A stretch of 64,000 nt of DNA from positions 1,829,001 to 1,893,000 of the forward strand of contig NZ_CP139482.1 in NCBI RefSeq assembly GCF_041222825.1, given 5' to 3'. Under the pieces are notes generated by a model. The model made no database searches, was not told the origin of the DNA, and saw nothing but the letters and a program-made list of their open reading frames with translations. This DNA comes from Candidatus Thalassolituus haligoni (GTDB lineage: Bacteria; Pseudomonadota; Gammaproteobacteria; Pseudomonadales; Oceanobacteraceae). Position 1 is the first letter of the stretch; each line of letters begins with the position of its first letter. The translations under genes and the position numbers were made by a program. Below, in pieces: positions 1 through 64,000 of the stretch.

Positions 1-110
1 TGAACTACGCGGGACGTGCTGCATCTGCTTCACCAGCCGCTGGCTATATGGCGCTGCACCTTGCGCAGCTTGAACAATACATTAGTGAAGCTCTGGATCT
101 TCAGGGCTAA
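1..110 (+). CDS. sucA: 2-oxoglutarate dehydrogenase E1 (C-terminal end only)
   Basis: Only the last 35 or so codons are in the window; the gene enters from the left edge and stops with TAA at 108-110. The tail reads [19 protein letters not shown], which matches the conserved C-terminus of the thiamine-diphosphate dependent E1 subunit (YAGRPASASPA.GYM). It lies 26 bp upstream of sucB, as expected for the E1 gene of the 2-oxoglutarate dehydrogenase operon. E1 decarboxylates 2-oxoglutarate and transfers the succinyl group to the lipoyl arm of SucB. Identification rests on the short tail plus position. Confidence 0.9.
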
Positions 111-136
111 TCGCAGGAATCCTTAAGGAAAAAATA

Positions 137-1333
137 ATGAGCATCGAAATCAAGGCACCCACTTTTCCTGAATCAGTTGCCGATGGCACGGTAGCAACCT
201 GGCACAAACAGCCAGGCGAGGCTGTTGAGCGTGATGAGCTGCTGGTTGATATCGAGACCGATAAAGTGGTTCTGGAAGTCGTCGCTCCAGCGAATGGCAC
301 ACTCAAGGAAGTCTTCAAGGGTGAAGGCGAAGTGGTACTGAGCGATGAAGTTCTGGCCATTTTTGTTGAAGGTGATGTTGCAGCAACGGCTCCTGCGGCA
401 GCCGCGCCAGCGGAGACTGCACCTGCAGCCGCGACTGGTGATCTGATCATGAGCCCGGCGGCTCGCAAGATTGCAGAAGAAAACGGCGTGGCTGGTGCGG
501 ATATCAAGGCGACGGGCAAAGATGGCCGTGTCACCAAGGAAGACGTTGTTAATCATCTGAAAACCGGTACTGCCAAGCCAGCGGCAGCCGCACCGGTTGC
601 TGCAGCACCTGTTGCAGCACCTGTTGCGGGTGAGCGTATTGAGAAACGCGTTCCAATGACCCGTTTGCGTGCGACTATCGCCAAGCGTCTGGTTGAAGCG
701 CAGCAAAATGCAGCCATGTTGACGACGTACAACGAAGTCAACATGAAGCCGGTGATGGAACTGCGCAAGATGTATAAAGACCAGTTCGAGAAAGTACACG
801 GCCAGAAGCTTGGCTTTATGTCTTTCTTCGTCAAGGCTGCTACAGAAGCGCTGAAACGCTTCCCTGCTGTTAATGCGTCTCTTGATGGCAATGATATGGT
901 TTATCACGGCTATCAGGATATCGGCGTAGCCGTATCAACAGAACGGGGCCTGGTTGTGCCTGTACTGCGTGATACTGACAGCATGGGTCTGGCAGAAATT
1001 GAGGGCACTATCGGTGACTTCGCCAAGCGTGGCCGTGACGGCAAACTGGGTATGGATGACATGCAGGGTGGTACCTTCACCATCACCAACGGTGGTGTGT
1101 TTGGTTCCCTGATGTCCACTCCGATCCTGAACCCGCCGCAAACTGCGATTATGGGTATGCACAAGATTCAGGATCGCCCGATGGCGGTTAATGGCCAGGT
1201 TGAAATCCTGCCAATGATGTATCTGGCGCTGTCTTATGACCACCGCATGATTGATGGCAAGGAAGCGGTTCAGTTCCTGGTAACCATCAAGAACCTGCTG
1301 GAAGACCCTGCACGTATGCTGCTGGACGTATAA
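137..1333 (+). CDS. sucB: Dihydrolipoamide succinyltransferase (E2 of 2-oxoglutarate dehydrogenase)
   Basis: 398 aa, normal length for SucB. One N-terminal lipoyl domain with the lipoylated lysine in ETDKVVLE (K43), an Ala/Pro/Glu-rich linker around residues 83-103, the peripheral E1/E3-binding domain ([14 protein letters not shown], about 110-140), a second Ala/Pro linker (151-167), then the acyltransferase core ending in SYDHRMIDG with the catalytic His369 and Asp373. It forms the core of the cytoplasmic complex and passes succinyl groups to CoA. AAGGAAAA precedes the ATG. It sits between sucA and lpd, so all three components of the complex are cotranscribed. Confidence 0.97.
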
Positions 1334-1345
1334 TCGACAAATTAA

Positions 1346-2794
<1,449 letters not shown>

Positions 2795-2811
2795 TCCCGA
2801 TGTAAAACATT

Positions 2812-2833
2812 GGCCCGGTTATCCGGGCCTTTG
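2812..2833 (+). terminator. Hairpin after lpd, weak terminator
   Basis: GGCCCGG, a 4-base loop, then CCGGGCC (2812-2829) followed by a short T-rich stretch. It lies 18 bp after the lpd stop and about 110 bp before sucC. The T-run is poor, so it may only attenuate or help process the transcript between lpd and sucCD rather than end it. A second, weaker inverted pair CTGAACA/TGTTCAG (2843-2849/2878-2884) lies in the sucC leader. Confidence 0.55.
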
Positions 2834-2939
2834 CTTATATTGCTGAACACTCGGCACTCCGTGCGCCACACAATGGCTGTTCAGTTAACACAGGCTGTCG
2901 GGCAACCCCCGACAAAGTAAAAGAAACAGGACGAAAGCG

Positions 2940-4106
2940 ATGAACCTTCACGAATATCAGGGTAAACAGCTTTTTGCTCAGTACGGTCTGCCAGTTTCAA
3001 AAGGTGTGGCAGCCAAAACAGCAGAAGAAGCAGCAGCTGCAGCTGACGAAATCGGTGGCGACCGTTGGGTAGTCAAAGCACAGGTCCACGCTGGTGGTCG
3101 CGGTAAGGCTGGTGGTGTGAAACTGGTTTCTTCCAAAGAAGAAATCAAAGCGTTTGCTGACCAGTGGCTGGGTAAAAACCTGGTGACTTACCAGACAGAC
3201 GAAAATGGTCAGCCGGTTAGCTGCATTCTGGTTGAAACCTGTACCGATATTGCTCAGGAGCTGTATCTGGGAGCGGTTGTTGACCGTTCAACCCGCCGCA
3301 TTGTTTTCATGGCATCGACCGAAGGTGGTGTGGAAATCGAGAAGGTTGCAGAAGAAACGCCAGAAAAGATCCTGAAAGCAACGATTGATCCTCTCGTTGG
3401 TGCACAGCCATACCAGGGCCGTGAGCTGGCGTTCAAACTGGGCCTGCAAGGCGACCAGATCAAGCAGTTCACCAAGATCTTCCTGGGTCTGGCGCAGCTG
3501 TTTGCTGACAAAGATCTGGCACTGCTGGAAGTGAACCCGCTGGTTATCACTTCTGAAGGCAATCTGCACTGTCTGGATGCCAAGCTGAACATCGACAGCA
3601 ACGCGGTATACCGTCACAAGGATCTGCAGGAAATGCACGATCCGTCCCAGGAAGATGAGCGCGAAGCGCACGCTGCCAAGTGGGAACTGAACTACGTCGC
3701 CCTGGATGGTGACATCGGTTGTATGGTTAACGGCGCTGGCCTGGCCATGGGTACCATGGACATCGTCAAACTGCACGGCGGCAACCCTGCCAACTTCCTG
3801 GACGTGGGCGGCGGTGCTACCAAGGAACGTGTTGTTGAAGCGTTCAAGATCATCTTGTCTGATGATTCCGTTAAAGCGGTATTCATCAACATCTTCGGCG
3901 GTATTGTGCGTTGTGACATGATTGCTGAAGGCGTTATCGGTGCAGTCAAGGAAGTCGGCGTGAAAGTACCTGTCGTTGTGCGTCTGCAAGGTAACAATGC
4001 AGAGCTGGGTACCAAGGTTCTGTCTGAAAGTGGCCTGAACATTATTGCTGACACCGATCTGACTGGCGCAGCACAGAAAGTTGTTGCCGCAGCAGCTGGC
4101 AAATAA
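2940..4106 (+). CDS. sucC: Succinyl-CoA synthetase beta subunit
   Basis: 388 aa, exactly the usual size. It starts [12 protein letters not shown], carries the ATP-grasp fold with [17 protein letters not shown] (nucleotide-binding lysine region, about 42-60), and ends with the CoA-ligase domain including [13 protein letters not shown]. With SucD it converts succinyl-CoA, ADP (or GDP) and phosphate to succinate, ATP (or GTP) and CoA in the TCA cycle. The AAGAAACAGGACG leader contains the ribosome binding site. It is followed after 9 bp by sucD, so the two are translated from one message. Confidence 0.97.
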
Positions 4107-4115
4107 GGGGTAATC

Positions 4116-4988
4116 ATGAGCGTTTTAATCAACAAAGATACTAAAGTTATTTGTCAGGGTTTTACGGGTGCTCAAGGTACCTTTCACTCTGAACAGGCAA
4201 TTGCATACGGCACCAAGATGGTCGGTGGTGTTACTCCAGGCAAGGGTGGTCAGACTCACCTGGGCCTGCCGGTATTCAACACGGTTGCTGAAGCGGTTGA
4301 AACGACGGGTGCAGAAGCCTCTGTTATCTACGTTCCAGCACCTTTCTGTAAGGATTCGATCCTGGAAGCCGCTAACGCTGGCATCAAGCTGATCGTATGT
4401 ATCACCGAAGGCATTCCTACCCTGGACATGCTGGATGCCAAAGTTAAGTGTGACGAGCTGGGCGTTCGCCTGATCGGCCCTAACTGCCCAGGTGTGATCA
4501 CTCCTGGAGAGTGCAAGATCGGCATCATGCCAGGTCACATCCACCTGCCAGGTAAAGTCGGCATCGTTTCTCGTTCAGGGACCCTGACGTACGAAGCGGT
4601 CAAGCAGACGACAGACTACGGTTTCGGCCAGTCTACCTGTGTTGGTATTGGTGGTGACCCAATTCCGGGTACCAACTTCATCGACGTACTGGAATTGTTC
4701 CAGAACGATCCACAGACTGAAGCCATCGTGATGATTGGTGAGATCGGTGGTACTGCTGAAGAAGAAGCCGCAGCCTACATCAAGGCTAACGTTACCAAGC
4801 CGGTAGTGTCCTACATCGCGGGTGTTACTGCTCCTGCAGGCAAGCGTATGGGTCACGCTGGTGCGATCATCTCTGGCGGTAAAGGTACTGCAGATGAGAA
4901 GTTCGCAGCGTTGCAAGACGCTGGTGTAACCACCGTTCGCAGCCTGGCTGATATCGGTAAAGCACTGAAGGAAAAGACTGGCTGGTAA
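4116..4988 (+). CDS. sucD: Succinyl-CoA synthetase alpha subunit
   Basis: 290 aa, family-typical. The N-terminal Rossmann CoA-binding domain begins [18 protein letters not shown]; the catalytic phosphohistidine is His247 in [15 protein letters not shown], equivalent to His246 of the E. coli enzyme. It pairs with SucC. The ribosome binding site AAGGGG lies in the 9-bp gap after sucC. The gene closes the TCA-cycle operon and is followed by a strong intrinsic terminator. Confidence 0.97.
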
Positions 4989-5012
4989 GTTGTTACCTCC
5001 GGTTTCCTGAAA

Positions 5013-5036
5013 AACCCGCTTCGGCGGGTTTTTTTT
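5013..5036 (+). terminator. Intrinsic terminator of the suc operon
   Basis: Perfect 7-bp stem AACCCGC / GCGGGTT with a TTCG tetraloop and an uninterrupted run of eight T, 25 bp after the sucD stop. A textbook Rho-independent terminator. Confidence 0.93.
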
Positions 5037-5103
5037 GGCCTGCTGTTCGCAGCAGCTAGTGTGCAAAGATACTCTTGAAAGAATCTAACGGTCGTAAGAT
5101 ATA

Positions 5104-5128
5104 GACCAAGGTGTGATCCCCCTTGGTC
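5104..5128. repeat. Inverted repeat in the prpE leader
   Basis: GACCAAGG, 9-base loop, CCTTGGTC: a perfect 8-bp dyad located 60-85 bp upstream of the prpE start. It could be an operator or an RNA hairpin in the 5' leader; no T-run follows, so it is not a terminator. No regulator is identifiable from sequence alone. Confidence 0.5.
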
Positions 5129-5188
5129 GAATAGCTGGATGAATACGTCATGGCCTATCGTATCCCGACAGTCAAGTGGGGAAGGCTT

Positions 5189-7078
5189 ATGACATACCAA
5201 CAACAATATAAAAAATCCATCAATGACCCTGAAGGTTTTTGGGCGGAACAGGCTGGCAGAATTCAGTGGTTCAAGGTGCCAGACGTTACCCTGAGTAAAG
5301 ACGAGAATGGCGTCGACCGCTGGTTCGCTGATGGTGAACTGAATACGGCCTATCTGGCACTCGACCATCACGTGTTGCAAGGGCGTGGAGATCAGCTGGC
5401 ACTGATCTACGATTCTCCTGTCACCAATACCAAACGTTCTTATACCTATAAAGAACTGACAGCAGCGGTTGCCCGGTTTGCTGGTGTCCTGAAGGCTCAG
5501 GGCGTTGAGAAAGGCGACCGGGTTGTTATCTATATGCCGATGGTGCCGGAAGCCGCGATTGCCATGCTGGCGTGTGCACGTTTGGGAGCCATTCACTCGG
5601 TCGTGTTTGGTGGTTTTGCTGCCAGTGAGCTGGCTATGCGTATCGACGATGCGGCACCCAAGGTTCTGGTGTCAGCGTCGTGCGGTATTGAGGTCAACAA
5701 AATCATTGAGTACAAGCCTATTCTCGATGCGGCTATCGACATTGCGGCTCACAAGCCGTCACGTTGCATTGTGCTACAGCGTGATTTGTGTCGCTGTGAA
5801 TTGAATGATCGCTACGATCTCGATTGGGAGATCGGGATGGCAGCCGCCGAGCCTGCAGATTGCACGCCGGTACTGGCGACAGATCCTTTGTATGTGCTGT
5901 ATACCTCTGGCACAACCGGTAAACCCAAAGGGGTGGTTCGCGACAACGGTGGCCACGCCGTGGCGATGAAATACAGCATGGACGTGGTATATGACATGCA
6001 AATTGGTGATGTCTTCTGGGCTGCCTCGGATGTTGGCTGGGTGGTTGGGCATTCGTATATCGTCTATGCCCCGTTGCTGGCAGGATGCACCACCGTATTT
6101 TACGAAGGCAAGCCGGTACGTACGCCGGATGCCGGAGCTTTCTGGCGTGTGTGTGAGGAGTATGGCGTCAAAGGTCTGTTCGCAGCCCCGACAGCGTTTC
6201 GTGCTGTGCGGAAGGAAGATCCCGACTGTTTGCTGGCACAGCAATATGACCTCAGTAAACTGAAGACCATTTTTATGGCTGGCGAACGCTTGGATCCGCC
6301 GACTTATGACTGGGTGCTGGAACACATTCAGCGACCGATTGTGGATCATTGGTGGCAAACCGAAACCGGCTGGGCCATTGCCGGGAATCATATGGGGCTG
6401 GAACCGGCCAAAGTAAAAGCTGGCTCTGTTACCCGTCCTTCGCCTGGCTACAACGTGCAAATCCTGGATTCTCACGGCAAAGCGGTTGCCGCCAATGAAC
6501 AGGGCAGTATTGCAATCAAGTTGCCATTGCCACCCGGATGTTTGCCCACCATCTGGGGCAACCATGATCGTTTTGTGGCAGGTTATCTGCGCACCTTTGA
6601 CGGTTATTATATTACCGGCGACGGCGGTTATCTGGACGATGATAACTATCTGTTTGTTCTCGGTCGTACCGACGACATTATTAACGTTGCCGGTCACCGT
6701 CTTTCTACCGGCGAAATGGAGGAAGTGGTGGCGGGGCATTCGGCTGTCGCCGAGTGTGCCGTCATTGGTCAGGCTAGCGATCTGAAAGGTGAGGAGCCTC
6801 TGGGTCTTATCCTGCTTAAAGATGGCATCGATATTGACGAAGAGGAATTGCAGCGAGAGCTGGTCAAACGCGTACGTGACCAGATTGGTGCGGTTGCCAG
6901 CTTCAAGCATGCGGTGGTGGTGCAGCGCCTGCCAAAAACCCGTTCAGGCAAGATTCTGCGCAAGATTCTGCGTAATATTGCCAATAACGAAGAATATACT
7001 GCGCCATCGACGATTGATGATCCTTCGTGCCTGGCTGAAATTGAAACCACTCTGAAAGAAAAGGGCGTCAGAAAATAA
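5189..7078 (+). CDS. prpE: Propionyl-CoA synthetase (acyl-CoA synthetase, AMP-forming)
   Basis: 629 aa from the ATG at 5189, which has GGGGAAGG just upstream; an ATG 39 bp earlier is possible but adds residues unlike the family. It begins MTYQQQYKKSINDPEGFWAEQA, the PrpE N-terminal signature. It has the adenylation motif YTSGTTGKPKG, the ATP-binding GRTDDIINVAGHR, and the C-terminal PKTRSGKILR with the lysine that is acetyl-regulated in this family. It activates propionate (possibly acetate) to the CoA ester. The methylcitrate genes prpBCD are not nearby; the gene is a single unit between two terminators, so the substrate is inferred from similarity, not context. Confidence 0.88.
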   Translation: MTYQQQYKKSINDPEGFWAEQAGRIQWFKVPDVTLSKDENGVDRWFADGELNTAYLALDHHVLQGRGDQLALIYDSPVTNTKRSYTYKELTAAVARFAGVLKAQGVEKGDRVVIYMPMVPEAAIAMLACARLGAIHSVVFGGFAASELAMRIDDAAPKVLVSASCGIEVNKIIEYKPILDAAIDIAAHKPSRCIVLQRDLCRCELNDRYDLDWEIGMAAAEPADCTPVLATDPLYVLYTSGTTGKPKGVVRDNGGHAVAMKYSMDVVYDMQIGDVFWAASDVGWVVGHSYIVYAPLLAGCTTVFYEGKPVRTPDAGAFWRVCEEYGVKGLFAAPTAFRAVRKEDPDCLLAQQYDLSKLKTIFMAGERLDPPTYDWVLEHIQRPIVDHWWQTETGWAIAGNHMGLEPAKVKAGSVTRPSPGYNVQILDSHGKAVAANEQGSIAIKLPLPPGCLPTIWGNHDRFVAGYLRTFDGYYITGDGGYLDDDNYLFVLGRTDDIINVAGHRLSTGEMEEVVAGHSAVAECAVIGQASDLKGEEPLGLILLKDGIDIDEEELQRELVKRVRDQIGAVASFKHAVVVQRLPKTRSGKILRKILRNIANNEEYTAPSTIDDPSCLAEIETTLKEKGVRK

Positions 7079-7142
7079 AAGCCGGGAACTTAATCCGGGA
7101 AGTGAGTCATACCATTGTGGCCGGGCTGGCACTCAGTCCGGT

Positions 7143-7179
7143 CACATCCGGTAGTGGCGTTATTCTGTTACCGGATGTG
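7143..7179. repeat. Inverted repeat downstream of prpE
   Basis: An 11-bp perfect dyad, CACATCCGGTA and TACCGGATGTG, separated by 15 bases. No T-run follows. It lies about 65 bp after the prpE stop and ahead of the true terminator, so it probably folds in the 3' end of the prpE mRNA. Confidence 0.6.
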
Positions 7180-7205
7180 CTCTCTCACTCTCTGTCCTGA
7201 ATTTT

Positions 7206-7237
7206 ACCGGGCCTTTTCTTTTGGCCCGGTTTTTTTT
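7206..7237 (+). terminator. Intrinsic terminator of prpE
   Basis: ACCGGGCC, 9-base pyrimidine-rich loop, GGCCCGGT, then eight T. It terminates rightward prpE transcription just before the convergent universal stress gene ends at 7259. Confidence 0.9.
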
Positions 7238-7258
7238 GCTTGATTTTTACTTGCAGGG

Positions 7259-8185
7259 CTATTCTGCTTCAGGCAGAACACCATCCTGCGGTTTGATCAC
7301 TATCACATCGCAAGGCACTTTGTCGACCAGCTGCTCGGCGGTGTTGCCAATCAATACACCGGCAATGCCACTGCGGCCGACTGAGCCAACTACCAGTACG
7401 TCAGCGGCCACAGCAGTTGCTGTCTCGGCAACGACGGTATCGGTTTCCCCTTCGGCAATATGAACGTGATCCTCGTGAATGTTGTATTTCTTGGCCAATT
7501 GCTCGCAGGCATCCTGATGCTGTTCAGTGATATAGGCCTGAATATCGTCCGGCGCAGTGACTTCAGGAACCATGGCAAAGGCAATGGCAACCTGAGGAAA
7601 GGCATTAACCATATGCAGATCGGTATCAAAATGATCGGCCAGATGTTCTGCAAACGAGAGAATGTTGTCGCTAATAAGCTGGTGGCCGTCATCAACTGAC
7701 GTCGCATCAATGGCGGCCAGTATACGATTGTGTTGCCAGGCGGCGGGGGATTTCACCAGCAGTACGGGAGCCGGACAATGGCGCATCAGGTTCCAGTCGG
7801 TATGGGTGAACAGGCGATCGATCAGGCTATGAGGGTGAGTCCCCTTGATAACCAGATCGTAATCTGTCGCTCGCATGGATTCGATAACGGCTTCATGCAG
7901 ATGCTTCTGCCAGTGGACTTCCGTACGCACCGTGATGCCACGTTCCTGTACTTCCGGTACAAAGCTTTCAATCCAGCGCTCCGTTGAATCAATACGTGCG
8001 CGGCGAATTTGCTGCTTGGTGGTTTCTTCCAGAGAAGAACTGTCACCACAGTAAGGTTCGTAAACCGACGTCAGCAGACTGACATCGGCCTTGAGTACCC
8101 CCGCAAGCCAGAGCGCCTTGTCGAGTGCTATTTGCTCAGGGTGTTCAGCGTCGAGCACGACCAGCAAATGGTTGATATCCAGCAT
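7259..8185 (-). CDS. Tandem-domain universal stress protein (UspE-like)
   Basis: 308 aa. I chose the ATG at 8185 (MLDINHLLVVLDAE) because GGGAGAAG precedes it; the only upstream in-frame start is a TTG. Two Usp folds in tandem: residues about 1-145 and 150-308. The second ends with VVGSVGRSGIAGVLIGNTAE, the ATP-binding G-2x-G-9x-G(S/T/N) motif; the first has a degenerate version (IKGTHPHSLIDRLFTHTDWN). This domain layout is that of E. coli UspE. Role: cytoplasmic stress or growth-arrest protein; the molecular activity of the family is not well defined. It lies downstream of the LysR gene on the same strand, 113 bp apart, but may be a separate unit. Confidence 0.85.
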   Translation of the reverse strand: MLDINHLLVVLDAEHPEQIALDKALWLAGVLKADVSLLTSVYEPYCGDSSSLEETTKQQIRRARIDSTERWIESFVPEVQERGITVRTEVHWQKHLHEAVIESMRATDYDLVIKGTHPHSLIDRLFTHTDWNLMRHCPAPVLLVKSPAAWQHNRILAAIDATSVDDGHQLISDNILSFAEHLADHFDTDLHMVNAFPQVAIAFAMVPEVTAPDDIQAYITEQHQDACEQLAKKYNIHEDHVHIAEGETDTVVAETATAVAADVLVVGSVGRSGIAGVLIGNTAEQLVDKVPCDVIVIKPQDGVLPEAE

Positions 8186-8298
8186 AACGGCTTCTCCCGT
8201 GTTATTGATGTACAAGGGGGTAATGATAATACGTTGACCGGTTTGCGGGTTGAATCCAGATCCACTTCCCGTTGGTATTGACCGTCAACATCCCCAGC

Positions 8299-9219
8299 TT
8301 ACGCTTCACCTTCTGTTGCCACTATGTCATGGATCAAGTTGGTCGGTTCGGTGGCTGAATCGCTTAGCAGTGCAATAAATGCGCTGGCGGCATTGGTGAG
8401 GGTACGGTTTGCCAGATGAATAACACCCAGCGGCCGAATCATTGGAGCGCCAGGCCAGGGCAATACAAACAATTGATCGTCTGTCATGCTGGATGGCAGT
8501 ACCGACCAGCCAAGGCCAACGCTGACCATCATCTTGATGGTTTCCAGATAGTTGGTCGGCATATGGGTTTCCAGCGTCAGACCGGCATCTCGAAAAGCCG
8601 CGTCGACAACCCGGTAAGTGATGGTATCCGGTTCTGGCAAAATAGCGACATTTTCAGCCAGACTGAAGAGGCTTATTTGTTGTTGGCAAGCAAGTGGGTG
8701 GCCAGGAGCACAAACACAGACCATGTCATCCTGCCAGAGCGGGATCGCTGTAACCCGATCCGGTTGCCGTTCATCCAGCGTTGTCAGCGCCAATTCGACC
8801 CGGCGTTGCTCGACGGCCTGATAAGCATCTTCAGAACCCAGGAAACGAATGTCCAGTCGTACCGCAGGGTATTGGCGGACAAAGGATTTCAGAAAAGGCG
8901 GGATTCGATGCAAGCCAATATGGTGGCTGGTAGCGATGCTGAGAGTGCCTTCAACGGAGCCTGCCAGATTATTGATCTGAATCTGGGTGTCATTCATCAG
9001 CTCAAGGATTTCACGTGCTTTTGGAAGTAATCGTTGGCCTGATTCGGTCAGACTGATGGAACGGTTGTGGCGTTCAAACAAGGGGCTGTCGAGCTGCTGT
9101 TCCAGTTGCTGAATGCGTTTGGAAACGGCAGATTGGGTTAAAAACAGCTGCTCTGCTGCCAGCGAAAACGATTGGTGGCGGGCAACCGCCAAAAAGGCTT
9201 TAAGTTGTTGGCTATCCAT
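8299..9219 (-). CDS. LysR-family regulator divergent from leuC
   Basis: 306 aa. The N-terminal winged helix-turn-helix MDSQQLKAFLAVARHQSFSL, followed by AEQLFLTQSAVSKRIQQLE, is a clear LysR domain; the rest is the periplasmic-binding-like effector domain. It is divergently transcribed from leuCDB with a 187-bp shared region that holds a T-N11-A dyad. A LysR gene at this position is also known upstream of leuC in Pseudomonas, so it probably controls leuC and itself. The effector is unknown; a leucine-pathway intermediate would be the natural guess. Confidence 0.9.
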   Translation of the reverse strand: MDSQQLKAFLAVARHQSFSLAAEQLFLTQSAVSKRIQQLEQQLDSPLFERHNRSISLTESGQRLLPKAREILELMNDTQIQINNLAGSVEGTLSIATSHHIGLHRIPPFLKSFVRQYPAVRLDIRFLGSEDAYQAVEQRRVELALTTLDERQPDRVTAIPLWQDDMVCVCAPGHPLACQQQISLFSLAENVAILPEPDTITYRVVDAAFRDAGLTLETHMPTNYLETIKMMVSVGLGWSVLPSSMTDDQLFVLPWPGAPMIRPLGVIHLANRTLTNAASAFIALLSDSATEPTNLIHDIVATEGEA

Positions 9220-9262
9220 GCTGGGCCTCGGAGTAAGTCGCTGCTGATGTTATTGGCTTCTG

Positions 9263-9277
9263 ATTCCTGTTAGGAAT
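9263..9277. promoter_or_regulatory. Candidate LysR operator in the lysR/leuC intergenic region
   Basis: ATTCCT GTT AGGAAT is a perfect 6-bp dyad with a 3-bp centre and fits the LysR T-N11-A rule (T9264 to A9276). It lies 44 bp from the LysR start codon and 130 bp from leuC, the usual position for an autoregulatory recognition site. Confidence 0.55.
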
Positions 9278-9406
9278 TCAATATAGAAAAAGAATGAATT
9301 TGTGTTGTTTAACAGAGTGAGTACCATAAGGCAATCACCCGCTCATCAAGCGGCGTAGACCGTGAAAGCACACCCGTCAACAGAGCATTCCAATAAGGAG
9401 CCACCG

Positions 9407-10825
9407 ATGACCGGAAAAACACTGTACGACAAACTTTGGCAACAGCACGTCGTTAAAGAACGCGATGATGGTACTGCACTGATCTACATCGATCGCCAGT
9501 TATTGCACGAAGTAACGTCTCCCCAGGCGTTCGAGGGACTGCGTATTGCCGGGCGCAAGCCATGGCGTCTGGACGCCAACCTGGCGACGCCGGATCACAA
9601 CGTGCCGACCACCGCCATCGAGCGTGAGTCTGGTGTCGACGGTATTGTTGATCCGGTATCCAAAATCCAGGTGGTAACACTCGATAACAACTGTGATGAG
9701 TTCGGCATTACTGAATTCAAGATGAAAGACAAGCGTCAAGGCATTGTTCACGTTGTTGGCCCGGAGCAAGGTGCCACCCTGCCTGGGATGACCGTGGTGT
9801 GTGGCGACTCCCATACAGCCACTCACGGTGCTTTCGCGGCTTTGGCTCATGGTATTGGCACTTCGGAAGTTGAGCACGTTCTGGCAACCCAGTGTCTGAT
9901 TCAGCGCAAGATGAAAAACCTGCTGATTCGTGTCGATGGTGAACTGGGCAAGGGCATTACCGGCAAAGACGTGGTGTTGCACGTGATCGGTATCATTGGT
10001 ACCGCTGGCGGTAATGGCTGCGCGATGGAATTTGGTGGCTCTGCCATTCGCTCGATGAGCATGGAAGGCCGTATGACCATGTGTAACATGGCCATCGAAG
10101 CCGGTGCTCGTGTCGGTATGGTCGCGTTTGACAGCATCACGGCAGCTTATGTCAAGGGTCGCCCTTATGCCCCGAACGCCGATCAGTGGGAGCTGGCACT
10201 GGCGGCCTGGCAGGATCTGGTATCCGATGACGATGCCGTATTTGACAAGGTGGTCGAGGTGCGCGCTGAAGATATCAAGCCGCAGGTTACCTGGGGGACT
10301 TCCCCTGAAATGGTAACCACGATTGATGCCACGGTTCCTGCTCTGGAAGACGCACGGGACGGTGCCCAACGTGCCGGCTTTGAACGTGCCTATGCCTACA
10401 TGGGGCTGGAGCCGGGCCAGAAAATCACCGATATCAAGCTGGATCGTGTGTTTATCGGCTCCTGCACCAACAGCCGGATTGAAGACTTGCGTCAGGCGGC
10501 GGCAGTGGCACAAGGCCGCAAGGTTGCTGACAGTGTTTTACAGGCGTTAGTGGTGCCGGGTTCCGGTCTGGTCAAGGAGCAGGCTGAGCAAGAAGGTCTC
10601 GACAAGATTTTTGTCGAAGCCGGTTTTGAATGGCGCGAGCCGGGCTGTTCCATGTGTCTGGCGATGAATGCTGACAGGTTGGGGCAGGGCGAGCATTGTG
10701 CCTCGACCTCCAACCGCAACTTTGAAGGTCGTCAGGGCTATGGCGGTCGCACCCATCTGGTCAGCCCGGCGATGGCCGCCGCTGCCGCGATTGCGGGTCA
10801 CTTTGTTGACGTTCGTGAATTCTGA
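9407..10825 (+). CDS. leuC: 3-isopropylmalate dehydratase large subunit
   Basis: 472 aa from ATG 9407, preceded at 6-nt spacing by TAAGGAG; a GTG 45 bp upstream lacks such a site. It begins [16 protein letters not shown], typical LeuC. The [4Fe-4S] cluster cysteines are visible in [13 protein letters not shown] and in [11 protein letters not shown]. With LeuD it isomerises 2-isopropylmalate to 3-isopropylmalate in leucine synthesis (cytoplasm). leuD follows after 14 bp. Confidence 0.97.
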
Positions 10826-10839
10826 TCCGGAGTAATACC

Positions 10840-11487
10840 ATGAGAGCATTTACTGTACACACCGGCCTTGTGGCACCGATGGATCGTGCCAACGTCGATA
10901 CCGATATGATCATCCCGAAACAGTTTCTGAAATCGATCAAACGCAGCGGATTTGGCCCGAATCTGTTTGACGAGCTGCGTTACCTGGATGAAGGTCAGCC
11001 CGATGCTGACAACAGCGGGCGTCCGCTGAATCCGGATTTTGTGCTGAATCAACCGCGCTACCAGGGTGCGTCTGTGCTGATTGCCCGCGAGAACTTCGGT
11101 TGTGGCTCCAGTCGTGAACACGCCCCCTGGGCACTGGAGGATTTCGGCTTCCGGGTTGTTATCGCGCCGAGTTACGCTGATATATTCTTCAATAACTGCT
11201 TCAAGAATGGCTTGTTGCCTATCGTGCTGGCGGAAGAGACGGTAGAGCGCCTGTTCAAGGCCGTTGCCGGGAGCGAAGGGTACGAACTCACCATCGACCT
11301 GGAAAAGCAGCTGATTCTGACACCCGATGGCCAGGATATACCCTTTGAAGTAGATGCCTTCCGCAAATACTGTTTGTTGAATGGCTTTGACGATATTGGC
11401 CTCACGTTACAGGATGCGGATGATATTCGTAGCTACGAAGAAGCCCGTCGCGTGTCTTCTCCCTGGTTGTTTAACGCAGGCTCCTGA
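10840..11487 (+). CDS. leuD: 3-isopropylmalate dehydratase small subunit
   Basis: 215 aa, family-typical. It contains [14 protein letters not shown] near the N-terminus and [15 protein letters not shown], the swivelling-domain signature shared with aconitase. Partner of LeuC. The ribosome binding site CGGAG precedes the start. leuB follows after 82 bp, with a hairpin in the gap; in Pseudomonas this gap often carries a methyltransferase gene, absent here. Confidence 0.97.
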
Positions 11488-11524
11488 GTCGTTTGTCGGC
11501 TTGGATAACCCCATGAATATCACA

Positions 11525-11548
11525 GTGGCAGCCTATGACTGCTGCCAC
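11525..11548. repeat. Hairpin between leuD and leuB
   Basis: GTGGCAGC, 8-base loop, GCTGCCAC: perfect 8-bp stem in the 82-bp leuD-leuB gap, without a T-run. Likely an mRNA stem that tunes or protects the leuCD part of the transcript rather than a terminator. Confidence 0.6.
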
Positions 11549-11569
11549 AGCAAGTAACAGGAAATAATA

Positions 11570-12646
11570 ATGAGCAAGAAAATTCTGGTTTTGCCAGGTG
11601 ATGGTATTGGCCCTGAAATTGTCGCCGAGGCGGTCAAGGTTTTGGAGCATATCAATAGTCGCTTTAAACTGGGGCTGGAAATAGATCATGGCCTGGTCGG
11701 TGGCACGGCTTACGACGAAACCGGCTTTCCGCTGCCGGAAGAAAGCCTGAACAAGGCCATCGCTGCCGATGCCATTCTGCTCGGTGCTGTCGGTGGCCCG
11801 CAGTGGGACAAGTTGGAAGATCGCTCCAAACGTCCGGAACAAGGATTGCTGGATATTCGCAAGAATCTGGGCCTGTTTGGCAACCTGCGTCCAGCCATTC
11901 TGTACCCGCAGCTGGCCGATGCTTCGACACTGAAGCCGGAAGTGGTTTCCGGTCTGGATATTCTGATTGTCCGCGAGCTGACCGGCGGTATTTATTTCGG
12001 CCAGCCACGGGGTATTCGTACTCTGGAAAATGGCGAGCGTGAAGGTTACAACACCTACGTTTATAACGAATCCGAGATTCGTCGTATTGGTCGTGTCGCC
12101 TTTGAATCGGCGATGAAGCGCAACAAGAAACTGTGCTCGGTCGACAAGGCCAATGTACTGGAAGTGACCGTGCTATGGCGCGAAATTATGGAAGAGTTGT
12201 CGAAAGAATACCCAGAAGTCGAATTGTCCCATATGTACGTCGATAATGCGGCGATGCAGCTGGTGAGGGCACCGAAACAGTTTGACGTTATGGTAACCGG
12301 CAATATGTTTGGCGATATCCTGTCGGATGCAGCAGCGATGCTGACCGGTTCTATCGGTATGTTGCCATCGGCCTCACTGGACAAAAACAACAAGGGCATG
12401 TATGAACCTTGCCATGGTTCGGCTCCGGATATTGCCGGTCAGGGGCTTGCCAATCCGTTGGCAACTATCCTCTCTGTAGCCATGATGCTACGGTATAGCC
12501 TGAATGAAGGCGCGGCAGCAGATGTTATTGAAGCAGCGGTCAGCAAGGTACTGGATCAGGGGTTGCGTACCGGAGATATTTTCTCTGCCGGTATGACCCG
12601 TGTCAGTACCAGTGAAATGGGCGAAGCGGTACTGGCTGCGCTGTAA
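11570..12646 (+). CDS. leuB: 3-isopropylmalate dehydrogenase
   Basis: 358 aa, typical. It starts [18 protein letters not shown] and carries the substrate and metal motif in [20 protein letters not shown], with the catalytic Tyr in [13 protein letters not shown] and Lys in [13 protein letters not shown]. It oxidatively decarboxylates 3-isopropylmalate with NAD+. AACAGGAAATAATA provides the ribosome binding site. It is followed by a hairpin terminator and asd. Confidence 0.97.
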
Positions 12647-12709
12647 AGCAGTCTTGAAATCCGCGCTATTTTGTACTGACCGGATACTCCGGATGCTCGT
12701 TTGGAATGC

Positions 12710-12731
12710 AAGCCGCGCCTGTCGCGGTTTT
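12710..12731 (+). terminator. Hairpin between leuB and asd
   Basis: AAGCCGCG, 5-base loop, CGCGGTTTT: a stem of 5 GC pairs extended by G-T and A-T pairs with a short T tract, 64 bp after leuB and 28 bp before asd. It probably limits read-through from leuCDB into asd. Confidence 0.6.
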
Positions 12732-12758
12732 GCTGTATCAAGAACAAGGTAATAGAAA

Positions 12759-13877
12759 ATGTTGAAAACAGGATTAGTCGGTTGGCGTGGCATGGTGGGT
12801 TCCGTACTGATGCAGCGTATGGAAGAAGAAGGGGATTTTGCCCTGATAACGCCACAATTTTTTACCACATCTCAGGCAGGCAAGGCGGCTCCTGCCCTCG
12901 GCGGCAAAGACAACGGTGTCTTGGCTGATGCTTACGATATCAGTGCGCTCGGTCAGCAGGATGTCGTCATTAGCTGTCAGGGCGGTGATTACACCAAGGA
13001 CGTGTATCCAAAACTGCGTGAATCCGGCTGGCAGGGCTACTGGATTGATGCGGCGTCCACTTTGCGTATGGCGGACGATGCCATCATTGTACTGGATCCG
13101 GTTAATGCTGATGTGATTAACCAGGGCCTGGATACGGGTATCAAAACCTACGTGGGCGGTAACTGTACCGTCAGTTTGATGTTGCTGGCGCTGGGTGGTC
13201 TGTTTGAAAAAGGACTGGTTGAGTGGGTTGCGCCGATGACCTATCAGGCTGCATCCGGATCCGGTGCTCAGAATATGCGTGAGTTAATTACGCAAATGGG
13301 AGCGATTCATTCCAATGTTCGTGACCAACTTGACAATCCTGCAGCTGCTATTCTGGATATCGATCGCCAAGTATCTGAATTTATCAATAGTGAGGAATAT
13401 CCAAAAGATCATTTTGGTGTGCCGCTAGCAGGTAGCCTGATTCCCTATATCGACTCGCAGCTGGATTCTGGTCAAAGCCGTGAAGAATGGAAAGCCCAGG
13501 TTGAAGCCAACAAAATCATGGGTTCCGGGGATCGGCAGATTCCTATTGATGGCCTTTGTGTTCGTGTTGGTGCGATGCGCTGCCACAGCCAGGCGATGAC
13601 CATGAAACTGACTCAGGATTTGCCATTGGCAGAGATTGAAGCAATTCTGGCGGCTCATAACGATTGGGTGAAGGTTATTCCGAATGATCGGGAGGCCAGT
13701 ATGAAGGAATTAACGCCAGCGGCGGTTACCGGGACGCTGAGTATACCTGTCGGTCGAATTCGCAAGCTTAATATGGGGCCAGAGTATATTTCAGCCTTTA
13801 CCGTTGGAGACCAGTTACTCTGGGGAGCGGCAGAACCTTTACGCAGAATGTTGCGGATTTTGTTAAACCGTTCATAG
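12759..13877 (+). CDS. asd: Aspartate-semialdehyde dehydrogenase
   Basis: 372 aa, long gammaproteobacterial form. N-terminal NADP motif [17 protein letters not shown]; the active-site cysteine is Cys136 in [10 protein letters not shown] (Cys135 in E. coli); the conserved [14 protein letters not shown] and [16 protein letters not shown] follow. It reduces aspartyl phosphate to aspartate semialdehyde, the branch to Lys/diaminopimelate, Thr and Met. Its position between leuB and fimV matches Pseudomonas. A strong terminator closes the unit. Confidence 0.97.
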
Positions 13878-13889
13878 AAATTGGTCAAT

Positions 13890-13913
13890 AAAAGCGGACG
13901 GAAGTCCGCTTTT
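13890..13913 (+). terminator. Intrinsic terminator of asd
   Basis: AAAAGCGGAC, GGAA loop, GTCCGCTTTT: 10-bp stem whose 3' arm ends in a T-run, 12 bp after the asd stop. Symmetric enough to act on either strand. Confidence 0.9.
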
Positions 13914-14127
13914 TCATACGCAACATCTCGAATACGTCATAAACCTTTCATTCATATCAGTTTTATTGCCGCATACCGGTCGCAGCGATTGCGCCAGAAC
14001 TGGTTATACTTGATACTTACGCTTGCTTGTGCTCTGCCAGTATTAGTGCTTACCAGCAGATCTGCTATCGGAATATTTTGATTAATCTGGGCTATAAAGC
14101 CGTAAAGTGACAACCAAGGATGCACCA

Positions 14128-17100
14128 ATGAAGCGCCTATTTGCGAACGCCTTGCTGCTGGTCGGAAGTTTGACCATGTCAACTCAGCTACTGGCATTAG
14201 GGCTGGGAGAGTTGACGCTCAAATCGGCGCTTAATCAGCCTCTGGCTGCCGAAATAGCCCTGGTCGATTCAGAAGGCCTTTCTGAATGGGAAATCAAACC
14301 GGTACTGGCCAGTACCGACGCCTTTGAACGTTACAGTGTTGAACGTTCCTACTTCCTTACCAAAATCAAATTCAAGGTGGTTGGCGACAAAATCGTATTA
14401 GCAACCCGTGAAGCGGTAACCGAACCTTTCCTGAATTTTCTGGTTGAGCTGAACTGGCCGTCAGGCCGTGTAGTACGTGAGTTTACCGTATTGCTCGATC
14501 CACCCACCTTTGCAGAAGAAAGCTTTCGACCGCTGGTTTCTGCCCCGGCGGCTACAACCAGCAGTAGCGCAACAGCGCCTGTGCCCGCCGCGACACCAGC
14601 AGCTCGCCCAGCTGCTGCTACTCGTGGCAGTACCGGACAATGGCAGAGTCAGTCCGCAGAGCCAGGGACCTATATGGTGCAGCCTAATGACACCTTATGG
14701 GCGATTTCACTGGCTACCCGACCGGATACCGGTGTCACGCCACAACAAATGATGATGGCGATCCAGCAACACAATCCAGATGCCTTTATCGGCGGCAATA
14801 TCAATCGCCTGAAAACGCATCAGGTCTTACGTATCCCTGATCCTGACCAGATTCATGCGATCAGCTTTGAGAGTGCTGTCAGTGAAGTAGCCCGCCAGAA
14901 CCAGGCGATTGCTGGTACAGCACAGCTGGATGCTACCGGCCGAGCTGCTGTTGCACCTTCTTCACGCGCCTCATCCACCGGCGGTGAGGTGCGGCTGGTC
15001 TCTGATCGTGGCGAACAATCCGACTCGGCTGGAGCCAGCGGTGAAGTAGCCGGCCGCGGTAATGGGCGTCAGGAAGTCCTTGAAAACGATTTGGCCATCG
15101 CGCTGGAGACCCTCGACAAGAGCCGCCGTGACAACGCCGATCTGGCTGATCGCCTGACCGCCCTGGAAGAACAGATCGCTGCGTTACAGCGCCTGGTCAG
15201 CCTGAAAGACGACCAGCTTGCCAATATGCAGGTTAATGCAGCACAACAACCTGCAGACAAGTCTGTGGTGGCACCTGCAAGTCAGCCGGACATGGCTCAG
15301 CCTGCGGAAGTGGCAGGGGCTGTTGAGCGTGCCGTGCCAGCGACAGAGACTTCCAAATCGGCCCTGGCAGAAGTGAAGCCGCAACCTGCGCCGGAGCCAA
15401 AGCCAGAGATGGCGGAACGTCCAAAACCTCGTGTTGTGCCAGCACCACGTCCCGAGCCTGATCTGCTTGACAGTATTTTGCAGGATCCTATTACGCTTGG
15501 TGGTGTATTGGCGGCGATATTATTACTGATCGCGCTGATTTATACCGCAGTGAAAAAACGTCTGGGCGGCGGAAGCAAGCAGGAAGAATCACTCGGAACA
15601 GCCGCCGCCGCGCAGCTTCAGGACGAAATGGCCGATGCTGCGGCACCGGATACCGATGATTTTGACCAGTTCAGTTTTGGTCATGAGGATGACGATTCCG
15701 ACACGGGTGTCCAGTTGGGAGCAGACCTGTTCAGTGGCGATGATGCACTGGATATTTCGACCGACAGTTTCGACACCCGAGATAAATTGCTGACCGAAGT
15801 CGACGCCGATATTGCGTACGGACGTTTTGATGAGGCGTTAAGTAAACTGACTCCTGCAATTGAAGCCCAGCCAGACCGGTCAGACCTCAGTCTGAAGTTA
15901 CTGGAAGTACTGTCGGAACTTGACGATGCCAGCGCTTTTGCAGATGAAGAAACCCGCTTGCTGGGCTTTGCGTCTGATGCCGATGTGAGCGAAGCCGAGC
16001 AGTTACGCTTCCGCTTGACCAGTCCTATGACACCAGTAACTGACAGTGATTTCGACAGTATTTCACTTGACGATCTGGATATGGAGTTCAAGAACGATCT
16101 GGATGACTCCTTCGACATCACCGACACGGATTCAGATGCAACTGATGCTGGAGACGTTGAAAAGGATGCTGAAAAAGACGTCGATATAATGCCGGTGTTG
16201 GGTGCTGATGCGATGGACTTTGAAACAGCCCTGGCCGAAGGCGACGATGGCGATACACAGGAAGACGACGGACTGGATTTCTCTCTGGACAGTCTGGCCG
16301 GTGGTGGTCATGCAGAAATTGTCGACGAAGTAACGATTTCTGACGATGACCAGGGGCTGGATTTTGATCTGTCCGCCTTCGATGATGACGAAGAGATTAC
16401 TGCGGAACCTGTTGGGGAAGCCAGCGAGCCAGAACATGAAAACCTGATGGATTTTGATGTATCTGATGATCTGCTGGAAGAACTTGCAAAAGCCACCCCA
16501 GCGGCTGAGGAACCTGCCACCTTGTCCGGCGATAATGTGATGGAATTTGACCTTGATGGTCTCGATATTCCAGAACTGGGTGAAGAAGAGGCTGTTGAGG
16601 AGCCCCTGGCGGTTGACGACGGAGAACACTCGCTGGAGTTTGAAGTCCCTGAGCTGAATGTGGCCAGTGAAGATGTGACCCTGCCAGTAGCACCTCATAC
16701 GATTGATGAAGCTGCTGAGCTGGCGCTGGATGAGTTTGATTTGTCTGATTTTGAGGCAGAGCTTGATACTGCTGAATTGGCTGATCCAGATGTAGAGGAA
16801 GCAGTGACAGACGCCGCTGGACAGCAAACTCCGGTTGTCGGGTTGGAAGCGGATGACAGTGAACTGGATCTTGATCTTGATCTGGCCGAACTGGATAACG
16901 AGCTGGAAATGCTTGCCTCGGTGGTGGCTGAAGACGACACCGCAGCGACCAGTACAACAGCCGCAGAGCAACGGACCGATACAACGCCGGAACTTGCTGA
17001 CGAGACGTTGATGGAGTTTGACCTCGATAGTCTGGAGGCAGAACTGGATGCGCTGGACTCCATGGCGGATCTGCCCAAGCTGAGCGAAGCAGACTTGACC

Positions 17101-17808
17101 GGGGTTCGGTTGCTTGTTGGTGGTGAAGACGACCAGGAATTGCCCGAACTGGATGAGCTGGAAGAATTCGGACGGGAATCTGAAGGCGCACTGGAAAGTA
17201 CAGAGACATTAGCCGAAGCCGATCCGGCACTCGACGATTTTGATCTGGCAACTGTCGAAGACGATGTGACTGGCGCATCAGCGACTACTTCTCTGGAGCA
17301 ATTGGAACCACTCGAAGACTTGCCCGGGTTGGCCGACCTGGAAGAGGAACTGCCGGAATTCGATTTTGAAGAGCTGCCGGAACTAGAAGAAGTTTCTGAG
17401 CTGGAGTTGGCAGAAGCGGTCGCGATTGATGAACTGCCACAACTGGATGAACTTGAAGACCTGGCATTTGAGCTGGATGATGCTGAAGCTCTGCCAGACT
17501 TGGCTGAACTCGAAGACTTCACATCAGACGAGTCGAATTTGGCTGACGTATCGGATGCGGATGCCAGCGACATGGACATCCCGTCGTTTACTGCAGATTC
17601 GATTGATCTGGATGAGCTGGCAGAGACAGAAGATGAATTTGCCTACTTGTCCGGTACTGATGCCAGCGATACCAAGCTGGATCTGGCTCGTGCCTATGTC
17701 GATATGGGTGAGGCAGAAAGTGCCCGCGAGCTGTTGAACGAGATTGTCCAGGAAGGTAGCGATCAACAAAAGCAGGATGCACAAAATCTGCTGGATTCAC
17801 TGATCTGA
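14128..17808 (+). CDS. fimV: FimV, polar hub / pilus assembly LysM protein
   Basis: 1226 aa from ATG 14128, which has AAGGA at 7-nt spacing and begins a signal peptide (MKRLFANALLLVGSLTMSTQLLALG); an upstream GTG spoils the signal. Order of parts: FimV N-terminal domain LGELTLKSALNQPLAAEI; periplasmic LysM domain about residues 181-236 (GTYMVQPNDTLWAISLATRP); a coiled coil near 325-360; one transmembrane segment about 457-474; a very acidic cytoplasmic region of about 700 residues with repeated hydrophobic-x-F-D motifs; and the conserved C-terminal TPR-like helix pair (DTKLDLARAYVDMGEAESAR). In Pseudomonas FimV organises type IV pili, twitching and polar signalling. It follows asd and precedes truA by 3 bp, the usual order. 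Confidence 0.93.
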   Translation: MKRLFANALLLVGSLTMSTQLLALGLGELTLKSALNQPLAAEIALVDSEGLSEWEIKPVLASTDAFERYSVERSYFLTKIKFKVVGDKIVLATREAVTEPFLNFLVELNWPSGRVVREFTVLLDPPTFAEESFRPLVSAPAATTSSSATAPVPAATPAARPAAATRGSTGQWQSQSAEPGTYMVQPNDTLWAISLATRPDTGVTPQQMMMAIQQHNPDAFIGGNINRLKTHQVLRIPDPDQIHAISFESAVSEVARQNQAIAGTAQLDATGRAAVAPSSRASSTGGEVRLVSDRGEQSDSAGASGEVAGRGNGRQEVLENDLAIALETLDKSRRDNADLADRLTALEEQIAALQRLVSLKDDQLANMQVNAAQQPADKSVVAPASQPDMAQPAEVAGAVERAVPATETSKSALAEVKPQPAPEPKPEMAERPKPRVVPAPRPEPDLLDSILQDPITLGGVLAAILLLIALIYTAVKKRLGGGSKQEESLGTAAAAQLQDEMADAAAPDTDDFDQFSFGHEDDDSDTGVQLGADLFSGDDALDISTDSFDTRDKLLTEVDADIAYGRFDEALSKLTPAIEAQPDRSDLSLKLLEVLSELDDASAFADEETRLLGFASDADVSEAEQLRFRLTSPMTPVTDSDFDSISLDDLDMEFKNDLDDSFDITDTDSDATDAGDVEKDAEKDVDIMPVLGADAMDFETALAEGDDGDTQEDDGLDFSLDSLAGGGHAEIVDEVTISDDDQGLDFDLSAFDDDEEITAEPVGEASEPEHENLMDFDVSDDLLEELAKATPAAEEPATLSGDNVMEFDLDGLDIPELGEEEAVEEPLAVDDGEHSLEFEVPELNVASEDVTLPVAPHTIDEAAELALDEFDLSDFEAELDTAELADPDVEEAVTDAAGQQTPVVGLEADDSELDLDLDLAELDNELEMLASVVAEDDTAATSTTAAEQRTDTTPELADETLMEFDLDSLEAELDALDSMADLPKLSEADLTGVRLLVGGEDDQELPELDELEEFGRESEGALESTETLAEADPALDDFDLATVEDDVTGASATTSLEQLEPLEDLPGLADLEEELPEFDFEELPELEEVSELELAEAVAIDELPQLDELEDLAFELDDAEALPDLAELEDFTSDESNLADVSDADASDMDIPSFTADSIDLDELAETEDEFAYLSGTDASDTKLDLARAYVDMGEAESARELLNEIVQEGSDQQKQDAQNLLDSLI

Positions 17809-17811
17809 TCA

Positions 17812-18636
17812 ATGTCTGATACTTATCGTTATGCTGCTATCGTGGAATACAACGGCGCTTGTTTCCACGGTTGGCAGAAGCAAAAACATCACAACGAACC
17901 TACCATACAGGCCGCTCTGGAAGCGGCTATCTCCAAAGTAGCTAATCACCCGGTCGAGATAGCCTGTGCCGGGCGCACCGATGCAGGTGTGCATGCGACG
18001 CGGCAGGTGATTCATTTTGATACCACCTCAAAACGCAGTGACTATGGCTGGTTGATGGGAATTAATACCAACACGCCAGCCAATGTATCGTTGCAATGGA
18101 TTGGTCAGGTTGCCCCTGAATTCCATGCCCGCTACAAGGCTCAGGCACGCTGCTATCGCTATCTGATTAATAACGCTCCGTATCGCCAGGCGTTGCAACA
18201 TGATCAGTTAACCTGGTGGCGCTACCCACTGGATGCTGGCCGAATGCACCAGGCTGCGCAGTCGCTGCTGGGGCAGCATGACTTTTCTTCTTTTCGGGCG
18301 AAAGACTGTCAGGCCAAAACACCGGTTAAAACCATGCATCGTATCCAGGTGCGGCAGTGGGGCAGTCTGATTTTGCTGGAGCTGGAAGCAAGTGCATTTC
18401 TCTACCATATGGTGAGAAACATTGTTGGCGTCTTGTTGCCCATCGGTGAAGGTCATCAGCCGATTGAGTGGATGGCGGAGGTACTGGAAGCCAAATCCCG
18501 GCTGGCGGCTGGCGTTACTGCGCCAGGTGATGGCTTGCATTTTGTCGGGGTGCGATACCCCCAGCAGTTTGATATTCCCAGTCAGCCATTTGGGCCACTG
18601 TTGCTGGAACCCGTACTGGCTTTGTCTGACAGCTGA
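17812..18636 (+). CDS. truA: tRNA pseudouridine(38-40) synthase
   Basis: 274 aa. The catalytic aspartate is Asp57 in CAGRTDAGVHA; YRYAAIVEYNGACFHGWQ and FLYHMVRNIVG are further family signatures. It converts uridines 38-40 of the anticodon arm to pseudouridine. It starts only 3 bp after the fimV stop, so it is translationally coupled to fimV, as in Pseudomonas. Confidence 0.96.
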   Translation: MSDTYRYAAIVEYNGACFHGWQKQKHHNEPTIQAALEAAISKVANHPVEIACAGRTDAGVHATRQVIHFDTTSKRSDYGWLMGINTNTPANVSLQWIGQVAPEFHARYKAQARCYRYLINNAPYRQALQHDQLTWWRYPLDAGRMHQAAQSLLGQHDFSSFRAKDCQAKTPVKTMHRIQVRQWGSLILLELEASAFLYHMVRNIVGVLLPIGEGHQPIEWMAEVLEAKSRLAAGVTAPGDGLHFVGVRYPQQFDIPSQPFGPLLLEPVLALSDS

Positions 18637-18780
18637 CGCGTCACTGCTTCCCAAGTTCCTGCCTGCTAGCCGCCCCGGCATCCGTATTCGCACACCGAGC
18701 ACGGGAATGAGGGCACACCTGACCCCGGCCATTGCTGGCAAATTCTGCTACCATCGCGGTATTTGTTCAGGAACCTTGCA

Positions 18781-19449
18781 ATGTCGACCACGCCCGTTAT
18801 CCGCACACGAGTCAAAATTTGTGGGGTTACTCGTGTAGAAGATGCCATCAAAGTGGTAAACAGCGGTGCCGACGCTATCGGCCTGGTGTTTTATCCACCC
18901 AGTCCGCGAGCGGTTGATATGCAACAAGCGGCTGACATTGCCGCTGTGATTCCGGCTTTCGTTACCGTTACTGCTCTTTTTGTTAATCCGACCGTTGAAC
19001 AAGTGCAAAGCGTTCTGGATGCCGTTAGAATTGACCTTATCCAATTCCACGGTGACGAAGACGATGGCTTCTGCCAACAATTCAACCGCCCCTACATCAA
19101 GGCAGTCCGTGTCCGGCAAGCGTCGGATATGGTGGAGGCGTGCGTGCGCTTCCCAGGTGCCTTGTCTCTGCTGCTAGACAGCTACAAACCTGGTGTTCCA
19201 GGTGGTACTGGCGAAACCTTTGACTGGTCGCTGGTGCCAGACGATTTAAACAAACCCATTATTCTTGCTGGTGGCTTGTCTCCTGTTAACGTGGCAACCG
19301 CTATTCGCGATCTGCACCCTTTTGCGGTGGATGTGAGCGGAGGCGTCGAGGCTGACGGGCCAGGAAATAAAGGCATAAAGGATGCCAGCAAGATTCAGGC
19401 ATTTATGAACGAGGTGTATCGTGTCGACAACGAACAACACAACTCCTGA
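18781..19449 (+). CDS. trpF: Phosphoribosylanthranilate isomerase
   Basis: 222 aa from ATG 18781 (AGGAA upstream at 7 nt; an earlier TTG is less likely). Beta/alpha barrel with [12 protein letters not shown] at the start, carrying the catalytic Cys, and the phosphate-binding [12 protein letters not shown] and [16 protein letters not shown] at the end. It catalyses the Amadori rearrangement in tryptophan synthesis. Stand-alone TrpF (not fused to TrpC), as in Pseudomonas. It overlaps trpB by 29 bp. Confidence 0.95.
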
Positions 19450-20668
19450 ACAAAACGCACACGCAGATGTATTAAACGCCAACTTGCCCGATGCACGCGG
19501 CCATTTTGGTATTTTTGGTGGCCGTTTCGTCTCCGAAACCCTGACGGCGGCACTGGATGAACTGCAATCTACCTACCTGAAACTGCGTGATGACGAAGAC
19601 TTCCAGAAAGCCTTCGATCACGACCTGGCGCACTATGTGGGGCGTCCGTCGCCGCTGTATTACGCCGAACGTCTGAGTGACCATTGTGGTGGTGCACGGA
19701 TCTTTCTGAAGCGAGAAGATCTTAATCACACCGGTGCCCACAAGATCAACAACACCATTGGTCAGGCTTTGCTGGCCAAGTTTATGGGCAAAAAGAAGAT
19801 TATTGCTGAAACTGGCGCGGGCCAGCATGGTGTGGCGTCTGCCACCGTTGCGGCGCGTTTTGGTTTGGAGTGCAAGGTCTTTATGGGCTCGACCGACGTT
19901 GAACGGCAGAAGCTGAACGTCTACCGCATGAAGCTGCTGGGTGCCGAAGTGGAGTCGGTAACCTCCGGTACCAAGACTCTGAAAGACGCCATGAACGAAG
20001 CCATGCGGCACTGGGTTACTCACGTTGACGATACTTTCTACATTATCGGCACGGCTGCTGGCCCGCACCCATACCCAATGTTGGTGCGTGATTTCCAATC
20101 CATCATCGGTCGTGAAACCCAGGTTCAGAGTTTGGAGCAGATTGGTCGTCAGCCAGATGCTCTGGTGGCCTGTGTCGGGGGGGGATCCAATGCCATTGGC
20201 ATGTTCCATCCCTACATCAAATACCCGGAAGTCGCCATGTATGGTGTTGAAGCCGGTGGTCTGGGTCTGGACGGTGATGACCATGCTGCGCCACTGAGCA
20301 AGGGCCGTCCTGGTGTCTTACACGGTAACCGTACCTATCTGATGGAAGATGAAAATGGCCAGATCATGGGCACTCACTCTATCTCTGCCGGTCTGGATTA
20401 TCCGGGTGTTGGCCCTGAGCATTCCTGGTTGAAAGACGTTGGTCGTGCCCAGTATGTGGCGGCTACCGATGTTGAAGCGATCGATGCATTTCACAAGCTG
20501 ACACGGCTGGAAGGTATCATGCCGGCACTGGAATCATCCCATGCCGTGGCCTTTGCCATGAAGCTGGCAGCCACCATGCCTTCCGACAAGGTCATTGTGG
20601 TGAACTTGTCCGGTCGTGGTGACAAGGACATTCATACCATTGCCACTCTTGATGGCGTGACTGCATAA
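19421..20668 (+). CDS. trpB: Tryptophan synthase beta chain
   Basis: 415 aa from a GTG at 19421 with GAGG at 6-nt spacing; there is no in-frame ATG before the conserved [15 protein letters not shown], so the start lies inside the trpF 3' end. The PLP lysine is Lys108 in [11 protein letters not shown], and the PLP phosphate loop is [12 protein letters not shown]. It condenses indole with serine. trpA follows after 15 bp. The trpF-trpB overlap implies coupled translation. Confidence 0.95.
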
Positions 20669-20683
20669 GGATCGGAGTTCGAT

Positions 20684-21490
20684 ATGTCTCGTATTGCTAT
20701 TTTATTTGCTGCCTTGAAAGAAACGGGCAAAAAAGCGCTGATCCCCTACATCACCGCTGGTGATCCGCAAAAAGAAGCCACGGTGCCGATGATGCATGCG
20801 CTGGTGGATGCCGGTTGCGACCTGATTGAGCTGGGGGTGCCTTTTTCCGATCCCATGGCGGATGGCCCCACTATTCAGTTGGCCTGTGAGCGGGCACTGG
20901 AACACAACACCTCACTGCGCGACGTGCTGGCCATGGTGACTGAATTTCGGGCCACCAACACCACCACGCCGATTGTACTGATGGGCTATCTGAACCCGGT
21001 AGAAGCCATGGGCTACGACACCTTTGTGACCGCAGCGGTGACGGCCGGTGTGGATGGGGTACTGCTGGTAGATTTACCGCCAGAAGAAGCCACGGACGTT
21101 GATTCCATCTTCAAGAGTGCCGGACTGGATATGGTGTATCTGATCGCACCGACCACTACCGATGCCCGTATTGAAGCCATCGGCAAGGCGGGTAGTGGCT
21201 ACGTTTATTATGTCTCCCTGAAAGGAGTGACCGGCTCGAAAGCGCTGGATGTGGATGACGTTGAACGTAACCTGCAGCGTATTCGCCAGCACGTATCCAT
21301 TCCGGTGGGGGTCGGGTTTGGTATTCAGAACGGTGTCACGGCAGCGGCGGTGTCCAAAGTCTGTGATGGTGTGATTGTCGGTAGCGCGATTGTTAATCAT
21401 ATCGCCGACAATGCCACTAACCCTGCTGAAGCCCGACGTCTGGTCACCGAGCTGATGCAGGAAATGCGCATCGCCATGGATCAGCAATAA
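20684..21490 (+). CDS. trpA: Tryptophan synthase alpha chain
   Basis: 268 aa. The catalytic acid is Glu49 in [19 protein letters not shown], and the second acid lies in [11 protein letters not shown]. The phosphate-binding [15 protein letters not shown] is present. It cleaves indole-3-glycerol phosphate and channels indole to TrpB. The ribosome binding site GGAG lies upstream. It is followed after 29 bp by folC; accD, the usual neighbour in related genomes, is missing. Confidence 0.96.
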
Positions 21491-21519
21491 TCCGGTCGTA
21501 ACAAAGAAGGATATTCAGG

Positions 21520-22869
21520 ATGACTGACTTCAGTAGTTGGAATGTCAAGCGTTGGCTCGAGCATCTGGAGTCGGTGCATCCTGCTGAGATTGACATGGGT
21601 CTCGATCGCGTGCGCACAGTCGCAGAGCGGTTGGGGTGCCTGCGACCTGCCGGACTGGTGATCATGGTGGCCGGAACCAATGGCAAAGGCACTACCTCGG
21701 CGCTGATAAGTGCCTTGTTGTTGCGCCAAGGGTTATCGGTCGGCTGTTATAACTCACCGCATATCTTGCGTTATAACGAACGCGTATCGGTGAATGGCAG
21801 CGATATTTCCGATGCCGACCTGTGCCAGTCGTTCGCGCTGGTCGAACAGGCGCGCGAAGAACAGCCGCTGACCTATTTTGAATTCGGTACCCTGGCTGCG
21901 CTGGCCTGGTTCAAACAACAGCATCTGGACGCCTGTGTACTGGAAATTGGCCTCGGTGGACGTCTGGATGCAGTAAACGTCGTGGACGCCGATGTTGCGG
22001 TGGTCACCAGTATCGGGCTGGATCACGAAGCCTGGCTGGGGAACGACCTGAATGTCATTGCCTATGAAAAATGCGCTATCGCCCGGCCAGATCGCTATCT
22101 GGTCTGTGGTCAACCCAATCCCCCGGAACGTGCTCGGGCCACGGTGAATGCCTGTGAAGGGATGTGGCTGGGGCGCGGAGAAGCTTTTGATGTGACTGAG
22201 CGGGTGCAAGGTGATGCAGCTGTGCTGAACATCCGTTTCTTGCCGTACCCGGATGACGATACGTCGATGGAATGGGTGTTGCCTCGTGGCTTTATTCCGG
22301 CAGCCAACATTGCGACTGCGTTGCAGGCACTGGCTGCGGTTGGCCACTTGTTGCCCGAACAAGAAGTAGCGGACACCCTCAAGCGTTTGCGGGTTCCGGG
22401 CCGCTTACAGGGTTGGCGCTGCCAATGCCCTGACGGCCGTACGTTTAGCGTGACGCTGGATGTGGCTCACAACGAGCAGGCGGCAGCGTACCTGGCAACT
22501 CGTGAGCTGGAGGTCGACGGTATTCTGCTGGCGATGCTGGCAGACAAGCCGGTAGAAAAGGTTGTCCAGGCTTTACCTGCCGCACGTTTGTGGAAGCTGG
22601 CCGGACTGGACTGCCATCGTGGCCTGGATGCCGCCGGGCTGGAGCAGCGTTTTCAGGCTGTGGCGGTTGATGGTGTTGATGGTGTTGATGGTGTTGATCG
22701 TACGGTGGCGGTTTATCCGACGGTAAACGCGGCCCTGAAGCATTTGCAGCAAACCGCACTGGCGGATGAACACTGGCTGGTAGTTGGATCTTTTTATACC
22801 GTTGAGCAGGCATTAACACTCATTTATGCCCAGCAAAAAAGCGGGGAGTACGCATGGAAAAGCATCTGA
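21520..22869 (+). CDS. folC: Bifunctional folylpolyglutamate / dihydrofolate synthase
   Basis: 449 aa. Mur-ligase fold with the P-loop MVAGTNGKGTTSALIS (about residues 49-64), SPHILRYNERV, the ENG-like loop, and DVAHNEQAAAYL in the C-terminal domain. It adds glutamate to dihydropteroate and extends folate tails. AAGGA precedes the ATG. Near residues 383-394 there is an in-frame 9-bp tandem repeat coding GVDGVDGVD that is not a family feature. The 3' end overlaps the SPOR gene by 16 bp. Confidence 0.95.
   Translation: MTDFSSWNVKRWLEHLESVHPAEIDMGLDRVRTVAERLGCLRPAGLVIMVAGTNGKGTTSALISALLLRQGLSVGCYNSPHILRYNERVSVNGSDISDADLCQSFALVEQAREEQPLTYFEFGTLAALAWFKQQHLDACVLEIGLGGRLDAVNVVDADVAVVTSIGLDHEAWLGNDLNVIAYEKCAIARPDRYLVCGQPNPPERARATVNACEGMWLGRGEAFDVTERVQGDAAVLNIRFLPYPDDDTSMEWVLPRGFIPAANIATALQALAAVGHLLPEQEVADTLKRLRVPGRLQGWRCQCPDGRTFSVTLDVAHNEQAAAYLATRELEVDGILLAMLADKPVEKVVQALPAARLWKLAGLDCHRGLDAAGLEQRFQAVAVDGVDGVDGVDRTVAVYPTVNAALKHLQQTALADEHWLVVGSFYTVEQALTLIYAQQKSGEYAWKSI
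22666..22698 (+). repeat. 9-bp tandem repeat inside folC
   Basis: GTTGATGGT repeated 3.7 times without a mismatch, coding V-D-G units. The unit length is a multiple of three, so slippage changes protein length in-frame. It lies in a loop of the C-terminal domain where FolC proteins vary. Confidence 0.9.
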
Positions 22870-23408
22870 ACAAGCGCATTCTTGGTGCTGTTGTCACTGT
22901 TGTGGCCTTGGCGATTGCGGTGCCGATTGTAATTGATGGCTCCAGCCAGCGGCTGACGATTGATCAGGATATGCCGCCGATGCCTGATATGCCTGATTGG
23001 GCTGAAGTCCAGAACCAGCAACGGATTCGTATTGACCTGGAGCAGCTGGCCAGTGGTGAAGCCACGGCCGAATTGGCAACGCCAGCGGTTAATACGGCGG
23101 AGGTTGATGACCCGGTGCCAGCAGTGGTCAAAAAACAGCCCGAACGTGCCCATCTGGATGAAACTGCGTTACCTTATGCTTGGGTGGTGCAATTGGGGGC
23201 CTTTTCCAGCAATGAAAATGCCACCAGTTTTCGCGATAACATTCGTGGTCAGGGCTTCAAGGCCTTTTCCCGTACCGATGACGATGGCCTGACACGGGTG
23301 TTTGTTGGCCCGGAACTGCAGCAGCAGCAGGCAGAGGTCTTGCGTACTCAGCTGGAAAAAATATTAAAGCGCAAGGATCTGAGAATTAAGCGCTTTATCG
23401 CCCGTTAA
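22854..23408 (+). CDS. dedD: SPOR-domain inner-membrane protein (DedD-like)
   Basis: 184 aa. Short cytoplasmic N-terminus MEKHLNKR, one membrane segment about residues 9-26, a Pro/Glu linker, then a SPOR domain about 102-184 (PYAWVVQLGAFSSNENATSF). SPOR domains bind denuded septal peptidoglycan; DedD helps cell constriction. It overlaps folC by 16 bp and precedes cvpA, the same order as in E. coli (folC-dedD-cvpA-purF). Confidence 0.9.
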   Translation: MEKHLNKRILGAVVTVVALAIAVPIVIDGSSQRLTIDQDMPPMPDMPDWAEVQNQQRIRIDLEQLASGEATAELATPAVNTAEVDDPVPAVVKKQPERAHLDETALPYAWVVQLGAFSSNENATSFRDNIRGQGFKAFSRTDDDGLTRVFVGPELQQQQAEVLRTQLEKILKRKDLRIKRFIAR

Positions 23409-23528
23409 CGCTCTGAGAGGCCGATTGAAGCGTGCTTTTAGCCGTGTGGTATAACGTTCGATGCCTGTTTCTGAGCGGGTTGTTGACGCTTTTCCTGGCC
23501 CGAAATGACCCCAAATCGGTCTCTTCAG

Positions 23529-23557
23529 TTGTCGAAATCAGTACTAAACCCTATACT
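23529..23557 (+). promoter_or_regulatory. Predicted sigma-70 promoter of cvpA-purF
   Basis: TTGTCG, 17-bp spacer, TATACT: 4/6 and 5/6 matches at ideal spacing, ending 33 bp before the cvpA ATG. It lies in the only sizeable gap (181 bp) of the folC-purF block, so cvpA-purF probably has its own promoter. I see no PurR-type palindrome. Confidence 0.6.
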
Positions 23558-23589
23558 GCGCGCTTCATTAAATCCGCTGTGAGAGCAAG

Positions 23590-24093
23590 ATGGCCGTCGT
23601 TGATTGGGTAATATTGGCGGTGCTGGGAATCTCCAGCCTGATCAGTCTCAAGCGCGGTTTCGTGCGAGAAGCATTGTCACTGATTGTATGGGTCGGGGCT
23701 TTTGTGGTGGCCCGGATGTTCAGTGGCAATCTGGCTACCCTCCTGACCGATTATATTGAAACCAATTCATTACGCTGGATCGCCGCCTTTGTCGTGCTCT
23801 TTCTGGGCACTGTTGCTATCGGCGCCATGGTCAATCATCTGATTGTCGAAGTGGTGCGGCTAACCGGACTGAGCGGCACAGACCGTATACTCGGCATGGT
23901 CTTTGGTTGTATCCGTGGTCTGGTTGTGCTGGTCGCGGTTGTTTATGGATTGCAGTTCACTATGGTTCCAAAGGATCCCTGGTGGCAGCAATCAATGTTT
24001 ATTCCTCACCTGGAAATGCTGGCCGACTGGGCGCGTAATACGCTGCCGGGCACCGCTGACCGGGTGATGTCCTCTATCCCGTCTGATTTCTGA
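23590..24093 (+). CDS. cvpA: CvpA family membrane protein
   Basis: 167 aa with four predicted membrane segments and the family start MAVVDWVILAVLGISSLISL followed by KRGFVREAL. CvpA was named for colicin V production; its broader role is in envelope homeostasis (bile or stress resistance in enterics), with the biochemical function unclear. It precedes purF by 12 bp, a conserved pairing across gammaproteobacteria. Confidence 0.93.
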   Translation: MAVVDWVILAVLGISSLISLKRGFVREALSLIVWVGAFVVARMFSGNLATLLTDYIETNSLRWIAAFVVLFLGTVAIGAMVNHLIVEVVRLTGLSGTDRILGMVFGCIRGLVVLVAVVYGLQFTMVPKDPWWQQSMFIPHLEMLADWARNTLPGTADRVMSSIPSDF

Positions 24094-24105
24094 GGTAATA
24101 CGCGA

Positions 24106-25626
24106 ATGTGCGGAATTGTGGGTATCGTCGCCAAGACCCATGTAAACCAGTCTATTTACGATGCGTTGACGGTGCTTCAGCATCGCGGCCAGGATGCGGC
24201 CGGCATCGTAACCAGTGATCAGGGAAAGTTTTATCTACGTAAAGACAATGGCCTGGTTCGGGATGTCTTCCGTACTCGCCATATGCAGCGCCTGATTGGT
24301 CGTATGGGGATCGGTCATGTGCGTTATCCGACGGCGGGCAGTTCAAGTTCGGCGGAAGCTCAGCCCTTTTATGTCAATTCACCTTACGGCATTGTGTTGG
24401 CGCATAATGGTAACCTGACCAACACCACCGAGTTGGCCCAGGACATCTACCGTGAAGACCTGCGTCACATCAACACCACATCGGATTCCGAAGTATTGTT
24501 GAATATCTTTGCTCATGAGCTGCAGGAACAGAAGCAGCTGGTGCCAACACCAGAAATGATTTTTCGTGCTGTGCGCCGGGTGCATGAACGTATCCGTGGG
24601 GGTTATGCCGTCGTTGCCATGATCTGTGGTTATGGTGTGGTGGCCTTCCGTGATCCGAACGGTATTCGTCCTGCGGTGTTTGGCCGTCGTGACACCGCGA
24701 CCGGGTCGGAATACATGGTGGCGTCCGAGTCAGTCGCGCTCGATGCACTGGGGTTTCAGATCGAGCGTGATATTGAACCCGGCGAATGTGTGGTGATGAC
24801 GGAAGCCGGTGATATCTTTACCCAGCAGTGTGCCGAAAACGTACGCCTGACCCCTTGTCTGTTTGAACAAGTGTACTTTGCCCGCCCGGATTCCATTATG
24901 GATGGCATCGCGGTGTACAAGGCGCGTCTGCGTATGGGTGAGAAACTGGCGGAAAAGATCATGCGGGAGCATCCGGATCACAATATCGATGTGGTGATCC
25001 CGATTCCGGATACCAGCCGTTCTTCAGCGCTGGAACTGGCCAACCGGCTCGGTGTGAAATACCGTGAAGGCTTTATGAAGAACCGCTATATCGGTCGTAC
25101 CTTCATTATGCCGGGTCAGCAACAGCGCAAGAAATCCGTGCGTCAGAAACTGAACGCACTGGATCTGGAATTTCGTGGCAAGAATGTACTGCTGGTGGAT
25201 GACTCCATTGTACGGGGTACCACCTGCGAACAGATCATCGAGATGGCGCGTGATGCCGGTGCAGAAAACGTCTATTTTGCATCCGCCGCACCAGCGGTGC
25301 GCTATCCGAACGTCTACGGTATTGATATGCCAGCCAAGGAAGAATTTATCGCCCATGGCCGCACCACGGAAGAAATTGCCACGGCAATCGGTGCCGACTG
25401 GCTGGTGTACCAGGAGCTGGATGACCTGATCACCGCTTGTCTCGAAGGCAGCAAAACAGCGGCCACGGAGTTCGACTGTTCGGTATTTAACGGTGAATAC
25501 GTCACCGGTGATATTGATGACGATTACTTCCGCCGCTTGTCCGATTTGCGCAGCGACTCCTCCAAAGGTATCCGCAAGGCAATCGCCAATGTTGCTATCG
25601 ATCTGCACAACGAGGCAGAATCCTGA
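24106..25626 (+). CDS. purF: Amidophosphoribosyltransferase
   Basis: 506 aa. After Met removal the nucleophile Cys of the N-terminal glutaminase is first (MCGIVGIVA), with HRGQDAAGI and [12 protein letters not shown]. The C-terminal phosphoribosyltransferase domain has the PRPP loop [13 protein letters not shown]. It makes phosphoribosylamine from PRPP and glutamine, the first committed step of purine synthesis. GAGG upstream; cotranscribed with cvpA; a strong terminator follows. Confidence 0.97.
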
Positions 25627-25668
25627 ACAACCCGGTTGTGAAGGTGTTTGACGCCTGATCAGTATCAA

Positions 25669-25704
25669 CAACAGGGCAGCCTTCCGCTGCCCTGTTGCGT
25701 TTTT
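25669..25704 (+). terminator. Intrinsic terminator of purF
   Basis: CAACAGGGCAGC, 5-base loop, GCTGCCCTGTTG: a perfect 12-bp stem, then CG and five T. It lies 43 bp after purF and 26 bp before metZ. Confidence 0.93.
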
Positions 25705-25729
25705 AGGCCATAGACAAGGCAGAAACCCG

Positions 25730-26944
25730 ATGAATGATATTCATGATTTACTCGCTCCGTACCAATCAGACCTGACCGATTGCGAGATCGAAACCCTGGC
25801 GGTTCGTGCCGGTCAGTACCGCACTCAGGAGCAGGAACACTCCGAAGCGATTTTCCCCAGTAGCAGTTATGTATTTCGCTCGGCGGCAGAAGCGGCTGCA
25901 ACTTTTTCCGGTGAACATCCGGGCAACGTCTACTCACGCTATACCAACCCGACGGTACGTACCTTTGAAGAGCGTCTGGCCGCCATGGAAGGCGCTGAAG
26001 CCTGTGCTGCCACCGCGTCCGGTATGGCGGCTATTTATGCCGTCGCGATTGCTCACCTGAAAGCCGGTGATCATGTGCTCTGCTCTCGCAGTGTGTTTGG
26101 CAGCACCATTGTGCTGTTCGAGAAATTCCTGCGTAAATTCAACGTCGATATCGATTACGTCAATCCGGTCGATGCCGATGATTGGGCAGCCCACTGCAAG
26201 CCGGAAACCCGGCTGTTCTTTCTTGAATCACCTTCCAATCCGATGGCGGAAGTCGCGGATATCGAAGCGCTGGCGCGGGTCGCCGGTGCAGCCAATGCCT
26301 TGCTGGTGGTGGATAACTGTTTCTGCACCCCGGTGATTCAGCAACCACTGGCGCTGGGTGCCGACCTGGTGGTGCATTCTGCCACCAAATACATTGATGG
26401 CCAGGGTCGTTGTCTGGGAGGCGCGGTGGTGGGCAGTCATGAGCTGATCGAACCGGTGATTGGTGTGCTGCGCTCTGCGGGCCCGACCATGAGCCCGTTT
26501 AATGCCTGGGTCTTTACCAAGGGGCTGGAAACGCTCAGCCTGCGCATGAAAGCCCACAGCGACAATGCGTCGATTCTGGCCTGCTGGTTACAACAGCATC
26601 CGAAGGTAAAACAGGTCAACTTTTGTGGTCTGGCCTCGCATCCACAGTACGAGCTGATCCAGAAGCAGCAAAGCCTGCCGGGCGGAGTACTGTCGTTTGA
26701 AGTCGCTGGCGGTCGGGAAGAAGCCTGGAAGGTGATTGATGCCACCCGGATGATATCGATTACGGCGAATCTGGGTGATGCCAAAACCACCATTACGCAT
26801 CCGGGCACCACGACCCACGGACGCTTGTCGGAAGCAGAACGTCTGGCGGCGGGTATTACCCAGGGCTTGATTCGCGTTGCGGTGGGGCTGGAAAACATTA
26901 ACGACGTGCGTAAAGATCTGGCACGCGGGCTGGATGCACTCTGA
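25730..26944 (+). CDS. metZ: O-succinylhomoserine sulfhydrylase
   Basis: 404 aa Cys/Met-metabolism PLP enzyme. The PLP lysine is Lys220 in [34 protein letters not shown] is the family signature. It starts [15 protein letters not shown] and is next to purF exactly as metZ is in Pseudomonas, which supports the direct-sulfhydrylation function (O-succinylhomoserine plus sulfide to homocysteine) over cystathionine synthase. It sits between two terminators, so it is likely a single unit. Confidence 0.92.
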
Positions 26945-26961
26945 GCCGATCTGAATCACAT

Positions 26962-26982
26962 GGGGCTGCGGCCCCGTTTTTT
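26962..26982 (+). terminator. Intrinsic terminator of metZ
   Basis: GGGGC, TGCG loop, GCCCC then G and six T, 17 bp after the metZ stop. The 190 bp between it and the MoxR gene hold a short direct repeat GCTGGTCATTGCT and no gene. Confidence 0.85.
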
Positions 26983-27172
26983 ATGGCTACCGTATTTTGT
27001 TCGCAACTTCTCGCTGGTCATTGCTTGCTGGTCATTGCTCGTCAGTAATATCCCGGTTTGTCGTGTGATTGGTTATTAACTCTCGACCTGCTTTTCCAGG
27101 TCTGGCATAAACTCTTGACCGTCCAGGCATCTGCCGTAGCCACTTGATCAGTTATTACAACGGAGACCCGAT

Positions 27173-28096
27173 ATGACCAGCGCCGTCAGCGCCGCCCTGC
27201 AACAGCTTAACCAGATTATTCTGGGTAAACCGGAGCAACTCAAACTGGCATTAAGTTGCCTGTTAGCCGATGGGCATTTGCTGATTGAGGATTTGCCGGG
27301 TATGGGCAAAACTACCCTGGCCCATGCGCTGGCCGGTGTGCTGGGGCTGAATTACAACCGCATTCAGTTCACCAGTGATTTGCTCCCGGCAGATATTCTC
27401 GGTGTCAGTATTTTTGAAAAGGAACCCGGTTCCGACTTGGGACGTTTCCGTTTTCATGAGGGGCCGGTATTCAGTCAGCTATTGCTGGCCGATGAAATTA
27501 ACCGGGCCACGCCAAAATCCCAGAGCGCACTGCTGGAAGCCATGGAAGAACGTCAGGTCACGGTAGAAGGCGAAACCCGACCTCTGCCAGAGCCATTTTT
27601 TGTGATTGCCACCCAGAACCCGGTGTCGCAGTCGGGTACGTTTCCACTGCCAGAAAGCCAGCTTGACCGGTTTTTGATGTGCATCTCACTGGGCTACCCG
27701 TCCGAGCAGGCCGAGCGTCAATTACTGGAAGGTGCCAGCCGCCGGGATATGGCCAATCAGCTGCAAGCGCAAATAACGCCGCAGCAACTGCAGCAGCTGC
27801 AGCGGCAGGTGCGCGACATTCACGCATCGGCATCGGTACTGGATTACCTGCAGCGTATTATTGCCTTTTCGCGCTACGAGTCCGGTTATCTGTATGGGCT
27901 GTCGCCTCGGGGCGCACTGGCGCTATTGCAAGCGGCTCGAGCCTGGGCGCTGGTGCATGAACGCCAGCACGTATTACCTGAAGATATTCAGGCGGTATTA
28001 CCTGCGGTTGTCGACCACCGCCTGGCCGATGCAGCGGAGGGTGGGGCACACAGTGTGTCGGCCCGCATACTTAATTCGGTTGCGGTACTGGTGTAA
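27173..28096 (+). CDS. MoxR-family AAA+ ATPase
   Basis: 307 aa. Walker A in DLPGMGKTTLA (about residues 40-50), Walker B in LLLADEINRATPKSQSALLEAMEE, and the sensor region VIATQNPVSQSGTFPLPESQLDRF typical of MoxR. Members act as chaperone-like ATPases working with VWA or DUF58 partners. It is the first gene of a three-gene operon with DUF58 (3-bp gap) and a TgpA-type transglutaminase, a widely conserved module. GGAGA precedes the start. Confidence 0.92.
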   Translation: MTSAVSAALQQLNQIILGKPEQLKLALSCLLADGHLLIEDLPGMGKTTLAHALAGVLGLNYNRIQFTSDLLPADILGVSIFEKEPGSDLGRFRFHEGPVFSQLLLADEINRATPKSQSALLEAMEERQVTVEGETRPLPEPFFVIATQNPVSQSGTFPLPESQLDRFLMCISLGYPSEQAERQLLEGASRRDMANQLQAQITPQQLQQLQRQVRDIHASASVLDYLQRIIAFSRYESGYLYGLSPRGALALLQAARAWALVHERQHVLPEDIQAVLPAVVDHRLADAAEGGAHSVSARILNSVAVLV

Positions 28097-28099
28097 AAC

Positions 28100-29092
28100 G
28101 TGGCAAGACAATTCGCGATCAAACGTCTGTTCGGCCATCGCTGGCAACGCTGGCTTGATCGACGTCTGCCAGCAACCCGCACCATGGTGCTGGGCCATCG
28201 GTCGATTTTTATCGTGCCGACCCGGATCGGGTTGCTCTATCTGGCGCTGGTGGTACTGTTGCTGGTAACCGCCATCAATTATCAGAACAGCCTGATTTAT
28301 GGCATGACGTTCTGGTTATTCAGCATCGGCCTGTCGGCCATGTATCTGACTTTTCGTAATCTCAAAGGGCTGAGCATCAGTAGCCGGGAAGCGATTAATG
28401 GTCACGTTGGACAGGTGTTCGATATTCCGCTACGTCTGGCCGCCATGCCGCGCCGGGAGCATCTCAGTCTGTGGCTACAGTACCCGGATAATCCGGGGCA
28501 GCAGCTGAGCATTCATCGAGGCGAGTCAGACACTTTCCCGCTCAGTTATCGTTGCCACCAGCGTGGTTATCTGTCACCTGGCAGGTTGTTGTTGGAAAGC
28601 CGGTTTCCATTGGGATTATTTCGTGCCTGGAGCTGGATCAAGCTGGATTTTTCCACCCTGGTGTACCCATATCCGGAAAAATCCCCTTTTGTGTTTCGCA
28701 GTGGCGACGGTGATGGCGAACTGCTCGGGGCAACCCTGGAAGTTCGTGGCGAACAGGATTTCCGTGGCTTGCGTCAGTACCAGCCCGGCGACTCCATGCG
28801 GCAAATTGCCTGGAAACAATTGGCACGCGGCAAAGGGCTGATGACCAAGGACTTTGACAGTGACGAAGGGGCAAGCTGTTGGCTCGACTGGGCCAATGCC
28901 CGTGGCGACTTGGAGCCGCGCTTGTCGCAACTCTGTGGTTGGGTGCTGGAAGCTCATCAGCTGGGTTGGCAATACGGGCTGCGGTTACCGACTCAGGAGC
29001 TGGCTCCGGCACATTCGGAAGCCCATCTCGGTGCCTGTCTGAAAATACTGGCATTGTTCCGGCTTGACGAAGCAACAGGAACCCGACGATGA
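28100..29092 (+). CDS. DUF58 domain protein
   Basis: 330 aa from a GTG at 28100. Two hydrophobic segments near the N-terminus (about residues 42-75) anchor it in the inner membrane. The DUF58 core shows RGEQDFRGLRQYQPGDSMRQIAWK, and the KDFDSDE segment follows, a von Willebrand A-like fold. Function of the family is not settled; it is the usual partner of MoxR. Its stop overlaps the next start by 4 bp (ATGA), indicating coupled translation. Confidence 0.9.
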   Translation: MARQFAIKRLFGHRWQRWLDRRLPATRTMVLGHRSIFIVPTRIGLLYLALVVLLLVTAINYQNSLIYGMTFWLFSIGLSAMYLTFRNLKGLSISSREAINGHVGQVFDIPLRLAAMPRREHLSLWLQYPDNPGQQLSIHRGESDTFPLSYRCHQRGYLSPGRLLLESRFPLGLFRAWSWIKLDFSTLVYPYPEKSPFVFRSGDGDGELLGATLEVRGEQDFRGLRQYQPGDSMRQIAWKQLARGKGLMTKDFDSDEGASCWLDWANARGDLEPRLSQLCGWVLEAHQLGWQYGLRLPTQELAPAHSEAHLGACLKILALFRLDEATGTRR

Positions 29093-31146
29093 CGCTGTTA
29101 GCCCGTCAACAGCAGATCCCCCGGCCAGCACTGTTCTGGTTACTGAGTGGTGGCGCGCTGTCTCTGTTACCGCATTATTCCCATTTACCGCTGATCTTCT
29201 GGCTAATGGCCGGAGCTGCCGTGCTCTGGCGCTGGCAAATGCACCTTGGCCGGTTGCCTTATCCTGGCAAAATCACCAAATTGATTGCCGTGGTGGCGGT
29301 AGCTGGTGGGGTTTATGCCGGTTTTAGTGGTCAATACTCGCTGGAAAGTGCGGTCGCCTTTTTTGTGGCCACCTGTTTGTTAAAAGTACTGGAAATGCGT
29401 ACCCAGCGCGATGGCTATATCGTTGTTTTTCTCTGTTTCTTCCTGGCAGGTACCGGCTTTCTGTTTGAACAGGAAGTGCTCTGGGGACTGTATGGTCTGG
29501 TAGTGATCTGGTTGCTGACCGCAGCCTTGGTGTCACTGCATCTGGTATCCCGTGAAACGGGAGGCGCCTGGATGGCCAGCCGCTATGCGTTTGGCCTGTT
29601 GGCGACCGCGATTCCGGTGATGCTGGTGTTTTATCTGCTGTTTCCGCGCTTAGCACCATTGTGGAGTATCAATCTGCAGTCAGAACAGGCTCGCACCGGG
29701 CTGACCGATCAAATGGCACCGGGGGATATTGCCTCACTCAGTCGCTCCGATGAGCTGGCATTTCGTGCGACCTTTGACAGTGAACAAAAACCGGCTCGTG
29801 ATCAACTCTATTGGCGAGCGCTGGTGCTGGATCGTTATGACGGACGTACCTGGCGATTCTCGAAACAGGATCGGGAGGTGAGCTGGTTTCCTTCCGGAGA
29901 AACATTGCCAACTGCGACGACTGGCGTGTTGCGTTATGAAATTATTCAGGAAGCGACCTCTAACCACTGGCTTTACACCTTGCGTTACGGCATGGCGCTG
30001 GAACCCGGTATAGGTGTGACCTCGACCGGTGTACTGGTTAACCGCACACCAGTGTATCAGCGCAAACGTTATCAGGGCCTTGGCCTCAGCCGTGAACTGG
30101 TCAGCCATCGCCTGGATTTTCAGCAGCGCCAGCACAATCTTGATTTGCCAGGCCGTGGCAATCCACGTACGCGCCAATGGCTCGCCGGGCTGGTGGCGAA
30201 CAGTGATACCCCGGTGGATCTGGTGAATAAGCTGATTGATTATTTTCGTACCCAGGGTTTCCGCTACACCCTCAAGCCACCGGCCTTGGGTAATAACGAT
30301 ATCGACGCTTTTCTGTTTGATACCCGGTTAGGATTTTGTGCCCACTATGCCGGTGCCTTTGTTTACGCCGCACGGCTGGCCGGAATCCCGGCACGGGTGG
30401 TGGTGGGCTATCAGGGGGGCGAGTGGAACGATGCCGAAAACTATCTGACGGTACGTCAGTACGATGCCCATGCCTGGGCAGAAATCTGGCTGGATGGCAC
30501 CGGCTGGGTTCGGGTTGACCCGACGGCCGTGGTGTCACCGGAGCGAATTCAGTTTGGTCTTGAACAGGCGTTAAAGGAGGAGGGGTCTTTCCTCGAAAAC
30601 AAGCTGTTGTCACCGGGGCAGATTCGGCAGATTCCCTGGCTCAACCGACTGCGTATGGAGCTGGAGTCGGTCAATTACCTCTGGCACCGCTGGGTGCTGT
30701 CATACGATAGCAAACGGCAGAAAAGCCTGCTCAGTAATGTCCTGCAGCGGGCCGATTACCAGCAGTTACTGATCTGGCTGGTGGCTGCCATCGTATTGGT
30801 GTTTCTGGTGATTGCCGTGATGATCAGCTGGCAACGCCCAGTCAAAATAGCCAGCCCGGTAGGATTGGCCTGGCAGCGACTGGTCGACGTCGGTGAGCAG
30901 CTGGGAGTGGCTTTTCAGATGGGTGAGAGTCAGACTCACTATCTCGCCCGGCTGGGGTTAACACTGGGTGACGATAGCGACGATTTATCCGCGTTGGCAC
31001 AAACCATGGAACAGCAGTTGTATGCTGCTGGTGGACAACAGGCTGAGGCCGAAAAACAGTTGCTCAAAGCGCTGCGCCAAAGCCGTAAACGACTGCTCCG
31101 TCAGGTCTGGCGACGGCGTTATCAACGCCCTTCAGTTCGTACCTGA
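29089..31146 (+). CDS. tgpA: TgpA-type membrane transglutaminase-like protein (DUF3488)
   Basis: 685 aa. About six membrane segments in the first 200 residues (DUF3488/TgpA_N), a periplasmic transglutaminase-like domain with the triad Cys417 (RLGFCAHYAGAF), His461 (YDAHAWAEIWL) and Asp477 (VRVDPTAV), one further membrane segment near residues 563-582, and a C-terminal DUF4129 cytoplasmic tail. TgpA of Pseudomonas aeruginosa is essential and has periplasmic transglutaminase activity; the natural substrate is unknown. Third gene of the MoxR-DUF58 operon. Its last 15 bp overlap the opposite-strand DUF6436 gene tail to tail. Confidence 0.9.
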   Translation: MTLLARQQQIPRPALFWLLSGGALSLLPHYSHLPLIFWLMAGAAVLWRWQMHLGRLPYPGKITKLIAVVAVAGGVYAGFSGQYSLESAVAFFVATCLLKVLEMRTQRDGYIVVFLCFFLAGTGFLFEQEVLWGLYGLVVIWLLTAALVSLHLVSRETGGAWMASRYAFGLLATAIPVMLVFYLLFPRLAPLWSINLQSEQARTGLTDQMAPGDIASLSRSDELAFRATFDSEQKPARDQLYWRALVLDRYDGRTWRFSKQDREVSWFPSGETLPTATTGVLRYEIIQEATSNHWLYTLRYGMALEPGIGVTSTGVLVNRTPVYQRKRYQGLGLSRELVSHRLDFQQRQHNLDLPGRGNPRTRQWLAGLVANSDTPVDLVNKLIDYFRTQGFRYTLKPPALGNNDIDAFLFDTRLGFCAHYAGAFVYAARLAGIPARVVVGYQGGEWNDAENYLTVRQYDAHAWAEIWLDGTGWVRVDPTAVVSPERIQFGLEQALKEEGSFLENKLLSPGQIRQIPWLNRLRMELESVNYLWHRWVLSYDSKRQKSLLSNVLQRADYQQLLIWLVAAIVLVFLVIAVMISWQRPVKIASPVGLAWQRLVDVGEQLGVAFQMGESQTHYLARLGLTLGDDSDDLSALAQTMEQQLYAAGGQQAEAEKQLLKALRQSRKRLLRQVWRRRYQRPSVRT

Positions 31147-31812
31147 CACCGGATCAGGCCATTGACAAAAACAGCCGCTGCCCGCGATATTGACAAACGG
31201 CCCGTACTGGCCGTCGATCATTTGTCGCACCATATTGGGGAAAAAATCATCGTTGGCCACGCTGCATAAGGCACCAAAACCATAAGCACCAAAATAACCG
31301 AGCTGGCCATTTGCCTTGATCAGCGCCAGGGCGGGAGAGGATGGCAGCTGCCTGGTCAGCCCATTAGCCTGGACAAGCTCCATGCGCTGGCCGTTGAGGC
31401 GTCGGAATTCAGCTAATTGCTCAGTGCTGGCGTTGGCGGCAGCGACCACCACAATCCGCAGCTGGCTGGCATCAAAGGCGGATACCAGACCATCAAAATG
31501 GCGGCGGCTGACCTGATTACAAAGACAGTCCGGATTCCAGAAATGCACCAAGGTGACCGGTGCCTGGACAGCGGTCGGAGCGGCCTGCACGAGCAGGCTG
31601 GCCAGTGTGGCCTCCAGTGTTTGCGTGTTCAGTGCGGCAGGGGAGTTTTGCGCTGGTAAAAAGGGCCGGATGGTTTGTGACTGAAACCACCATAGGGCAA
31701 GACCAGTGCCGCCCAGCCATAACACAACAACCAGGCCCAGCACGATATTTCGTTGGCGATGATGGCTGCCACCTGGCGGTTCCGGGGGCAGAGACGGTGA
31801 GGATGTATTCAT
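31132..31812 (-). CDS. Membrane-anchored thioredoxin-fold protein (DUF6436-like)
   Basis: 226 aa from ATG 31812; an upstream in-frame GTG would add 36 residues without a signal. A single membrane anchor (NIVLGLVVVLWLGGTGLALW, about residues 20-42) is followed by a thioredoxin-like domain: VTLVHFWNPDCLCNQVSRRH replaces the usual WCxxC by a C-L-C motif. The C-terminus has a second C-F-C pair (GSGCFCQW). It is probably periplasmic-facing; a redox role is inferred, not shown. It is convergent with tgpA and divergent from the YbbN-like gene. Confidence 0.75.
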   Translation of the reverse strand: MNTSSPSLPPEPPGGSHHRQRNIVLGLVVVLWLGGTGLALWWFQSQTIRPFLPAQNSPAALNTQTLEATLASLLVQAAPTAVQAPVTLVHFWNPDCLCNQVSRRHFDGLVSAFDASQLRIVVVAAANASTEQLAEFRRLNGQRMELVQANGLTRQLPSSPALALIKANGQLGYFGAYGFGALCSVANDDFFPNMVRQMIDGQYGPFVNIAGSGCFCQWPDPVSGTN

Positions 31813-32145
31813 GGCAGCAGTATCCCGTGAGTTGTACTGGATAACAATGCTCTGTGACAGCCTGAAGGGCGTATCTATAAATTCCTGGACTCGCAATGAT
31901 GGTGTTAAAAATCGACTCACAATGCTTATTTGGCACTCTTGAACTTGGCTTTGGCTTCCGGTGTCACTCGAACGCCTACATCTGTGCAGACGTCCGCTTT
32001 TTCATCGATTTTTGCCTTGTCCCTTCATTTATTGTTCGCTACCTTTTTTATACGTATCCCGAGCGCCATCGGTTATCAGGCGGCTTTCTGGCAAGCCCGG
32101 ATTAACGCGTGTACCCTTCTGCTGGTGTATTCAGACGCCGTACTC
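31813..32145. other. Divergent intergenic region, DUF6436 / YbbN-like
   Basis: 333 bp between the two chosen starts. The rightward frame stays open back to 31930, but the extra 72 residues do not look like thioredoxin-family sequence and no ribosome site precedes them, so I treat the region as regulatory. No clear terminator, operator or RNA gene was seen. Confidence 0.5.
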
Positions 32146-33039
32146 ATGAGCAACATGCCTCCCGAACCCTCCGCCTTTTTGCCCTATGTCGTCAGCCTGT
32201 CGCAGAACAGCCTGGTGTTGATCGACTTCCAGGCAAGCTGGTGCTCACCCTGCAAGGCGTTATTGCCGGTGCTGGAACGCCTTGAACAGGAGTTCTCACC
32301 CCAGTTGCAGCTGGTGGTAGTGGATGTGGAGCAGCAACCAGAGTTGATGGCCATCATGCAGGTGCGTGGTCTGCCCAGTGTGCTGCTCTACTATCATGGT
32401 CGTGAAGTGAGTCGTTTCACCACAGCGTTACCGGAAGGCCAGATTCGCCAACTGCTGGCACCCTATATCCAGCAACCCGGTGACCGGCTGCGCAAACAGG
32501 CGGAGCAGTGTATTACCCGTCAGGACTGGCAACAGGGGCTGGCCTTGTGGCGTCAGCTGATTGAGCAGCAGCCAGGTAATGCTGCTGACGTGGCGCGTTA
32601 TTGTCAGCGCTTGATGGATGCCAGCAAACAGCAACCGCAACTACTGTTAGACGTGTCGGTGTTGCTCGATAATGCCGCTGCCCATATTCAGCGAGACCCG
32701 GCAATACAGCAGGCCCTGTCGCGTTGGCACCTGCTGCAACGGCGTGAAAATAACCTGGATGCCTTGCGTCAGCGTTTTCGGCATAGGCCCACTCCAGCCA
32801 ATCGGCTGGCACTGGCACAGGAACTGGCTGCAGAAGAACAATACGATCAGGCCTTCAAACTGCTGATTGGTTTACTTCGACGTCCTTGCCCTGACAATCT
32901 GGAAAAACAGGGCCAAGCCTTGCTGATTGAATTGATCAATATATTGCCCGACCGTGCCAGGGCCAATCGATACCGCCGTGAGTGGTTCAGCCACCAACGC
33001 CGCCGTGGCTGGTCTGAAGAACCGGATCAGACGGACTGA
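32146..33039 (+). CDS. YbbN/CnoX-like thioredoxin-TPR co-chaperone
   Basis: 297 aa from ATG 32146; this start is chosen because the thioredoxin domain begins right after (YVVSLSQNSLVLIDFQASW). The active site is WCSPC, followed by VRGLPSVLLYYHGRE with the cis-proline. The C-terminal half is helical with repeated TPR-like units and Arg/Gln-rich helices. E. coli YbbN (CnoX) holds unfolding proteins and hands them to GroEL. Unlike E. coli YbbN (SxxC), both cysteines are kept here, so a disulfide reductase role is possible. Confidence 0.8.
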   Translation: MSNMPPEPSAFLPYVVSLSQNSLVLIDFQASWCSPCKALLPVLERLEQEFSPQLQLVVVDVEQQPELMAIMQVRGLPSVLLYYHGREVSRFTTALPEGQIRQLLAPYIQQPGDRLRKQAEQCITRQDWQQGLALWRQLIEQQPGNAADVARYCQRLMDASKQQPQLLLDVSVLLDNAAAHIQRDPAIQQALSRWHLLQRRENNLDALRQRFRHRPTPANRLALAQELAAEEQYDQAFKLLIGLLRRPCPDNLEKQGQALLIELINILPDRARANRYRREWFSHQRRRGWSEEPDQTD

Positions 33040-33081
33040 TGTGTTGTTGCTGGGTTGCTCCAGCTTCTGGAAAATTTCGAC

Positions 33082-33543
33082 CTATCCTCGTTCGTCATGT
33101 CCGTCTTGCTGCTGTTGCAGTGTCTTCATGTCGGCCAACTGCTGGTAGATTTCAGAACTCAACTGGGCAAGTTTGTCGTGCAACATGGCACTGGCTTCTT
33201 CATCGTGTTGCTCTTGCCCCATGCTGACGACTCTAGCCGCTTCGCGGTGAAAGTGCTGGTGAAGATTTTGGAGATTGACAAAACAAGGCTGGTTAGCCAA
33301 GTGACGTTGCCCATCCGAATATAGCCACTGTCCCAGTATGCAGCTCTGGTCATCAGCGATCAGTTCAGGATCCAGCAAGTTTGCCTCATGTTGGTCGACG
33401 TAGTGTGTCAGGCGTTTATGCCAAATCTTGTGAGCACGAATAGATTCATCAATATCCAGTGACGCGCTGGCTGCTTTGACTGCTTGAAGCGCCAGGGTGG
33501 CCTTATTTTCAGGCAGGGTACTGAAGCACTTGAATAAACTCAT
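33082..33543 (-). CDS. Stand-alone CZB (chemoreceptor zinc-binding) domain protein
   Basis: 153 aa from ATG 33543 (AAGGAAAT upstream; an ATG 24 bp earlier is also possible). The pattern HKIWHKRLTHYV, then CILGQWLYSDG, then NLHQHFHREAA fits the CZB zinc-site order His-x-Cys-x-His-His, including the Cx(L)GxW core. CZB domains usually sit at the end of chemoreceptors or diguanylate cyclases and sense zinc or hypochlorous acid through the cysteine. Here the domain is alone with a short C-terminal Gln-rich helix, so it would act in trans on another protein. It is convergent with the YbbN-like gene. Confidence 0.8.
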   Translation of the reverse strand: MSLFKCFSTLPENKATLALQAVKAASASLDIDESIRAHKIWHKRLTHYVDQHEANLLDPELIADDQSCILGQWLYSDGQRHLANQPCFVNLQNLHQHFHREAARVVSMGQEQHDEEASAMLHDKLAQLSSEIYQQLADMKTLQQQQDGHDERG

Positions 33544-33901
33544 ATTATTTCCTTGATTGCTTGCCATGAATTTATCCTATGTCGGGCCGTTGGCGGATTT
33601 CTTGATCCTGAACAGCATGAGTCTGATAAGTTGCATTTTGTATGAAAGAGTCATCAGGATTATTGACTGGCTTTGGTTAATGCGGTGCTGGAGAACTATA
33701 GCGGGTAATAAAACGGGCCTGATGGCGCATCGAGATATAGCGGATGCGGGGGGCTGAGTTCATTTGGTTAGCAATGTTTATGGGCAATAGCCACAGGCCC
33801 AGGCCGAGTATTGATGCAGTCAGATGAACAATGGGTTTTGACGGTATGGCGACCGAGCGGGCGCGTTATCGTTATACTGTGGTCAACTTGAGGAGGATTC
33901 C
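33544..33901. other. Divergent intergenic region, CZB gene / aldo-keto reductase
   Basis: 358 bp with no convincing gene; a 66-codon open stretch (33557-33757) lacks a ribosome site and family resemblance. A TATACT at about 33871 could be a -10 element for the reductase gene, but no good -35 lies at 16-18 bp. GAGGAGG directly precedes the reductase ATG. Confidence 0.5.
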
Positions 33902-34939
33902 ATGCTCAAACGCAAACTTGGCAATACTGATCTGAATGTGACGCAGCTGTGCCTGGGTACCATGACTTGGGGCGAGCAAAATACTGAAGCGGAAGCTCAT
34001 GCACAGATGGATTGTGCGGTCGCCGCTGGCATCAATTTTTTTGATACCGCCGAAATGTATCCAGTGCCGCCGAAAAGCGAAACCCAAGGCCGTACCGAAC
34101 AGTATATCGGCAGCTGGTTTGCCCGCTCCGGCAAGCGCGAGGAGATCATACTGGCCACCAAGATTGCCGGGCCTGGCGACTGGATGACGCATATTCGTAA
34201 CGGGCCAAAACTGGATCTCCAGCATGTAAATGAAGCGATCGATACCAGCCTGCAACGTCTGCAAACCGATTATGTGGATCTGTACCAGGTACACTGGCCT
34301 GCGCGCACCACCAATTTTTTTGGCAAGCTCGGCTACGCCCATAACCACCAAGAAGACACAACGCCTCTGGAAGAAACCCTGGAAGCGCTGGTTGGTCTGA
34401 TCAAACAGGGCAAAATTCGCCACTATGGCCTGTCCAACGAAACCGCCTGGGGCACCATGAAGGTGATCCAGCTTGCCGACCAGAATGGCTGGCCGCGACC
34501 GGTGTCGGTGCAAAACCCCTACAACTTGCTGAACCGCAGTTATGAAGTTGGCATGGCTGAAGTATCGATCCGTGAAGACGTCGGGCTGCTGGCTTATTCG
34601 CCACTGGCATTTGGTGTGCTGACCGGTAAATACCTGAATGGCAAGTTGCCAGCCAACGCTCGTATTACCTTGTTTGAGCGTTTTTCCCGCTATAAGGGAG
34701 AGCAGGCGGAGGAGGCTGTGTCTCAGTATGTAGCGTTGGCCGCAGAGCTGGGCTTGTCACCTGCGACACTGGCGCTGGCGTTTGTGACCCAGCAGGATTT
34801 TGTTACCTCGAATATTATTGGCGCGACCACGCTGGCTCAGCTGCAAGAAAATCTCGCCAGTGCAGAAGTGGTGCTGAGTGAGGAAGTGATCGGGCGTATC
34901 AACGCGATTCACCGGGTTATTTCCAATCCGTGTCCTTAA
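33902..34939 (+). CDS. tas: Aldo/keto reductase, Tas family
   Basis: 345 aa. Starts MLKRKLGNTDLNVTQLCLGTMTWGEQNTEAEA, a Tas signature. The AKR tetrad is visible: Asp and Tyr in FFDTAEMYP, Lys in LATKIAG, His in YQVHWPAR. The NADPH-binding C-terminus IGATTLAQLQENL is present. Tas-like enzymes reduce small carbonyls; the E. coli gene was found by suppression of tyrosine auxotrophy, with no proven physiological substrate. It is a single gene with a very strong Shine-Dalgarno, followed by a long terminator hairpin. Confidence 0.88.
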   Translation: MLKRKLGNTDLNVTQLCLGTMTWGEQNTEAEAHAQMDCAVAAGINFFDTAEMYPVPPKSETQGRTEQYIGSWFARSGKREEIILATKIAGPGDWMTHIRNGPKLDLQHVNEAIDTSLQRLQTDYVDLYQVHWPARTTNFFGKLGYAHNHQEDTTPLEETLEALVGLIKQGKIRHYGLSNETAWGTMKVIQLADQNGWPRPVSVQNPYNLLNRSYEVGMAEVSIREDVGLLAYSPLAFGVLTGKYLNGKLPANARITLFERFSRYKGEQAEEAVSQYVALAAELGLSPATLALAFVTQQDFVTSNIIGATTLAQLQENLASAEVVLSEEVIGRINAIHRVISNPCP

Positions 34940-35014
34940 CTGAACCTGGCAACGCAGAGCTGTGCAGAATTATGTCTATGTTTTCCTGAGCCAATTCACT
35001 TCTGAGTCCAACTA

Positions 35015-35068
35015 AAGCCGGGCCAACTACGATCACCAACCGTTTTGTGATCGTAGCTGGCCCGGCTT
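35015..35068. terminator. 22-bp stem, bidirectional terminator between tas and norM
   Basis: Left arm 35015-35036 and right arm 35047-35068 pair over 22 positions with a single mismatch and a 10-base loop. It fills the gap between two convergent genes and touches the norM stop codon. T-runs are short on both sides, so the stem itself must do the work. Confidence 0.85.
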
Positions 35069-36430
35069 TCAGCTTTCTGCGTGTTGCAGGCGCGATACCC
35101 GTTTCAGCCTGATCACCAAGGCCGCGCCAGCAGCAGTCAGGCCGATGACCAGTCCGATCCAGAAACCAGGCGCGCCAGCAGGTTCAATGCCAAGCGACGG
35201 CACACCATAAAATGCCAGACCATAGCCGCAGCTCAGTCCGATCACCCAGTAGGTCACAAAGGTAATCAGCATCACAACAAAGGTATCCTGGTAGCCGCGC
35301 AAAGCGCCAGCCGCAGCTACCTGCGTTGCATCAGACAGCTGAAAAACGGCGGCATACAGCAACAGCACCGCGCCAATGGCGACAACCTCCGGATCGGGTG
35401 AGTACCAGCCAGCAATGGTGTCGGCTAACAGGATAATCAGCATCGCGTTAAATAGGGCTATCGCCAGGTTCAGCCGCACTCCGAGCCAGGCTGTTTGCCT
35501 TGCCAGGAGGGTATCGCCCGTTCCCAGATAGTGACCAACCCGTACCGTGAGTGCCATTCCCAGGCTTAGCGGGATCATAAAAGTGATGGAAGAAACGTTG
35601 AGTGCAACCTGGTGTCCGGCGACCACCACCGGCCCGAGGTCGGTCAGAAACAGCGCAATCACGGTGAACAGGCTGACTTCAAAAAAAATGGCGATACCGA
35701 TGGGCACCCCGATACGCAATATGTCGCGGACATGTTGCCAGGCGGGAGAGCGCATCAGATGCTTGAGCGAAGAGTCGCTGCCAAGCCGGTATTTACGGGT
35801 GTTTAATGCCATGGCAATCGCCATGCAGACAAAAATCAGGCTGCTGCCAATGCCACAACCGACGCTTCCCAAGGCGGGCAACCCCAGCCAGCCATACACA
35901 AATACTGCGTTGACGGGAACGTTGGCAACCAGCCCGGAGAGCATGATCCAAGTGACGTGACTGGCTTGGCTCAGGGCTTCGGCATAAAATCGGAATGCCA
36001 GAAAAATACCGACCGCCGGGAAGCCGATGGCGATGGCGATCAGATAGTTGGCGGCCAGGGTTGCCGTGATCGAGTCGTCTATCAGCCATGGCAGAATATC
36101 AGCCGCCAGATAAAGCAATAGGCCAAAGACACTGCCCAACAGTGCACCCAACCAGACAGAGGAAGCCAGCAGGCCAGGCAGTTGCTGGTGCTGCTTTGAG
36201 GCGTTCAGACCGGAAACCAGTGGTGACAGGGCCACCAGGATGCCCGCCAGAAACAGCCAGACTGGCAACCACAAGGCGGTACCAATGGCGACAGCAGCCA
36301 GATCTCGGGTGCTGACATAGCCAGACATCAGGGTATCGACGGTGCCCATGCCGATTTGCGCCATTTGGGTTGCCAGTATCGGCAAGGTGAGTTGGATCAG
36401 GGCGCGGGTTTCGCGTTTGGCAAACGACAT
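35069..36430 (-). CDS. norM: MATE-family multidrug efflux pump (NorM-like)
   Basis: 453 aa from ATG 36430 (MSFAKRETRALIQLTLPILA); the upstream extension is only reached by a TTG and is unlike the family. Twelve membrane segments in two MatE halves; the first half has the conserved TQMAQIGMGTVDTLMSGYVS, the second AAAGALRGYQDT. It exports cationic drugs in exchange for Na+ or H+. Length matches NorM (about 457 aa). Substrate range cannot be read from sequence. Confidence 0.9.
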   Translation of the reverse strand: MSFAKRETRALIQLTLPILATQMAQIGMGTVDTLMSGYVSTRDLAAVAIGTALWLPVWLFLAGILVALSPLVSGLNASKQHQQLPGLLASSVWLGALLGSVFGLLLYLAADILPWLIDDSITATLAANYLIAIAIGFPAVGIFLAFRFYAEALSQASHVTWIMLSGLVANVPVNAVFVYGWLGLPALGSVGCGIGSSLIFVCMAIAMALNTRKYRLGSDSSLKHLMRSPAWQHVRDILRIGVPIGIAIFFEVSLFTVIALFLTDLGPVVVAGHQVALNVSSITFMIPLSLGMALTVRVGHYLGTGDTLLARQTAWLGVRLNLAIALFNAMLIILLADTIAGWYSPDPEVVAIGAVLLLYAAVFQLSDATQVAAAGALRGYQDTFVVMLITFVTYWVIGLSCGYGLAFYGVPSLGIEPAGAPGFWIGLVIGLTAAGAALVIRLKRVSRLQHAES

Positions 36431-36647
36431 GGGACGGATAGCTCTGGGCAAAAGGAGAGAAGGTTGAAGCGCAGCGCGGCATTCTCCCGGATTATTGCTA
36501 CTTTGCAAGACCGCCTGCTGGTGATGAGGTGGTGATGAGAGAAATCCTGACGTTTAACAAAAGCAGAAAATATAGCCGTTTCGTCATCTGGCACGCGGGT
36601 AATTCCCGGCACACCTGATACAATGACCGACTGTCTGATTTTGGTTG

Positions 36648-37229
36648 ATGTTGTTTGTGTCCAAGCCCGCCTATTCCCCTGACACACTGAAAACAGCGGA
36701 TTTGATCTGCCTGTTTGATGAGTTGTTTTTCTCTGCACAAAACACCCGTCTGCTCGCCGGTGCTGCAGAGCCTGAATACCTGCCGTCAGACAGGCAATGC
36801 AGCTACAACAGGGTTATTTTTGCCCATGGTTTTTATGCCTCAGCCCTGCATGAGATAAGCCACTGGTGTATTGCTGGCGAGCAACGCCGTCGGCAAGTGG
36901 ATTTTGGCTATTGGTATGAGCCCGATGGCCGTACTGCCGAGCAACAGCGTGCGTTTGAACAGGTAGAGATCAAACCCCAGGCCGTCGAGTGGTTATTGTC
37001 GGAAGCCTGTGGCCGACGTTTTTATATCAGTACGGATAATCTCGACGGCGACCCGGTTGAGGTCGCAGCCGGACGCCAGGCGTTTGCTCTCTCTGTATGG
37101 CAGCAGGCCTGCCATTACTATCACCACGGGCTTCCGGCACGTGCGGAAGTATTAAAAAACGCGCTACTCGACTATTATCAGCGCCACGAAATATTTTCAG
37201 CCGACCTTTTTGTGCTGGAACGACTCTGA
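36648..37229 (+). CDS. epmC: Elongation factor P hydroxylase
   Basis: 193 aa from ATG 36648 (a TTG directly precedes it). It contains YNRVIFAHGFYASALHEISHW with the conserved histidines of the EpmC family, then the DFGYWYEPDGRT segment. EpmC hydroxylates the beta-lysylated EF-P lysine, the last step of the modification that helps ribosomes through polyproline; EpmA and EpmB are not in this window. rhlB follows after 12 bp. The start codon lacks a strong ribosome site, so the exact N-terminus is uncertain. Confidence 0.9.
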   Translation: MLFVSKPAYSPDTLKTADLICLFDELFFSAQNTRLLAGAAEPEYLPSDRQCSYNRVIFAHGFYASALHEISHWCIAGEQRRRQVDFGYWYEPDGRTAEQQRAFEQVEIKPQAVEWLLSEACGRRFYISTDNLDGDPVEVAAGRQAFALSVWQQACHYYHHGLPARAEVLKNALLDYYQRHEIFSADLFVLERL

Positions 37230-37241
37230 CTGGAGACACTT

Positions 37242-38675
37242 TTGTTCAAGAAAATCATCAAGGCGGTGGCAGGCAACAAGAAAGCCGACACCGGCACTGC
37301 TTCCCGTTCTGTTTCAAAAGAGCCATCCCGGGCAGTCAAAACTTCCACCAATACTCCCAAGGGTGCACCAGCCCACGAAAAACATCAACGCGCCGAGCAG
37401 CCCCATGGCAGCCGTAGCGGCAGTCAGAGCAGCAAGAGACATACGTCAAAGAATAATGGTTCAGACAAGCGTGGCAGCAGTAGACAAGCGCCTGTTGAAC
37501 CCTGGGATCCTGATACCTTCAAGGTTGAGCCGATGGAAGGGAAGACCCGTTTCCACGATCTCGATCTGCCAGAGTCCGTCATGCACGCCATTTATGATCT
37601 GGGTTTTGAATATTGCACGCCGATTCAGGCAGAAAGCCTGCCGGCTTCATTACGCGGACGCGACACCATTGGTCAGGCGCAAACTGGCACGGGTAAATCG
37701 GCTGCATTTTTGCTGACGATTCTGAATCGTTTGCTAACGGTTATTCCTGGCGAACGTTATGCCAGTGAGCCTCGGGCACTGATTGTTGCGCCCACTCGTG
37801 AACTGGCGATGCAAATCGGCAAGGATGCGGAAGGGCTGGCGAAACACAGTGGCCTGAACGTCGTGACGGTGATGGGTGGCATGGACTATGAGTTGCAGCG
37901 GCGCAAATTGCGTGACGATGTGGTGGATATTCTGGTCGCCACGCCGGGTCGTCTGATCGACTTTATGCGTAGTCAGGATGTTTTCCTGGATCAGATTGAA
38001 GTGCTGGTGCTGGATGAAGCCGACCGGATGCTGGATATGGGCTTTATCCCGGATGTACGCCGTATTGTGCGGGCGACGCCTCCTAAAGATCATCGGCAGA
38101 CCTTGTTGTTTTCGGCCACGTTCAATTTTGATGTGCGTATCCTGATTGACCAGTGGACCCGTGATCCGCTGCAAATTGAAATTGAACCGGAGCAGGTGGC
38201 AACTGATCGGGTCGACCAGAGTTTTTATCTGGTCGCCGAGAGTGACAAGTTCGGCTTGCTGGAACGCTTCCTCAAGGAAGAAAATCCGGAACGCTGTATT
38301 ATTTTTGCCAATCGTCGAGATCACACCCGTAACCTGTGTGAAAAGCTGATCAAGCGTGGCTTTAAAGCGGCCTTGCTGTCGGGTGAAGTGAACCAGCAAA
38401 AGCGTCTGAAAACGCTGGAACGCTTTCGTGAAGGCCAGGTGGGTATTATGGTCGCTACCGACGTTGCCGGGCGTGGTATTCACGTTGATGGGGTCTCTCA
38501 CGTGTTCAACTACACCTTGCCTGAAGATTCTGAAGATTACGTCCACCGTATTGGCCGTACTGGCCGGGCCGGTGCCAAGGGTATTTCCATCAGTCTGGTG
38601 TCTGAAGATGACGCGTTTGCATTGCCAGATCTGGAAAAATATCTTGGAGCCAAGCTGTCGTTAAAACAGATGTAA
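37242..38675 (+). CDS. rhlB: DEAD-box ATP-dependent RNA helicase RhlB
   Basis: 477 aa from TTG 37242, which has CTGGAG at proper spacing and starts [11 protein letters not shown], like Pseudomonas RhlB. A basic, low-complexity N-terminal extension of about 85 residues precedes the core. Motifs in order: [10 protein letters not shown] (Q), AQTGTGKS (I), APTRELA (Ia), DEAD in [13 protein letters not shown] (II), SAT (III), [14 protein letters not shown] (V), [10 protein letters not shown] (VI). RhlB unwinds RNA for the degradosome. It is probably cotranscribed with epmC. Confidence 0.92.
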
Positions 38676-38723
38676 ATCGAGTTGTTTGCCAAGCCGTAAA
38701 CCGGTTTGGTAACCATAAAAGAG

Positions 38724-38746
38724 GGACGCCGTCGGCGTCCTTTTTT
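38724..38746 (+). terminator. Intrinsic terminator of rhlB
   Basis: GGACGCC, 3-base loop, GGCGTCC and six T, about 50 bp after the rhlB stop. Confidence 0.92.
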
Positions 38747-38851
38747 ATGATTCGCTGATGACTTGTTCTATGATAATTCGTTCAAGGAGCCAGTAATACT
38801 GGCTGTTTGTTACGGTCGTTATCCCTCCATTTGGCCAGCCCAAGGATTTAC

Positions 38852-40939
38852 ATGGCGTCTCGTCCTGTTGTTGCTGATTCTGCTGTTTCCTCTCGTGCCA
38901 GACCCAGACCGCTGGCTATCTCCAGTTCCCGCGCCCTGCTGGCCAATCCGATTGTGCGGGCATTCTGGCAGGTGGACGGGCACGGTTCTGAGCGTAACCA
39001 GGCCGAGATACTGGGTTGGGGGCGCAAGCGTTCAGGCCTCAGGGCAGAGCAGCAAGGAGTGCGTCAGCAGCGTCGATGGTGGTTGCTGGAAGACGGTTTT
39101 GTACGCTCGTTAGGTCGGCAAGATCAGGCACTGTCGCTGGTGCAGGATAATATCGGCATCTATTACGATGCCACCCGGCCTTCGCGGTTGGAACAACTGA
39201 TCCCACAGCCTCTGACGACGGCTCAACAGCAGCGCAGTTTCGACTTGATTCAGCGCTGGCAACAGGCCGGTATTTCCAAATACAACGCCGCCCCTGACTA
39301 TAGCGGGGAGCTGCCGTCGTCATTTGTGCTGGTGGTGGATCAGGTGGCCGGGGATGCTTCCATTCCCTTTGGGTTGGCCAGTGCGGCGTCTTTTACGCGG
39401 ATGCTGGAGGCTGCCCTGGCTGAAAATCCTCAAACAACGGTGGTGGTGAAAGTACACCCGGACGCCTTTACCCGATCCCGAGCCGGGCATTTTGATCTGG
39501 CAGCGTTACAGCCGCATCAACGGATTCGACTGATTGCAGAAAACTGTCACCCAGAACGACTGTTAGCCAATGCCGACAAGGTCTACACCGTAACGTCACA
39601 AATGGGATTTGAAGCCTTGTTGTGGGGAAAACCGGTGCGCTGTTTTGGTATGCCGTTTTACGCCGGATGGGGGTTGACCGAGGATGATATGGAAGTACCC
39701 GAGCGCCGCCGTCTGGCGATTGCACTGGCCGGAGCACCCGTGACGCTGGAACAGCTGGTGCACGCCACTCTGGTAGGTTACAGCCGTTACTGGGATCCGG
39801 AACTGGACGCAGAAACCGGGATTGAAGCCACGCTGGATTACTTGTCGGCACAGCGGCAGCAATGGTTGCGTAATCATCAGTTCGGGCCGGTACATGCGCT
39901 GGGTTTTTCGCGTTGGAAAAAACCGATCTTGCGTGCCTTTCTTAATGGCACCGAGGTGACCTTCTGTAAAGACGCCAGCCTGATACCGGCTCAGGCAACC
40001 GTCGCCTTGTGGGGGGTGCGGCGGTTGCCGGTAGTGTTGCAAGCACCAGAGCGACAACCGGCTCGGGTGCTGCGTATTGAAGATGGTTTTTTGCGCTCAT
40101 CCGGGCTGGGAGCGGATCTGATCCGGCCACTTTCCTGGGTGCTGGATGACGTGGGCATGTATTACGATGCCTCGGTACCCTCTCGTCTGGAGCAGATTCT
40201 GGCGACGGATGAATTTTCAGCCGCCGACTGTGCTCTGGCAGAGCAGCTGCGCGAGACTATCGTCGCGAACCGCATTTCCAAATATAACCTGACCGGACAA
40301 GACTGGAAGCCTGGGTGTGCCTTGGCTGAACCATCTCGCCGTGTGGTGCTGGTGCCGGGCCAGGTTGAGTCGGACGCCTCCATCCGTATGGGGGCCGGCG
40401 GCATCAAAACCAATCTGGCATTATTACAGTCGGCGCGCGCCGCAGAACCGGATGCCTGGCTGGTGTACAAGCCGCATCCGGACGTGGTGTCTGGTTTGCG
40501 CAGCAAGGATTTGCCGCTTGCTGATTATCAGACGTTGTGCGACGAACTGGTATTGGACGGTGATTCCTCGCAAATGCTCGAGCATATTGATGCCGTGTTT
40601 ACCATGACTTCATTGCTGGGGTTTGAGGCACTGCTGCGCGGTAAAAAGGTGACCTGCTACGGTATGCCGTTTTATGCCGGTTGGGGCTTGACCCAGGATA
40701 TCTTGGCTTGCCCACGACGTGTTCGCCAACGTTCGTTGAATGAGGTGGTGGCGGCCACGCTGGTACGTTATCCCTGCTATGTGAGCGCCACCACCGGAAC
40801 CTTCAGCACGCCACAACGTATTGTGGCGGAATTACAGCGCTGGAAGGCATCTGGCCCGTCGGTAATGCCGCTCTGGCGACGGGCGTTACGGGTGGTGCTG
40901 CGTTTATGGGTTGCCTCCGGATTGCGGAAAAACGCCTGA
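38852..40939 (+). CDS. kpsC: KpsC-like capsule polysaccharide Kdo transferase
   Basis: 695 aa from ATG 38852, with AAGGA upstream. Two tandem homologous halves: each has an EDGF(V/L)RS motif, then (N/D)(I/V)GxYYDA(T/S).PSRLEQ, an ISKYN motif, a KxHPD segment, and finally (F/Y)GMPFYAGWGLT, in residues about 80-340 and 410-660. This is the KpsC architecture: two beta-Kdo transferase modules that alternate to build the poly-Kdo linker on phosphatidylglycerol that anchors group-2 type capsules. The partner kpsS, the ABC exporter kpsMT and kpsDEFU are not nearby. Cytoplasmic or membrane-associated. Confidence 0.88.
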   Translation: MASRPVVADSAVSSRARPRPLAISSSRALLANPIVRAFWQVDGHGSERNQAEILGWGRKRSGLRAEQQGVRQQRRWWLLEDGFVRSLGRQDQALSLVQDNIGIYYDATRPSRLEQLIPQPLTTAQQQRSFDLIQRWQQAGISKYNAAPDYSGELPSSFVLVVDQVAGDASIPFGLASAASFTRMLEAALAENPQTTVVVKVHPDAFTRSRAGHFDLAALQPHQRIRLIAENCHPERLLANADKVYTVTSQMGFEALLWGKPVRCFGMPFYAGWGLTEDDMEVPERRRLAIALAGAPVTLEQLVHATLVGYSRYWDPELDAETGIEATLDYLSAQRQQWLRNHQFGPVHALGFSRWKKPILRAFLNGTEVTFCKDASLIPAQATVALWGVRRLPVVLQAPERQPARVLRIEDGFLRSSGLGADLIRPLSWVLDDVGMYYDASVPSRLEQILATDEFSAADCALAEQLRETIVANRISKYNLTGQDWKPGCALAEPSRRVVLVPGQVESDASIRMGAGGIKTNLALLQSARAAEPDAWLVYKPHPDVVSGLRSKDLPLADYQTLCDELVLDGDSSQMLEHIDAVFTMTSLLGFEALLRGKKVTCYGMPFYAGWGLTQDILACPRRVRQRSLNEVVAATLVRYPCYVSATTGTFSTPQRIVAELQRWKASGPSVMPLWRRALRVVLRLWVASGLRKNA

Positions 40940-41008
40940 TCGGAGATTCCCCGCCCGGCGCTTTCTCTGCCTGGCGTTAGCGCAGCAAATAACCAACGGT
41001 TGTTTGAA

Positions 41009-43453
41009 TCAGCGGTTTTGCAATCGATTGTAGTCCAGAATCCCGGATCTGAGCGGCCATTGTTGCTGATAAAGCTGGCCAATCGCATCGCTGACCTGCC
41101 AGAAATCCTTGCTGCTGCGACGTACCCCAAAGCGGTCGAGCAGGGCGCTGTAGTCGGCACTGGTTTGCATGTTGGCGATCTGTTTGACCAGTTCTGGTAA
41201 TTGCTCTTCTTCAACCCGGAGCAAAACATTGGGGTAATCACCCACGGCGCCCCGCGCCAGTGTCAGGGTGTCTTCTTCCGGCCGTAGCGCATCCTCCTCA
41301 TCCAGCAGACTGGAGATATTGGCATGAGCCCGGTTGTGGACAAGACTGATCAGTTCCAGCGGTTGCTGCTGACGTGTCACCAGCAGCAGGCTGAGTTCGG
41401 GCAACTGATGCAAGCCACTGCCGCGCAAATCTTCCAGGCTATCAAGTGTGGTTAATGCTGTGCCCGACAGTGCGCCGGATTGCGGCTGATAGTCCCGGTT
41501 AAGCACCGGTGCCAGTTTGTGCTCCAGTAGACGATATAACTCCATCTGCGGTTGGTTGCTGCGATAGGGGATGGCACTGTTAATATCGAGGCTGATCAGA
41601 TCACTGAAAATGTAATCCTTGATGGTGGTGCTGGTGTCGCGATACCAGTACCGGCGCACCTTTTCGCGTTCCTCTTTGGGCAGCAGCAGCAGAAAGTTCA
41701 CTTCTCCTTCCATGCGTAAGAAATCCATATACAGACGGGTCACCAACTGGTGGCCGACGTTGCCATAAACGTCAAAACCGGCGACCAGAAGGTAGTGGAT
41801 ACGTTCCAGTAACGGGTAGTCAATCAGCCAGGCGGTTTTAGGGGGCTTGCCCAACAAACCCTGAATTACGGTGGCGTTGTCGAAGTGGCGCATCACGGTG
41901 AGTGCGGCATTGGGGTTGTTGGAGCCTGTTTGCTGATCGCCGTCCCATATCAGCCGGGTATCCAACAGGATGTGGTTAGCCTTCATTTCCTGGCGAATAA
42001 AGGTGGATTTGGCACTCAGGTACTCCTTTTGCTGATCTGAAAAGGAAATCCATGAGCTGATTGGCAGGCTGTTACTGCTGTTTTTGGCAGGCAAGTCGAG
42101 ATGATGTACCTGGCTCTCAAGAAAGTCTGACGCCTCGCTGCCGTAGTGCAGGTTCGGATTGACAAAAAATACCCAGAATTGCTCGTTAATGACATTAACA
42201 GCAACCTGGCCGTGACAGACCGGCCCCTTGATAAACGACATGATGGTTTCTAACGAGTGTTCCAGCAAAAAGCGATAGCGGGCATCAACCGGAATATCGT
42301 GAAAGGTAATGAAAGGGTTGGAAGCAATTTCTTCATCGTAACCAGGCAAGGAGGTGACTGCGTATGGATGGCCATAAAACAGCGAATGCCAGTTGTCCCA
42401 GCGGGCTTCATTGAGCCGGAACGGGATATAGGTTTTGGCGACACGGGACTCCTGATCGACAACCAGACGGTAGTAAGGTATGGCCACACCGGGATCATCG
42501 TAGGGTCTGCGTGTGGCAATAATGTCAATCGGTTCGCCGGGAGCCGTGCGCGATCTGACCAGATGAAAGCGAGTACTGGTGTCATCGCCGAGGTACAGGC
42601 TGTAAAGGTAGATATGTTCATAAATATAGCGACTGACCAGTGCCTGGCGTTTGTACGGCTCGCTTTCCGGATCACCCTGGGCATTAAAGCGTTGTTCCCA
42701 CTGTTGTAGCTGATCCTGCAGGTTTCCGTTCAAGGGTGCCGGTCGTGGTAACAGTCCTCCGCGTTGAATCCAGTCTGTCAGTGTTGTGTATTCGCTATCA
42801 GACAGGGCAGGCAAGCCGTAAGGCATGCCCCAGTCGGGATACTGGCTGGCAAAGGTATCGTATTGTTCGGCGGTCGGGCACTGTTGATCCCGCGACAGAC
42901 CAAAGTCATAGCTGTCTGGCAGCACGGTCTGATGGAACGCTCCCTGAGTCTGGCGCTGGGTGATAGCGCGGAATAGCAAGCTGGCCTGAAGGTTGGCCTC
43001 GCTGGTATTACGGCGTTCGTTCAGGACGGGTTGAAAACCTTTTGCACGCCATTCTTCGGTGTTGTGAGCATCCAGATACAGTCGTTTGGGTGCGGTGGCC
43101 AGCAGGCGGGTACCATCGTAGACCAGCTCGGAGTGCATGCCGCGATCAATGCCCTGGGGCGACGTCAGCTTCAGCTGGCAAGGGGCATCGTAACAGGCGT
43201 GGCAATGAACGCAGCGTTGTTCCAATAGTGGTTGAACATTCTGGTGGAATACCCGACCCTCGAAACTGTCGGCTTCGACCCAGCGACTTTTGGGTGATGA
43301 CTCACCAAACAGGTCTTCAAATTGCTGGCTGGCGAGGGCGGCGCAACCGGTCATCATGGCGGCGATGAGCCAGATCAGCGGCTTGATGGTCAAGCGGACG
43401 CGGGTAGATACAGTCCGATTAGCAGCTTGGTTTGTTATAGGCATTGTGTGCAT
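41009..43453 (-). CDS. cti: Periplasmic fatty acid cis/trans isomerase
   Basis: 814 aa. The N-terminal export signal (PLIWLIAAMMTGCAAL, about residues 25-40) may be a lipoprotein signal with Cys37. A c-type heme site CVHCH (81-85) follows, as in Pseudomonas Cti. The rest is the long Cti domain. It turns cis-unsaturated acyl chains of membrane phospholipids into trans, rigidifying the membrane within minutes of solvent, heat or salt stress, without needing new lipid synthesis. It lies 57 bp downstream of the MFS gene on the same strand; convergent with kpsC. Confidence 0.92.
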   Translation of the reverse strand: MHTMPITNQAANRTVSTRVRLTIKPLIWLIAAMMTGCAALASQQFEDLFGESSPKSRWVEADSFEGRVFHQNVQPLLEQRCVHCHACYDAPCQLKLTSPQGIDRGMHSELVYDGTRLLATAPKRLYLDAHNTEEWRAKGFQPVLNERRNTSEANLQASLLFRAITQRQTQGAFHQTVLPDSYDFGLSRDQQCPTAEQYDTFASQYPDWGMPYGLPALSDSEYTTLTDWIQRGGLLPRPAPLNGNLQDQLQQWEQRFNAQGDPESEPYKRQALVSRYIYEHIYLYSLYLGDDTSTRFHLVRSRTAPGEPIDIIATRRPYDDPGVAIPYYRLVVDQESRVAKTYIPFRLNEARWDNWHSLFYGHPYAVTSLPGYDEEIASNPFITFHDIPVDARYRFLLEHSLETIMSFIKGPVCHGQVAVNVINEQFWVFFVNPNLHYGSEASDFLESQVHHLDLPAKNSSNSLPISSWISFSDQQKEYLSAKSTFIRQEMKANHILLDTRLIWDGDQQTGSNNPNAALTVMRHFDNATVIQGLLGKPPKTAWLIDYPLLERIHYLLVAGFDVYGNVGHQLVTRLYMDFLRMEGEVNFLLLLPKEEREKVRRYWYRDTSTTIKDYIFSDLISLDINSAIPYRSNQPQMELYRLLEHKLAPVLNRDYQPQSGALSGTALTTLDSLEDLRGSGLHQLPELSLLLVTRQQQPLELISLVHNRAHANISSLLDEEDALRPEEDTLTLARGAVGDYPNVLLRVEEEQLPELVKQIANMQTSADYSALLDRFGVRRSSKDFWQVSDAIGQLYQQQWPLRSGILDYNRLQNR

Positions 43454-43510
43454 CGCGGTATGGAAAGCGCCGATAATATCGAATACCGCTGGCGGCGTCA
43501 GTGAAAGCGG

Positions 43511-44740
43511 TCAGGATACCGACTGGCTTTCTTGCGCTATTCGACCGGATGGACGGGATTGTTGCTTGCAAGTCTGGTGTTTTAGCCATGCCGCCAGGGC
43601 GAGGGTAACGGCCAGCACCAGCAGGGATCCCAGTACGACACCCAGCCAGTATTGCCATTGCCAGAACAGGTTAAGGTACAAGCCACCGGTGCTGGCACCG
43701 AGATAGTAGAACACCAGATAGAGTGAACTGGCGCTGGCTTTGGCGTGTTGAGCCGTACGGCTGACCCAGGCGCTGGCGCTGGAGTGGGCGAAGAAAAAGC
43801 CGAAGGCATTCAGCAGAAATCCGAGAATAATCGTGGATAGCCAGGGAATCAGGGTAACGAGACTGCCGATCATCAGCAGTCCACTCCCCACCATCATGCA
43901 ATTGGCCTGGCCAAAGCGACGGCTGAACTTGCCAGACAAGGTGGAACCCCAAGTGCCACTCAGATAAGTGAGGAACAGCATGCCGAGAAACTGTGGCGAT
44001 AATGTGTACGGCTCGGCCTCCAGTACGAAGGTAATAAAGCTGTACTGGTTGATAAATACAAAAAAATTCAGGCCACCAAACAGAAAGGCCGGGATAAGGA
44101 GCGGATTGGTCAGGTGACTGATAAGGTCTTGCCCCATGGATGGCAGATTGAACGGCCGTGCGATAAAACGGCGAGGGGCCGGTAACAACCAGGCGACCAG
44201 CATCCAGGTACAAGCGCCAAGTATTCCCACCACCAGAAATGCATTGCCCCAGCCCAGATGTTCGCCCGTAAAACCACCCATCAGACGACCACCAATACCA
44301 CCGAGTGAATTGGCCGCAATATAAAGCCCAATGGCTGACATCAGCGCATCAGCATCAAATTCATCGGCCATATACGCCACTGCAATGGCTGGCAAGCCGC
44401 CGAGAAATACACCCTGTAATCCCCGTAGCCAGAGCAGTTGCTCAAAGGTGCTTACCTGGCTGATTAACAGTGCGGTGAGCGCGGCACCGCACATACTGCC
44501 AACGATCAGTCCCTTGCGGCCAATAACATCCGATAGTGGCCCATACACCAGTAGTGATAATCCCAATGTCAGCGTCGACAAGGTCAGCGAATAACTTGCT
44601 TGCAGTGGCGTGACACTGAATTCCGTCGCCAGCATGGGTAGCAGTGGCTGGGTGACATACAGGTTTGAAAACACCATAAAAGAGCCAAGACACAAGGCAA
44701 TGGTGATTCGCCACCAGGCGGCGGTACCGGTTGTGATCAT
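43511..44740 (-). CDS. MFS transporter, YnfM-like
   Basis: 409 aa from ATG 44740 (a TTG lies 15 bp upstream). Twelve membrane segments; VYGPLSDVIGRKGLIVGS between helices 2 and 3 is the MFS motif A. Divergent from a LysR gene across 156 bp, exactly as ynfM/ynfL (or similar arabinose-efflux-like permeases) are arranged, so the LysR protein is its likely regulator. Substrate is unknown; family members are drug or small-molecule exporters. Confidence 0.85.
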   Translation of the reverse strand: MITTGTAAWWRITIALCLGSFMVFSNLYVTQPLLPMLATEFSVTPLQASYSLTLSTLTLGLSLLVYGPLSDVIGRKGLIVGSMCGAALTALLISQVSTFEQLLWLRGLQGVFLGGLPAIAVAYMADEFDADALMSAIGLYIAANSLGGIGGRLMGGFTGEHLGWGNAFLVVGILGACTWMLVAWLLPAPRRFIARPFNLPSMGQDLISHLTNPLLIPAFLFGGLNFFVFINQYSFITFVLEAEPYTLSPQFLGMLFLTYLSGTWGSTLSGKFSRRFGQANCMMVGSGLLMIGSLVTLIPWLSTIILGFLLNAFGFFFAHSSASAWVSRTAQHAKASASSLYLVFYYLGASTGGLYLNLFWQWQYWLGVVLGSLLVLAVTLALAAWLKHQTCKQQSRPSGRIAQESQSVS

Positions 44741-44896
44741 GGAAGTCTCGCGCAAAGATGAAGGAACAACAGAACGACAAGCACTATAAAACGTTGTTTA
44801 TTATCATAAAAATATATGTTTGATATATATGGTATCAATAAATATTATGACTTGGTTGGGACGACAGATTTCCAATGAGCTGAAAAAGGACCGCCG

Positions 44897-45784
44897 ATGG
44901 ACTACAAGGCACTGACCTATTTTTATCACGTGGCCACTCAACAAAGCTTCACCCGTGCAGCCGAGGTGCTGGAGGTTGCCCAGCCGGCCGTCAGTATGGC
45001 GATCAAGCGTCTGGAGCAGCAACTGCAACTGACATTATTCCATCGACATGAACGCCAGATTTCACTGACCGATGAAGGCGAGCGGCTGTACGTACAAGCT
45101 CAGCGTATTGTGCAGGTGATGTCGGATGCCGATCTGGAAATGGAAGAGCTGCGCGGGCTGGAGCAGGGAGCTGTGCAGCTGGGGACTCCCAGTATGTTGG
45201 GTTCCTATCACTTCCCGCCGATTATTATGGCGTTCCGCCATCGCTACCCGAACCTGACCTTTTCGGTTTACGAAGGCGGCGCCTGGCAACTGCAACAAAT
45301 GCTGGAAAAAGGCGAGCTGGATCTGGCTGTGATTGAAGCGGAAGACATCCCCGACACGATTGAAGCGCGTACCCTGATGCGTGAGGAAATGCGCGTCGTG
45401 GTCGATAAGGATCACCCGTTTGCCAGCCGAACGGCCGTTACCCCGGCAGAGTTTCTGCAGGAAGATCTGGTGCTGTTCCGCAAAGGCTACTTTCACCGCA
45501 AGGTGATTGACCGGCTGGCAGAAGAATCCGGCATCCAGCCGCGTATTAACTTCGAAACCAATCTGTTACCGCTGATACGCGCTATCGTCAAACAGGGGTT
45601 TGGTATTTCAACACTGCTGAAGATGGCCACTGAAGATGACCCGGAGCTGGTTACCTTGTCGTTCGATCCACCCATTGTGCTCGATTTGTGTTTGGCCTGG
45701 CGCAAGGATGGCTACCTGTCGAAAGCCAATCAGGCATTTGTGGATTTTGTGCTGGAGCATGGGAAAAACAGCGAGGTGGTATAG
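44897..45784 (+). CDS. LysR-family regulator divergent from the MFS gene
   Basis: 295 aa. The N-terminal HTH domain MDYKALTYFYHVATQQSFTR is followed by AAEVLEVAQPAVSMAIKRLEQ; the rest is an effector domain. The 156-bp AT-rich gap to the divergent MFS start (it contains AAAATATATG and TGATATATATGG) should hold the shared operators. The stop codon lies in a 9-bp tandem repeat (45775-45801). It resembles YnfL-type regulators; inducer unknown. Confidence 0.88.
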   Translation: MDYKALTYFYHVATQQSFTRAAEVLEVAQPAVSMAIKRLEQQLQLTLFHRHERQISLTDEGERLYVQAQRIVQVMSDADLEMEELRGLEQGAVQLGTPSMLGSYHFPPIIMAFRHRYPNLTFSVYEGGAWQLQQMLEKGELDLAVIEAEDIPDTIEARTLMREEMRVVVDKDHPFASRTAVTPAEFLQEDLVLFRKGYFHRKVIDRLAEESGIQPRINFETNLLPLIRAIVKQGFGISTLLKMATEDDPELVTLSFDPPIVLDLCLAWRKDGYLSKANQAFVDFVLEHGKNSEVV

Positions 45785-45801
45785 GTGGTATAGGCGGTAT
45801 T
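45775..45801 (+). repeat. 9-bp tandem repeat over the LysR stop codon
   Basis: GGTGGTATA twice exactly, then a diverged third copy GGCGGTATT. Each of the first two copies, read in the gene frame with the next base, gives GTG GTA TAG, so the repeat carries two successive in-frame stops. Confidence 0.85.
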
Positions 45802-45840
45802 GGCTTCTGGCGTTGGCTTTTTTGCCGCCGCCAGAAACCT

Positions 45841-45874
45841 TTGCTGAATAGCTGGCGTTTTATTTATTCAGCAA
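45841..45874. terminator. Inverted repeat at the 3' end of pepA
   Basis: TTGCTGAATA and TATTCAGCAA form a perfect 10-bp dyad with a 14-base loop, spanning the pepA stop codon (45860-45862) and lying 57 bp beyond the LysR stop. Probably a terminator or mRNA end stem for the two convergent genes; no long T-run. Confidence 0.65.
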
Positions 45875-47323
45875 ATAGTTCACCAGCAGGCTGACCGGGC
45901 GTCCGGTAGCGCCTTTGGCTTTGCCACCCACCCAGGCAGTACCGGCAATATCCAGGTGCGCCCAAGGTGTACCTTCGGTAAAGCGTGACAGGAAACAGGC
46001 GGCGGTAGTGGCACCGGCCAGCGGGCCACCAATATTGGCGATGTCGGCAAAGTTGGAATCGATCAGATCCTGATACTCTTCTTCCAGCGGTAAACGCCAC
46101 ACTTTGTCGTTGCTGTATTGTGCTGCTGTCTGCAGTTGTTCCGCCATGGTTTCATCGGTGGTGAACAGGCCCGAGTTGACTTCGCCCAGCGCGGCCATGC
46201 AAGCACCGGTCAGGGTGGCGATGTCGACGATGGAGGCAGGCTTGTAATTGTTGATACCGTAGGTGAGCGCATCACACAGCACCAGTCGGCCTTCGGCATC
46301 GGTATTGAGGATTTCAATGGTTTTGCCAGACAGACTGGTCACCACATCGCCAGGCTTGCTGGCGTTACCGGCGGGCATGTTTTCCGCACTGGTCACGATG
46401 GCCAGCACGTTGACCTTGGGCTTGAGGGCGAGAATGGCTTTCATGGTGCCGAGCACGGAGGCTGCGCCACACATGTCGTATTTCATCTCGTCCATCTTCA
46501 GGCCGGGCTTGAGGCTGATGCCGCCGGTATCAAAGGTAATACCTTTACCCAAAATCATGTGTGGTGCGGCGCTTGGATCATCGGCACCACGGTACTGCAT
46601 AACGATAATCTTGCCTGGCTCGCTGGAACCTTTGGAAACAGAAACAAACGCTCCGGCACCCATTTCAGCCAGCTGGTCTTCGTCCAGAATGGTGGTTTCG
46701 AGGGCTTGATCCTGAGTGAGGGTGACGGCGTTTTCGGCCAGCCAGGTAGGGGTGCAGATATTGGGTGGCATGTTGGCCAGTTCTTTGGCGAAGCTGATGC
46801 CGGCACCAATCGCTGCGCCTTTAGTGAAGGCGGCGTCCACATCACTGCCCAGCCAGATCACGCTGTCGGGCGTTTTGGTATCATCGTCTGCGGTGCTTTT
46901 GGTGGCCGTAAAACGGTACTGGGCGCTGGCGTAGGCGATGGCGGTTTGCTCGGCCAGCCAGGATTCTGTCAGTACGTCGGTCGCCATTTCTGTCAGCGCC
47001 AGGGCAATGTCACCACGGATTTTGCTGGTAAGCGTTGCAATCGCAGCCAGTACTTTCTGGGCGCTGGCGGGTTTCAGTGTTGCCTTGCCGGTACCAACCA
47101 GTAATACGCGGCCAGCGCTGACTCCGGCAACGGCGGGTAACAGCAGGGTTTCTGCCAGTTTGCCGGAGATATCGCCCTGTTCGTAACGCTGGCTGATAAA
47201 CCCCTGGCTGGCTTCATCAAGCTGTGAGGCGGCGTCAGACAGCTTGCCTGACTGGTCGAGAGTGACCACAATACAGCTCGCCTGAATGTCGGCGGCAGTT
47301 TGTTGGGATACCTGGTAAATCAT
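45860..47323 (-). CDS. pepA: Leucyl aminopeptidase (M17)
   Basis: 487 aa. Metal and catalytic motifs KGITFDTGGISLKP and NTDAEGRLVL are intact in the C-terminal M17 domain; the N-terminal domain begins MIYQVSQQTAADIQ. It removes N-terminal residues, preferring Leu; in E. coli PepA also binds DNA (cer/psi recombination and carAB control). It is divergent from lptF, a conserved pepA-lptF-lptG arrangement. Confidence 0.95.
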   Translation of the reverse strand: MIYQVSQQTAADIQASCIVVTLDQSGKLSDAASQLDEASQGFISQRYEQGDISGKLAETLLLPAVAGVSAGRVLLVGTGKATLKPASAQKVLAAIATLTSKIRGDIALALTEMATDVLTESWLAEQTAIAYASAQYRFTATKSTADDDTKTPDSVIWLGSDVDAAFTKGAAIGAGISFAKELANMPPNICTPTWLAENAVTLTQDQALETTILDEDQLAEMGAGAFVSVSKGSSEPGKIIVMQYRGADDPSAAPHMILGKGITFDTGGISLKPGLKMDEMKYDMCGAASVLGTMKAILALKPKVNVLAIVTSAENMPAGNASKPGDVVTSLSGKTIEILNTDAEGRLVLCDALTYGINNYKPASIVDIATLTGACMAALGEVNSGLFTTDETMAEQLQTAAQYSNDKVWRLPLEEEYQDLIDSNFADIANIGGPLAGATTAACFLSRFTEGTPWAHLDIAGTAWVGGKAKGATGRPVSLLVNYLLNK

Positions 47324-47403
47324 GTCAGCTCCTGGCGGAAGGCATTGGTGGCAGACGGCCTGCTATTTGTTCTCAGCGGCTCGTTCTGAATAATGAGTCA
47401 CCC

Positions 47404-47409
47404 TATAAT
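47404..47409 (+). promoter_or_regulatory. Perfect -10 element upstream of lptF
   Basis: TATAAT in the pepA/lptF divergent gap; the -35 at 16-17 bp is poor. Transcription from here would begin near 47416, which excludes translation from an in-frame GTG at 47410 and supports the internal lptF start at 47536. Confidence 0.45.
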
Positions 47410-47535
47410 GTGACGCCATATTCCTGGAATTCAAGGGCGGCACAGATAACAAAGCGTTTTGTCGTCGTTGCAGAGCAAACCGTCTCTGGGTATGGTGCGC
47501 GACTCTTGCTCCGGCTCAATCAAGGTCTAAGTCTT

Positions 47536-48606
47536 TTGATCATATTTCGCTACCTGGCCAGGGAACTGGCTGGCTCGCTGTTTGCTGTGACCATCGTGCT
47601 GTTGATGATTCTGATGAGTGGTCGTCTGATTCGTCAACTTGCTGCGGCTGCAGCCGGTGAAGTCTCGCTGGATATCGTATTTTTTACGCTGGTATTACGT
47701 TTGCCGTCGTTTCTCGAAATGATTTTGCCGCTGGCGCTGTTTATCTCAATCCTGTTGGCGTACGGCCGATTGTACGCTGAAAGTGAAATGACGGTACTGA
47801 CCGCAACCGGATTCTCGAATACCCGCCTGTTGGCCTATACCGCTGTACCGGCTTTCGGGCTAATGCTGGTGGTGGGCAGCTTCAGCTTGTACCTCAGCCC
47901 CTGGGGTGCCCAAAAAATGGAAGGCTTGTATGAAAAACAGGCACAGCTGACCGAGTTTGAGTTACTGGCTCCGGGGCGGTTTCAGAGTATGAAAGGCGGT
48001 ACCCGCGTTACCTATGCCGAGTCGCTTTCAAATGATAAAACCGAAATGAACAATGTGTTTATTACCGATGGCAATAGCTTGTTGCTGGCGCAAAAGGGCA
48101 CCCAGTACGTCAGTGACGAAACCGGCTCCCGTTATCTGGAATTACACCGTGGTAAACGCTACGACTGGACGCCGGGGAGCCTCGAATTTCAGGCGCTGGA
48201 TTTTGATTTGTATGGTGTCAAAATTGCCGATGAACCGGAAGAGCGCAGCAAGCTGCGCAAAGAAGCGGTGCCGACGCTGGCGCTGTTCGGTTCCGATGAC
48301 CCCAAACAGCAGGCACAGTTACAGTGGCGTATTTCAATGGTGCTGATGGTGCCCATTGTGACTCTGCTGGCGGTGCCCCTGTCTCGCGTTAATCCCCGCC
48401 AGGGGCGCTTCGCCCGGCTGTTTCCTGCCATTATATTGTTTATGGTTTACATCTCGTTGCTGATTGCTATGAAAGGCATGCTGGAAAAGGGAGAGCTGAA
48501 CCCTGATGTGGGTTTGTGGGGGTTGCACTTTGTTTATCTGTTGATCGCCATCGGCTTGCTGATGGTACCCGAGTGGGTGCGTCAATGGCGGGTGAGGGCG
48601 CTATGA
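47536..48606 (+). CDS. lptF: LPS export permease LptF
   Basis: 357 aa from TTG 47536, which gives the family start MIIFRYLARELAGSLFAVT; AAGG lies upstream. The frame is open back to 47410 but the extra 42 residues are atypical. Six membrane segments, three at each end around a periplasmic beta-jellyroll domain; FLEMILPLALFISILLAYGRLYAESEM is the conserved YjgP/YjgQ cytosolic loop region. With LptG and LptB it drives LPS from the inner membrane onto LptC. Stop overlaps the lptG start (ATGA). Confidence 0.9.
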   Translation: MIIFRYLARELAGSLFAVTIVLLMILMSGRLIRQLAAAAAGEVSLDIVFFTLVLRLPSFLEMILPLALFISILLAYGRLYAESEMTVLTATGFSNTRLLAYTAVPAFGLMLVVGSFSLYLSPWGAQKMEGLYEKQAQLTEFELLAPGRFQSMKGGTRVTYAESLSNDKTEMNNVFITDGNSLLLAQKGTQYVSDETGSRYLELHRGKRYDWTPGSLEFQALDFDLYGVKIADEPEERSKLRKEAVPTLALFGSDDPKQQAQLQWRISMVLMVPIVTLLAVPLSRVNPRQGRFARLFPAIILFMVYISLLIAMKGMLEKGELNPDVGLWGLHFVYLLIAIGLLMVPEWVRQWRVRAL

Positions 48607-49667
48607 ATCGTCTTGATCGCTACGTTGCTCACAATGTGATGGTGGCTACGCTGATTGTGGCTGTAGTCATTGTTGGGCTGGATGCTATTTTTACGCTGGT
48701 GGATGAACTCGATCAACTCAAAGGTGAATATCAGTTTCTCGATGCGCTGCAATTTATGGGTACACGCTTGCCTCGTCGGCTGTATGAATACATGCCGATG
48801 GCCTGTCTGATCGGTTGTCTCGCGGGTCTGGGCGGCATGGCAGCCAGCAGCGAGTTGACCGTGATGCGAGCGTCTGGGGTCTCTGTCGGGCGTATTGCGG
48901 TAGCGGTGATCAAGCCGATGATGCTATTGATGGCGCTGAATATGGCCCTGGCCGAATACGCGATTCCGGTATTGGAGCGGATTGCCCAGTCGCAGAAAGC
49001 GGTGGCTCAAGGCAAGGGGGATTTGCTGTCTAACAAGGGGAAGGGATACTGGCATCGTGAGGGTAATACCTTTATGCGCTTTACCGCCGTCGAACCCAAC
49101 GGGGTATTGCATGGGATAACCCTGTTTGATTTTGATAACGACAGCAACCTGCAACGGATCCGGTCGGCTGAGCGGGCAATTTATCAACGCTCCAGCTGGC
49201 AAATGCAATCAGTTATTGATATGACGATCACTGACTCCGCGACCAGCCAGCAACAGCTGGACAGTCTGGACTGGCAAACTGAACTGACCCCACAAAGTCT
49301 CAGTGTGGTAATGATACAGCCTCGGGATATGTCGATATCCAACTTGTTCAGCTATACCCGTTATCTGGAAAAACAGGGGCTGAATGCAGACAACTATCTG
49401 TTGTCGTTCTGGCGCAAGGTTACCCAGCCACTGGGGACGCTGGCACTGGTGATTCTGGGAATTTCCTTTATTTTTGGCCCGCTGCGGGCGGTGACACCGG
49501 GTTACCGGATTTTCTCCGGAATTCTGGTTGGTCTGGTGTACAAATACGCAGAAGAACTGCTGGCCCCCGCCAGTATCGTGTTCGGCTTTGAACCGCTGTG
49601 GGCCAGTGTGATTCCGATAGCTGCCTGTATGGGCGTTGGGTTGTTGCTGTTGCGGCGCGCAGGTTAG
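48603..49667 (+). CDS. lptG: LPS export permease LptG
   Basis: 354 aa from ATG 48603, overlapping the lptF stop by 4 bp. Starts MNRLDRYVAHNVMVATLIV, typical LptG; coupling-helix region YEYMPMACLIGCLAGLGGMAASSELTVMRASG. Six membrane segments with a periplasmic jellyroll (about residues 130-260). Partner of LptF in the LptB2FG exporter. Confidence 0.95.
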   Translation: MNRLDRYVAHNVMVATLIVAVVIVGLDAIFTLVDELDQLKGEYQFLDALQFMGTRLPRRLYEYMPMACLIGCLAGLGGMAASSELTVMRASGVSVGRIAVAVIKPMMLLMALNMALAEYAIPVLERIAQSQKAVAQGKGDLLSNKGKGYWHREGNTFMRFTAVEPNGVLHGITLFDFDNDSNLQRIRSAERAIYQRSSWQMQSVIDMTITDSATSQQQLDSLDWQTELTPQSLSVVMIQPRDMSISNLFSYTRYLEKQGLNADNYLLSFWRKVTQPLGTLALVILGISFIFGPLRAVTPGYRIFSGILVGLVYKYAEELLAPASIVFGFEPLWASVIPIAACMGVGLLLLRRAG

Positions 49668-49680
49668 CAATAGAATAAGC

Positions 49681-49707
49681 AAACGGGGCCGCGTTAATCA
49701 CCCGTTT
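49681..49707. terminator. Weak hairpin between lptG and the RDD gene
   Basis: AAACGGG and CCCGTTT with a 13-base loop; it spans the RDD gene stop codon (49694-49696). Possible bidirectional terminator for the convergent pair. Confidence 0.4.
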
Positions 49708-50143
49708 TCGGGATAAACACAACACGGGTCAGGGATGCCATATCGTGCCAGCTGCGGCCGCGAGTATCCAGCAACGCCCAGAAGAATCCCAAGCCGAAAG
49801 CAGCCAGCGAAAAAAAGCCAATCGCGGTACGCAACATACAATGGGACAGCTTGATTGGCCCGGTATCTTCTGTGACCAGTTTGAGTTGCCAGGCTTTCAT
49901 ACCGATGCTCTGGCCACCACGCCGCCAGGATGAACTGAAATAGAAGAAACAGATGCAGAACATAACGGACAGATTAACCGACGCCGAAAAGGCGCCAGGC
50001 GGTTGTCCGTCGTGGGTGGCAGCTGCAATCCCTACCAGCACAAAACCAACCACGATATACAGTGCGAGCAGTACCAGGCTGTCATAGATCAGTGCTGCCA
50101 GGCGGCGAGTCAGGGATGCAGTGGGGTAGTTATGATCTGACAT
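49694..50143 (-). CDS. RDD-family membrane protein
   Basis: 149 aa with RRLAALIYDSLVLLALYIV, the RDD signature (conserved Arg and Asp), three to four membrane segments, and QSIGMKAWQLKLVTEDTG. Function of most RDD proteins is unknown; some act in ion or osmotic homeostasis. It is convergent with lptG and divergent from pdxH. Confidence 0.85.
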   Translation of the reverse strand: MSDHNYPTASLTRRLAALIYDSLVLLALYIVVGFVLVGIAAATHDGQPPGAFSASVNLSVMFCICFFYFSSSWRRGGQSIGMKAWQLKLVTEDTGPIKLSHCMLRTAIGFFSLAAFGLGFFWALLDTRGRSWHDMASLTRVVFIPKTGD

Positions 50144-50304
50144 ATGATTGTTGCCTTAGGTTGTGCCTGTGTGAGTTGCGGTCAGGATGCCCAGCCGCGC
50201 TGGTGGGTAAAACCGGGCGGGGATGGTAGCAGATTTGGCCATGGCTGGCTTTGGTGGTGACAGGTCAATGCGGAGGCATCGCCCGGATGACACACTGCTA
50301 TTAA

Positions 50305-50357
50305 CGGCACTTTTAATGGTAGCGGCACTTACATAAGGGCTACGGCACTTGGTGCCG
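50305..50357 (+). repeat. Three direct repeats CGGCACTT upstream of pdxH
   Basis: Exact CGGCACTT at 50305-50312, 50323-50330 and 50343-50350, start-to-start spacing 18 and 20 bp (about two helical turns). The last copy is also half of a dyad CGGCAC TTG GTGCCG (50343-50357). The set ends 30 bp before the pdxH ATG. Confidence 0.7.
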
Positions 50358-50386
50358 GTTGAGATAATTATCGGAGTAAATAGAAC

Positions 50387-51025
50387 ATGGTTGATCTCAG
50401 TGACATTCGCAAGGAATACACTCAGGGACGACTCGACGAAGCCAAAGTCGCCGAGCACCCGGTGACACAATTTCACGCCTGGTTTGAGCACTACCGTACA
50501 ACCGCCCCGGAAGAGCCGACGGTGATGACGGTGGCCAGCGTTGATGAGCATGGCCAGCCCTGGCAACGAATATTGTTGCTCAAGTCATATGACGATGACG
50601 GCTTTGTCTTTTTTACCAATTATGAAAGTAACAAAGGTCGACACTTCGCTACTAACCCGAAAGCCAGCCTGCATTTCTTCTGGATGAAGGTCGAGCGTCA
50701 GGTGCAGATTCAGGGCGAGGTCGTGCCAATGAGCAGGGAAGAAGCGCAAGCCTACTTCCACTCTCGCCCTCGAGAAAGCCAGCTTGGGGCCTGGGCATCA
50801 CAACAGAGTAGGCCATTGGCGAGTCGTTCCGAGCTGGAAACCCGCTTTACCCAATTGAGTGTGGAATATCAGGATCAGGAGGTTCCCGTGCCAAATCACT
50901 GGGGGGGATATCGATTGGTACCTTCCCGGATGGAATTCTGGCAGGGGGGCGAGCATCGCCTCCATGACAGAGTCGAATACCAGCTGGAGCGGGAAATCTG
51001 GAAGATTCAGCGACTGAATCCCTGA
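50387..51025 (+). CDS. pdxH: Pyridoxamine/pyridoxine 5'-phosphate oxidase
   Basis: 212 aa. FMN-binding split-barrel: RILLLKSYDDDGFVFFTNYESNKG, and the C-terminal dimerisation motif GGYRLVPSRMEFWQGGEHRLHDR. It makes pyridoxal 5'-phosphate from PNP or PMP. Shine-Dalgarno CGGAG at 50372-50376. Single gene with terminators behind it. Confidence 0.96.
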   Translation: MVDLSDIRKEYTQGRLDEAKVAEHPVTQFHAWFEHYRTTAPEEPTVMTVASVDEHGQPWQRILLLKSYDDDGFVFFTNYESNKGRHFATNPKASLHFFWMKVERQVQIQGEVVPMSREEAQAYFHSRPRESQLGAWASQQSRPLASRSELETRFTQLSVEYQDQEVPVPNHWGGYRLVPSRMEFWQGGEHRLHDRVEYQLEREIWKIQRLNP

Positions 51026-51035
51026 CCCATTATGC

Positions 51036-51057
51036 AACCCGGCACCCTGCCGGGTTT
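51036..51057 (+). terminator. Terminator of pdxH
   Basis: AACCCGGC, 5-base loop, GCCGGGTT and a short T stretch, 11 bp after the pdxH stop. Confidence 0.8.
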
Positions 51058-51077
51058 GTATGATTTGCAGATACAAA

Positions 51078-51105
51078 AAAGCCCACGCTGAACATGGGCT
51101 TTTTA
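51078..51105. terminator. Bidirectional terminator between pdxH and tRNA-Met
   Basis: AAAGCCCA, 9-base loop, TGGGCTTT, with A6 before and T5 after. In the minus direction it lies 22 bp past the tRNA-Met 3' end, so it terminates the tRNA transcript and backs up pdxH. Confidence 0.88.
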
Positions 51106-51126
51106 TGAGGGCTGGCCTCGAATCAA

Positions 51127-51203
51127 TGGTAGCTATGGACGGACTTGAACCATCGACCCCAGCATTATGAATGCTGTGCTCTAACCAACTGAGCTACATA
51201 GCC
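51127..51203 (-). tRNA. tRNA-Met (CAT), elongator
   Basis: 77 nt read on the minus strand. GGCTATG pairs with CATAGCT (one G-U), the D arm has AGCTCAGTTGGTTAGAGC, the anticodon arm is CAGCATTCATAATGCTG with anticodon CAT, the T arm has GGTTCAAGTCC, and CCA is encoded. The first pair is present (G1-U72), unlike initiator tRNA, which lacks it, so this is the elongator (or a C34-lysidine Ile candidate, less likely). Its own promoter lies upstream at 51261-51288. Confidence 0.93.
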
Positions 51204-51260
51204 ACTGCATACTTGAGTCGTGTTAGCGCATTCCAGTGCTGTCTCGATCAAGTGGCGCGT

Positions 51261-51288
51261 ATTATGCCAGTGTAATATTCTCTGTCAA
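51261..51288 (-). promoter_or_regulatory. Sigma-70 promoter of tRNA-Met
   Basis: On the minus strand: TTGACA (6/6), 16-bp spacer, CATAAT (5/6). The GC-rich stretch just after the -10 (GCGCGCCACTTG) is typical of stringently controlled stable-RNA promoters. It ends 57 bp before the mature tRNA 5' end. Confidence 0.85.
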
Positions 51289-51432
51289 ATATTTATTTGC
51301 GATTTATTTCAACGGCTTAGCCAAAAGGCACGGTGGAGTGGTTGTGGTGCTGTTCGCAGGTTTTGAAGCAGTGGTGGCGTTTTTCAGGCTGGACAGGCTC
51401 TCTCTGCTGTGGGAGGCTTCGCAACAATGTAA

Positions 51433-51663
51433 ATGTATCGGTTTTTTTTTTTTGTGAAAGCGTTTCTGACTATCCCTATTTTTCTGGTGTTTTTTCTGGC
51501 GGCTTGTGGTGATGTCATGGGAGATCTCAGTGATCGTGACCTGAGGCATCGTCATTATGAGTGTCAGGTGGCTACCAGATCATCCGCGGCTGAGTTGCAG
51601 GTGTGCGCAAACGTGAAGCGTGAGTGTGATCGCCGTGCGAAGTCTGGACATTATGCCTGTTAG
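51433..51663 (+). CDS. Small cysteine-rich predicted lipoprotein
   Basis: 76 aa, unrecognised. A hydrophobic N-terminus ends in the lipobox FLAAC (Cys25), then a 51-residue polar, basic domain with four more cysteines (C44, C58, C65, C76; the last is the C-terminal residue), enough for two disulfides. The ATG is preceded by GGGAGG and a start-stop ATGTAA; codons 4-7 are a run of 12 T. A GTG at 51454, right after the T-run, would also give a full lipoprotein signal (VKAFLTIPIFLVFFLAAC). It lies 117 bp upstream of the FKBP lipoprotein gene, same strand. Function unknown. Confidence 0.65.
   Translation: MYRFFFFVKAFLTIPIFLVFFLAACGDVMGDLSDRDLRHRHYECQVATRSSAAELQVCANVKRECDRRAKSGHYAC
51442..51453 (+). 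repeat. Poly-T tract (12 T) in the small lipoprotein gene
   Basis: Twelve consecutive T coding Phe4-Phe7, directly after the start region. A homopolymer of this length in a coding region is a slippage hotspot and would shift frame if it gained or lost a base. Confidence 0.9.
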
Positions 51664-51780
51664 GCCTTGTAATCAGTGCGCTGGGTATCTCTGCAGTGGT
51701 TTTGATTATGCAGTAATTGAAACTTTTCGACTTTAGAGTTGCCTGTCCAGCATTCATTTCAACAAACGTGAGAGACAAGC

Positions 51781-52476
51781 ATGAGTTTTATTAAATCAGT
51801 ACCTGTTGTATTGGCAGGTACTCTGTTGTTGGCCGCATGTGGTCAGGAGGAAGCTGTGAAATTGGAAAACCACATTGACCAGGCAAGCTATGGCGTGGGT
51901 CTGAATATTGGCCGTCAGCTGTCTCAGGAAGATGTTGAAATGAACCCGGACGCGATTGCGGCGGGTATCAAGGATGCGCTGTCAAAAGCGGATCAGCGTA
52001 TTACTGATGAAGTCATTCAGTCTGCATTTGAGAAAATTCGGGAAGAGCAGACACGCAAGCAGGAAGCATTGAGTGATGCGGTTGCGAAGGCGGGAGAAGA
52101 ATTCCTGGCTGAAAATGCCAAACGTGAAGGTGTCGTGGTTACTGAAAGTGGCTTGCAGTACGAAGTTATGACGGCTGTTGAAGGTGATGCGGCGAAGCCG
52201 ACGGCTGCGGATACTGTGAGTGTTCATTATCACGGTACATTGATTGATGGCACTGTGTTTGATAGTTCGGTTGAGCGTGGCGAGCCTGTTCAATTCCCAC
52301 TGGGTAATGTGATTCCTGGTTGGACCGAAGGTGTGCAGCTGATGAAAGTGGGTGAAAAGTTCAAATTCTTTATCCCGGCGGAGCTGGCGTACGGTGCGCG
52401 TAGCCCGAGCCCTAAGATACCAGCCAACTCTGCACTGGTGTTTGAAGTTGAATTGCTGGAAATTGCCGATCAGTAA
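51781..52476 (+). CDS. FKBP-type peptidyl-prolyl isomerase lipoprotein (Mip/FkpA-like)
   Basis: 231 aa. Signal peptide with lipobox LLAAC (Cys20); an N-terminal helical dimerisation domain (about 28-110, ASYGVGLNIGRQL and the long charged helix); and a C-terminal FKBP domain with VHYHGTLIDGTVFDSS, VIPGWTEGVQLMKVGEK and ELAYGARS. It is a periplasmic or outer-membrane anchored foldase and chaperone. A strong terminator follows. Confidence 0.93.
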   Translation: MSFIKSVPVVLAGTLLLAACGQEEAVKLENHIDQASYGVGLNIGRQLSQEDVEMNPDAIAAGIKDALSKADQRITDEVIQSAFEKIREEQTRKQEALSDAVAKAGEEFLAENAKREGVVVTESGLQYEVMTAVEGDAAKPTAADTVSVHYHGTLIDGTVFDSSVERGEPVQFPLGNVIPGWTEGVQLMKVGEKFKFFIPAELAYGARSPSPKIPANSALVFEVELLEIADQ

Positions 52477-52501
52477 GTAAGGGTCGGATGATTGAAGATA
52501 A

Positions 52502-52528
52502 AAAGTCGCCAGTGGCGGCTTTTTTTTT
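52502..52528. terminator. Terminator after the FKBP gene
   Basis: AAAGTCGCC, 3-base loop, GGCGGCTTT (one T-G pair), then nine T. A-rich on the other side, so it may also end the opposing zinc-ribbon transcript. Confidence 0.92.
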
Positions 52529-52572
52529 GTGTCTTGCTTCGGTCGGCCCTGTTTTGTCATGACCTATGTTGT

Positions 52573-52821
52573 TCAGGCGTTGGTGTTGTCTTCGGTGGTG
52601 GTTTTTTCTTCTGCTGGTTCTGGCAAAGAGATGTAGTCGGCCAGGTCGGTGAGTGCCCGGTTGACTCTGCGCTTCAGTTGTCCATCAATATTGAATTGGT
52701 GGTTGCAATGTCGGCAGGTGATTTTTTTTGTGTTGATCAGGTTGTCAAGGGTGTGGGCTGTGTTTGCTCCGCACTCGTGGCAGGGTACCGGATATTGTAC
52801 AGATCGGGCCAGACGACTCAT
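52573..52821 (-). CDS. Small zinc-ribbon protein
   Basis: 82 aa. Four cysteines in two C-x-x-C pairs, PCHEC (14, 17) and TCRHC (36, 39), spaced 18 residues apart: a zinc ribbon or rubredoxin-like knuckle. A mostly helical middle and an acidic, Glu/Thr-rich tail follow. No family is recognised with certainty. It lies downstream of the tRNA-Asn/tRNA-Pro unit on the same strand with a 174-bp gap. The ribosome site is weak (GGTGG), so the start is tentative. Confidence 0.65.
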   Translation of the reverse strand: MSRLARSVQYPVPCHECGANTAHTLDNLINTKKITCRHCNHQFNIDGQLKRRVNRALTDLADYISLPEPAEEKTTTEDNTNA

Positions 52822-52995
52822 GTTTTGCCACCGCGCTTATCGCATTGGATTTATTGGAATGTGGCGCTACAGGCTAATAGAAAAGTATGAATATAAGAAG
52901 GCTCATTTGTTACATCTGGCACTTGAGGATGTAAAAATGAATCGTAATGGCAATAGGGGATGTTTATTCGATCGTTCAGGGAGGCCCTGAAGAGT

Positions 52996-53072
52996 TGGTC
53001 GGGGTAGAGAGATTCGAACTCCCGACATCCTGGTCCCAAACCAGGCGCGCTACCAGACTGCGCTATACCCCG
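52996..53072 (-). tRNA. tRNA-Pro (TGG)
   Basis: 77 nt on the minus strand: CGGGGTA acceptor pairing with TACCCCG, anticodon arm CCTGGTTTGGGACCAGG with anticodon TGG, T loop GTTCGAATC, encoded CCA. It lies 11 bp downstream of tRNA-Asn in the same transcript. Confidence 0.95.
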
Positions 53073-53083
53073 AAGTGTTGAAT

Positions 53084-53159
53084 TGGCTCCCCGAGCTGGA
53101 CTTGAACCAGCGACCAATAGATTAACAGTCTACTGCTCTACCAACTGAGCTATCGGGGA
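53084..53159 (-). tRNA. tRNA-Asn (GTT)
   Basis: 76 nt on the minus strand: TCCCCGA acceptor pairing with TCGGGGA, anticodon GTT in AGACTGTTAATCT, T loop GTTCAAGTC, discriminator G and encoded CCA. First gene after the promoter at 53180-53208. Confidence 0.95.
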
Positions 53160-53179
53160 ACTTCTCAACAGCGAGACGT

Positions 53180-53208
53180 ATAATACGGACAGGTTCTTTT
53201 TATGTCAA
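53180..53208 (-). promoter_or_regulatory. Near-consensus sigma-70 promoter of tRNA-Asn/tRNA-Pro
   Basis: Minus strand: TTGACA (6/6), 17-bp spacer with an A-rich start, TATTAT (5/6). It ends 21 bp before the tRNA-Asn 5' end. Confidence 0.9.
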
Positions 53209-53252
53209 TGCCTTTTTCTTAAGAGATTCTGAGAGTTGTGTTGGTATGAGAG

Positions 53253-53281
53253 CGATCCTTCGGGGAAGCCCCGAAGGATCG
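53253..53281 (-). terminator. 13-bp hairpin after galU
   Basis: CGATCCTTCGGGG, AAG loop, CCCCGAAGGATCG: perfect 13-bp stem, 5 bp past the galU stop. No T-run follows on the minus strand, so termination would be weak; the tRNA promoter begins 45 bp further on. Confidence 0.7.
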
Positions 53282-53286
53282 TCTGA

Positions 53287-54120
53287 TCAGGACTTCTGGA
53301 AAATATTCTGATAGACGTAGTTGGTTGCTTCGACGAAGCCATCAATGCTGCCACAGTCAAAGCGGCGGCCACGGAATTTATAGGCGATAACCCTGCCTTC
53401 CTGGGCTTGTTTCAGCAGAGCGTCAGTGATCTGGATTTCACCATTGATGCCTGCACCTGTTTCTTCGATTTTAGGGAAGATATCTGGAGTCAGAATGTAA
53501 CGGCCAATAATGGCAAGGTTGCTGGGTGCTTCTTCCTTGGCTGGTTTTTCGACCATGTTGCTGACGCGATAAACGCCTGGCTCAATCTCTTCTCCGGCGA
53601 TAACACCGTATTTGTGAATGGTGTCTTCAGGCACTTCCTGCACTGCAACAACGGAACAGCCATACTTCTCGTGAATTTTGACCATCTGCGCCAATACGCC
53701 TTCGTCACCTTCATCGGCAACACAAAGGTCGTCAGCCAGTACGACACCAAAGGCTTCGTCGCCCATCAGATACTGTCCAGTCAGGATGGCGTGTCCCAGA
53801 CCTTTCATTTCATTCTGCCGGGTGTAAGCAAAGTCATTTTCATTCATCAGATTACGAATGGACGAAATCAGCGTTTCTTTGCTGGTGCCCTGAATCTGAT
53901 GTTCCAGCTCGAAGCTGATGTCAAAATGATCGGCGATGGCGCGTTTGCCACGGCCAGTGATAAATCCCATGAAGTTCATGCCAGCTTCGCTGGCTTCCTC
54001 TACGCCGTATTGCACCAGTGGCTTGTTAACGATCGGCAGCATTTCCTTGGGCATGGCTTTGGTCGCCGGAAGAAAACGGGTGCCGTATCCGGCAACTGGG
54101 AATAAACACTTGCGAACCAT
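53287..54120 (-). CDS. galU: UTP-glucose-1-phosphate uridylyltransferase
   Basis: 277 aa. The nucleotide-binding start MVRKCLFPVAGYGTRFLPAT is followed by KAMPKEMLPIVNKPLVQYGVEEA, a standard GalU. It makes UDP-glucose for envelope polysaccharides and, in this neighbourhood, a likely glucosyl donor for glucosyl-3-phosphoglycerate. AAGGATC precedes the ATG. It is divergent from zwf-pgl. Confidence 0.96.
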   Translation of the reverse strand: MVRKCLFPVAGYGTRFLPATKAMPKEMLPIVNKPLVQYGVEEASEAGMNFMGFITGRGKRAIADHFDISFELEHQIQGTSKETLISSIRNLMNENDFAYTRQNEMKGLGHAILTGQYLMGDEAFGVVLADDLCVADEGDEGVLAQMVKIHEKYGCSVVAVQEVPEDTIHKYGVIAGEEIEPGVYRVSNMVEKPAKEEAPSNLAIIGRYILTPDIFPKIEETGAGINGEIQITDALLKQAQEGRVIAYKFRGRRFDCGSIDGFVEATNYVYQNIFQKS

Positions 54121-54554
54121 ATTCGATCCTTCTTATTAACAATTAAACAAAAATTTCCGTGAACACTAAGGCTGGTTTATGTCATTTGTGAGTCATGTCA
54201 CAGATCGTCAGTGATCATGTCTCAAAGGTAACTGATTGTAAACGCCACGATATCCGGGAAGACATCGGCCGTTGGTCTCACGTTGCACGGCCAGTATGGG
54301 GTTCTTGGAGATGCAGATGCCATGCCTGATTGTTATGTTTATGCAGACCGGCACGATCTGTACCGGATGGCCTCCGATTGCTGCGTCGACCGAAGTGGTC
54401 ATTTCCGGGCAGGTATTTGATGGTTGATTGTCGCATTGCAATCAACTTGTGGCACTCTGCCTATACTTTTTGTGCAGTCACTGCTTTTGCCTGAATTTCA
54501 GCTGAAGCGGCTGTGGTTCTGGTTTCCATTACGTAGATAGGGATCGGGGGATGT
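54121..54554. other. galU / zwf divergent intergenic region
   Basis: 434 bp without a convincing gene. I looked for a HexR-type palindrome (TGTAATT-AATTACA) and found none. A TATACT at about 54467 could be a -10 for zwf but lacks a -35 at good spacing. A short dyad GACC-N5-GGTC occurs near 54390. A 77-codon open stretch on the minus strand looks like chance. Confidence 0.5.
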
Positions 54555-56012
54555 ATGCAGATCAGTGCACCGTTTGAATTGGTACTCTTTGGCGGAATGG
54601 GCGATCTGGCGCAACGGAAGTTGCTGCCAGCACTCTACTTGCTTCAGCGTGATGGTCGTTTGCCTGAAGGCAAAATTATCTCTGTTACTCGGAGGGAACT
54701 TGAGCACGAAGACTACATAGAGCAAGTGCGCAAGGCATTGACGACGCACGTTGCCAAGGAATATCTCGAAGAAGCTGCCTGGACTGAATTTGCCACTAAA
54801 CTGCAATGTGTCAGTCTTGATGCAACGGATGAGTCCGCTTATAGCGTGTTAGCCGATGTTTTGGCGAAAGGGGATCCCAACCGGGTTTTTTATCTGGCGA
54901 CGGGTTCTGCGTTGTTTTCGCCTATTTGCAAGGGGCTGAAGCAGATAGGTTTGATTGGTTCGTGCACCAATGTGGTGCTTGAAAAGCCAATAGGGCACGA
55001 TCTTGAGTCTGCCCAGGCGATCAATCGCTCCGTGGGAGAGTATGTTGATGAGTCACATATCTACCGGATTGATCACTATCTCGGTAAGGAAACGGTGCAA
55101 AATCTGTTGGTGTTGCGGTTCGCCAACTCCTTGTTTGAGTCTCAATGGAACCAGAAGTACATCGATCACATCGAAATTACTATTGCAGAATCCATTGGTG
55201 TCGAGAAGCGGGCCGAGTTCTACGAACAGGTAGGCGCGATGCGCGATATGTTCCAGAATCATCTGCTGCAACTATTGTGTATTGTGGCTATGGAGCCGCC
55301 GGCGAAACTGGAAACCGATGCGGTCAGGGATGAAAAAGTAAAGGTACTCAAGGCACTCAAACCCATTGTCGGGGAAGCCATTAACCGAAATGTGGTACGC
55401 GGTCAGTACGATGCAGGTGTGTCGGATGGTAAACCGGTTCCACCGTATCGTGAGGAACCTGGCGTGCATCACAAAAGCAACACCGAGACTTTTATTGCTG
55501 CCAAGGTTGAAATTGATAACTGGCGCTGGGCTGGGGTGCCATTTTATTTGCGCTCGGGTAAGCGTTTGGCGGAACGGGCGTGTGAAATTGTCGTCAGTTT
55601 TAAAGAAATACCGCACTCTATTTTTCCGTTACAGCACAAGAGCACCATGGCCAACAAACTGGTGTTCCGCTTGCAACCGGATGAGGGTGTACGTCTTATG
55701 CTATGTGAGAAACGGGTGGGGCCCGGCATGAGTGTCCGGCCAATGAACCTGAGCCTGAATCCGGCTAATCATCGCAAGGCACGGGTGCCTGAAGCTTACG
55801 AACGGTTATTGTTTGATGCCTTGAGTGGCAATGCCACCTTGTTTTTACGCGATGATGAACTGCATGAAGCCTGGCGTTGGGTGGATCCGATTCTACAGTA
55901 CTGGCAAGACGTGGATCTCCGTCCAGAGCCCTATACTTCGGGCACCTGGGGGCCAGCGGCATCGACCTTGCTGCTCGCCAAGGATGGACGTTTATGGGTC
56001 GAAAACAGTTAG
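54555..56012 (+). CDS. zwf: Glucose-6-phosphate dehydrogenase
   Basis: 485 aa. NADP-binding LFGGMGDLAQRKLLPAL near the N-terminus and the substrate motif RIDHYLGKETVQN are intact. It oxidises glucose-6-phosphate to 6-phosphogluconolactone, giving NADPH. Followed by pgl after 11 bp; the edd-eda-glk genes that accompany zwf in Pseudomonas are not here. Confidence 0.96.
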   Translation: MQISAPFELVLFGGMGDLAQRKLLPALYLLQRDGRLPEGKIISVTRRELEHEDYIEQVRKALTTHVAKEYLEEAAWTEFATKLQCVSLDATDESAYSVLADVLAKGDPNRVFYLATGSALFSPICKGLKQIGLIGSCTNVVLEKPIGHDLESAQAINRSVGEYVDESHIYRIDHYLGKETVQNLLVLRFANSLFESQWNQKYIDHIEITIAESIGVEKRAEFYEQVGAMRDMFQNHLLQLLCIVAMEPPAKLETDAVRDEKVKVLKALKPIVGEAINRNVVRGQYDAGVSDGKPVPPYREEPGVHHKSNTETFIAAKVEIDNWRWAGVPFYLRSGKRLAERACEIVVSFKEIPHSIFPLQHKSTMANKLVFRLQPDEGVRLMLCEKRVGPGMSVRPMNLSLNPANHRKARVPEAYERLLFDALSGNATLFLRDDELHEAWRWVDPILQYWQDVDLRPEPYTSGTWGPAASTLLLAKDGRLWVENS

Positions 56013-56023
56013 GAGTGTATTGC

Positions 56024-56725
56024 ATGAGCGACAATCGCTTTGATTCATCCATCGTTCTGGCAAAACAGCTGGCTGATGCGGTCAGCCTTTGCCTGAAAGA
56101 GCGGGTTGAACAAAAGGGAAGGGCCTGTTTGGCGGTGAGTGGTGGCAACACCCCGAAGGCTTTTTTTGAAGAGTTGGGCAAGCGGCAACTGCCTTGGTCT
56201 CATATTCTTGTCACGTTGGTGGATGAGCGCTGGGTGGGTGAGTCTGACCCGTCCAGTAATGCTGGGCTGGTTCGGGAGCATCTGCTGAGAGGCCCGGCCA
56301 AGGCAGCCTATTTTCTGCCACTCAAAAATTCGGCATTAACGCCAGCGGCAGGATTTATGGCCTGTGAAAACAGCCTTCACGAGCAAATATCACGACTGGA
56401 TGTAGCGGTATTAGGCATGGGGTCGGATGGCCATACCGCGTCCTGGTTTCCGCACTCGGCGGCGCTTGACCGGTGTCTGGATGAGAGTGGGTCTGCCTGG
56501 AGTTGCCCGGTTATGGATACCGAACTGGCGATTCCACGCATGACCTTGACCTGGGCAATGCTGAGCCAATGCCAGAAGATTTTTTTACATTTCGAGGGTG
56601 ATGAAAAAAATTCGGTGTTCAATGCTGCCTGCGATCCGGGTCAGCGCCAGAATATTGCTGCCATGCCGGTTCGCACCCTGTTGTTTCAGTCTCAGGTACC
56701 ACTGAGTATATTTCGGACTTCTTGA
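56024..56725 (+). CDS. pgl: 6-phosphogluconolactonase
   Basis: 233 aa from ATG 56024 (AGGAG 8 nt upstream); a longer frame reaches back into zwf but is not needed. Motifs LAVSGGNTPKAFFEEL, LVDERWV, and GMGSDGHTASWFP place it in the Pgl/DevB family. It hydrolyses 6-phosphogluconolactone made by Zwf. Coupled to zwf. Confidence 0.93.
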   Translation: MSDNRFDSSIVLAKQLADAVSLCLKERVEQKGRACLAVSGGNTPKAFFEELGKRQLPWSHILVTLVDERWVGESDPSSNAGLVREHLLRGPAKAAYFLPLKNSALTPAAGFMACENSLHEQISRLDVAVLGMGSDGHTASWFPHSAALDRCLDESGSAWSCPVMDTELAIPRMTLTWAMLSQCQKIFLHFEGDEKNSVFNAACDPGQRQNIAAMPVRTLLFQSQVPLSIFRTS

Positions 56726-56815
56726 CTGGGTTCGGGTTCGGCTACTGGTGTTGGAGAGTGTGCGGGGTCTGAGGCGTTGATTTGCTGGCCCGTTTCGTTA
56801 CTGACCGATAGTGTT

Positions 56816-56843
56816 TTGTTGAGCCGATCTATCATCGTATATG
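56816..56843 (+). promoter_or_regulatory. Possible promoter of the glucosylglycerate phosphorylase gene
   Basis: TTGTTG, 16-bp spacer, TATATG in the 179-bp gap after pgl, ending 61 bp before the ATG. Modest match; the gap suggests separate control from zwf-pgl. Confidence 0.35.
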
Positions 56844-56904
56844 TCATTACGGCACAAAAATGGCAGTAAATTCAGTCTATTGCGACAGCTAACCAGGAAA
56901 GTTT

Positions 56905-58638
56905 ATGTCAAATGACCTGATTACCAGGCTTACCAGACGTCTTCAGAATATTTATCCCGATGTCACTATGGCCGCCGATGTGGCTGCTGAAATTGAACGT
57001 CTGTGTATTAATTTTATGGAAGGCCGCAAAAGCCGGTGTGGAAAAACAGCCGCTGAACAGCGTTGGAGCCAGGAAGACGTCATACTGATCACCTATGGCA
57101 ACAGCGTTCAGCAAGCGGGGGAGGTACCGTTTCAGACGCTCAGTCGGTTTCTCAAGGAACACGTTGCAGATACCCTGAATGCGGTTCACATCTTGCCCTT
57201 TTCCCCTTACAGCTCCGACGACGGCTTCTCGGTGATTGATTACCGCCAGGTGAATCCGGACTGGGGCAACTGGGAAGATGTCGCCAGTATTGCCAAAAAT
57301 TTTGATCTGATGGCTGATCTGGTGGTTAATCATTGTTCCCGTGAAAGCTTGTGGTTTATCGACTATGTGGCGAACTGTGAGCCTTATAGTGACTACTTTA
57401 TCGAAGTGGATCCGGGTACCGATGTGGCAGCGGTTACCCGTCCACGAAATACCCCCTTGCTGACTCCCGTCCATACCCACCGTGGTGTTCGTCATGTCTG
57501 GGCGACGTTCAGTGAAGATCAGATCGATCTCAACTACGCCAATCCCAAGGTGCTGGTTGAGATGATGAACATCATGCTGTTTTACGTTGAGCAGGGTGCA
57601 CGGTTTATTCGGCTGGATGCAATTGCCTACTTGTGGAAGCAAATCGGCACCAACTGCATTCATTTGCCGCAGACTCACGAAGTGGTCAAACTGATGCACG
57701 ATATTGTTGAAGCTGTCGCACCGGAAGTGGTGCTGATCACTGAAACCAATGTGCCAGTCGCTGAAAATCTCAGTTATTTTGGTCATTCAGACGAGGCGCA
57801 CATGGTCTACCAGTTTGGTTTGCCGCCACTGGTATTACATGCGCTGAATCGTGGCAAGTCTGATTATCTGGCCGATTGGGCCAGTAAGATTCCGCCGTTG
57901 CCGGAAGGTTGTACCTACCTTAATTTTACCGCATCCCACGACGGTATTGGCGTGCGTCCGGTGGAAGGAATTCTGCCAGATCACGAGGTGGAAAACCTGA
58001 TTGACTGTATGCACAAGTTTGGTGGTTTCGTCAGTATGAAGGCAAACCCCGACGGTACAGAGAGTCCATACGAAATCAATATTGCTCTGTTTGATGCCTG
58101 TATGGGCACCCGCCGTGGCCCTGATCATTTTCAGGTACAGCGGTTTTTGTGCTCACAGGCGATTATGCTGGCGATGCAGGGGATTCCAGCCGTTTATATT
58201 CACAGCCTGACGGCCAGTCCGAACGATCTTGCTCACGTTGAACAAACCGGGCGCACCCGATCCATTAATCGACGCATCTGGAATCGTGAAGAGCTGGATG
58301 TGTTGCTGGGTAACCCGGTGACTCCCCAGGCCGAGGTCTTTGATCGCTTGCGTGAAATGATCCGGATACGTCGGCGTCAGCCTGCGTTCCATCCTGACGC
58401 CCGTCAGGAGGTGATCCGCATCAATTCAGATCTGTTTATTCTCAAGCGCAGCTGTGGCGATAGCGGCCAAACTGTTTTTGCCATCTCGAACGTGACGGAG
58501 CGACACATGGAGTTGCCGTTGGCCAGTCTGGGTTTCCTGGTATTGGGGATGAGTGATTTGCTGGCGACCGGGGCTGGGCCGCTGGGAGAAACCCTGATGA
58601 TGGGGCCTTATCAGACGGTGTGGTTAACCAGCGAGTGA
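56905..58638 (+). CDS. Glucosylglycerate phosphorylase-like GH13_18 enzyme
   Basis: 577 aa. Sucrose phosphorylase-family barrel. Nucleophile Asp238 (GARFIRLDAIAYLWK), acid/base Glu280 (VVLITETNVP) and transition-state Asp346 (FTASHDGIG) are all present, as is HILPFSPYSSDDGFSVIDY. From memory it resembles E. coli YcjM closely along its length, and YcjM-type proteins act on 2-O-alpha-glucosyl-D-glycerate, giving glucose-1-phosphate and D-glycerate. The opposing operon makes glucosylglycerate and phosphorylates glycerate, which supports that specificity over sucrose. Cytoplasmic. Confidence 0.85.
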   Translation: MSNDLITRLTRRLQNIYPDVTMAADVAAEIERLCINFMEGRKSRCGKTAAEQRWSQEDVILITYGNSVQQAGEVPFQTLSRFLKEHVADTLNAVHILPFSPYSSDDGFSVIDYRQVNPDWGNWEDVASIAKNFDLMADLVVNHCSRESLWFIDYVANCEPYSDYFIEVDPGTDVAAVTRPRNTPLLTPVHTHRGVRHVWATFSEDQIDLNYANPKVLVEMMNIMLFYVEQGARFIRLDAIAYLWKQIGTNCIHLPQTHEVVKLMHDIVEAVAPEVVLITETNVPVAENLSYFGHSDEAHMVYQFGLPPLVLHALNRGKSDYLADWASKIPPLPEGCTYLNFTASHDGIGVRPVEGILPDHEVENLIDCMHKFGGFVSMKANPDGTESPYEINIALFDACMGTRRGPDHFQVQRFLCSQAIMLAMQGIPAVYIHSLTASPNDLAHVEQTGRTRSINRRIWNREELDVLLGNPVTPQAEVFDRLREMIRIRRRQPAFHPDARQEVIRINSDLFILKRSCGDSGQTVFAISNVTERHMELPLASLGFLVLGMSDLLATGAGPLGETLMMGPYQTVWLTSE

Positions 58639-58658
58639 GGTGTCACCAGCCGCTGTAA

Positions 58659-58706
58659 GCACCAGTCACCTGCGGGCAGAGATTCCGTCGCACGGGTGAC
58701 TGGTGC
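58659..58706. terminator. 12-bp dyad between the convergent phosphorylase and gpgS genes
   Basis: GCACCAGTCACC (58659-58670) and GGTGACTGGTGC (58695-58706), perfect, with a 24-base loop; no T-run. It sits between the two stop codons, so it probably ends or stabilises both mRNAs. Confidence 0.65.
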
Positions 58707-58718
58707 TGCCAAAGAGCG

Positions 58719-59930
58719 TCAGGCGTTGTCTTCTTCAACGGCTTCGTAAAGACGATCGAGAATATCCGGAATGGCTGATATCACCCGATTCCAGCTGGGA
58801 ATAAAGGGTGTTTCCATTGGGTTTTCAAGAAAATAATCGCCCGCATGCATGATGTTTTCTGCAAACAGTTCAACGGCTTCTTCTTCCTTGTGGCGATCCA
58901 GAGTCAAGCCGTTCATGCGGGCGTCGTTATAATAGGTTTCGACAAAATCCAGTGCCACGCGAAAATAGGTTGCTTTGATGGTGCGGAACGTTTCGTTGGT
59001 AAAAACCTCACCCTGAGTGGCCAGTTTACGGAAAATGGCCTTGCAGATATCGGTACTCATTTTGGAAAGGCCCAGCGCCGCATCTTCGGCTGATAGCGGC
59101 TGATGCTTGTGATCATAGTTGTCACAAATATCCACCTGACAGAGCCGGTTGGTGCTGTAGTTGCGATTCATCTCTGACAATACGCCGATTTCCAGGCCCC
59201 AGTCACTCGGAATTCTCAGATCGTTCAGAACGTCGACGCGCATGGAAAACTCACCGGACAGCGGGTAGCGAAAGCTGTCCAGAAAGTCGAGGTACTCTTT
59301 ATGCCCAAGAACCTTTTTTAAAGCCCGGATCAGAGGGGTTACCAGCAGTCGGCTGACGCGTCCGTTCATTTTGTTATCAGCAATACGGGCGTAGTAGCCT
59401 TTGGCAAATTCGTAGTTGAACGACGGGTTGGCGACTGGGTAAATCAGTCGCGCCAGCAGGCTGCGATCGTAGGTGATGATGTCGCAGTCGTGCAGTGCAA
59501 CGGCTTCCGCCCTGCCAGAGGCGAGTATATAGCCGTAGCAGTACCAGACGTTACGGCCCTTGCCCATTTCTTTGGGAGCCAGACCTTTTTCTTCCAGCAG
59601 TGAGTCAATCTTGCGCAGTCGTGGGCCGTCGTTCCAGAGCACCCGGTGATGTTGTGGCAGGCGAGAAAATTCATCCTTGGCGTGTTTGTATTCTGCTTCA
59701 TCGGCCTGATCCAGGCCGATGACAATTTCATTAAGGTAAGGAACTTCACAAATTTCGTTAATGATGTGGCCGAGAGCAGGCCCTTGAAGTTCAGAGTAAA
59801 GCGAGGGCAGTACCAGAGACATCGGACGTACGCGGGAAAAGCTCAGTAGCTCTTTTTCCATTTCTTCCAGCGGGCGATCGACCAGGTTGTGCAGGGTGGT
59901 GATCGTTCCGTTCTGGTAAAAGTCAGCCAT
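58719..59930 (-). CDS. gpgS: Glucosyl-3-phosphoglycerate synthase
   Basis: 403 aa, GT81-type retaining glycosyltransferase. The DxD metal motif is Asp148-Cys-Asp150 in AVALHDCDIITYD; GKGRNVWYCYGY is the conserved acceptor or donor loop, and SGEFSMRVDVL follows. It transfers glucose from an NDP-glucose (UDP-, ADP- or GDP-; not decidable here) to D-3-phosphoglycerate. GGAG 7 nt upstream; it overlaps the phosphatase gene by 8 bp, so the two steps are coupled. Last gene of a three-gene operon. Confidence 0.88.
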   Translation of the reverse strand: MADFYQNGTITTLHNLVDRPLEEMEKELLSFSRVRPMSLVLPSLYSELQGPALGHIINEICEVPYLNEIVIGLDQADEAEYKHAKDEFSRLPQHHRVLWNDGPRLRKIDSLLEEKGLAPKEMGKGRNVWYCYGYILASGRAEAVALHDCDIITYDRSLLARLIYPVANPSFNYEFAKGYYARIADNKMNGRVSRLLVTPLIRALKKVLGHKEYLDFLDSFRYPLSGEFSMRVDVLNDLRIPSDWGLEIGVLSEMNRNYSTNRLCQVDICDNYDHKHQPLSAEDAALGLSKMSTDICKAIFRKLATQGEVFTNETFRTIKATYFRVALDFVETYYNDARMNGLTLDRHKEEEAVELFAENIMHAGDYFLENPMETPFIPSWNRVISAIPDILDRLYEAVEEDNA

Positions 59931-60753
59931 GACCAGGCTCCTTGGATAATTGTTCTAATAATGTGAGTATTTCAGTATTCCAGCCGGTTGGCCCTTTGTG
60001 GGTAGCCGTTCTGGCATCGGGATGCTGCAGTGTCAGGGTCTGGTTTTCACCCGGAATAACAATCGGGTAATCGGCAGCTTCCAGCATGGCGCGGTCGTTT
60101 TCCCCATCGCCCAGAGCAACGAGACGGGGAGTGGTCTGCCATTGGTGTTGATAATACTGACGGAAAAACTCTAACCCGCTGGCTTTGTTGGTGGTGCCCA
60201 TTACATGGTAAAAACGTCCGCCCTTGGTGAGGGTCAAATGATACTCCGCCAGTCGTTGCCGGAAGCGGTCGAGTGCCTCGTCACTGTCGTGCCACAGCAG
60301 TGGTTCAGAGGCCGCCCGTTTCTTGGCGAGCCAGGCGTTATCTTGTGTCAGTCCCGTCATTGCTGCGACTTCGGCGGCGGGCATGTCGTTAAATCCCCGG
60401 AAGCGAAAACCTTCTTTGTGCAGCTGGTGCAAGGTCTTGAGGATGTCAACGTAGCTAACGCCGAGCACTTCGCTGTTAAGGCCGCTTTCATCGGGTTTGG
60501 GGATATGGATCACGCTGCCGTTTTCGCAGACAAACGGATAGCGGTTATCCAGCTCGTGGCGCAAGCCAGTGACTTCGTCGCAGGTTTTGCTGGTATTGAA
60601 CAGCACGGGTATGTGTCGCTCCCGTAACTGCTTCAGGGCCGGTTTTGCGGCCTTGGCACTGTAACTATGATGATCGAGCAGGGTTCCATCAAGATCGGTC
60701 ATAACGACCAGTGGTAAAGTCGGAATATCAAATTTGCTTGCGTGGGTTGACAT
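59923..60753 (-). CDS. gpgP: Glucosyl-/mannosyl-3-phosphoglycerate phosphatase
   Basis: 276 aa from ATG 60753 (GGGAG at 7 nt; an upstream TTG adds 15 residues). HAD subclass IIB: motif I DLDGT (Asp20, Asp22), a cap domain, and the motif III-IV region LVALGDGENDRAMLEAADYPIVI. MpgP/GpgP family. It removes phosphate from glucosyl-3-phosphoglycerate to give glucosylglycerate. Downstream of the glycerate kinase gene by 22 bp and overlapping gpgS. Confidence 0.86.
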   Translation of the reverse strand: MSTHASKFDIPTLPLVVMTDLDGTLLDHHSYSAKAAKPALKQLRERHIPVLFNTSKTCDEVTGLRHELDNRYPFVCENGSVIHIPKPDESGLNSEVLGVSYVDILKTLHQLHKEGFRFRGFNDMPAAEVAAMTGLTQDNAWLAKKRAASEPLLWHDSDEALDRFRQRLAEYHLTLTKGGRFYHVMGTTNKASGLEFFRQYYQHQWQTTPRLVALGDGENDRAMLEAADYPIVIPGENQTLTLQHPDARTATHKGPTGWNTEILTLLEQLSKEPGHG

Positions 60754-60775
60754 AAAGCGCTCCCGGCGATGGCAA

Positions 60776-61702
60776 TCAGTTGATGTGGTTAACAGCATGC
60801 TGGTTATTCAGTTCCAGTACCAGATCAGCATGCTCTGGCAGATCCCGCAAGGCATTTTCGGTCAGGCGTTGGTAATGCTGGATAAATCTTACCAATCCGG
60901 CGTGATCCAGGCCGCGGTCGTGATCTCCTCTGGCGTGCTTGCGGTTTTCTACTTCCTGTTGTCCACGCCAGTTTAATACGGCTTGCATACCAGGCACCTT
61001 GAGCATAATCAGTCGATCCATCATGGCAAACCAGTCGGCGTAGTCACTGGCCAGCCGTTGGTTAACCCACCGACGCCAGTGGCCATCGGGATCTTCTGTC
61101 GCTTCGAGTTGGTTGGCGGGCTCGTCGAGCTGACTGTCTGCAACGGCATGACAGCCGACGCACCAGCCCTCAAACAGGATCAGATCAACCGGGCCGACAA
61201 TCTGGTGCCAGTTGGATTCTGGCAGCCGGTCGTCGGAGACCTTGTCAAAGGCAGGAATGGTCAGACACTGTCCAGGCTCCAGTTGTTTCAGGTCGGCAAA
61301 TAATTGTCGACCCAAGGCGCTGTCGTGAGTGCCGGGGACACCTCTTGTGGCCAATAGCGGGTGGATAGACTGGCCCAGCGCCTTGCGCTCGTCATGACCC
61401 AAATAGAGGTCGTCAATCGATACAATGGCACAGTTCCAGCCCAGGGCGGCTTTGTATAAGCTGGCCAGTGCCTGACTCAGGGTGGATTTACCAGACCCCT
61501 GGCCGCCATGAATACCAATGACGGGTACACCACCGAGGGTATTTTTTTGCTGGGCAACCCAGGTTGCGACCGGTAGCCAGACGTCCGGCCATTGCTTTAA
61601 CCATGGCTCAGGTAACGACTTCAGGGCTGAACGATTGCTGGCGAATGTGGTGCGCAGGTGGTCATCCAGAGGCCGTTTTGCGGGCCAGAGTGTCGTGGTC
61701 AT
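60776..61702 (-). CDS. D-glycerate 3-kinase (GLYK / phosphoribulokinase-like)
   Basis: 308 aa P-loop kinase. Walker A GIHGGQGSGKST (63-74), then IVSIDDLYLGHDERKAL and the FEGWCVGC motif typical of the plant GLYK/yeast YGR205W group; RLIMLKVPGMQAVLNWR follows. It phosphorylates D-glycerate to 3-phosphoglycerate. GAGGA precedes the ATG. First gene of the operon with gpgP and gpgS; it recycles the glycerate released by the phosphorylase into the acceptor of GpgS. Confidence 0.85.
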   Translation of the reverse strand: MTTTLWPAKRPLDDHLRTTFASNRSALKSLPEPWLKQWPDVWLPVATWVAQQKNTLGGVPVIGIHGGQGSGKSTLSQALASLYKAALGWNCAIVSIDDLYLGHDERKALGQSIHPLLATRGVPGTHDSALGRQLFADLKQLEPGQCLTIPAFDKVSDDRLPESNWHQIVGPVDLILFEGWCVGCHAVADSQLDEPANQLEATEDPDGHWRRWVNQRLASDYADWFAMMDRLIMLKVPGMQAVLNWRGQQEVENRKHARGDHDRGLDHAGLVRFIQHYQRLTENALRDLPEHADLVLELNNQHAVNHIN

Positions 61703-62070
61703 GAGAGTCCTCGCAAGTCGGTCATTCGCTGACGAGTCAGCGTCTGGTTATTGGCCCCTGCTGTGGGTTTATGCTGAGATATCAGGGGCTTGCTGTATGC
61801 TTTGTTGCAGAGACCGTGCCAGAACATTTGTCAAACTGGCCAATGTCTGAACTTCGGCCCTGGTTCGGGGAAAAGTCTGTCGCTAGCCGAGTAGCACAGT
61901 GTTCTGTCTTTCGAGCTCTGTTGGGCTGAATTTTTGACAGGTCAACAGATTAAGATGATGTTGTATTTAATTGGTGCGTAAAGCGCTCTTTTTTGGTGCC
62001 AATGGTCGTCATTGGTGCGAAATATCGGGTTTCGTCTGTGATGGCCGGAACAGGAATTCAGGAGAAAATC
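61703..62070. other. Divergent region, glycerate kinase operon / prephenate dehydratase
   Basis: 368 bp without a gene. It holds a compact 16-bp dyad (61727-61742), a wider dyad GCCCCTG/CAGGGGC (61754-61760 and 61783-61789, 22-base loop), and a TTGACA at about 61936 without a clear -10 at 17 bp. Confidence 0.55.
61727..61742. promoter_or_regulatory. 16-bp palindrome upstream of the glucosylglycerate operon
   Basis: CGCTGAC GA GTCAGCG: 7-bp half-sites around a 2-bp centre, 25 bp upstream of the glycerate kinase start. Its size and place fit a dimeric repressor operator; the regulator is not in the window or not recognised. Confidence 0.5.
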
Positions 62071-62928
62071 ATGGCTGGCCGTGTCGCTTATCAAGGTACT
62101 GCGGGTGCTTATTCTCACCTTGCTTGCAGTCGGGTTTTTCCGGATTGGGAAGCCGTTGCCTGTGAAGACTTTCAAACGGCATTGGAGCTGGTCAGTGCGG
62201 GCCATGCCGATCGTGCAATGATTCCGCTGGAAAATTCCACTGCGGGTCGGGTGGAAGAAATTTATCGGATTATTCCCCGTACCCGTCTGTGCGCCATTAC
62301 CGAGCACTTTGAACCAGTGAATCACTGTTTGCTGGCATTGCCGGGCGTACAGCTAATGGATATTGATGCCGTCGCTTCTCACCCTCAGGCGTTGGCTCAA
62401 TGCCACCAGCGTATCGTTAATCTGGGAATGAAGGCGTTGCCAACGATGGACACGGCCCAGGAAGCCCAGCGTCTTGCCGCAGGTAACGATCGGCATCGGG
62501 CGGCGATTGCCTCCGCTTTGGCGGCAGAGTTGTATGGGTTGGAAGTCGTGCATGAAAACTTTCAGGATGTGATGGGTAATACTACACGTTTTCTGGTTTT
62601 TGCCCGTGAACATGAACACGAAGTGCGTCAGCCGGATATCACCTATATTACCAGCGTGTTGTTTACGGTACGTAATATTCCTGCATCGCTTTACAAGGCA
62701 TTGGGCGGGTTTGCCACCAACAGTATTAACCTGTTGCGGCTGGAAAGTTATATGGATGGTGCCAGCATGGAAGCCAGTTTGTTTCATGCGGATATTCTTG
62801 GTCATCCCGAGGAAGCCAATATGCAGCGGGCACTGAATGAGCTGGAATACTTCGCCCGCGATATCCGCATATTCGGTATTTATCCATCACACGCTTATCG
62901 TGACCAGTTGTTTGCAGGTCAACGCTAA
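62071..62928 (+). CDS. pheA: Monofunctional prephenate dehydratase
   Basis: 285 aa from ATG 62071 (CAGGAG at 6 nt). PDT domain begins RVAYQGTAGAYSHLAC; the catalytic T-R-F is Thr172-Phe174 in NTTRFLVF. A C-terminal ACT domain (about 190-280) has LESYM where most PheA proteins have the Phe-binding ESRP. There is no chorismate mutase domain, unlike the fused gammaproteobacterial P-protein. It converts prephenate to phenylpyruvate. The PVNHCLLALPG and ESYM features resemble alphaproteobacterial enzymes, so transfer is possible. Convergent with the GH13 gene, 5 bp between stops. Confidence 0.88.
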   Translation: MAGRVAYQGTAGAYSHLACSRVFPDWEAVACEDFQTALELVSAGHADRAMIPLENSTAGRVEEIYRIIPRTRLCAITEHFEPVNHCLLALPGVQLMDIDAVASHPQALAQCHQRIVNLGMKALPTMDTAQEAQRLAAGNDRHRAAIASALAAELYGLEVVHENFQDVMGNTTRFLVFAREHEHEVRQPDITYITSVLFTVRNIPASLYKALGGFATNSINLLRLESYMDGASMEASLFHADILGHPEEANMQRALNELEYFARDIRIFGIYPSHAYRDQLFAGQR

Positions 62929-62933
62929 GTAGT

Positions 62934-64000
62934 TCATGGCGCAACCGAGGCCCGGCGCGGAAAGTCCGGGCTGATTTCCAGTATCAGTGCTTGTAACGGT
63001 CGGAGTAGCAAGGATCCGTTGCGAAAGAGCGGGGCGTCCAGCTGGCTGTTGGCGAGACACTGATCAATCGCATGGCGATGTAGGTTAATTGGCTGTGCCT
63101 GGCTGGAAAAATTCAGCAGTATCAGCAAGCGCTGCTGATCGCAGCGCTCATAGGCCAGTACCTCGTCGGGGCTACCGATGAGTTTGAGCTTGCCCTTGTG
63201 TAAGGCCGGGGTGCGTTTGCGCAGCCACACGAGCTGCCGATACCAGCTGAGCAAGCTGCTGGGGTTGTGGCTCTGATCGGCGACGGTCACTCCTTCCGAA
63301 CGGGTTTCTGGCAGCCAGCTGGTGACGTTGGAAAAGACGTTGGGCGAGTCCCACATCATGGGACGTCGACAGCCATCGCGGCCAGGGTGCAAGGGCCAAT
63401 AACGCTTGCCAACCGGGTCTTGTAATTGGCGTCGGGAAACCGCTTGCTCCGGCATGCCGATTTCTTCACCGTAATAAAGAAACGGCGTACCGCGCAGCGT
63501 TAACAGCATGGCAGCCAGCAAGCGCGCCCGATCAAGGGTTTGTTCATGGGTGGCGTAACGGCTGATATGGCGTTTGACGTCATGATTGCTGAGGGTGTAG
63601 TTCGGCCAGTTCTCGTGGCCGAGCAAATCGATCCATTTACGAATCACACTTCTGAAGGCGGCTGCCGAAAAAGGAGCGCGCAAAAATTCCAGGTTAAACG
63701 CCAGATGTAATTCATCCCCGTTACCGCAATAGCTGGCGGGCAGGCTGGCGTTATCGGAATCGGCGATGAAAATCTCTCCCACCATCATACGGTTTGGATA
63801 CTGATCAACCCACTGACGCATCTGTTTGAGCAGGGTATGCATTTCTGGTTGGTCACGGTCATGGATATGTCTCTGACGGTCGTAAGGGCGGGCTGGTTTG
63901 AACCAATCAGTGGGGTTGTTTTTGAGATCGATCGCCTTGTAAAACAGATTGACCACATCAAGGCGAAAGCCGTCTACACCACGTGCCAGCCAAAATTCCA
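62934..64000 (-). CDS. GH13 alpha-glucosidase (C-terminal part, runs off the window)
   Basis: 354 complete codons up to the right edge; the N-terminus is beyond 64000. The visible part starts just before the nucleophile motif VDGFRLDVVN, followed by MVGEIFIAD (acid/base Glu) and LSNHDVKRH (third acid), then GTPFLYYGEEIGMPE and a C-terminal beta domain. This is the oligo-1,6-glucosidase/alpha-glucosidase type (GH13_23-like). It hydrolyses alpha-glucosides in the cytoplasm. It could feed glucose into the neighbouring pathway or act on glucosyl solutes; that is inference. Confidence 0.85.
   Translation of the reverse strand, partial: EFWLARGVDGFRLDVVNLFYKAIDLKNNPTDWFKPARPYDRQRHIHDRDQPEMHTLLKQMRQWVDQYPNRMMVGEIFIADSDNASLPASYCGNGDELHLAFNLEFLRAPFSAAAFRSVIRKWIDLLGHENWPNYTLSNHDVKRHISRYATHEQTLDRARLLAAMLLTLRGTPFLYYGEEIGMPEQAVSRRQLQDPVGKRYWPLHPGRDGCRRPMMWDSPNVFSNVTSWLPETRSEGVTVADQSHNPSSLLSWYRQLVWLRKRTPALHKGKLKLIGSPDEVLAYERCDQQRLLILLNFSSQAQPINLHRHAIDQCLANSQLDAPLFRNGSLLLRPLQALILEISPDFPRRASVAP

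Follow-up and report, generated by a model that had tools for sequence, protein, structure and literature searches.

A putative glucosylglycerate turnover locus in an Oceanobacter-group marine bacterium

The genes at positions 53287–61702 of the window (the whole stretch of 64,000 nucleotides that was analysed) very probably form a locus for the turnover of glucosylglycerate (GGA) in this marine bacterium of the Oceanobacter group, to judge from sequence and gene neighbourhood. As the first-pass annotation had stated for both content and place, galU, zwf-pgl and a gene for a glucosylglycerate phosphorylase (GGaP) lie together with a tight operon, glyK-gpgP-gpgS, on the strand opposite to GGaP, and all seven are intact open frames (Table 1). 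GpgS, GpgP, GGaP and a glycerate kinase are linked within 56905–61702, the gene set that the literature associates with GGA synthesis plus recycling. The cluster type is real, yet it is already described and is common to many marine relatives.

Table 1. Features of the glucosylglycerate cluster and its neighbours in the window.
Feature	Coordinates	Strand	Evidence
galU (UTP-glucose-1-phosphate uridylyltransferase)	53287..54120	-	TIGR01099, 382 bits (cut-off 327)
zwf (glucose-6-phosphate dehydrogenase)	54555..56012	+	TIGR00871, 590 bits (cut-off 401)
pgl (6-phosphogluconolactonase)	56027..56725	+	TIGR01198, 161 bits (cut-off 124)
GGaP (putative glucosylglycerate phosphorylase, GH13_18 type, 577 aa)	56905..58638	+	TETN, loop-A Glu390, alignment with YcjM
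15-pair hairpin in the gap where GGaP and gpgS converge	58658..58707	no strand	RNA fold
gpgS (putative glucosyl-3-phosphoglycerate synthase, 403 aa)	58719..59930	-	NF040724, 365 bits (cut-off 700)
gpgP (putative glucosyl-3-phosphoglycerate phosphatase, 277 aa)	59923..60756	-	TIGR01486, 227 bits (cut-off 165); motifs
glyK (putative GLYK-type D-glycerate 3-kinase, 308 aa; heads glyK-gpgP-gpgS)	60776..61702	-	Similarity to 7xpc and 6ckg; P-loop

Two marks are prescribed for a GGaP in the accessible part of PMC7178133: a (T/S)ETN motif and a glutamate in place of glutamine in loop A. The window protein has both, with TETN at residues 279–282 in strand beta-5 and Glu390 in loop A, and shares them with E. 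coli YcjM, an annotated glucosylglycerate phosphorylase to which it is 40% identical over 556 columns. TETN is present in all 106 aligned GGaP rows and the loop-A glutamate in all 105 with a readable residue, YcjM being included in both counts, whereas a second GH13_18-type enzyme of the same genome lacks TETN and has glutamine in loop A. RLDA and HDG motifs are also present, and the catalytic roles presumably fall to Asp238 (nucleophile), Glu280 (acid/base) and Asp346. The phosphorolytic breakdown previously ascribed to this GH13 enzyme would agree with these marks. It is extremely unlikely that the protein is instead a sucrose phosphorylase, or has some other GH13_18 specificity, and lies in this neighbourhood incidentally: its nearest solved relatives are indeed named sucrose or glucosylglycerol phosphorylases and the sucrose phosphorylase model TIGR03852 matches it weakly, but the score of 223 bits is under the cut-off of 334, its linkage to gpgS is conserved across genomes, and the VGAIYQ loop of glucosylglycerol phosphorylases sits on a separate enzyme of the same genome. 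A sucrose phosphorylase identity was rejected on the two motifs and this score.

The three enzymes of the opposing operon are supported to differing degrees by family models and structures. GpgP falls in the mannosyl-3-phosphoglycerate phosphatase family, below the cut-offs of the narrower models TIGR02461 and TIGR02463, and has the HAD motifs DLDGTLL, NTSKT and GDGEND; its start was placed at an inner ATG (60756) of a frame open to 60798, and the gene overlaps gpgS by 8 bases. GpgS is matched by just two NCBIfam models, both for glucosyl-3-phosphoglycerate synthases (the full-length NF040724, and NF010496 at 72 bits with a cut-off of 262), by no other NCBIfam model and by no Pfam model at E 0.001; solved structures of that name match weakly (E 1e-4), and the motifs GKG and DCD are present. 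No Pfam or NCBIfam model matches the kinase above its cut-off; its best solved relatives are the D-glycerate 3-kinases 7xpc (E 5e-18, residues 61–268) and 6ckg (E 2.5e-16), and it has the P-loop GGQGSGKS. Taking these phosphatase, synthase and kinase motifs to be the signature motifs, the catalytic motifs of all four dedicated enzymes are intact, as had been claimed, and models, motifs and structural relatives together favour the assignments as GGaP, GpgS, GpgP and glycerate kinase.

Gene identities, motifs, linkage, co-occurrence and the single glycerate kinase of known type are read from the sequence, and we infer substrates, flux directions, donor nucleotide and control. GpgS would transfer glucose from an NDP-glucose to 3-phosphoglycerate, and GpgP would remove the phosphate from the resulting glucosyl-3-phosphoglycerate, leaving the compatible solute GGA. 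Phosphorolysis of GGA by GGaP would then yield glucose-1-phosphate and D-glycerate, sparing one ATP relative to hydrolysis; GLYK would convert the glycerate to 3-phosphoglycerate, at once an intermediate of glycolysis and the acceptor used by GpgS, and GalU could convert glucose-1-phosphate to UDP-glucose. With these two return steps, GGA could either be drained into central metabolism or be remade. By known chemistry a full turn would consume one ATP and one UTP, so that both arms would need control; where the arms share an operon, this is probably control of enzyme activity.

Co-occurrence was surveyed in 370 gammaproteobacterial genomes with single-protein queries (E 1e-30 for gpgS, 1e-80 for GGaP, 1e-10 for GLYK and gpgP). 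GGaP is present in 47 of the 48 genomes with gpgS and in 5 of the 322 without it. It lies within 4 kb of gpgS in 39/48 (largest gap 1,420 bases), and gpgP is directly upstream of gpgS on the same strand in 45/48, clustering that is far beyond chance. A glycerate kinase of any of three families (GLYK, GK-I or GK-II) occurs in 48/48 gpgS genomes and in 34/66 gpgS-free ones (Fisher p 3.7e-10), two sets that are unmatched in lineage, genome size and habitat; the controls were the first by handle among the 322 once G016 (0.4 Mb) and two GGaP-only genomes, G056 and G059, had been set aside. The genome search that the first-pass annotation had proposed thus lends support to the cycle, and its view of glycerate kinase as the closing step also appears sound: a search of the window's genome for GK-I and GK-II found neither, and its one GLYK is the sole member found of the three families.

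These figures also bear on the source of the GGA that is broken down. In Prochlorococcus, the glucosylglycerate operon holds a putative transporter gene and uptake has been raised as a role (PMC11631117, in the part available); E. coli ycjM likewise adjoins genes for an ABC transporter and sugar enzymes, with no gpgS or gpgP annotated across 16 kb. A breakdown arm that mainly serves GGA taken up from outside, and not the cell's own pool, is nevertheless unlikely here: by contrast with both, the window cluster has no transporter gene, the long frames at 53–62.5 kb being the named genes and pheA, and GGaP without gpgS is as rare as the survey indicates.

The kinase type and its position vary among the gpgS genomes. 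Sixteen have GLYK only (these were also checked for GK-I and GK-II), 13 GK-I only, 18 GK-II only and one GK-I plus GK-II; such exclusivity is nothing special, since the gpgS-free controls with a kinase (about half of the 66) likewise each have one kind only. Of the 16 gpgS genomes with GLYK, 15 have it adjoining the cluster, and the GLYK form of the four-gene set is found in 13/48. GK-I lies beside or within the cluster in four genomes (L090, L091, L105 and L098), three of them from one taxonomic family; by coordinates, a GK-I gene adjoins the cluster in 4/14 genomes and a GK-II gene in 1/19, and the kinase gene is away from the cluster in 28/48. In a second set, the best 80 of 359 named loci, which leans to Alteromonadales and includes Alteromonas, Moritella, Shewanella and Oceanobacter, ten loci have no GLYK match, and inspection by eye of neighbouring frames of at least 150 aa (upstream in ten, downstream in nine) revealed no replacement kinase. 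Adjacency of the kinase is therefore not universal.

Natural fusions name the partners of these kinases. Three types were found: GLYK-GpgP, GpgP-GK-II and GK-I-GalU. The best 120 of 413 L101 relatives (E 1e-40) all carry GLYK fused to GpgP, and the best 120 of 7353 L103 relatives (E 1e-60) all carry GK-II joined to a GpgP-like domain, ranking by best full-length score having favoured fusions among the matches listed; the GK-I-GalU fusion was seen in L098. The counts from the three protein searches cover the best 120 matches each, and cluster DNA was read in the window and in 28 others of the 48 gpgS genomes, some of them picked because they lack GLYK or show odd frames; the share of fusions is accordingly not a rate. 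Searches of open-licence PMC papers, judged by title and abstract opening, gave none that describes such fusions, and all three types may be new.

The fusions suggest that synthesis takes up the salvaged glycerate again, and sometimes glucose-1-phosphate as well. Tentatively, and with the odds against it, salvage enzymes from three kinase families may have been welded to the synthesis arm through two partners, GpgP and GalU, forming a re-synthesis loop that pushes the products of phosphorolysis, or glycerate lost by GpgP, into substrates for GpgS; the GGA pool would then be held by continuous turnover and not by switching opposed operons, and the window would represent the unfused form. Another reading, doubtful but of real weight, is that the kinase serves the synthesis arm first, feeding or rescuing 3-phosphoglycerate for GpgS, for example from glycerate released by a side reaction of GpgP on 3-phosphoglycerate. 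The position of glyK at the head of the gpgP-gpgS operon, apart from GGaP, would suit this, as would both kinase-GpgP fusions (subject to the same selection) and genome G246, which has gpgS and a GpgP-GK-II fusion yet no GGaP at E 1e-80. Against it, GK-I adjoins GGaP, not GpgP, in L090, L091 and L105, GGaP accompanies gpgS almost throughout, and G246 is the sole GGaP-free case, its cluster containing an additional gene that resembles a glycosyltransferase. The synthesis-feeding and breakdown roles of the kinase are compatible with each other.

G246 also touches on the fate of GGA. Its cluster holds a mannosylglycerate-synthase-like glycosyltransferase between gpgS and the GpgP fusion, as well as a mechanosensitive-channel frame, and given these extra genes its product may differ from GGA. 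In mycobacteria, GGA primes methylglucose lipopolysaccharide. For the window, it is very unlikely that GGA, instead of being a free solute, is built into something larger (such as a polysaccharide primer or mannosylglucosylglycerate): no extra glycosyltransferase lies between the cluster genes, and the enzyme linked to them is a phosphorylase for free GGA.

The first-pass annotation had read the opposite strands of synthesis and breakdown, with separate promoters, as a sign of alternate expression. Among the 39 adjacent gpgS-GGaP pairs, 22 are co-directional, with GGaP behind gpgS, and 17 convergent; in the best 80 of 359 named loci, 7 of the 79 with GGaP are convergent. Orientation follows GGaP lineages, with 2 changes on the GGaP tree against 18.9 in shuffles; the tree was built from 72 of the 106 rows, which comprise GGaP proteins, YcjM and the second enzyme, near copies having been dropped and the cut row L108 excluded earlier, and L093 and L094 were scored as convergent on it with GGaP 4.9 and 6.6 kb away. 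The named loci had at first given the impression that convergence was a recent peculiarity of the Oceanobacter group; we rejected this, as the class survey and the two tree changes describe a stable, lineage-wide arrangement. The separate promoters had been deduced solely from the convergent strands, and this argument fails: promoter-like sites occur at chance (6 found, 7.4 expected in shuffles), with none in the gaps before glyK and before GGaP. Thus, the regulatory reading of the opposed strands is weak. Terminator-like sites number 21 against 10.4 expected, and are scattered. As RNA, the 80-base gap between GGaP and gpgS has a folding energy of -38.3 kcal/mol, which 200 shuffles place at a z of -3.6, and the hairpin within it is terminator-like, with the T run absent.

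The remaining neighbours are less constant. galU occurs in the flanks of six of the best 80 of 359 named loci, all from the Oceanobacter group, and lies directly behind GGaP in L102; it is a neighbour that possibly serves the cycle. zwf-pgl, previously counted as part of the unit, is near the cluster (flanks of up to 8 kb) in only six of the 80 named loci, all from one group, that of Oceanobacter, Parathalassolituus and Bacterioplanes, and we judge these two genes to be local neighbours outside the system.

GH13_18 glucosylglycerate phosphorylase loci were reportedly described by Franceus et al. in 2017. Such loci resemble the window, as far as the available part of the source goes, in combining a GGaP that has TETN and loop-A Glu with glycerate kinase, GpgS and GpgP genes; they differ in that the window GGaP is convergent to GLYK-gpgP-gpgS and happens to adjoin zwf-pgl and galU. 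The frequent company of GGaP genes with those for glycerate kinase, GpgS or GpgP was noted by Franceus and Desmet in 2020 (PMC7178133, accessible part). Clustering with glycerate kinase is therefore in print and not new. In the same part of that paper, the physiological role of GGaP is called experimentally unconfirmed as yet. The comparative data make this role testable: a kinase accompanies gpgS in every genome surveyed, three families fill its place and the fusions name its partners, which argues that glycerate recovery would be needed wherever these bacteria make GGA.

Related systems share much of this layout. The Prochlorococcus operon likewise unites synthesis and recycling genes, with breakdown via glucose-1-phosphate, glycerate and 3-phosphoglycerate; its kinase step is implied and not named, 'kinase' appearing once, in the reference list, in the available text of PMC11631117. 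According to the accessible part of PMC10873239, GpgS, GGaP and GpgP of Synechococcus PCC 7002 have the locus tags A2021, A2022 and A2023, in one place, and homologues of all three occur together in 198 isolates of a Marinobacter survey of 250. The glucosylglycerol system of Marinobacter, GGPPS plus glucosylglycerol phosphorylase, follows the same synthase, phosphatase and phosphorylase logic with a different solute. The genome of the window also encodes a fused synthase-phosphatase and the VGAIYQ-loop enzyme, which lie far apart (at 0.78 and 3.52 Mb).

The gene set that the first-pass annotation had recognized at this locus was confirmed: all seven frames are intact (see table) and have family matches, in a source genome that forms one contig of 4.38 Mb. 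The 8-base overlap between gpgP (glucosyl-3-phosphoglycerate phosphatase) and gpgS (glucosyl-3-phosphoglycerate synthase), together with the 19 bases separating the kinase 3′ end from the gpgP start codon as used here, leads us to read glyK-gpgP-gpgS as a single operon. The GH13 gene is convergent with these three genes, and the 80-base gap between it and gpgS contains a 15-pair hairpin (-38.3 kcal/mol, z -3.6). Over 403 residues, the encoded GpgS shows no difference from the one in an uncultured Oceanobacter MAG (L004). Also in the window, pheA is followed by a GH13 alpha-glucosidase-like gene; the top NCBIfam model for its product is the oddly named beta-galactosidase BglA, with a score below that model's cut-off.

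Features of the locus and of related loci, with coordinates
Feature	Location	Remarks
galU(-), zwf(+), pgl(+), GH13 enzyme(+), gpgS(-), gpgP(-), kinase(-), in this order	window:53287-61702	seven frames, each intact
GH13 alpha-glucosidase-like gene	window:62934-64000 (L003:508-2127)	539 residues; crosses window end
Second phosphorylase-like enzyme, own genome	L002:1342-2784	~3.52 Mb
Glucosylglycerol-phosphate synthase fusion, own genome	L085:1447-3717	~0.78 Mb
edd- and eda-type genes (Pfam), Bacterioplanes	L009:11503-13942	between pgl and phosphorylase gene
GK-I-GalU fusion (genome G048)	L098:4093-6093	666-residue frame; directly upstream of gpgP
GpgP-GK-II fusion (genome G246)	L103:10552-12714	
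Cluster around the GpgP-GK-II fusion	L103:7301-14138	
Partial gpgS and the phosphorylase gene following it	G167:C1:456082-458193	gpgS match limited to last 184 residues; phosphorylase gene with one internal TAA

Two features set glucosylglycerate phosphorylase (GGaP) apart from sucrose phosphorylase according to a passage of Franceus and Desmet (PMC7178133): a (T/S)ETN motif and, in loop A, a Glu residue. The GH13 enzyme of the window carries both, with TETN at residues 279-282 and Glu at 390. Among 107 aligned sequences, comprising 106 GGaP rows (E. coli YcjM included) and a second enzyme of this type from the same genome, TETN and the three catalytic acidic residues are kept in 106/106 GGaP rows, and the loop-A Glu in all 105 with a residue at that column. 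The second enzyme has PEVH and Gln at these places, and its loop, VGAIYQ, is described in the same source as a glucosylglycerol phosphorylase feature. This genome also encodes, in one fusion, a glucosylglycerol-phosphate synthase (TIGR02398, 726 bits, above cut-off) and a phosphatase-type HAD domain; the fusion and the second enzyme make up a parallel glucosylglycerol make-and-phosphorolyse pair, its members far apart in the genome.

Searches for gpgS, GGaP, gpgP and the glycerate kinase family GLYK over the same 370 gammaproteobacterial genomes, with rows then joined, gave matches in 48, 52, 48 and 41 genomes, respectively. gpgS and GGaP occur together in 47 genomes, gpgS without GGaP in one and GGaP without gpgS in five. 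gpgP is present in 46 of the 48 gpgS genomes, directly upstream of gpgS in 45, and GGaP lies <4 kb from gpgS in 39; in the other nine, it is on another contig (four), at least 4.9 kb away (four) or missing (one). Among the best 80 of 359 named loci, gpgP is found in 80, GGaP in 79 and GLYK in 70, and the contig of the sole locus lacking GGaP ends at that point. A contig binned as Desulfuromonadales (L065) carries glyK-gpgP-gpgS and a convergent GGaP, with a GpgS 76% identical to that of the window, reflecting either transfer or mis-binning; the gpgS-GGaP pair in genome G167, with its incomplete gpgS match, could be a copy in decay or an artefact of assembly.

A glycerate kinase returning glycerate to 3-phosphoglycerate had been proposed to close the loop. 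Searches of the window's genome found one GLYK and neither of two other kinase families, GK-I (PF02595) and GK-II (PF05161), leaving GLYK as its sole representative of these three glycerate kinase families. GLYK itself occurs in just 16 of the 48 gpgS genomes (adjacent in 15), and in 25 of 322 without gpgS. Each of the 32 gpgS genomes that lack GLYK carries GK-I (14) or GK-II (19), one having both, and searches of the 16 with GLYK found neither; every gpgS genome (48/48) therefore has a glycerate kinase, compared with 34 of 66 gpgS-free genomes (GLYK 6, GK-I 8, GK-II 20, no overlap; Fisher p 3.7e-10, lineages not matched). The three families have unrelated folds. That three kinase families meet one need gives good support to the proposed closing step, although only 20 of the 48 genomes have their kinase gene next to the cluster (15 GLYK, 4 GK-I, 1 GK-II), which counts against it.

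In some genomes the kinase is fused to a partner. L101, L102 and five of the 80 named loci (L013, L021, L043, L059 and L079; sources Moritella, an Alteromonadaceae bacterium and a Glaciecola bin) have GLYK and GpgP in a single frame, and GpgP-GK-II and GK-I-GalU fusions occur in L103 and L098, respectively. Pfam confirmed the domains of the latter two; as it gave no GLYK model, the GLYK fusions rest on Pfam for the phosphatase half and on a BLAST match to the window GLYK for the kinase half. Counting the query or near copies, both halves were present in 120/120 relatives of the L101 protein (best 120 of 413), in 120/120 of the L103 protein (best 120 of 7353; window GpgP match at 32-38% identity plus GK-II) and in 40/120 matches listed for the L098 protein. 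These searches show the three fusions to be families rather than single errors. We found no description of them in the open-licence literature, judged by titles and abstract openings. Methylophaga, Thalassotalea and Pseudoalteromonas are further named sources of listed GLYK-GpgP relatives; some of the L103 relatives are assigned to Sulfuricella, Sulfurimicrobium and Gallionella, and the labels among them include hydroxypyruvate reductase, glycerate 2-kinase and HAD hydrolase. G246, the source of L103, is the one gpgS genome without GGaP (E 1e-80), and its fusion lies beside a mannosylglycerate-synthase-like glycosyltransferase, a mechanosensitive-channel frame and a DUF389 protein; this variant may therefore make or handle another compound.

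GGaP markers, linkage and the presence of a kinase in every gpgS genome together support well, at the level of sequence, the core interpretation of a glucosylglycerate make-and-recycle cycle. GalU and glycerate kinase, fused to each other in L098, are the two activities that convert the GGaP products into GpgS substrates, and recovered glycerate and glucose-1-phosphate may thus re-enter synthesis, at least in some lineages. By known chemistry, one ATP and one UTP are spent per full turn, making this a substrate cycle unless controlled. The suggested saving of one phosphorylation holds for phosphorolysis compared with hydrolysis, but not for the whole loop.

The novelty of the cluster is not upheld, as loci of this sort are already known: PMC7178133 states that GGaP genes are often accompanied by genes for glycerate kinase, GpgS or GpgP, while describing the exact metabolic function of GGaP as experimentally not yet confirmed. 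Passages of PMC10873239 report GpgS, GGaP and GpgP under consecutive locus tags in Synechococcus PCC 7002 and all three in 198/250 Marinobacter isolates, and others in PMC11631117 describe a Prochlorococcus glucosylglycerate operon that includes a transporter besides functions for synthesis and for recycling, the latter yielding glucose-1-phosphate and 3-phosphoglycerate. The main weight of our analysis, of modest importance, is that a glycerate kinase, at times partner-fused, accompanies glucosylglycerate synthesis in all 48 gpgS genomes checked.

Opposite strands had been taken to indicate alternate expression, a view that the comparison does not support: 22 of 39 adjacent gpgS-GGaP pairs are co-directional (17 convergent), and promoter-like sites occur at chance level. 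In co-directional genomes both arms are probably on a shared transcript, so strict alternation is not general; the window's convergent layout permits separate control rather than showing it. In the 72-row GGaP tree, orientation changes twice, versus 18.9 times in shuffles, and both layouts are thus stable within large lineages.

zwf-pgl and galU lie near the cluster in only six of the 80 named loci (L004-L009, close kin; flanks of up to 8 kb), with other genes intervening in L008 and L009, and we treat zwf-pgl as local context. Given the edd- and eda-type genes in L009, GGaP may have inserted downstream of an Entner-Doudoroff operon. galU, which in the window is on the opposite strand to GGaP and separate from the glyK operon, may provide a biochemical service to the cycle; among 29 stretches from 28 further genomes, two have it: L098, and L102, where it lies directly behind GGaP. 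Four listed proteins (P0048, P0050, P0051 and P0057) combine GalU and family 2 glycosyltransferase domains, the glycosyltransferase coming first in P0048.
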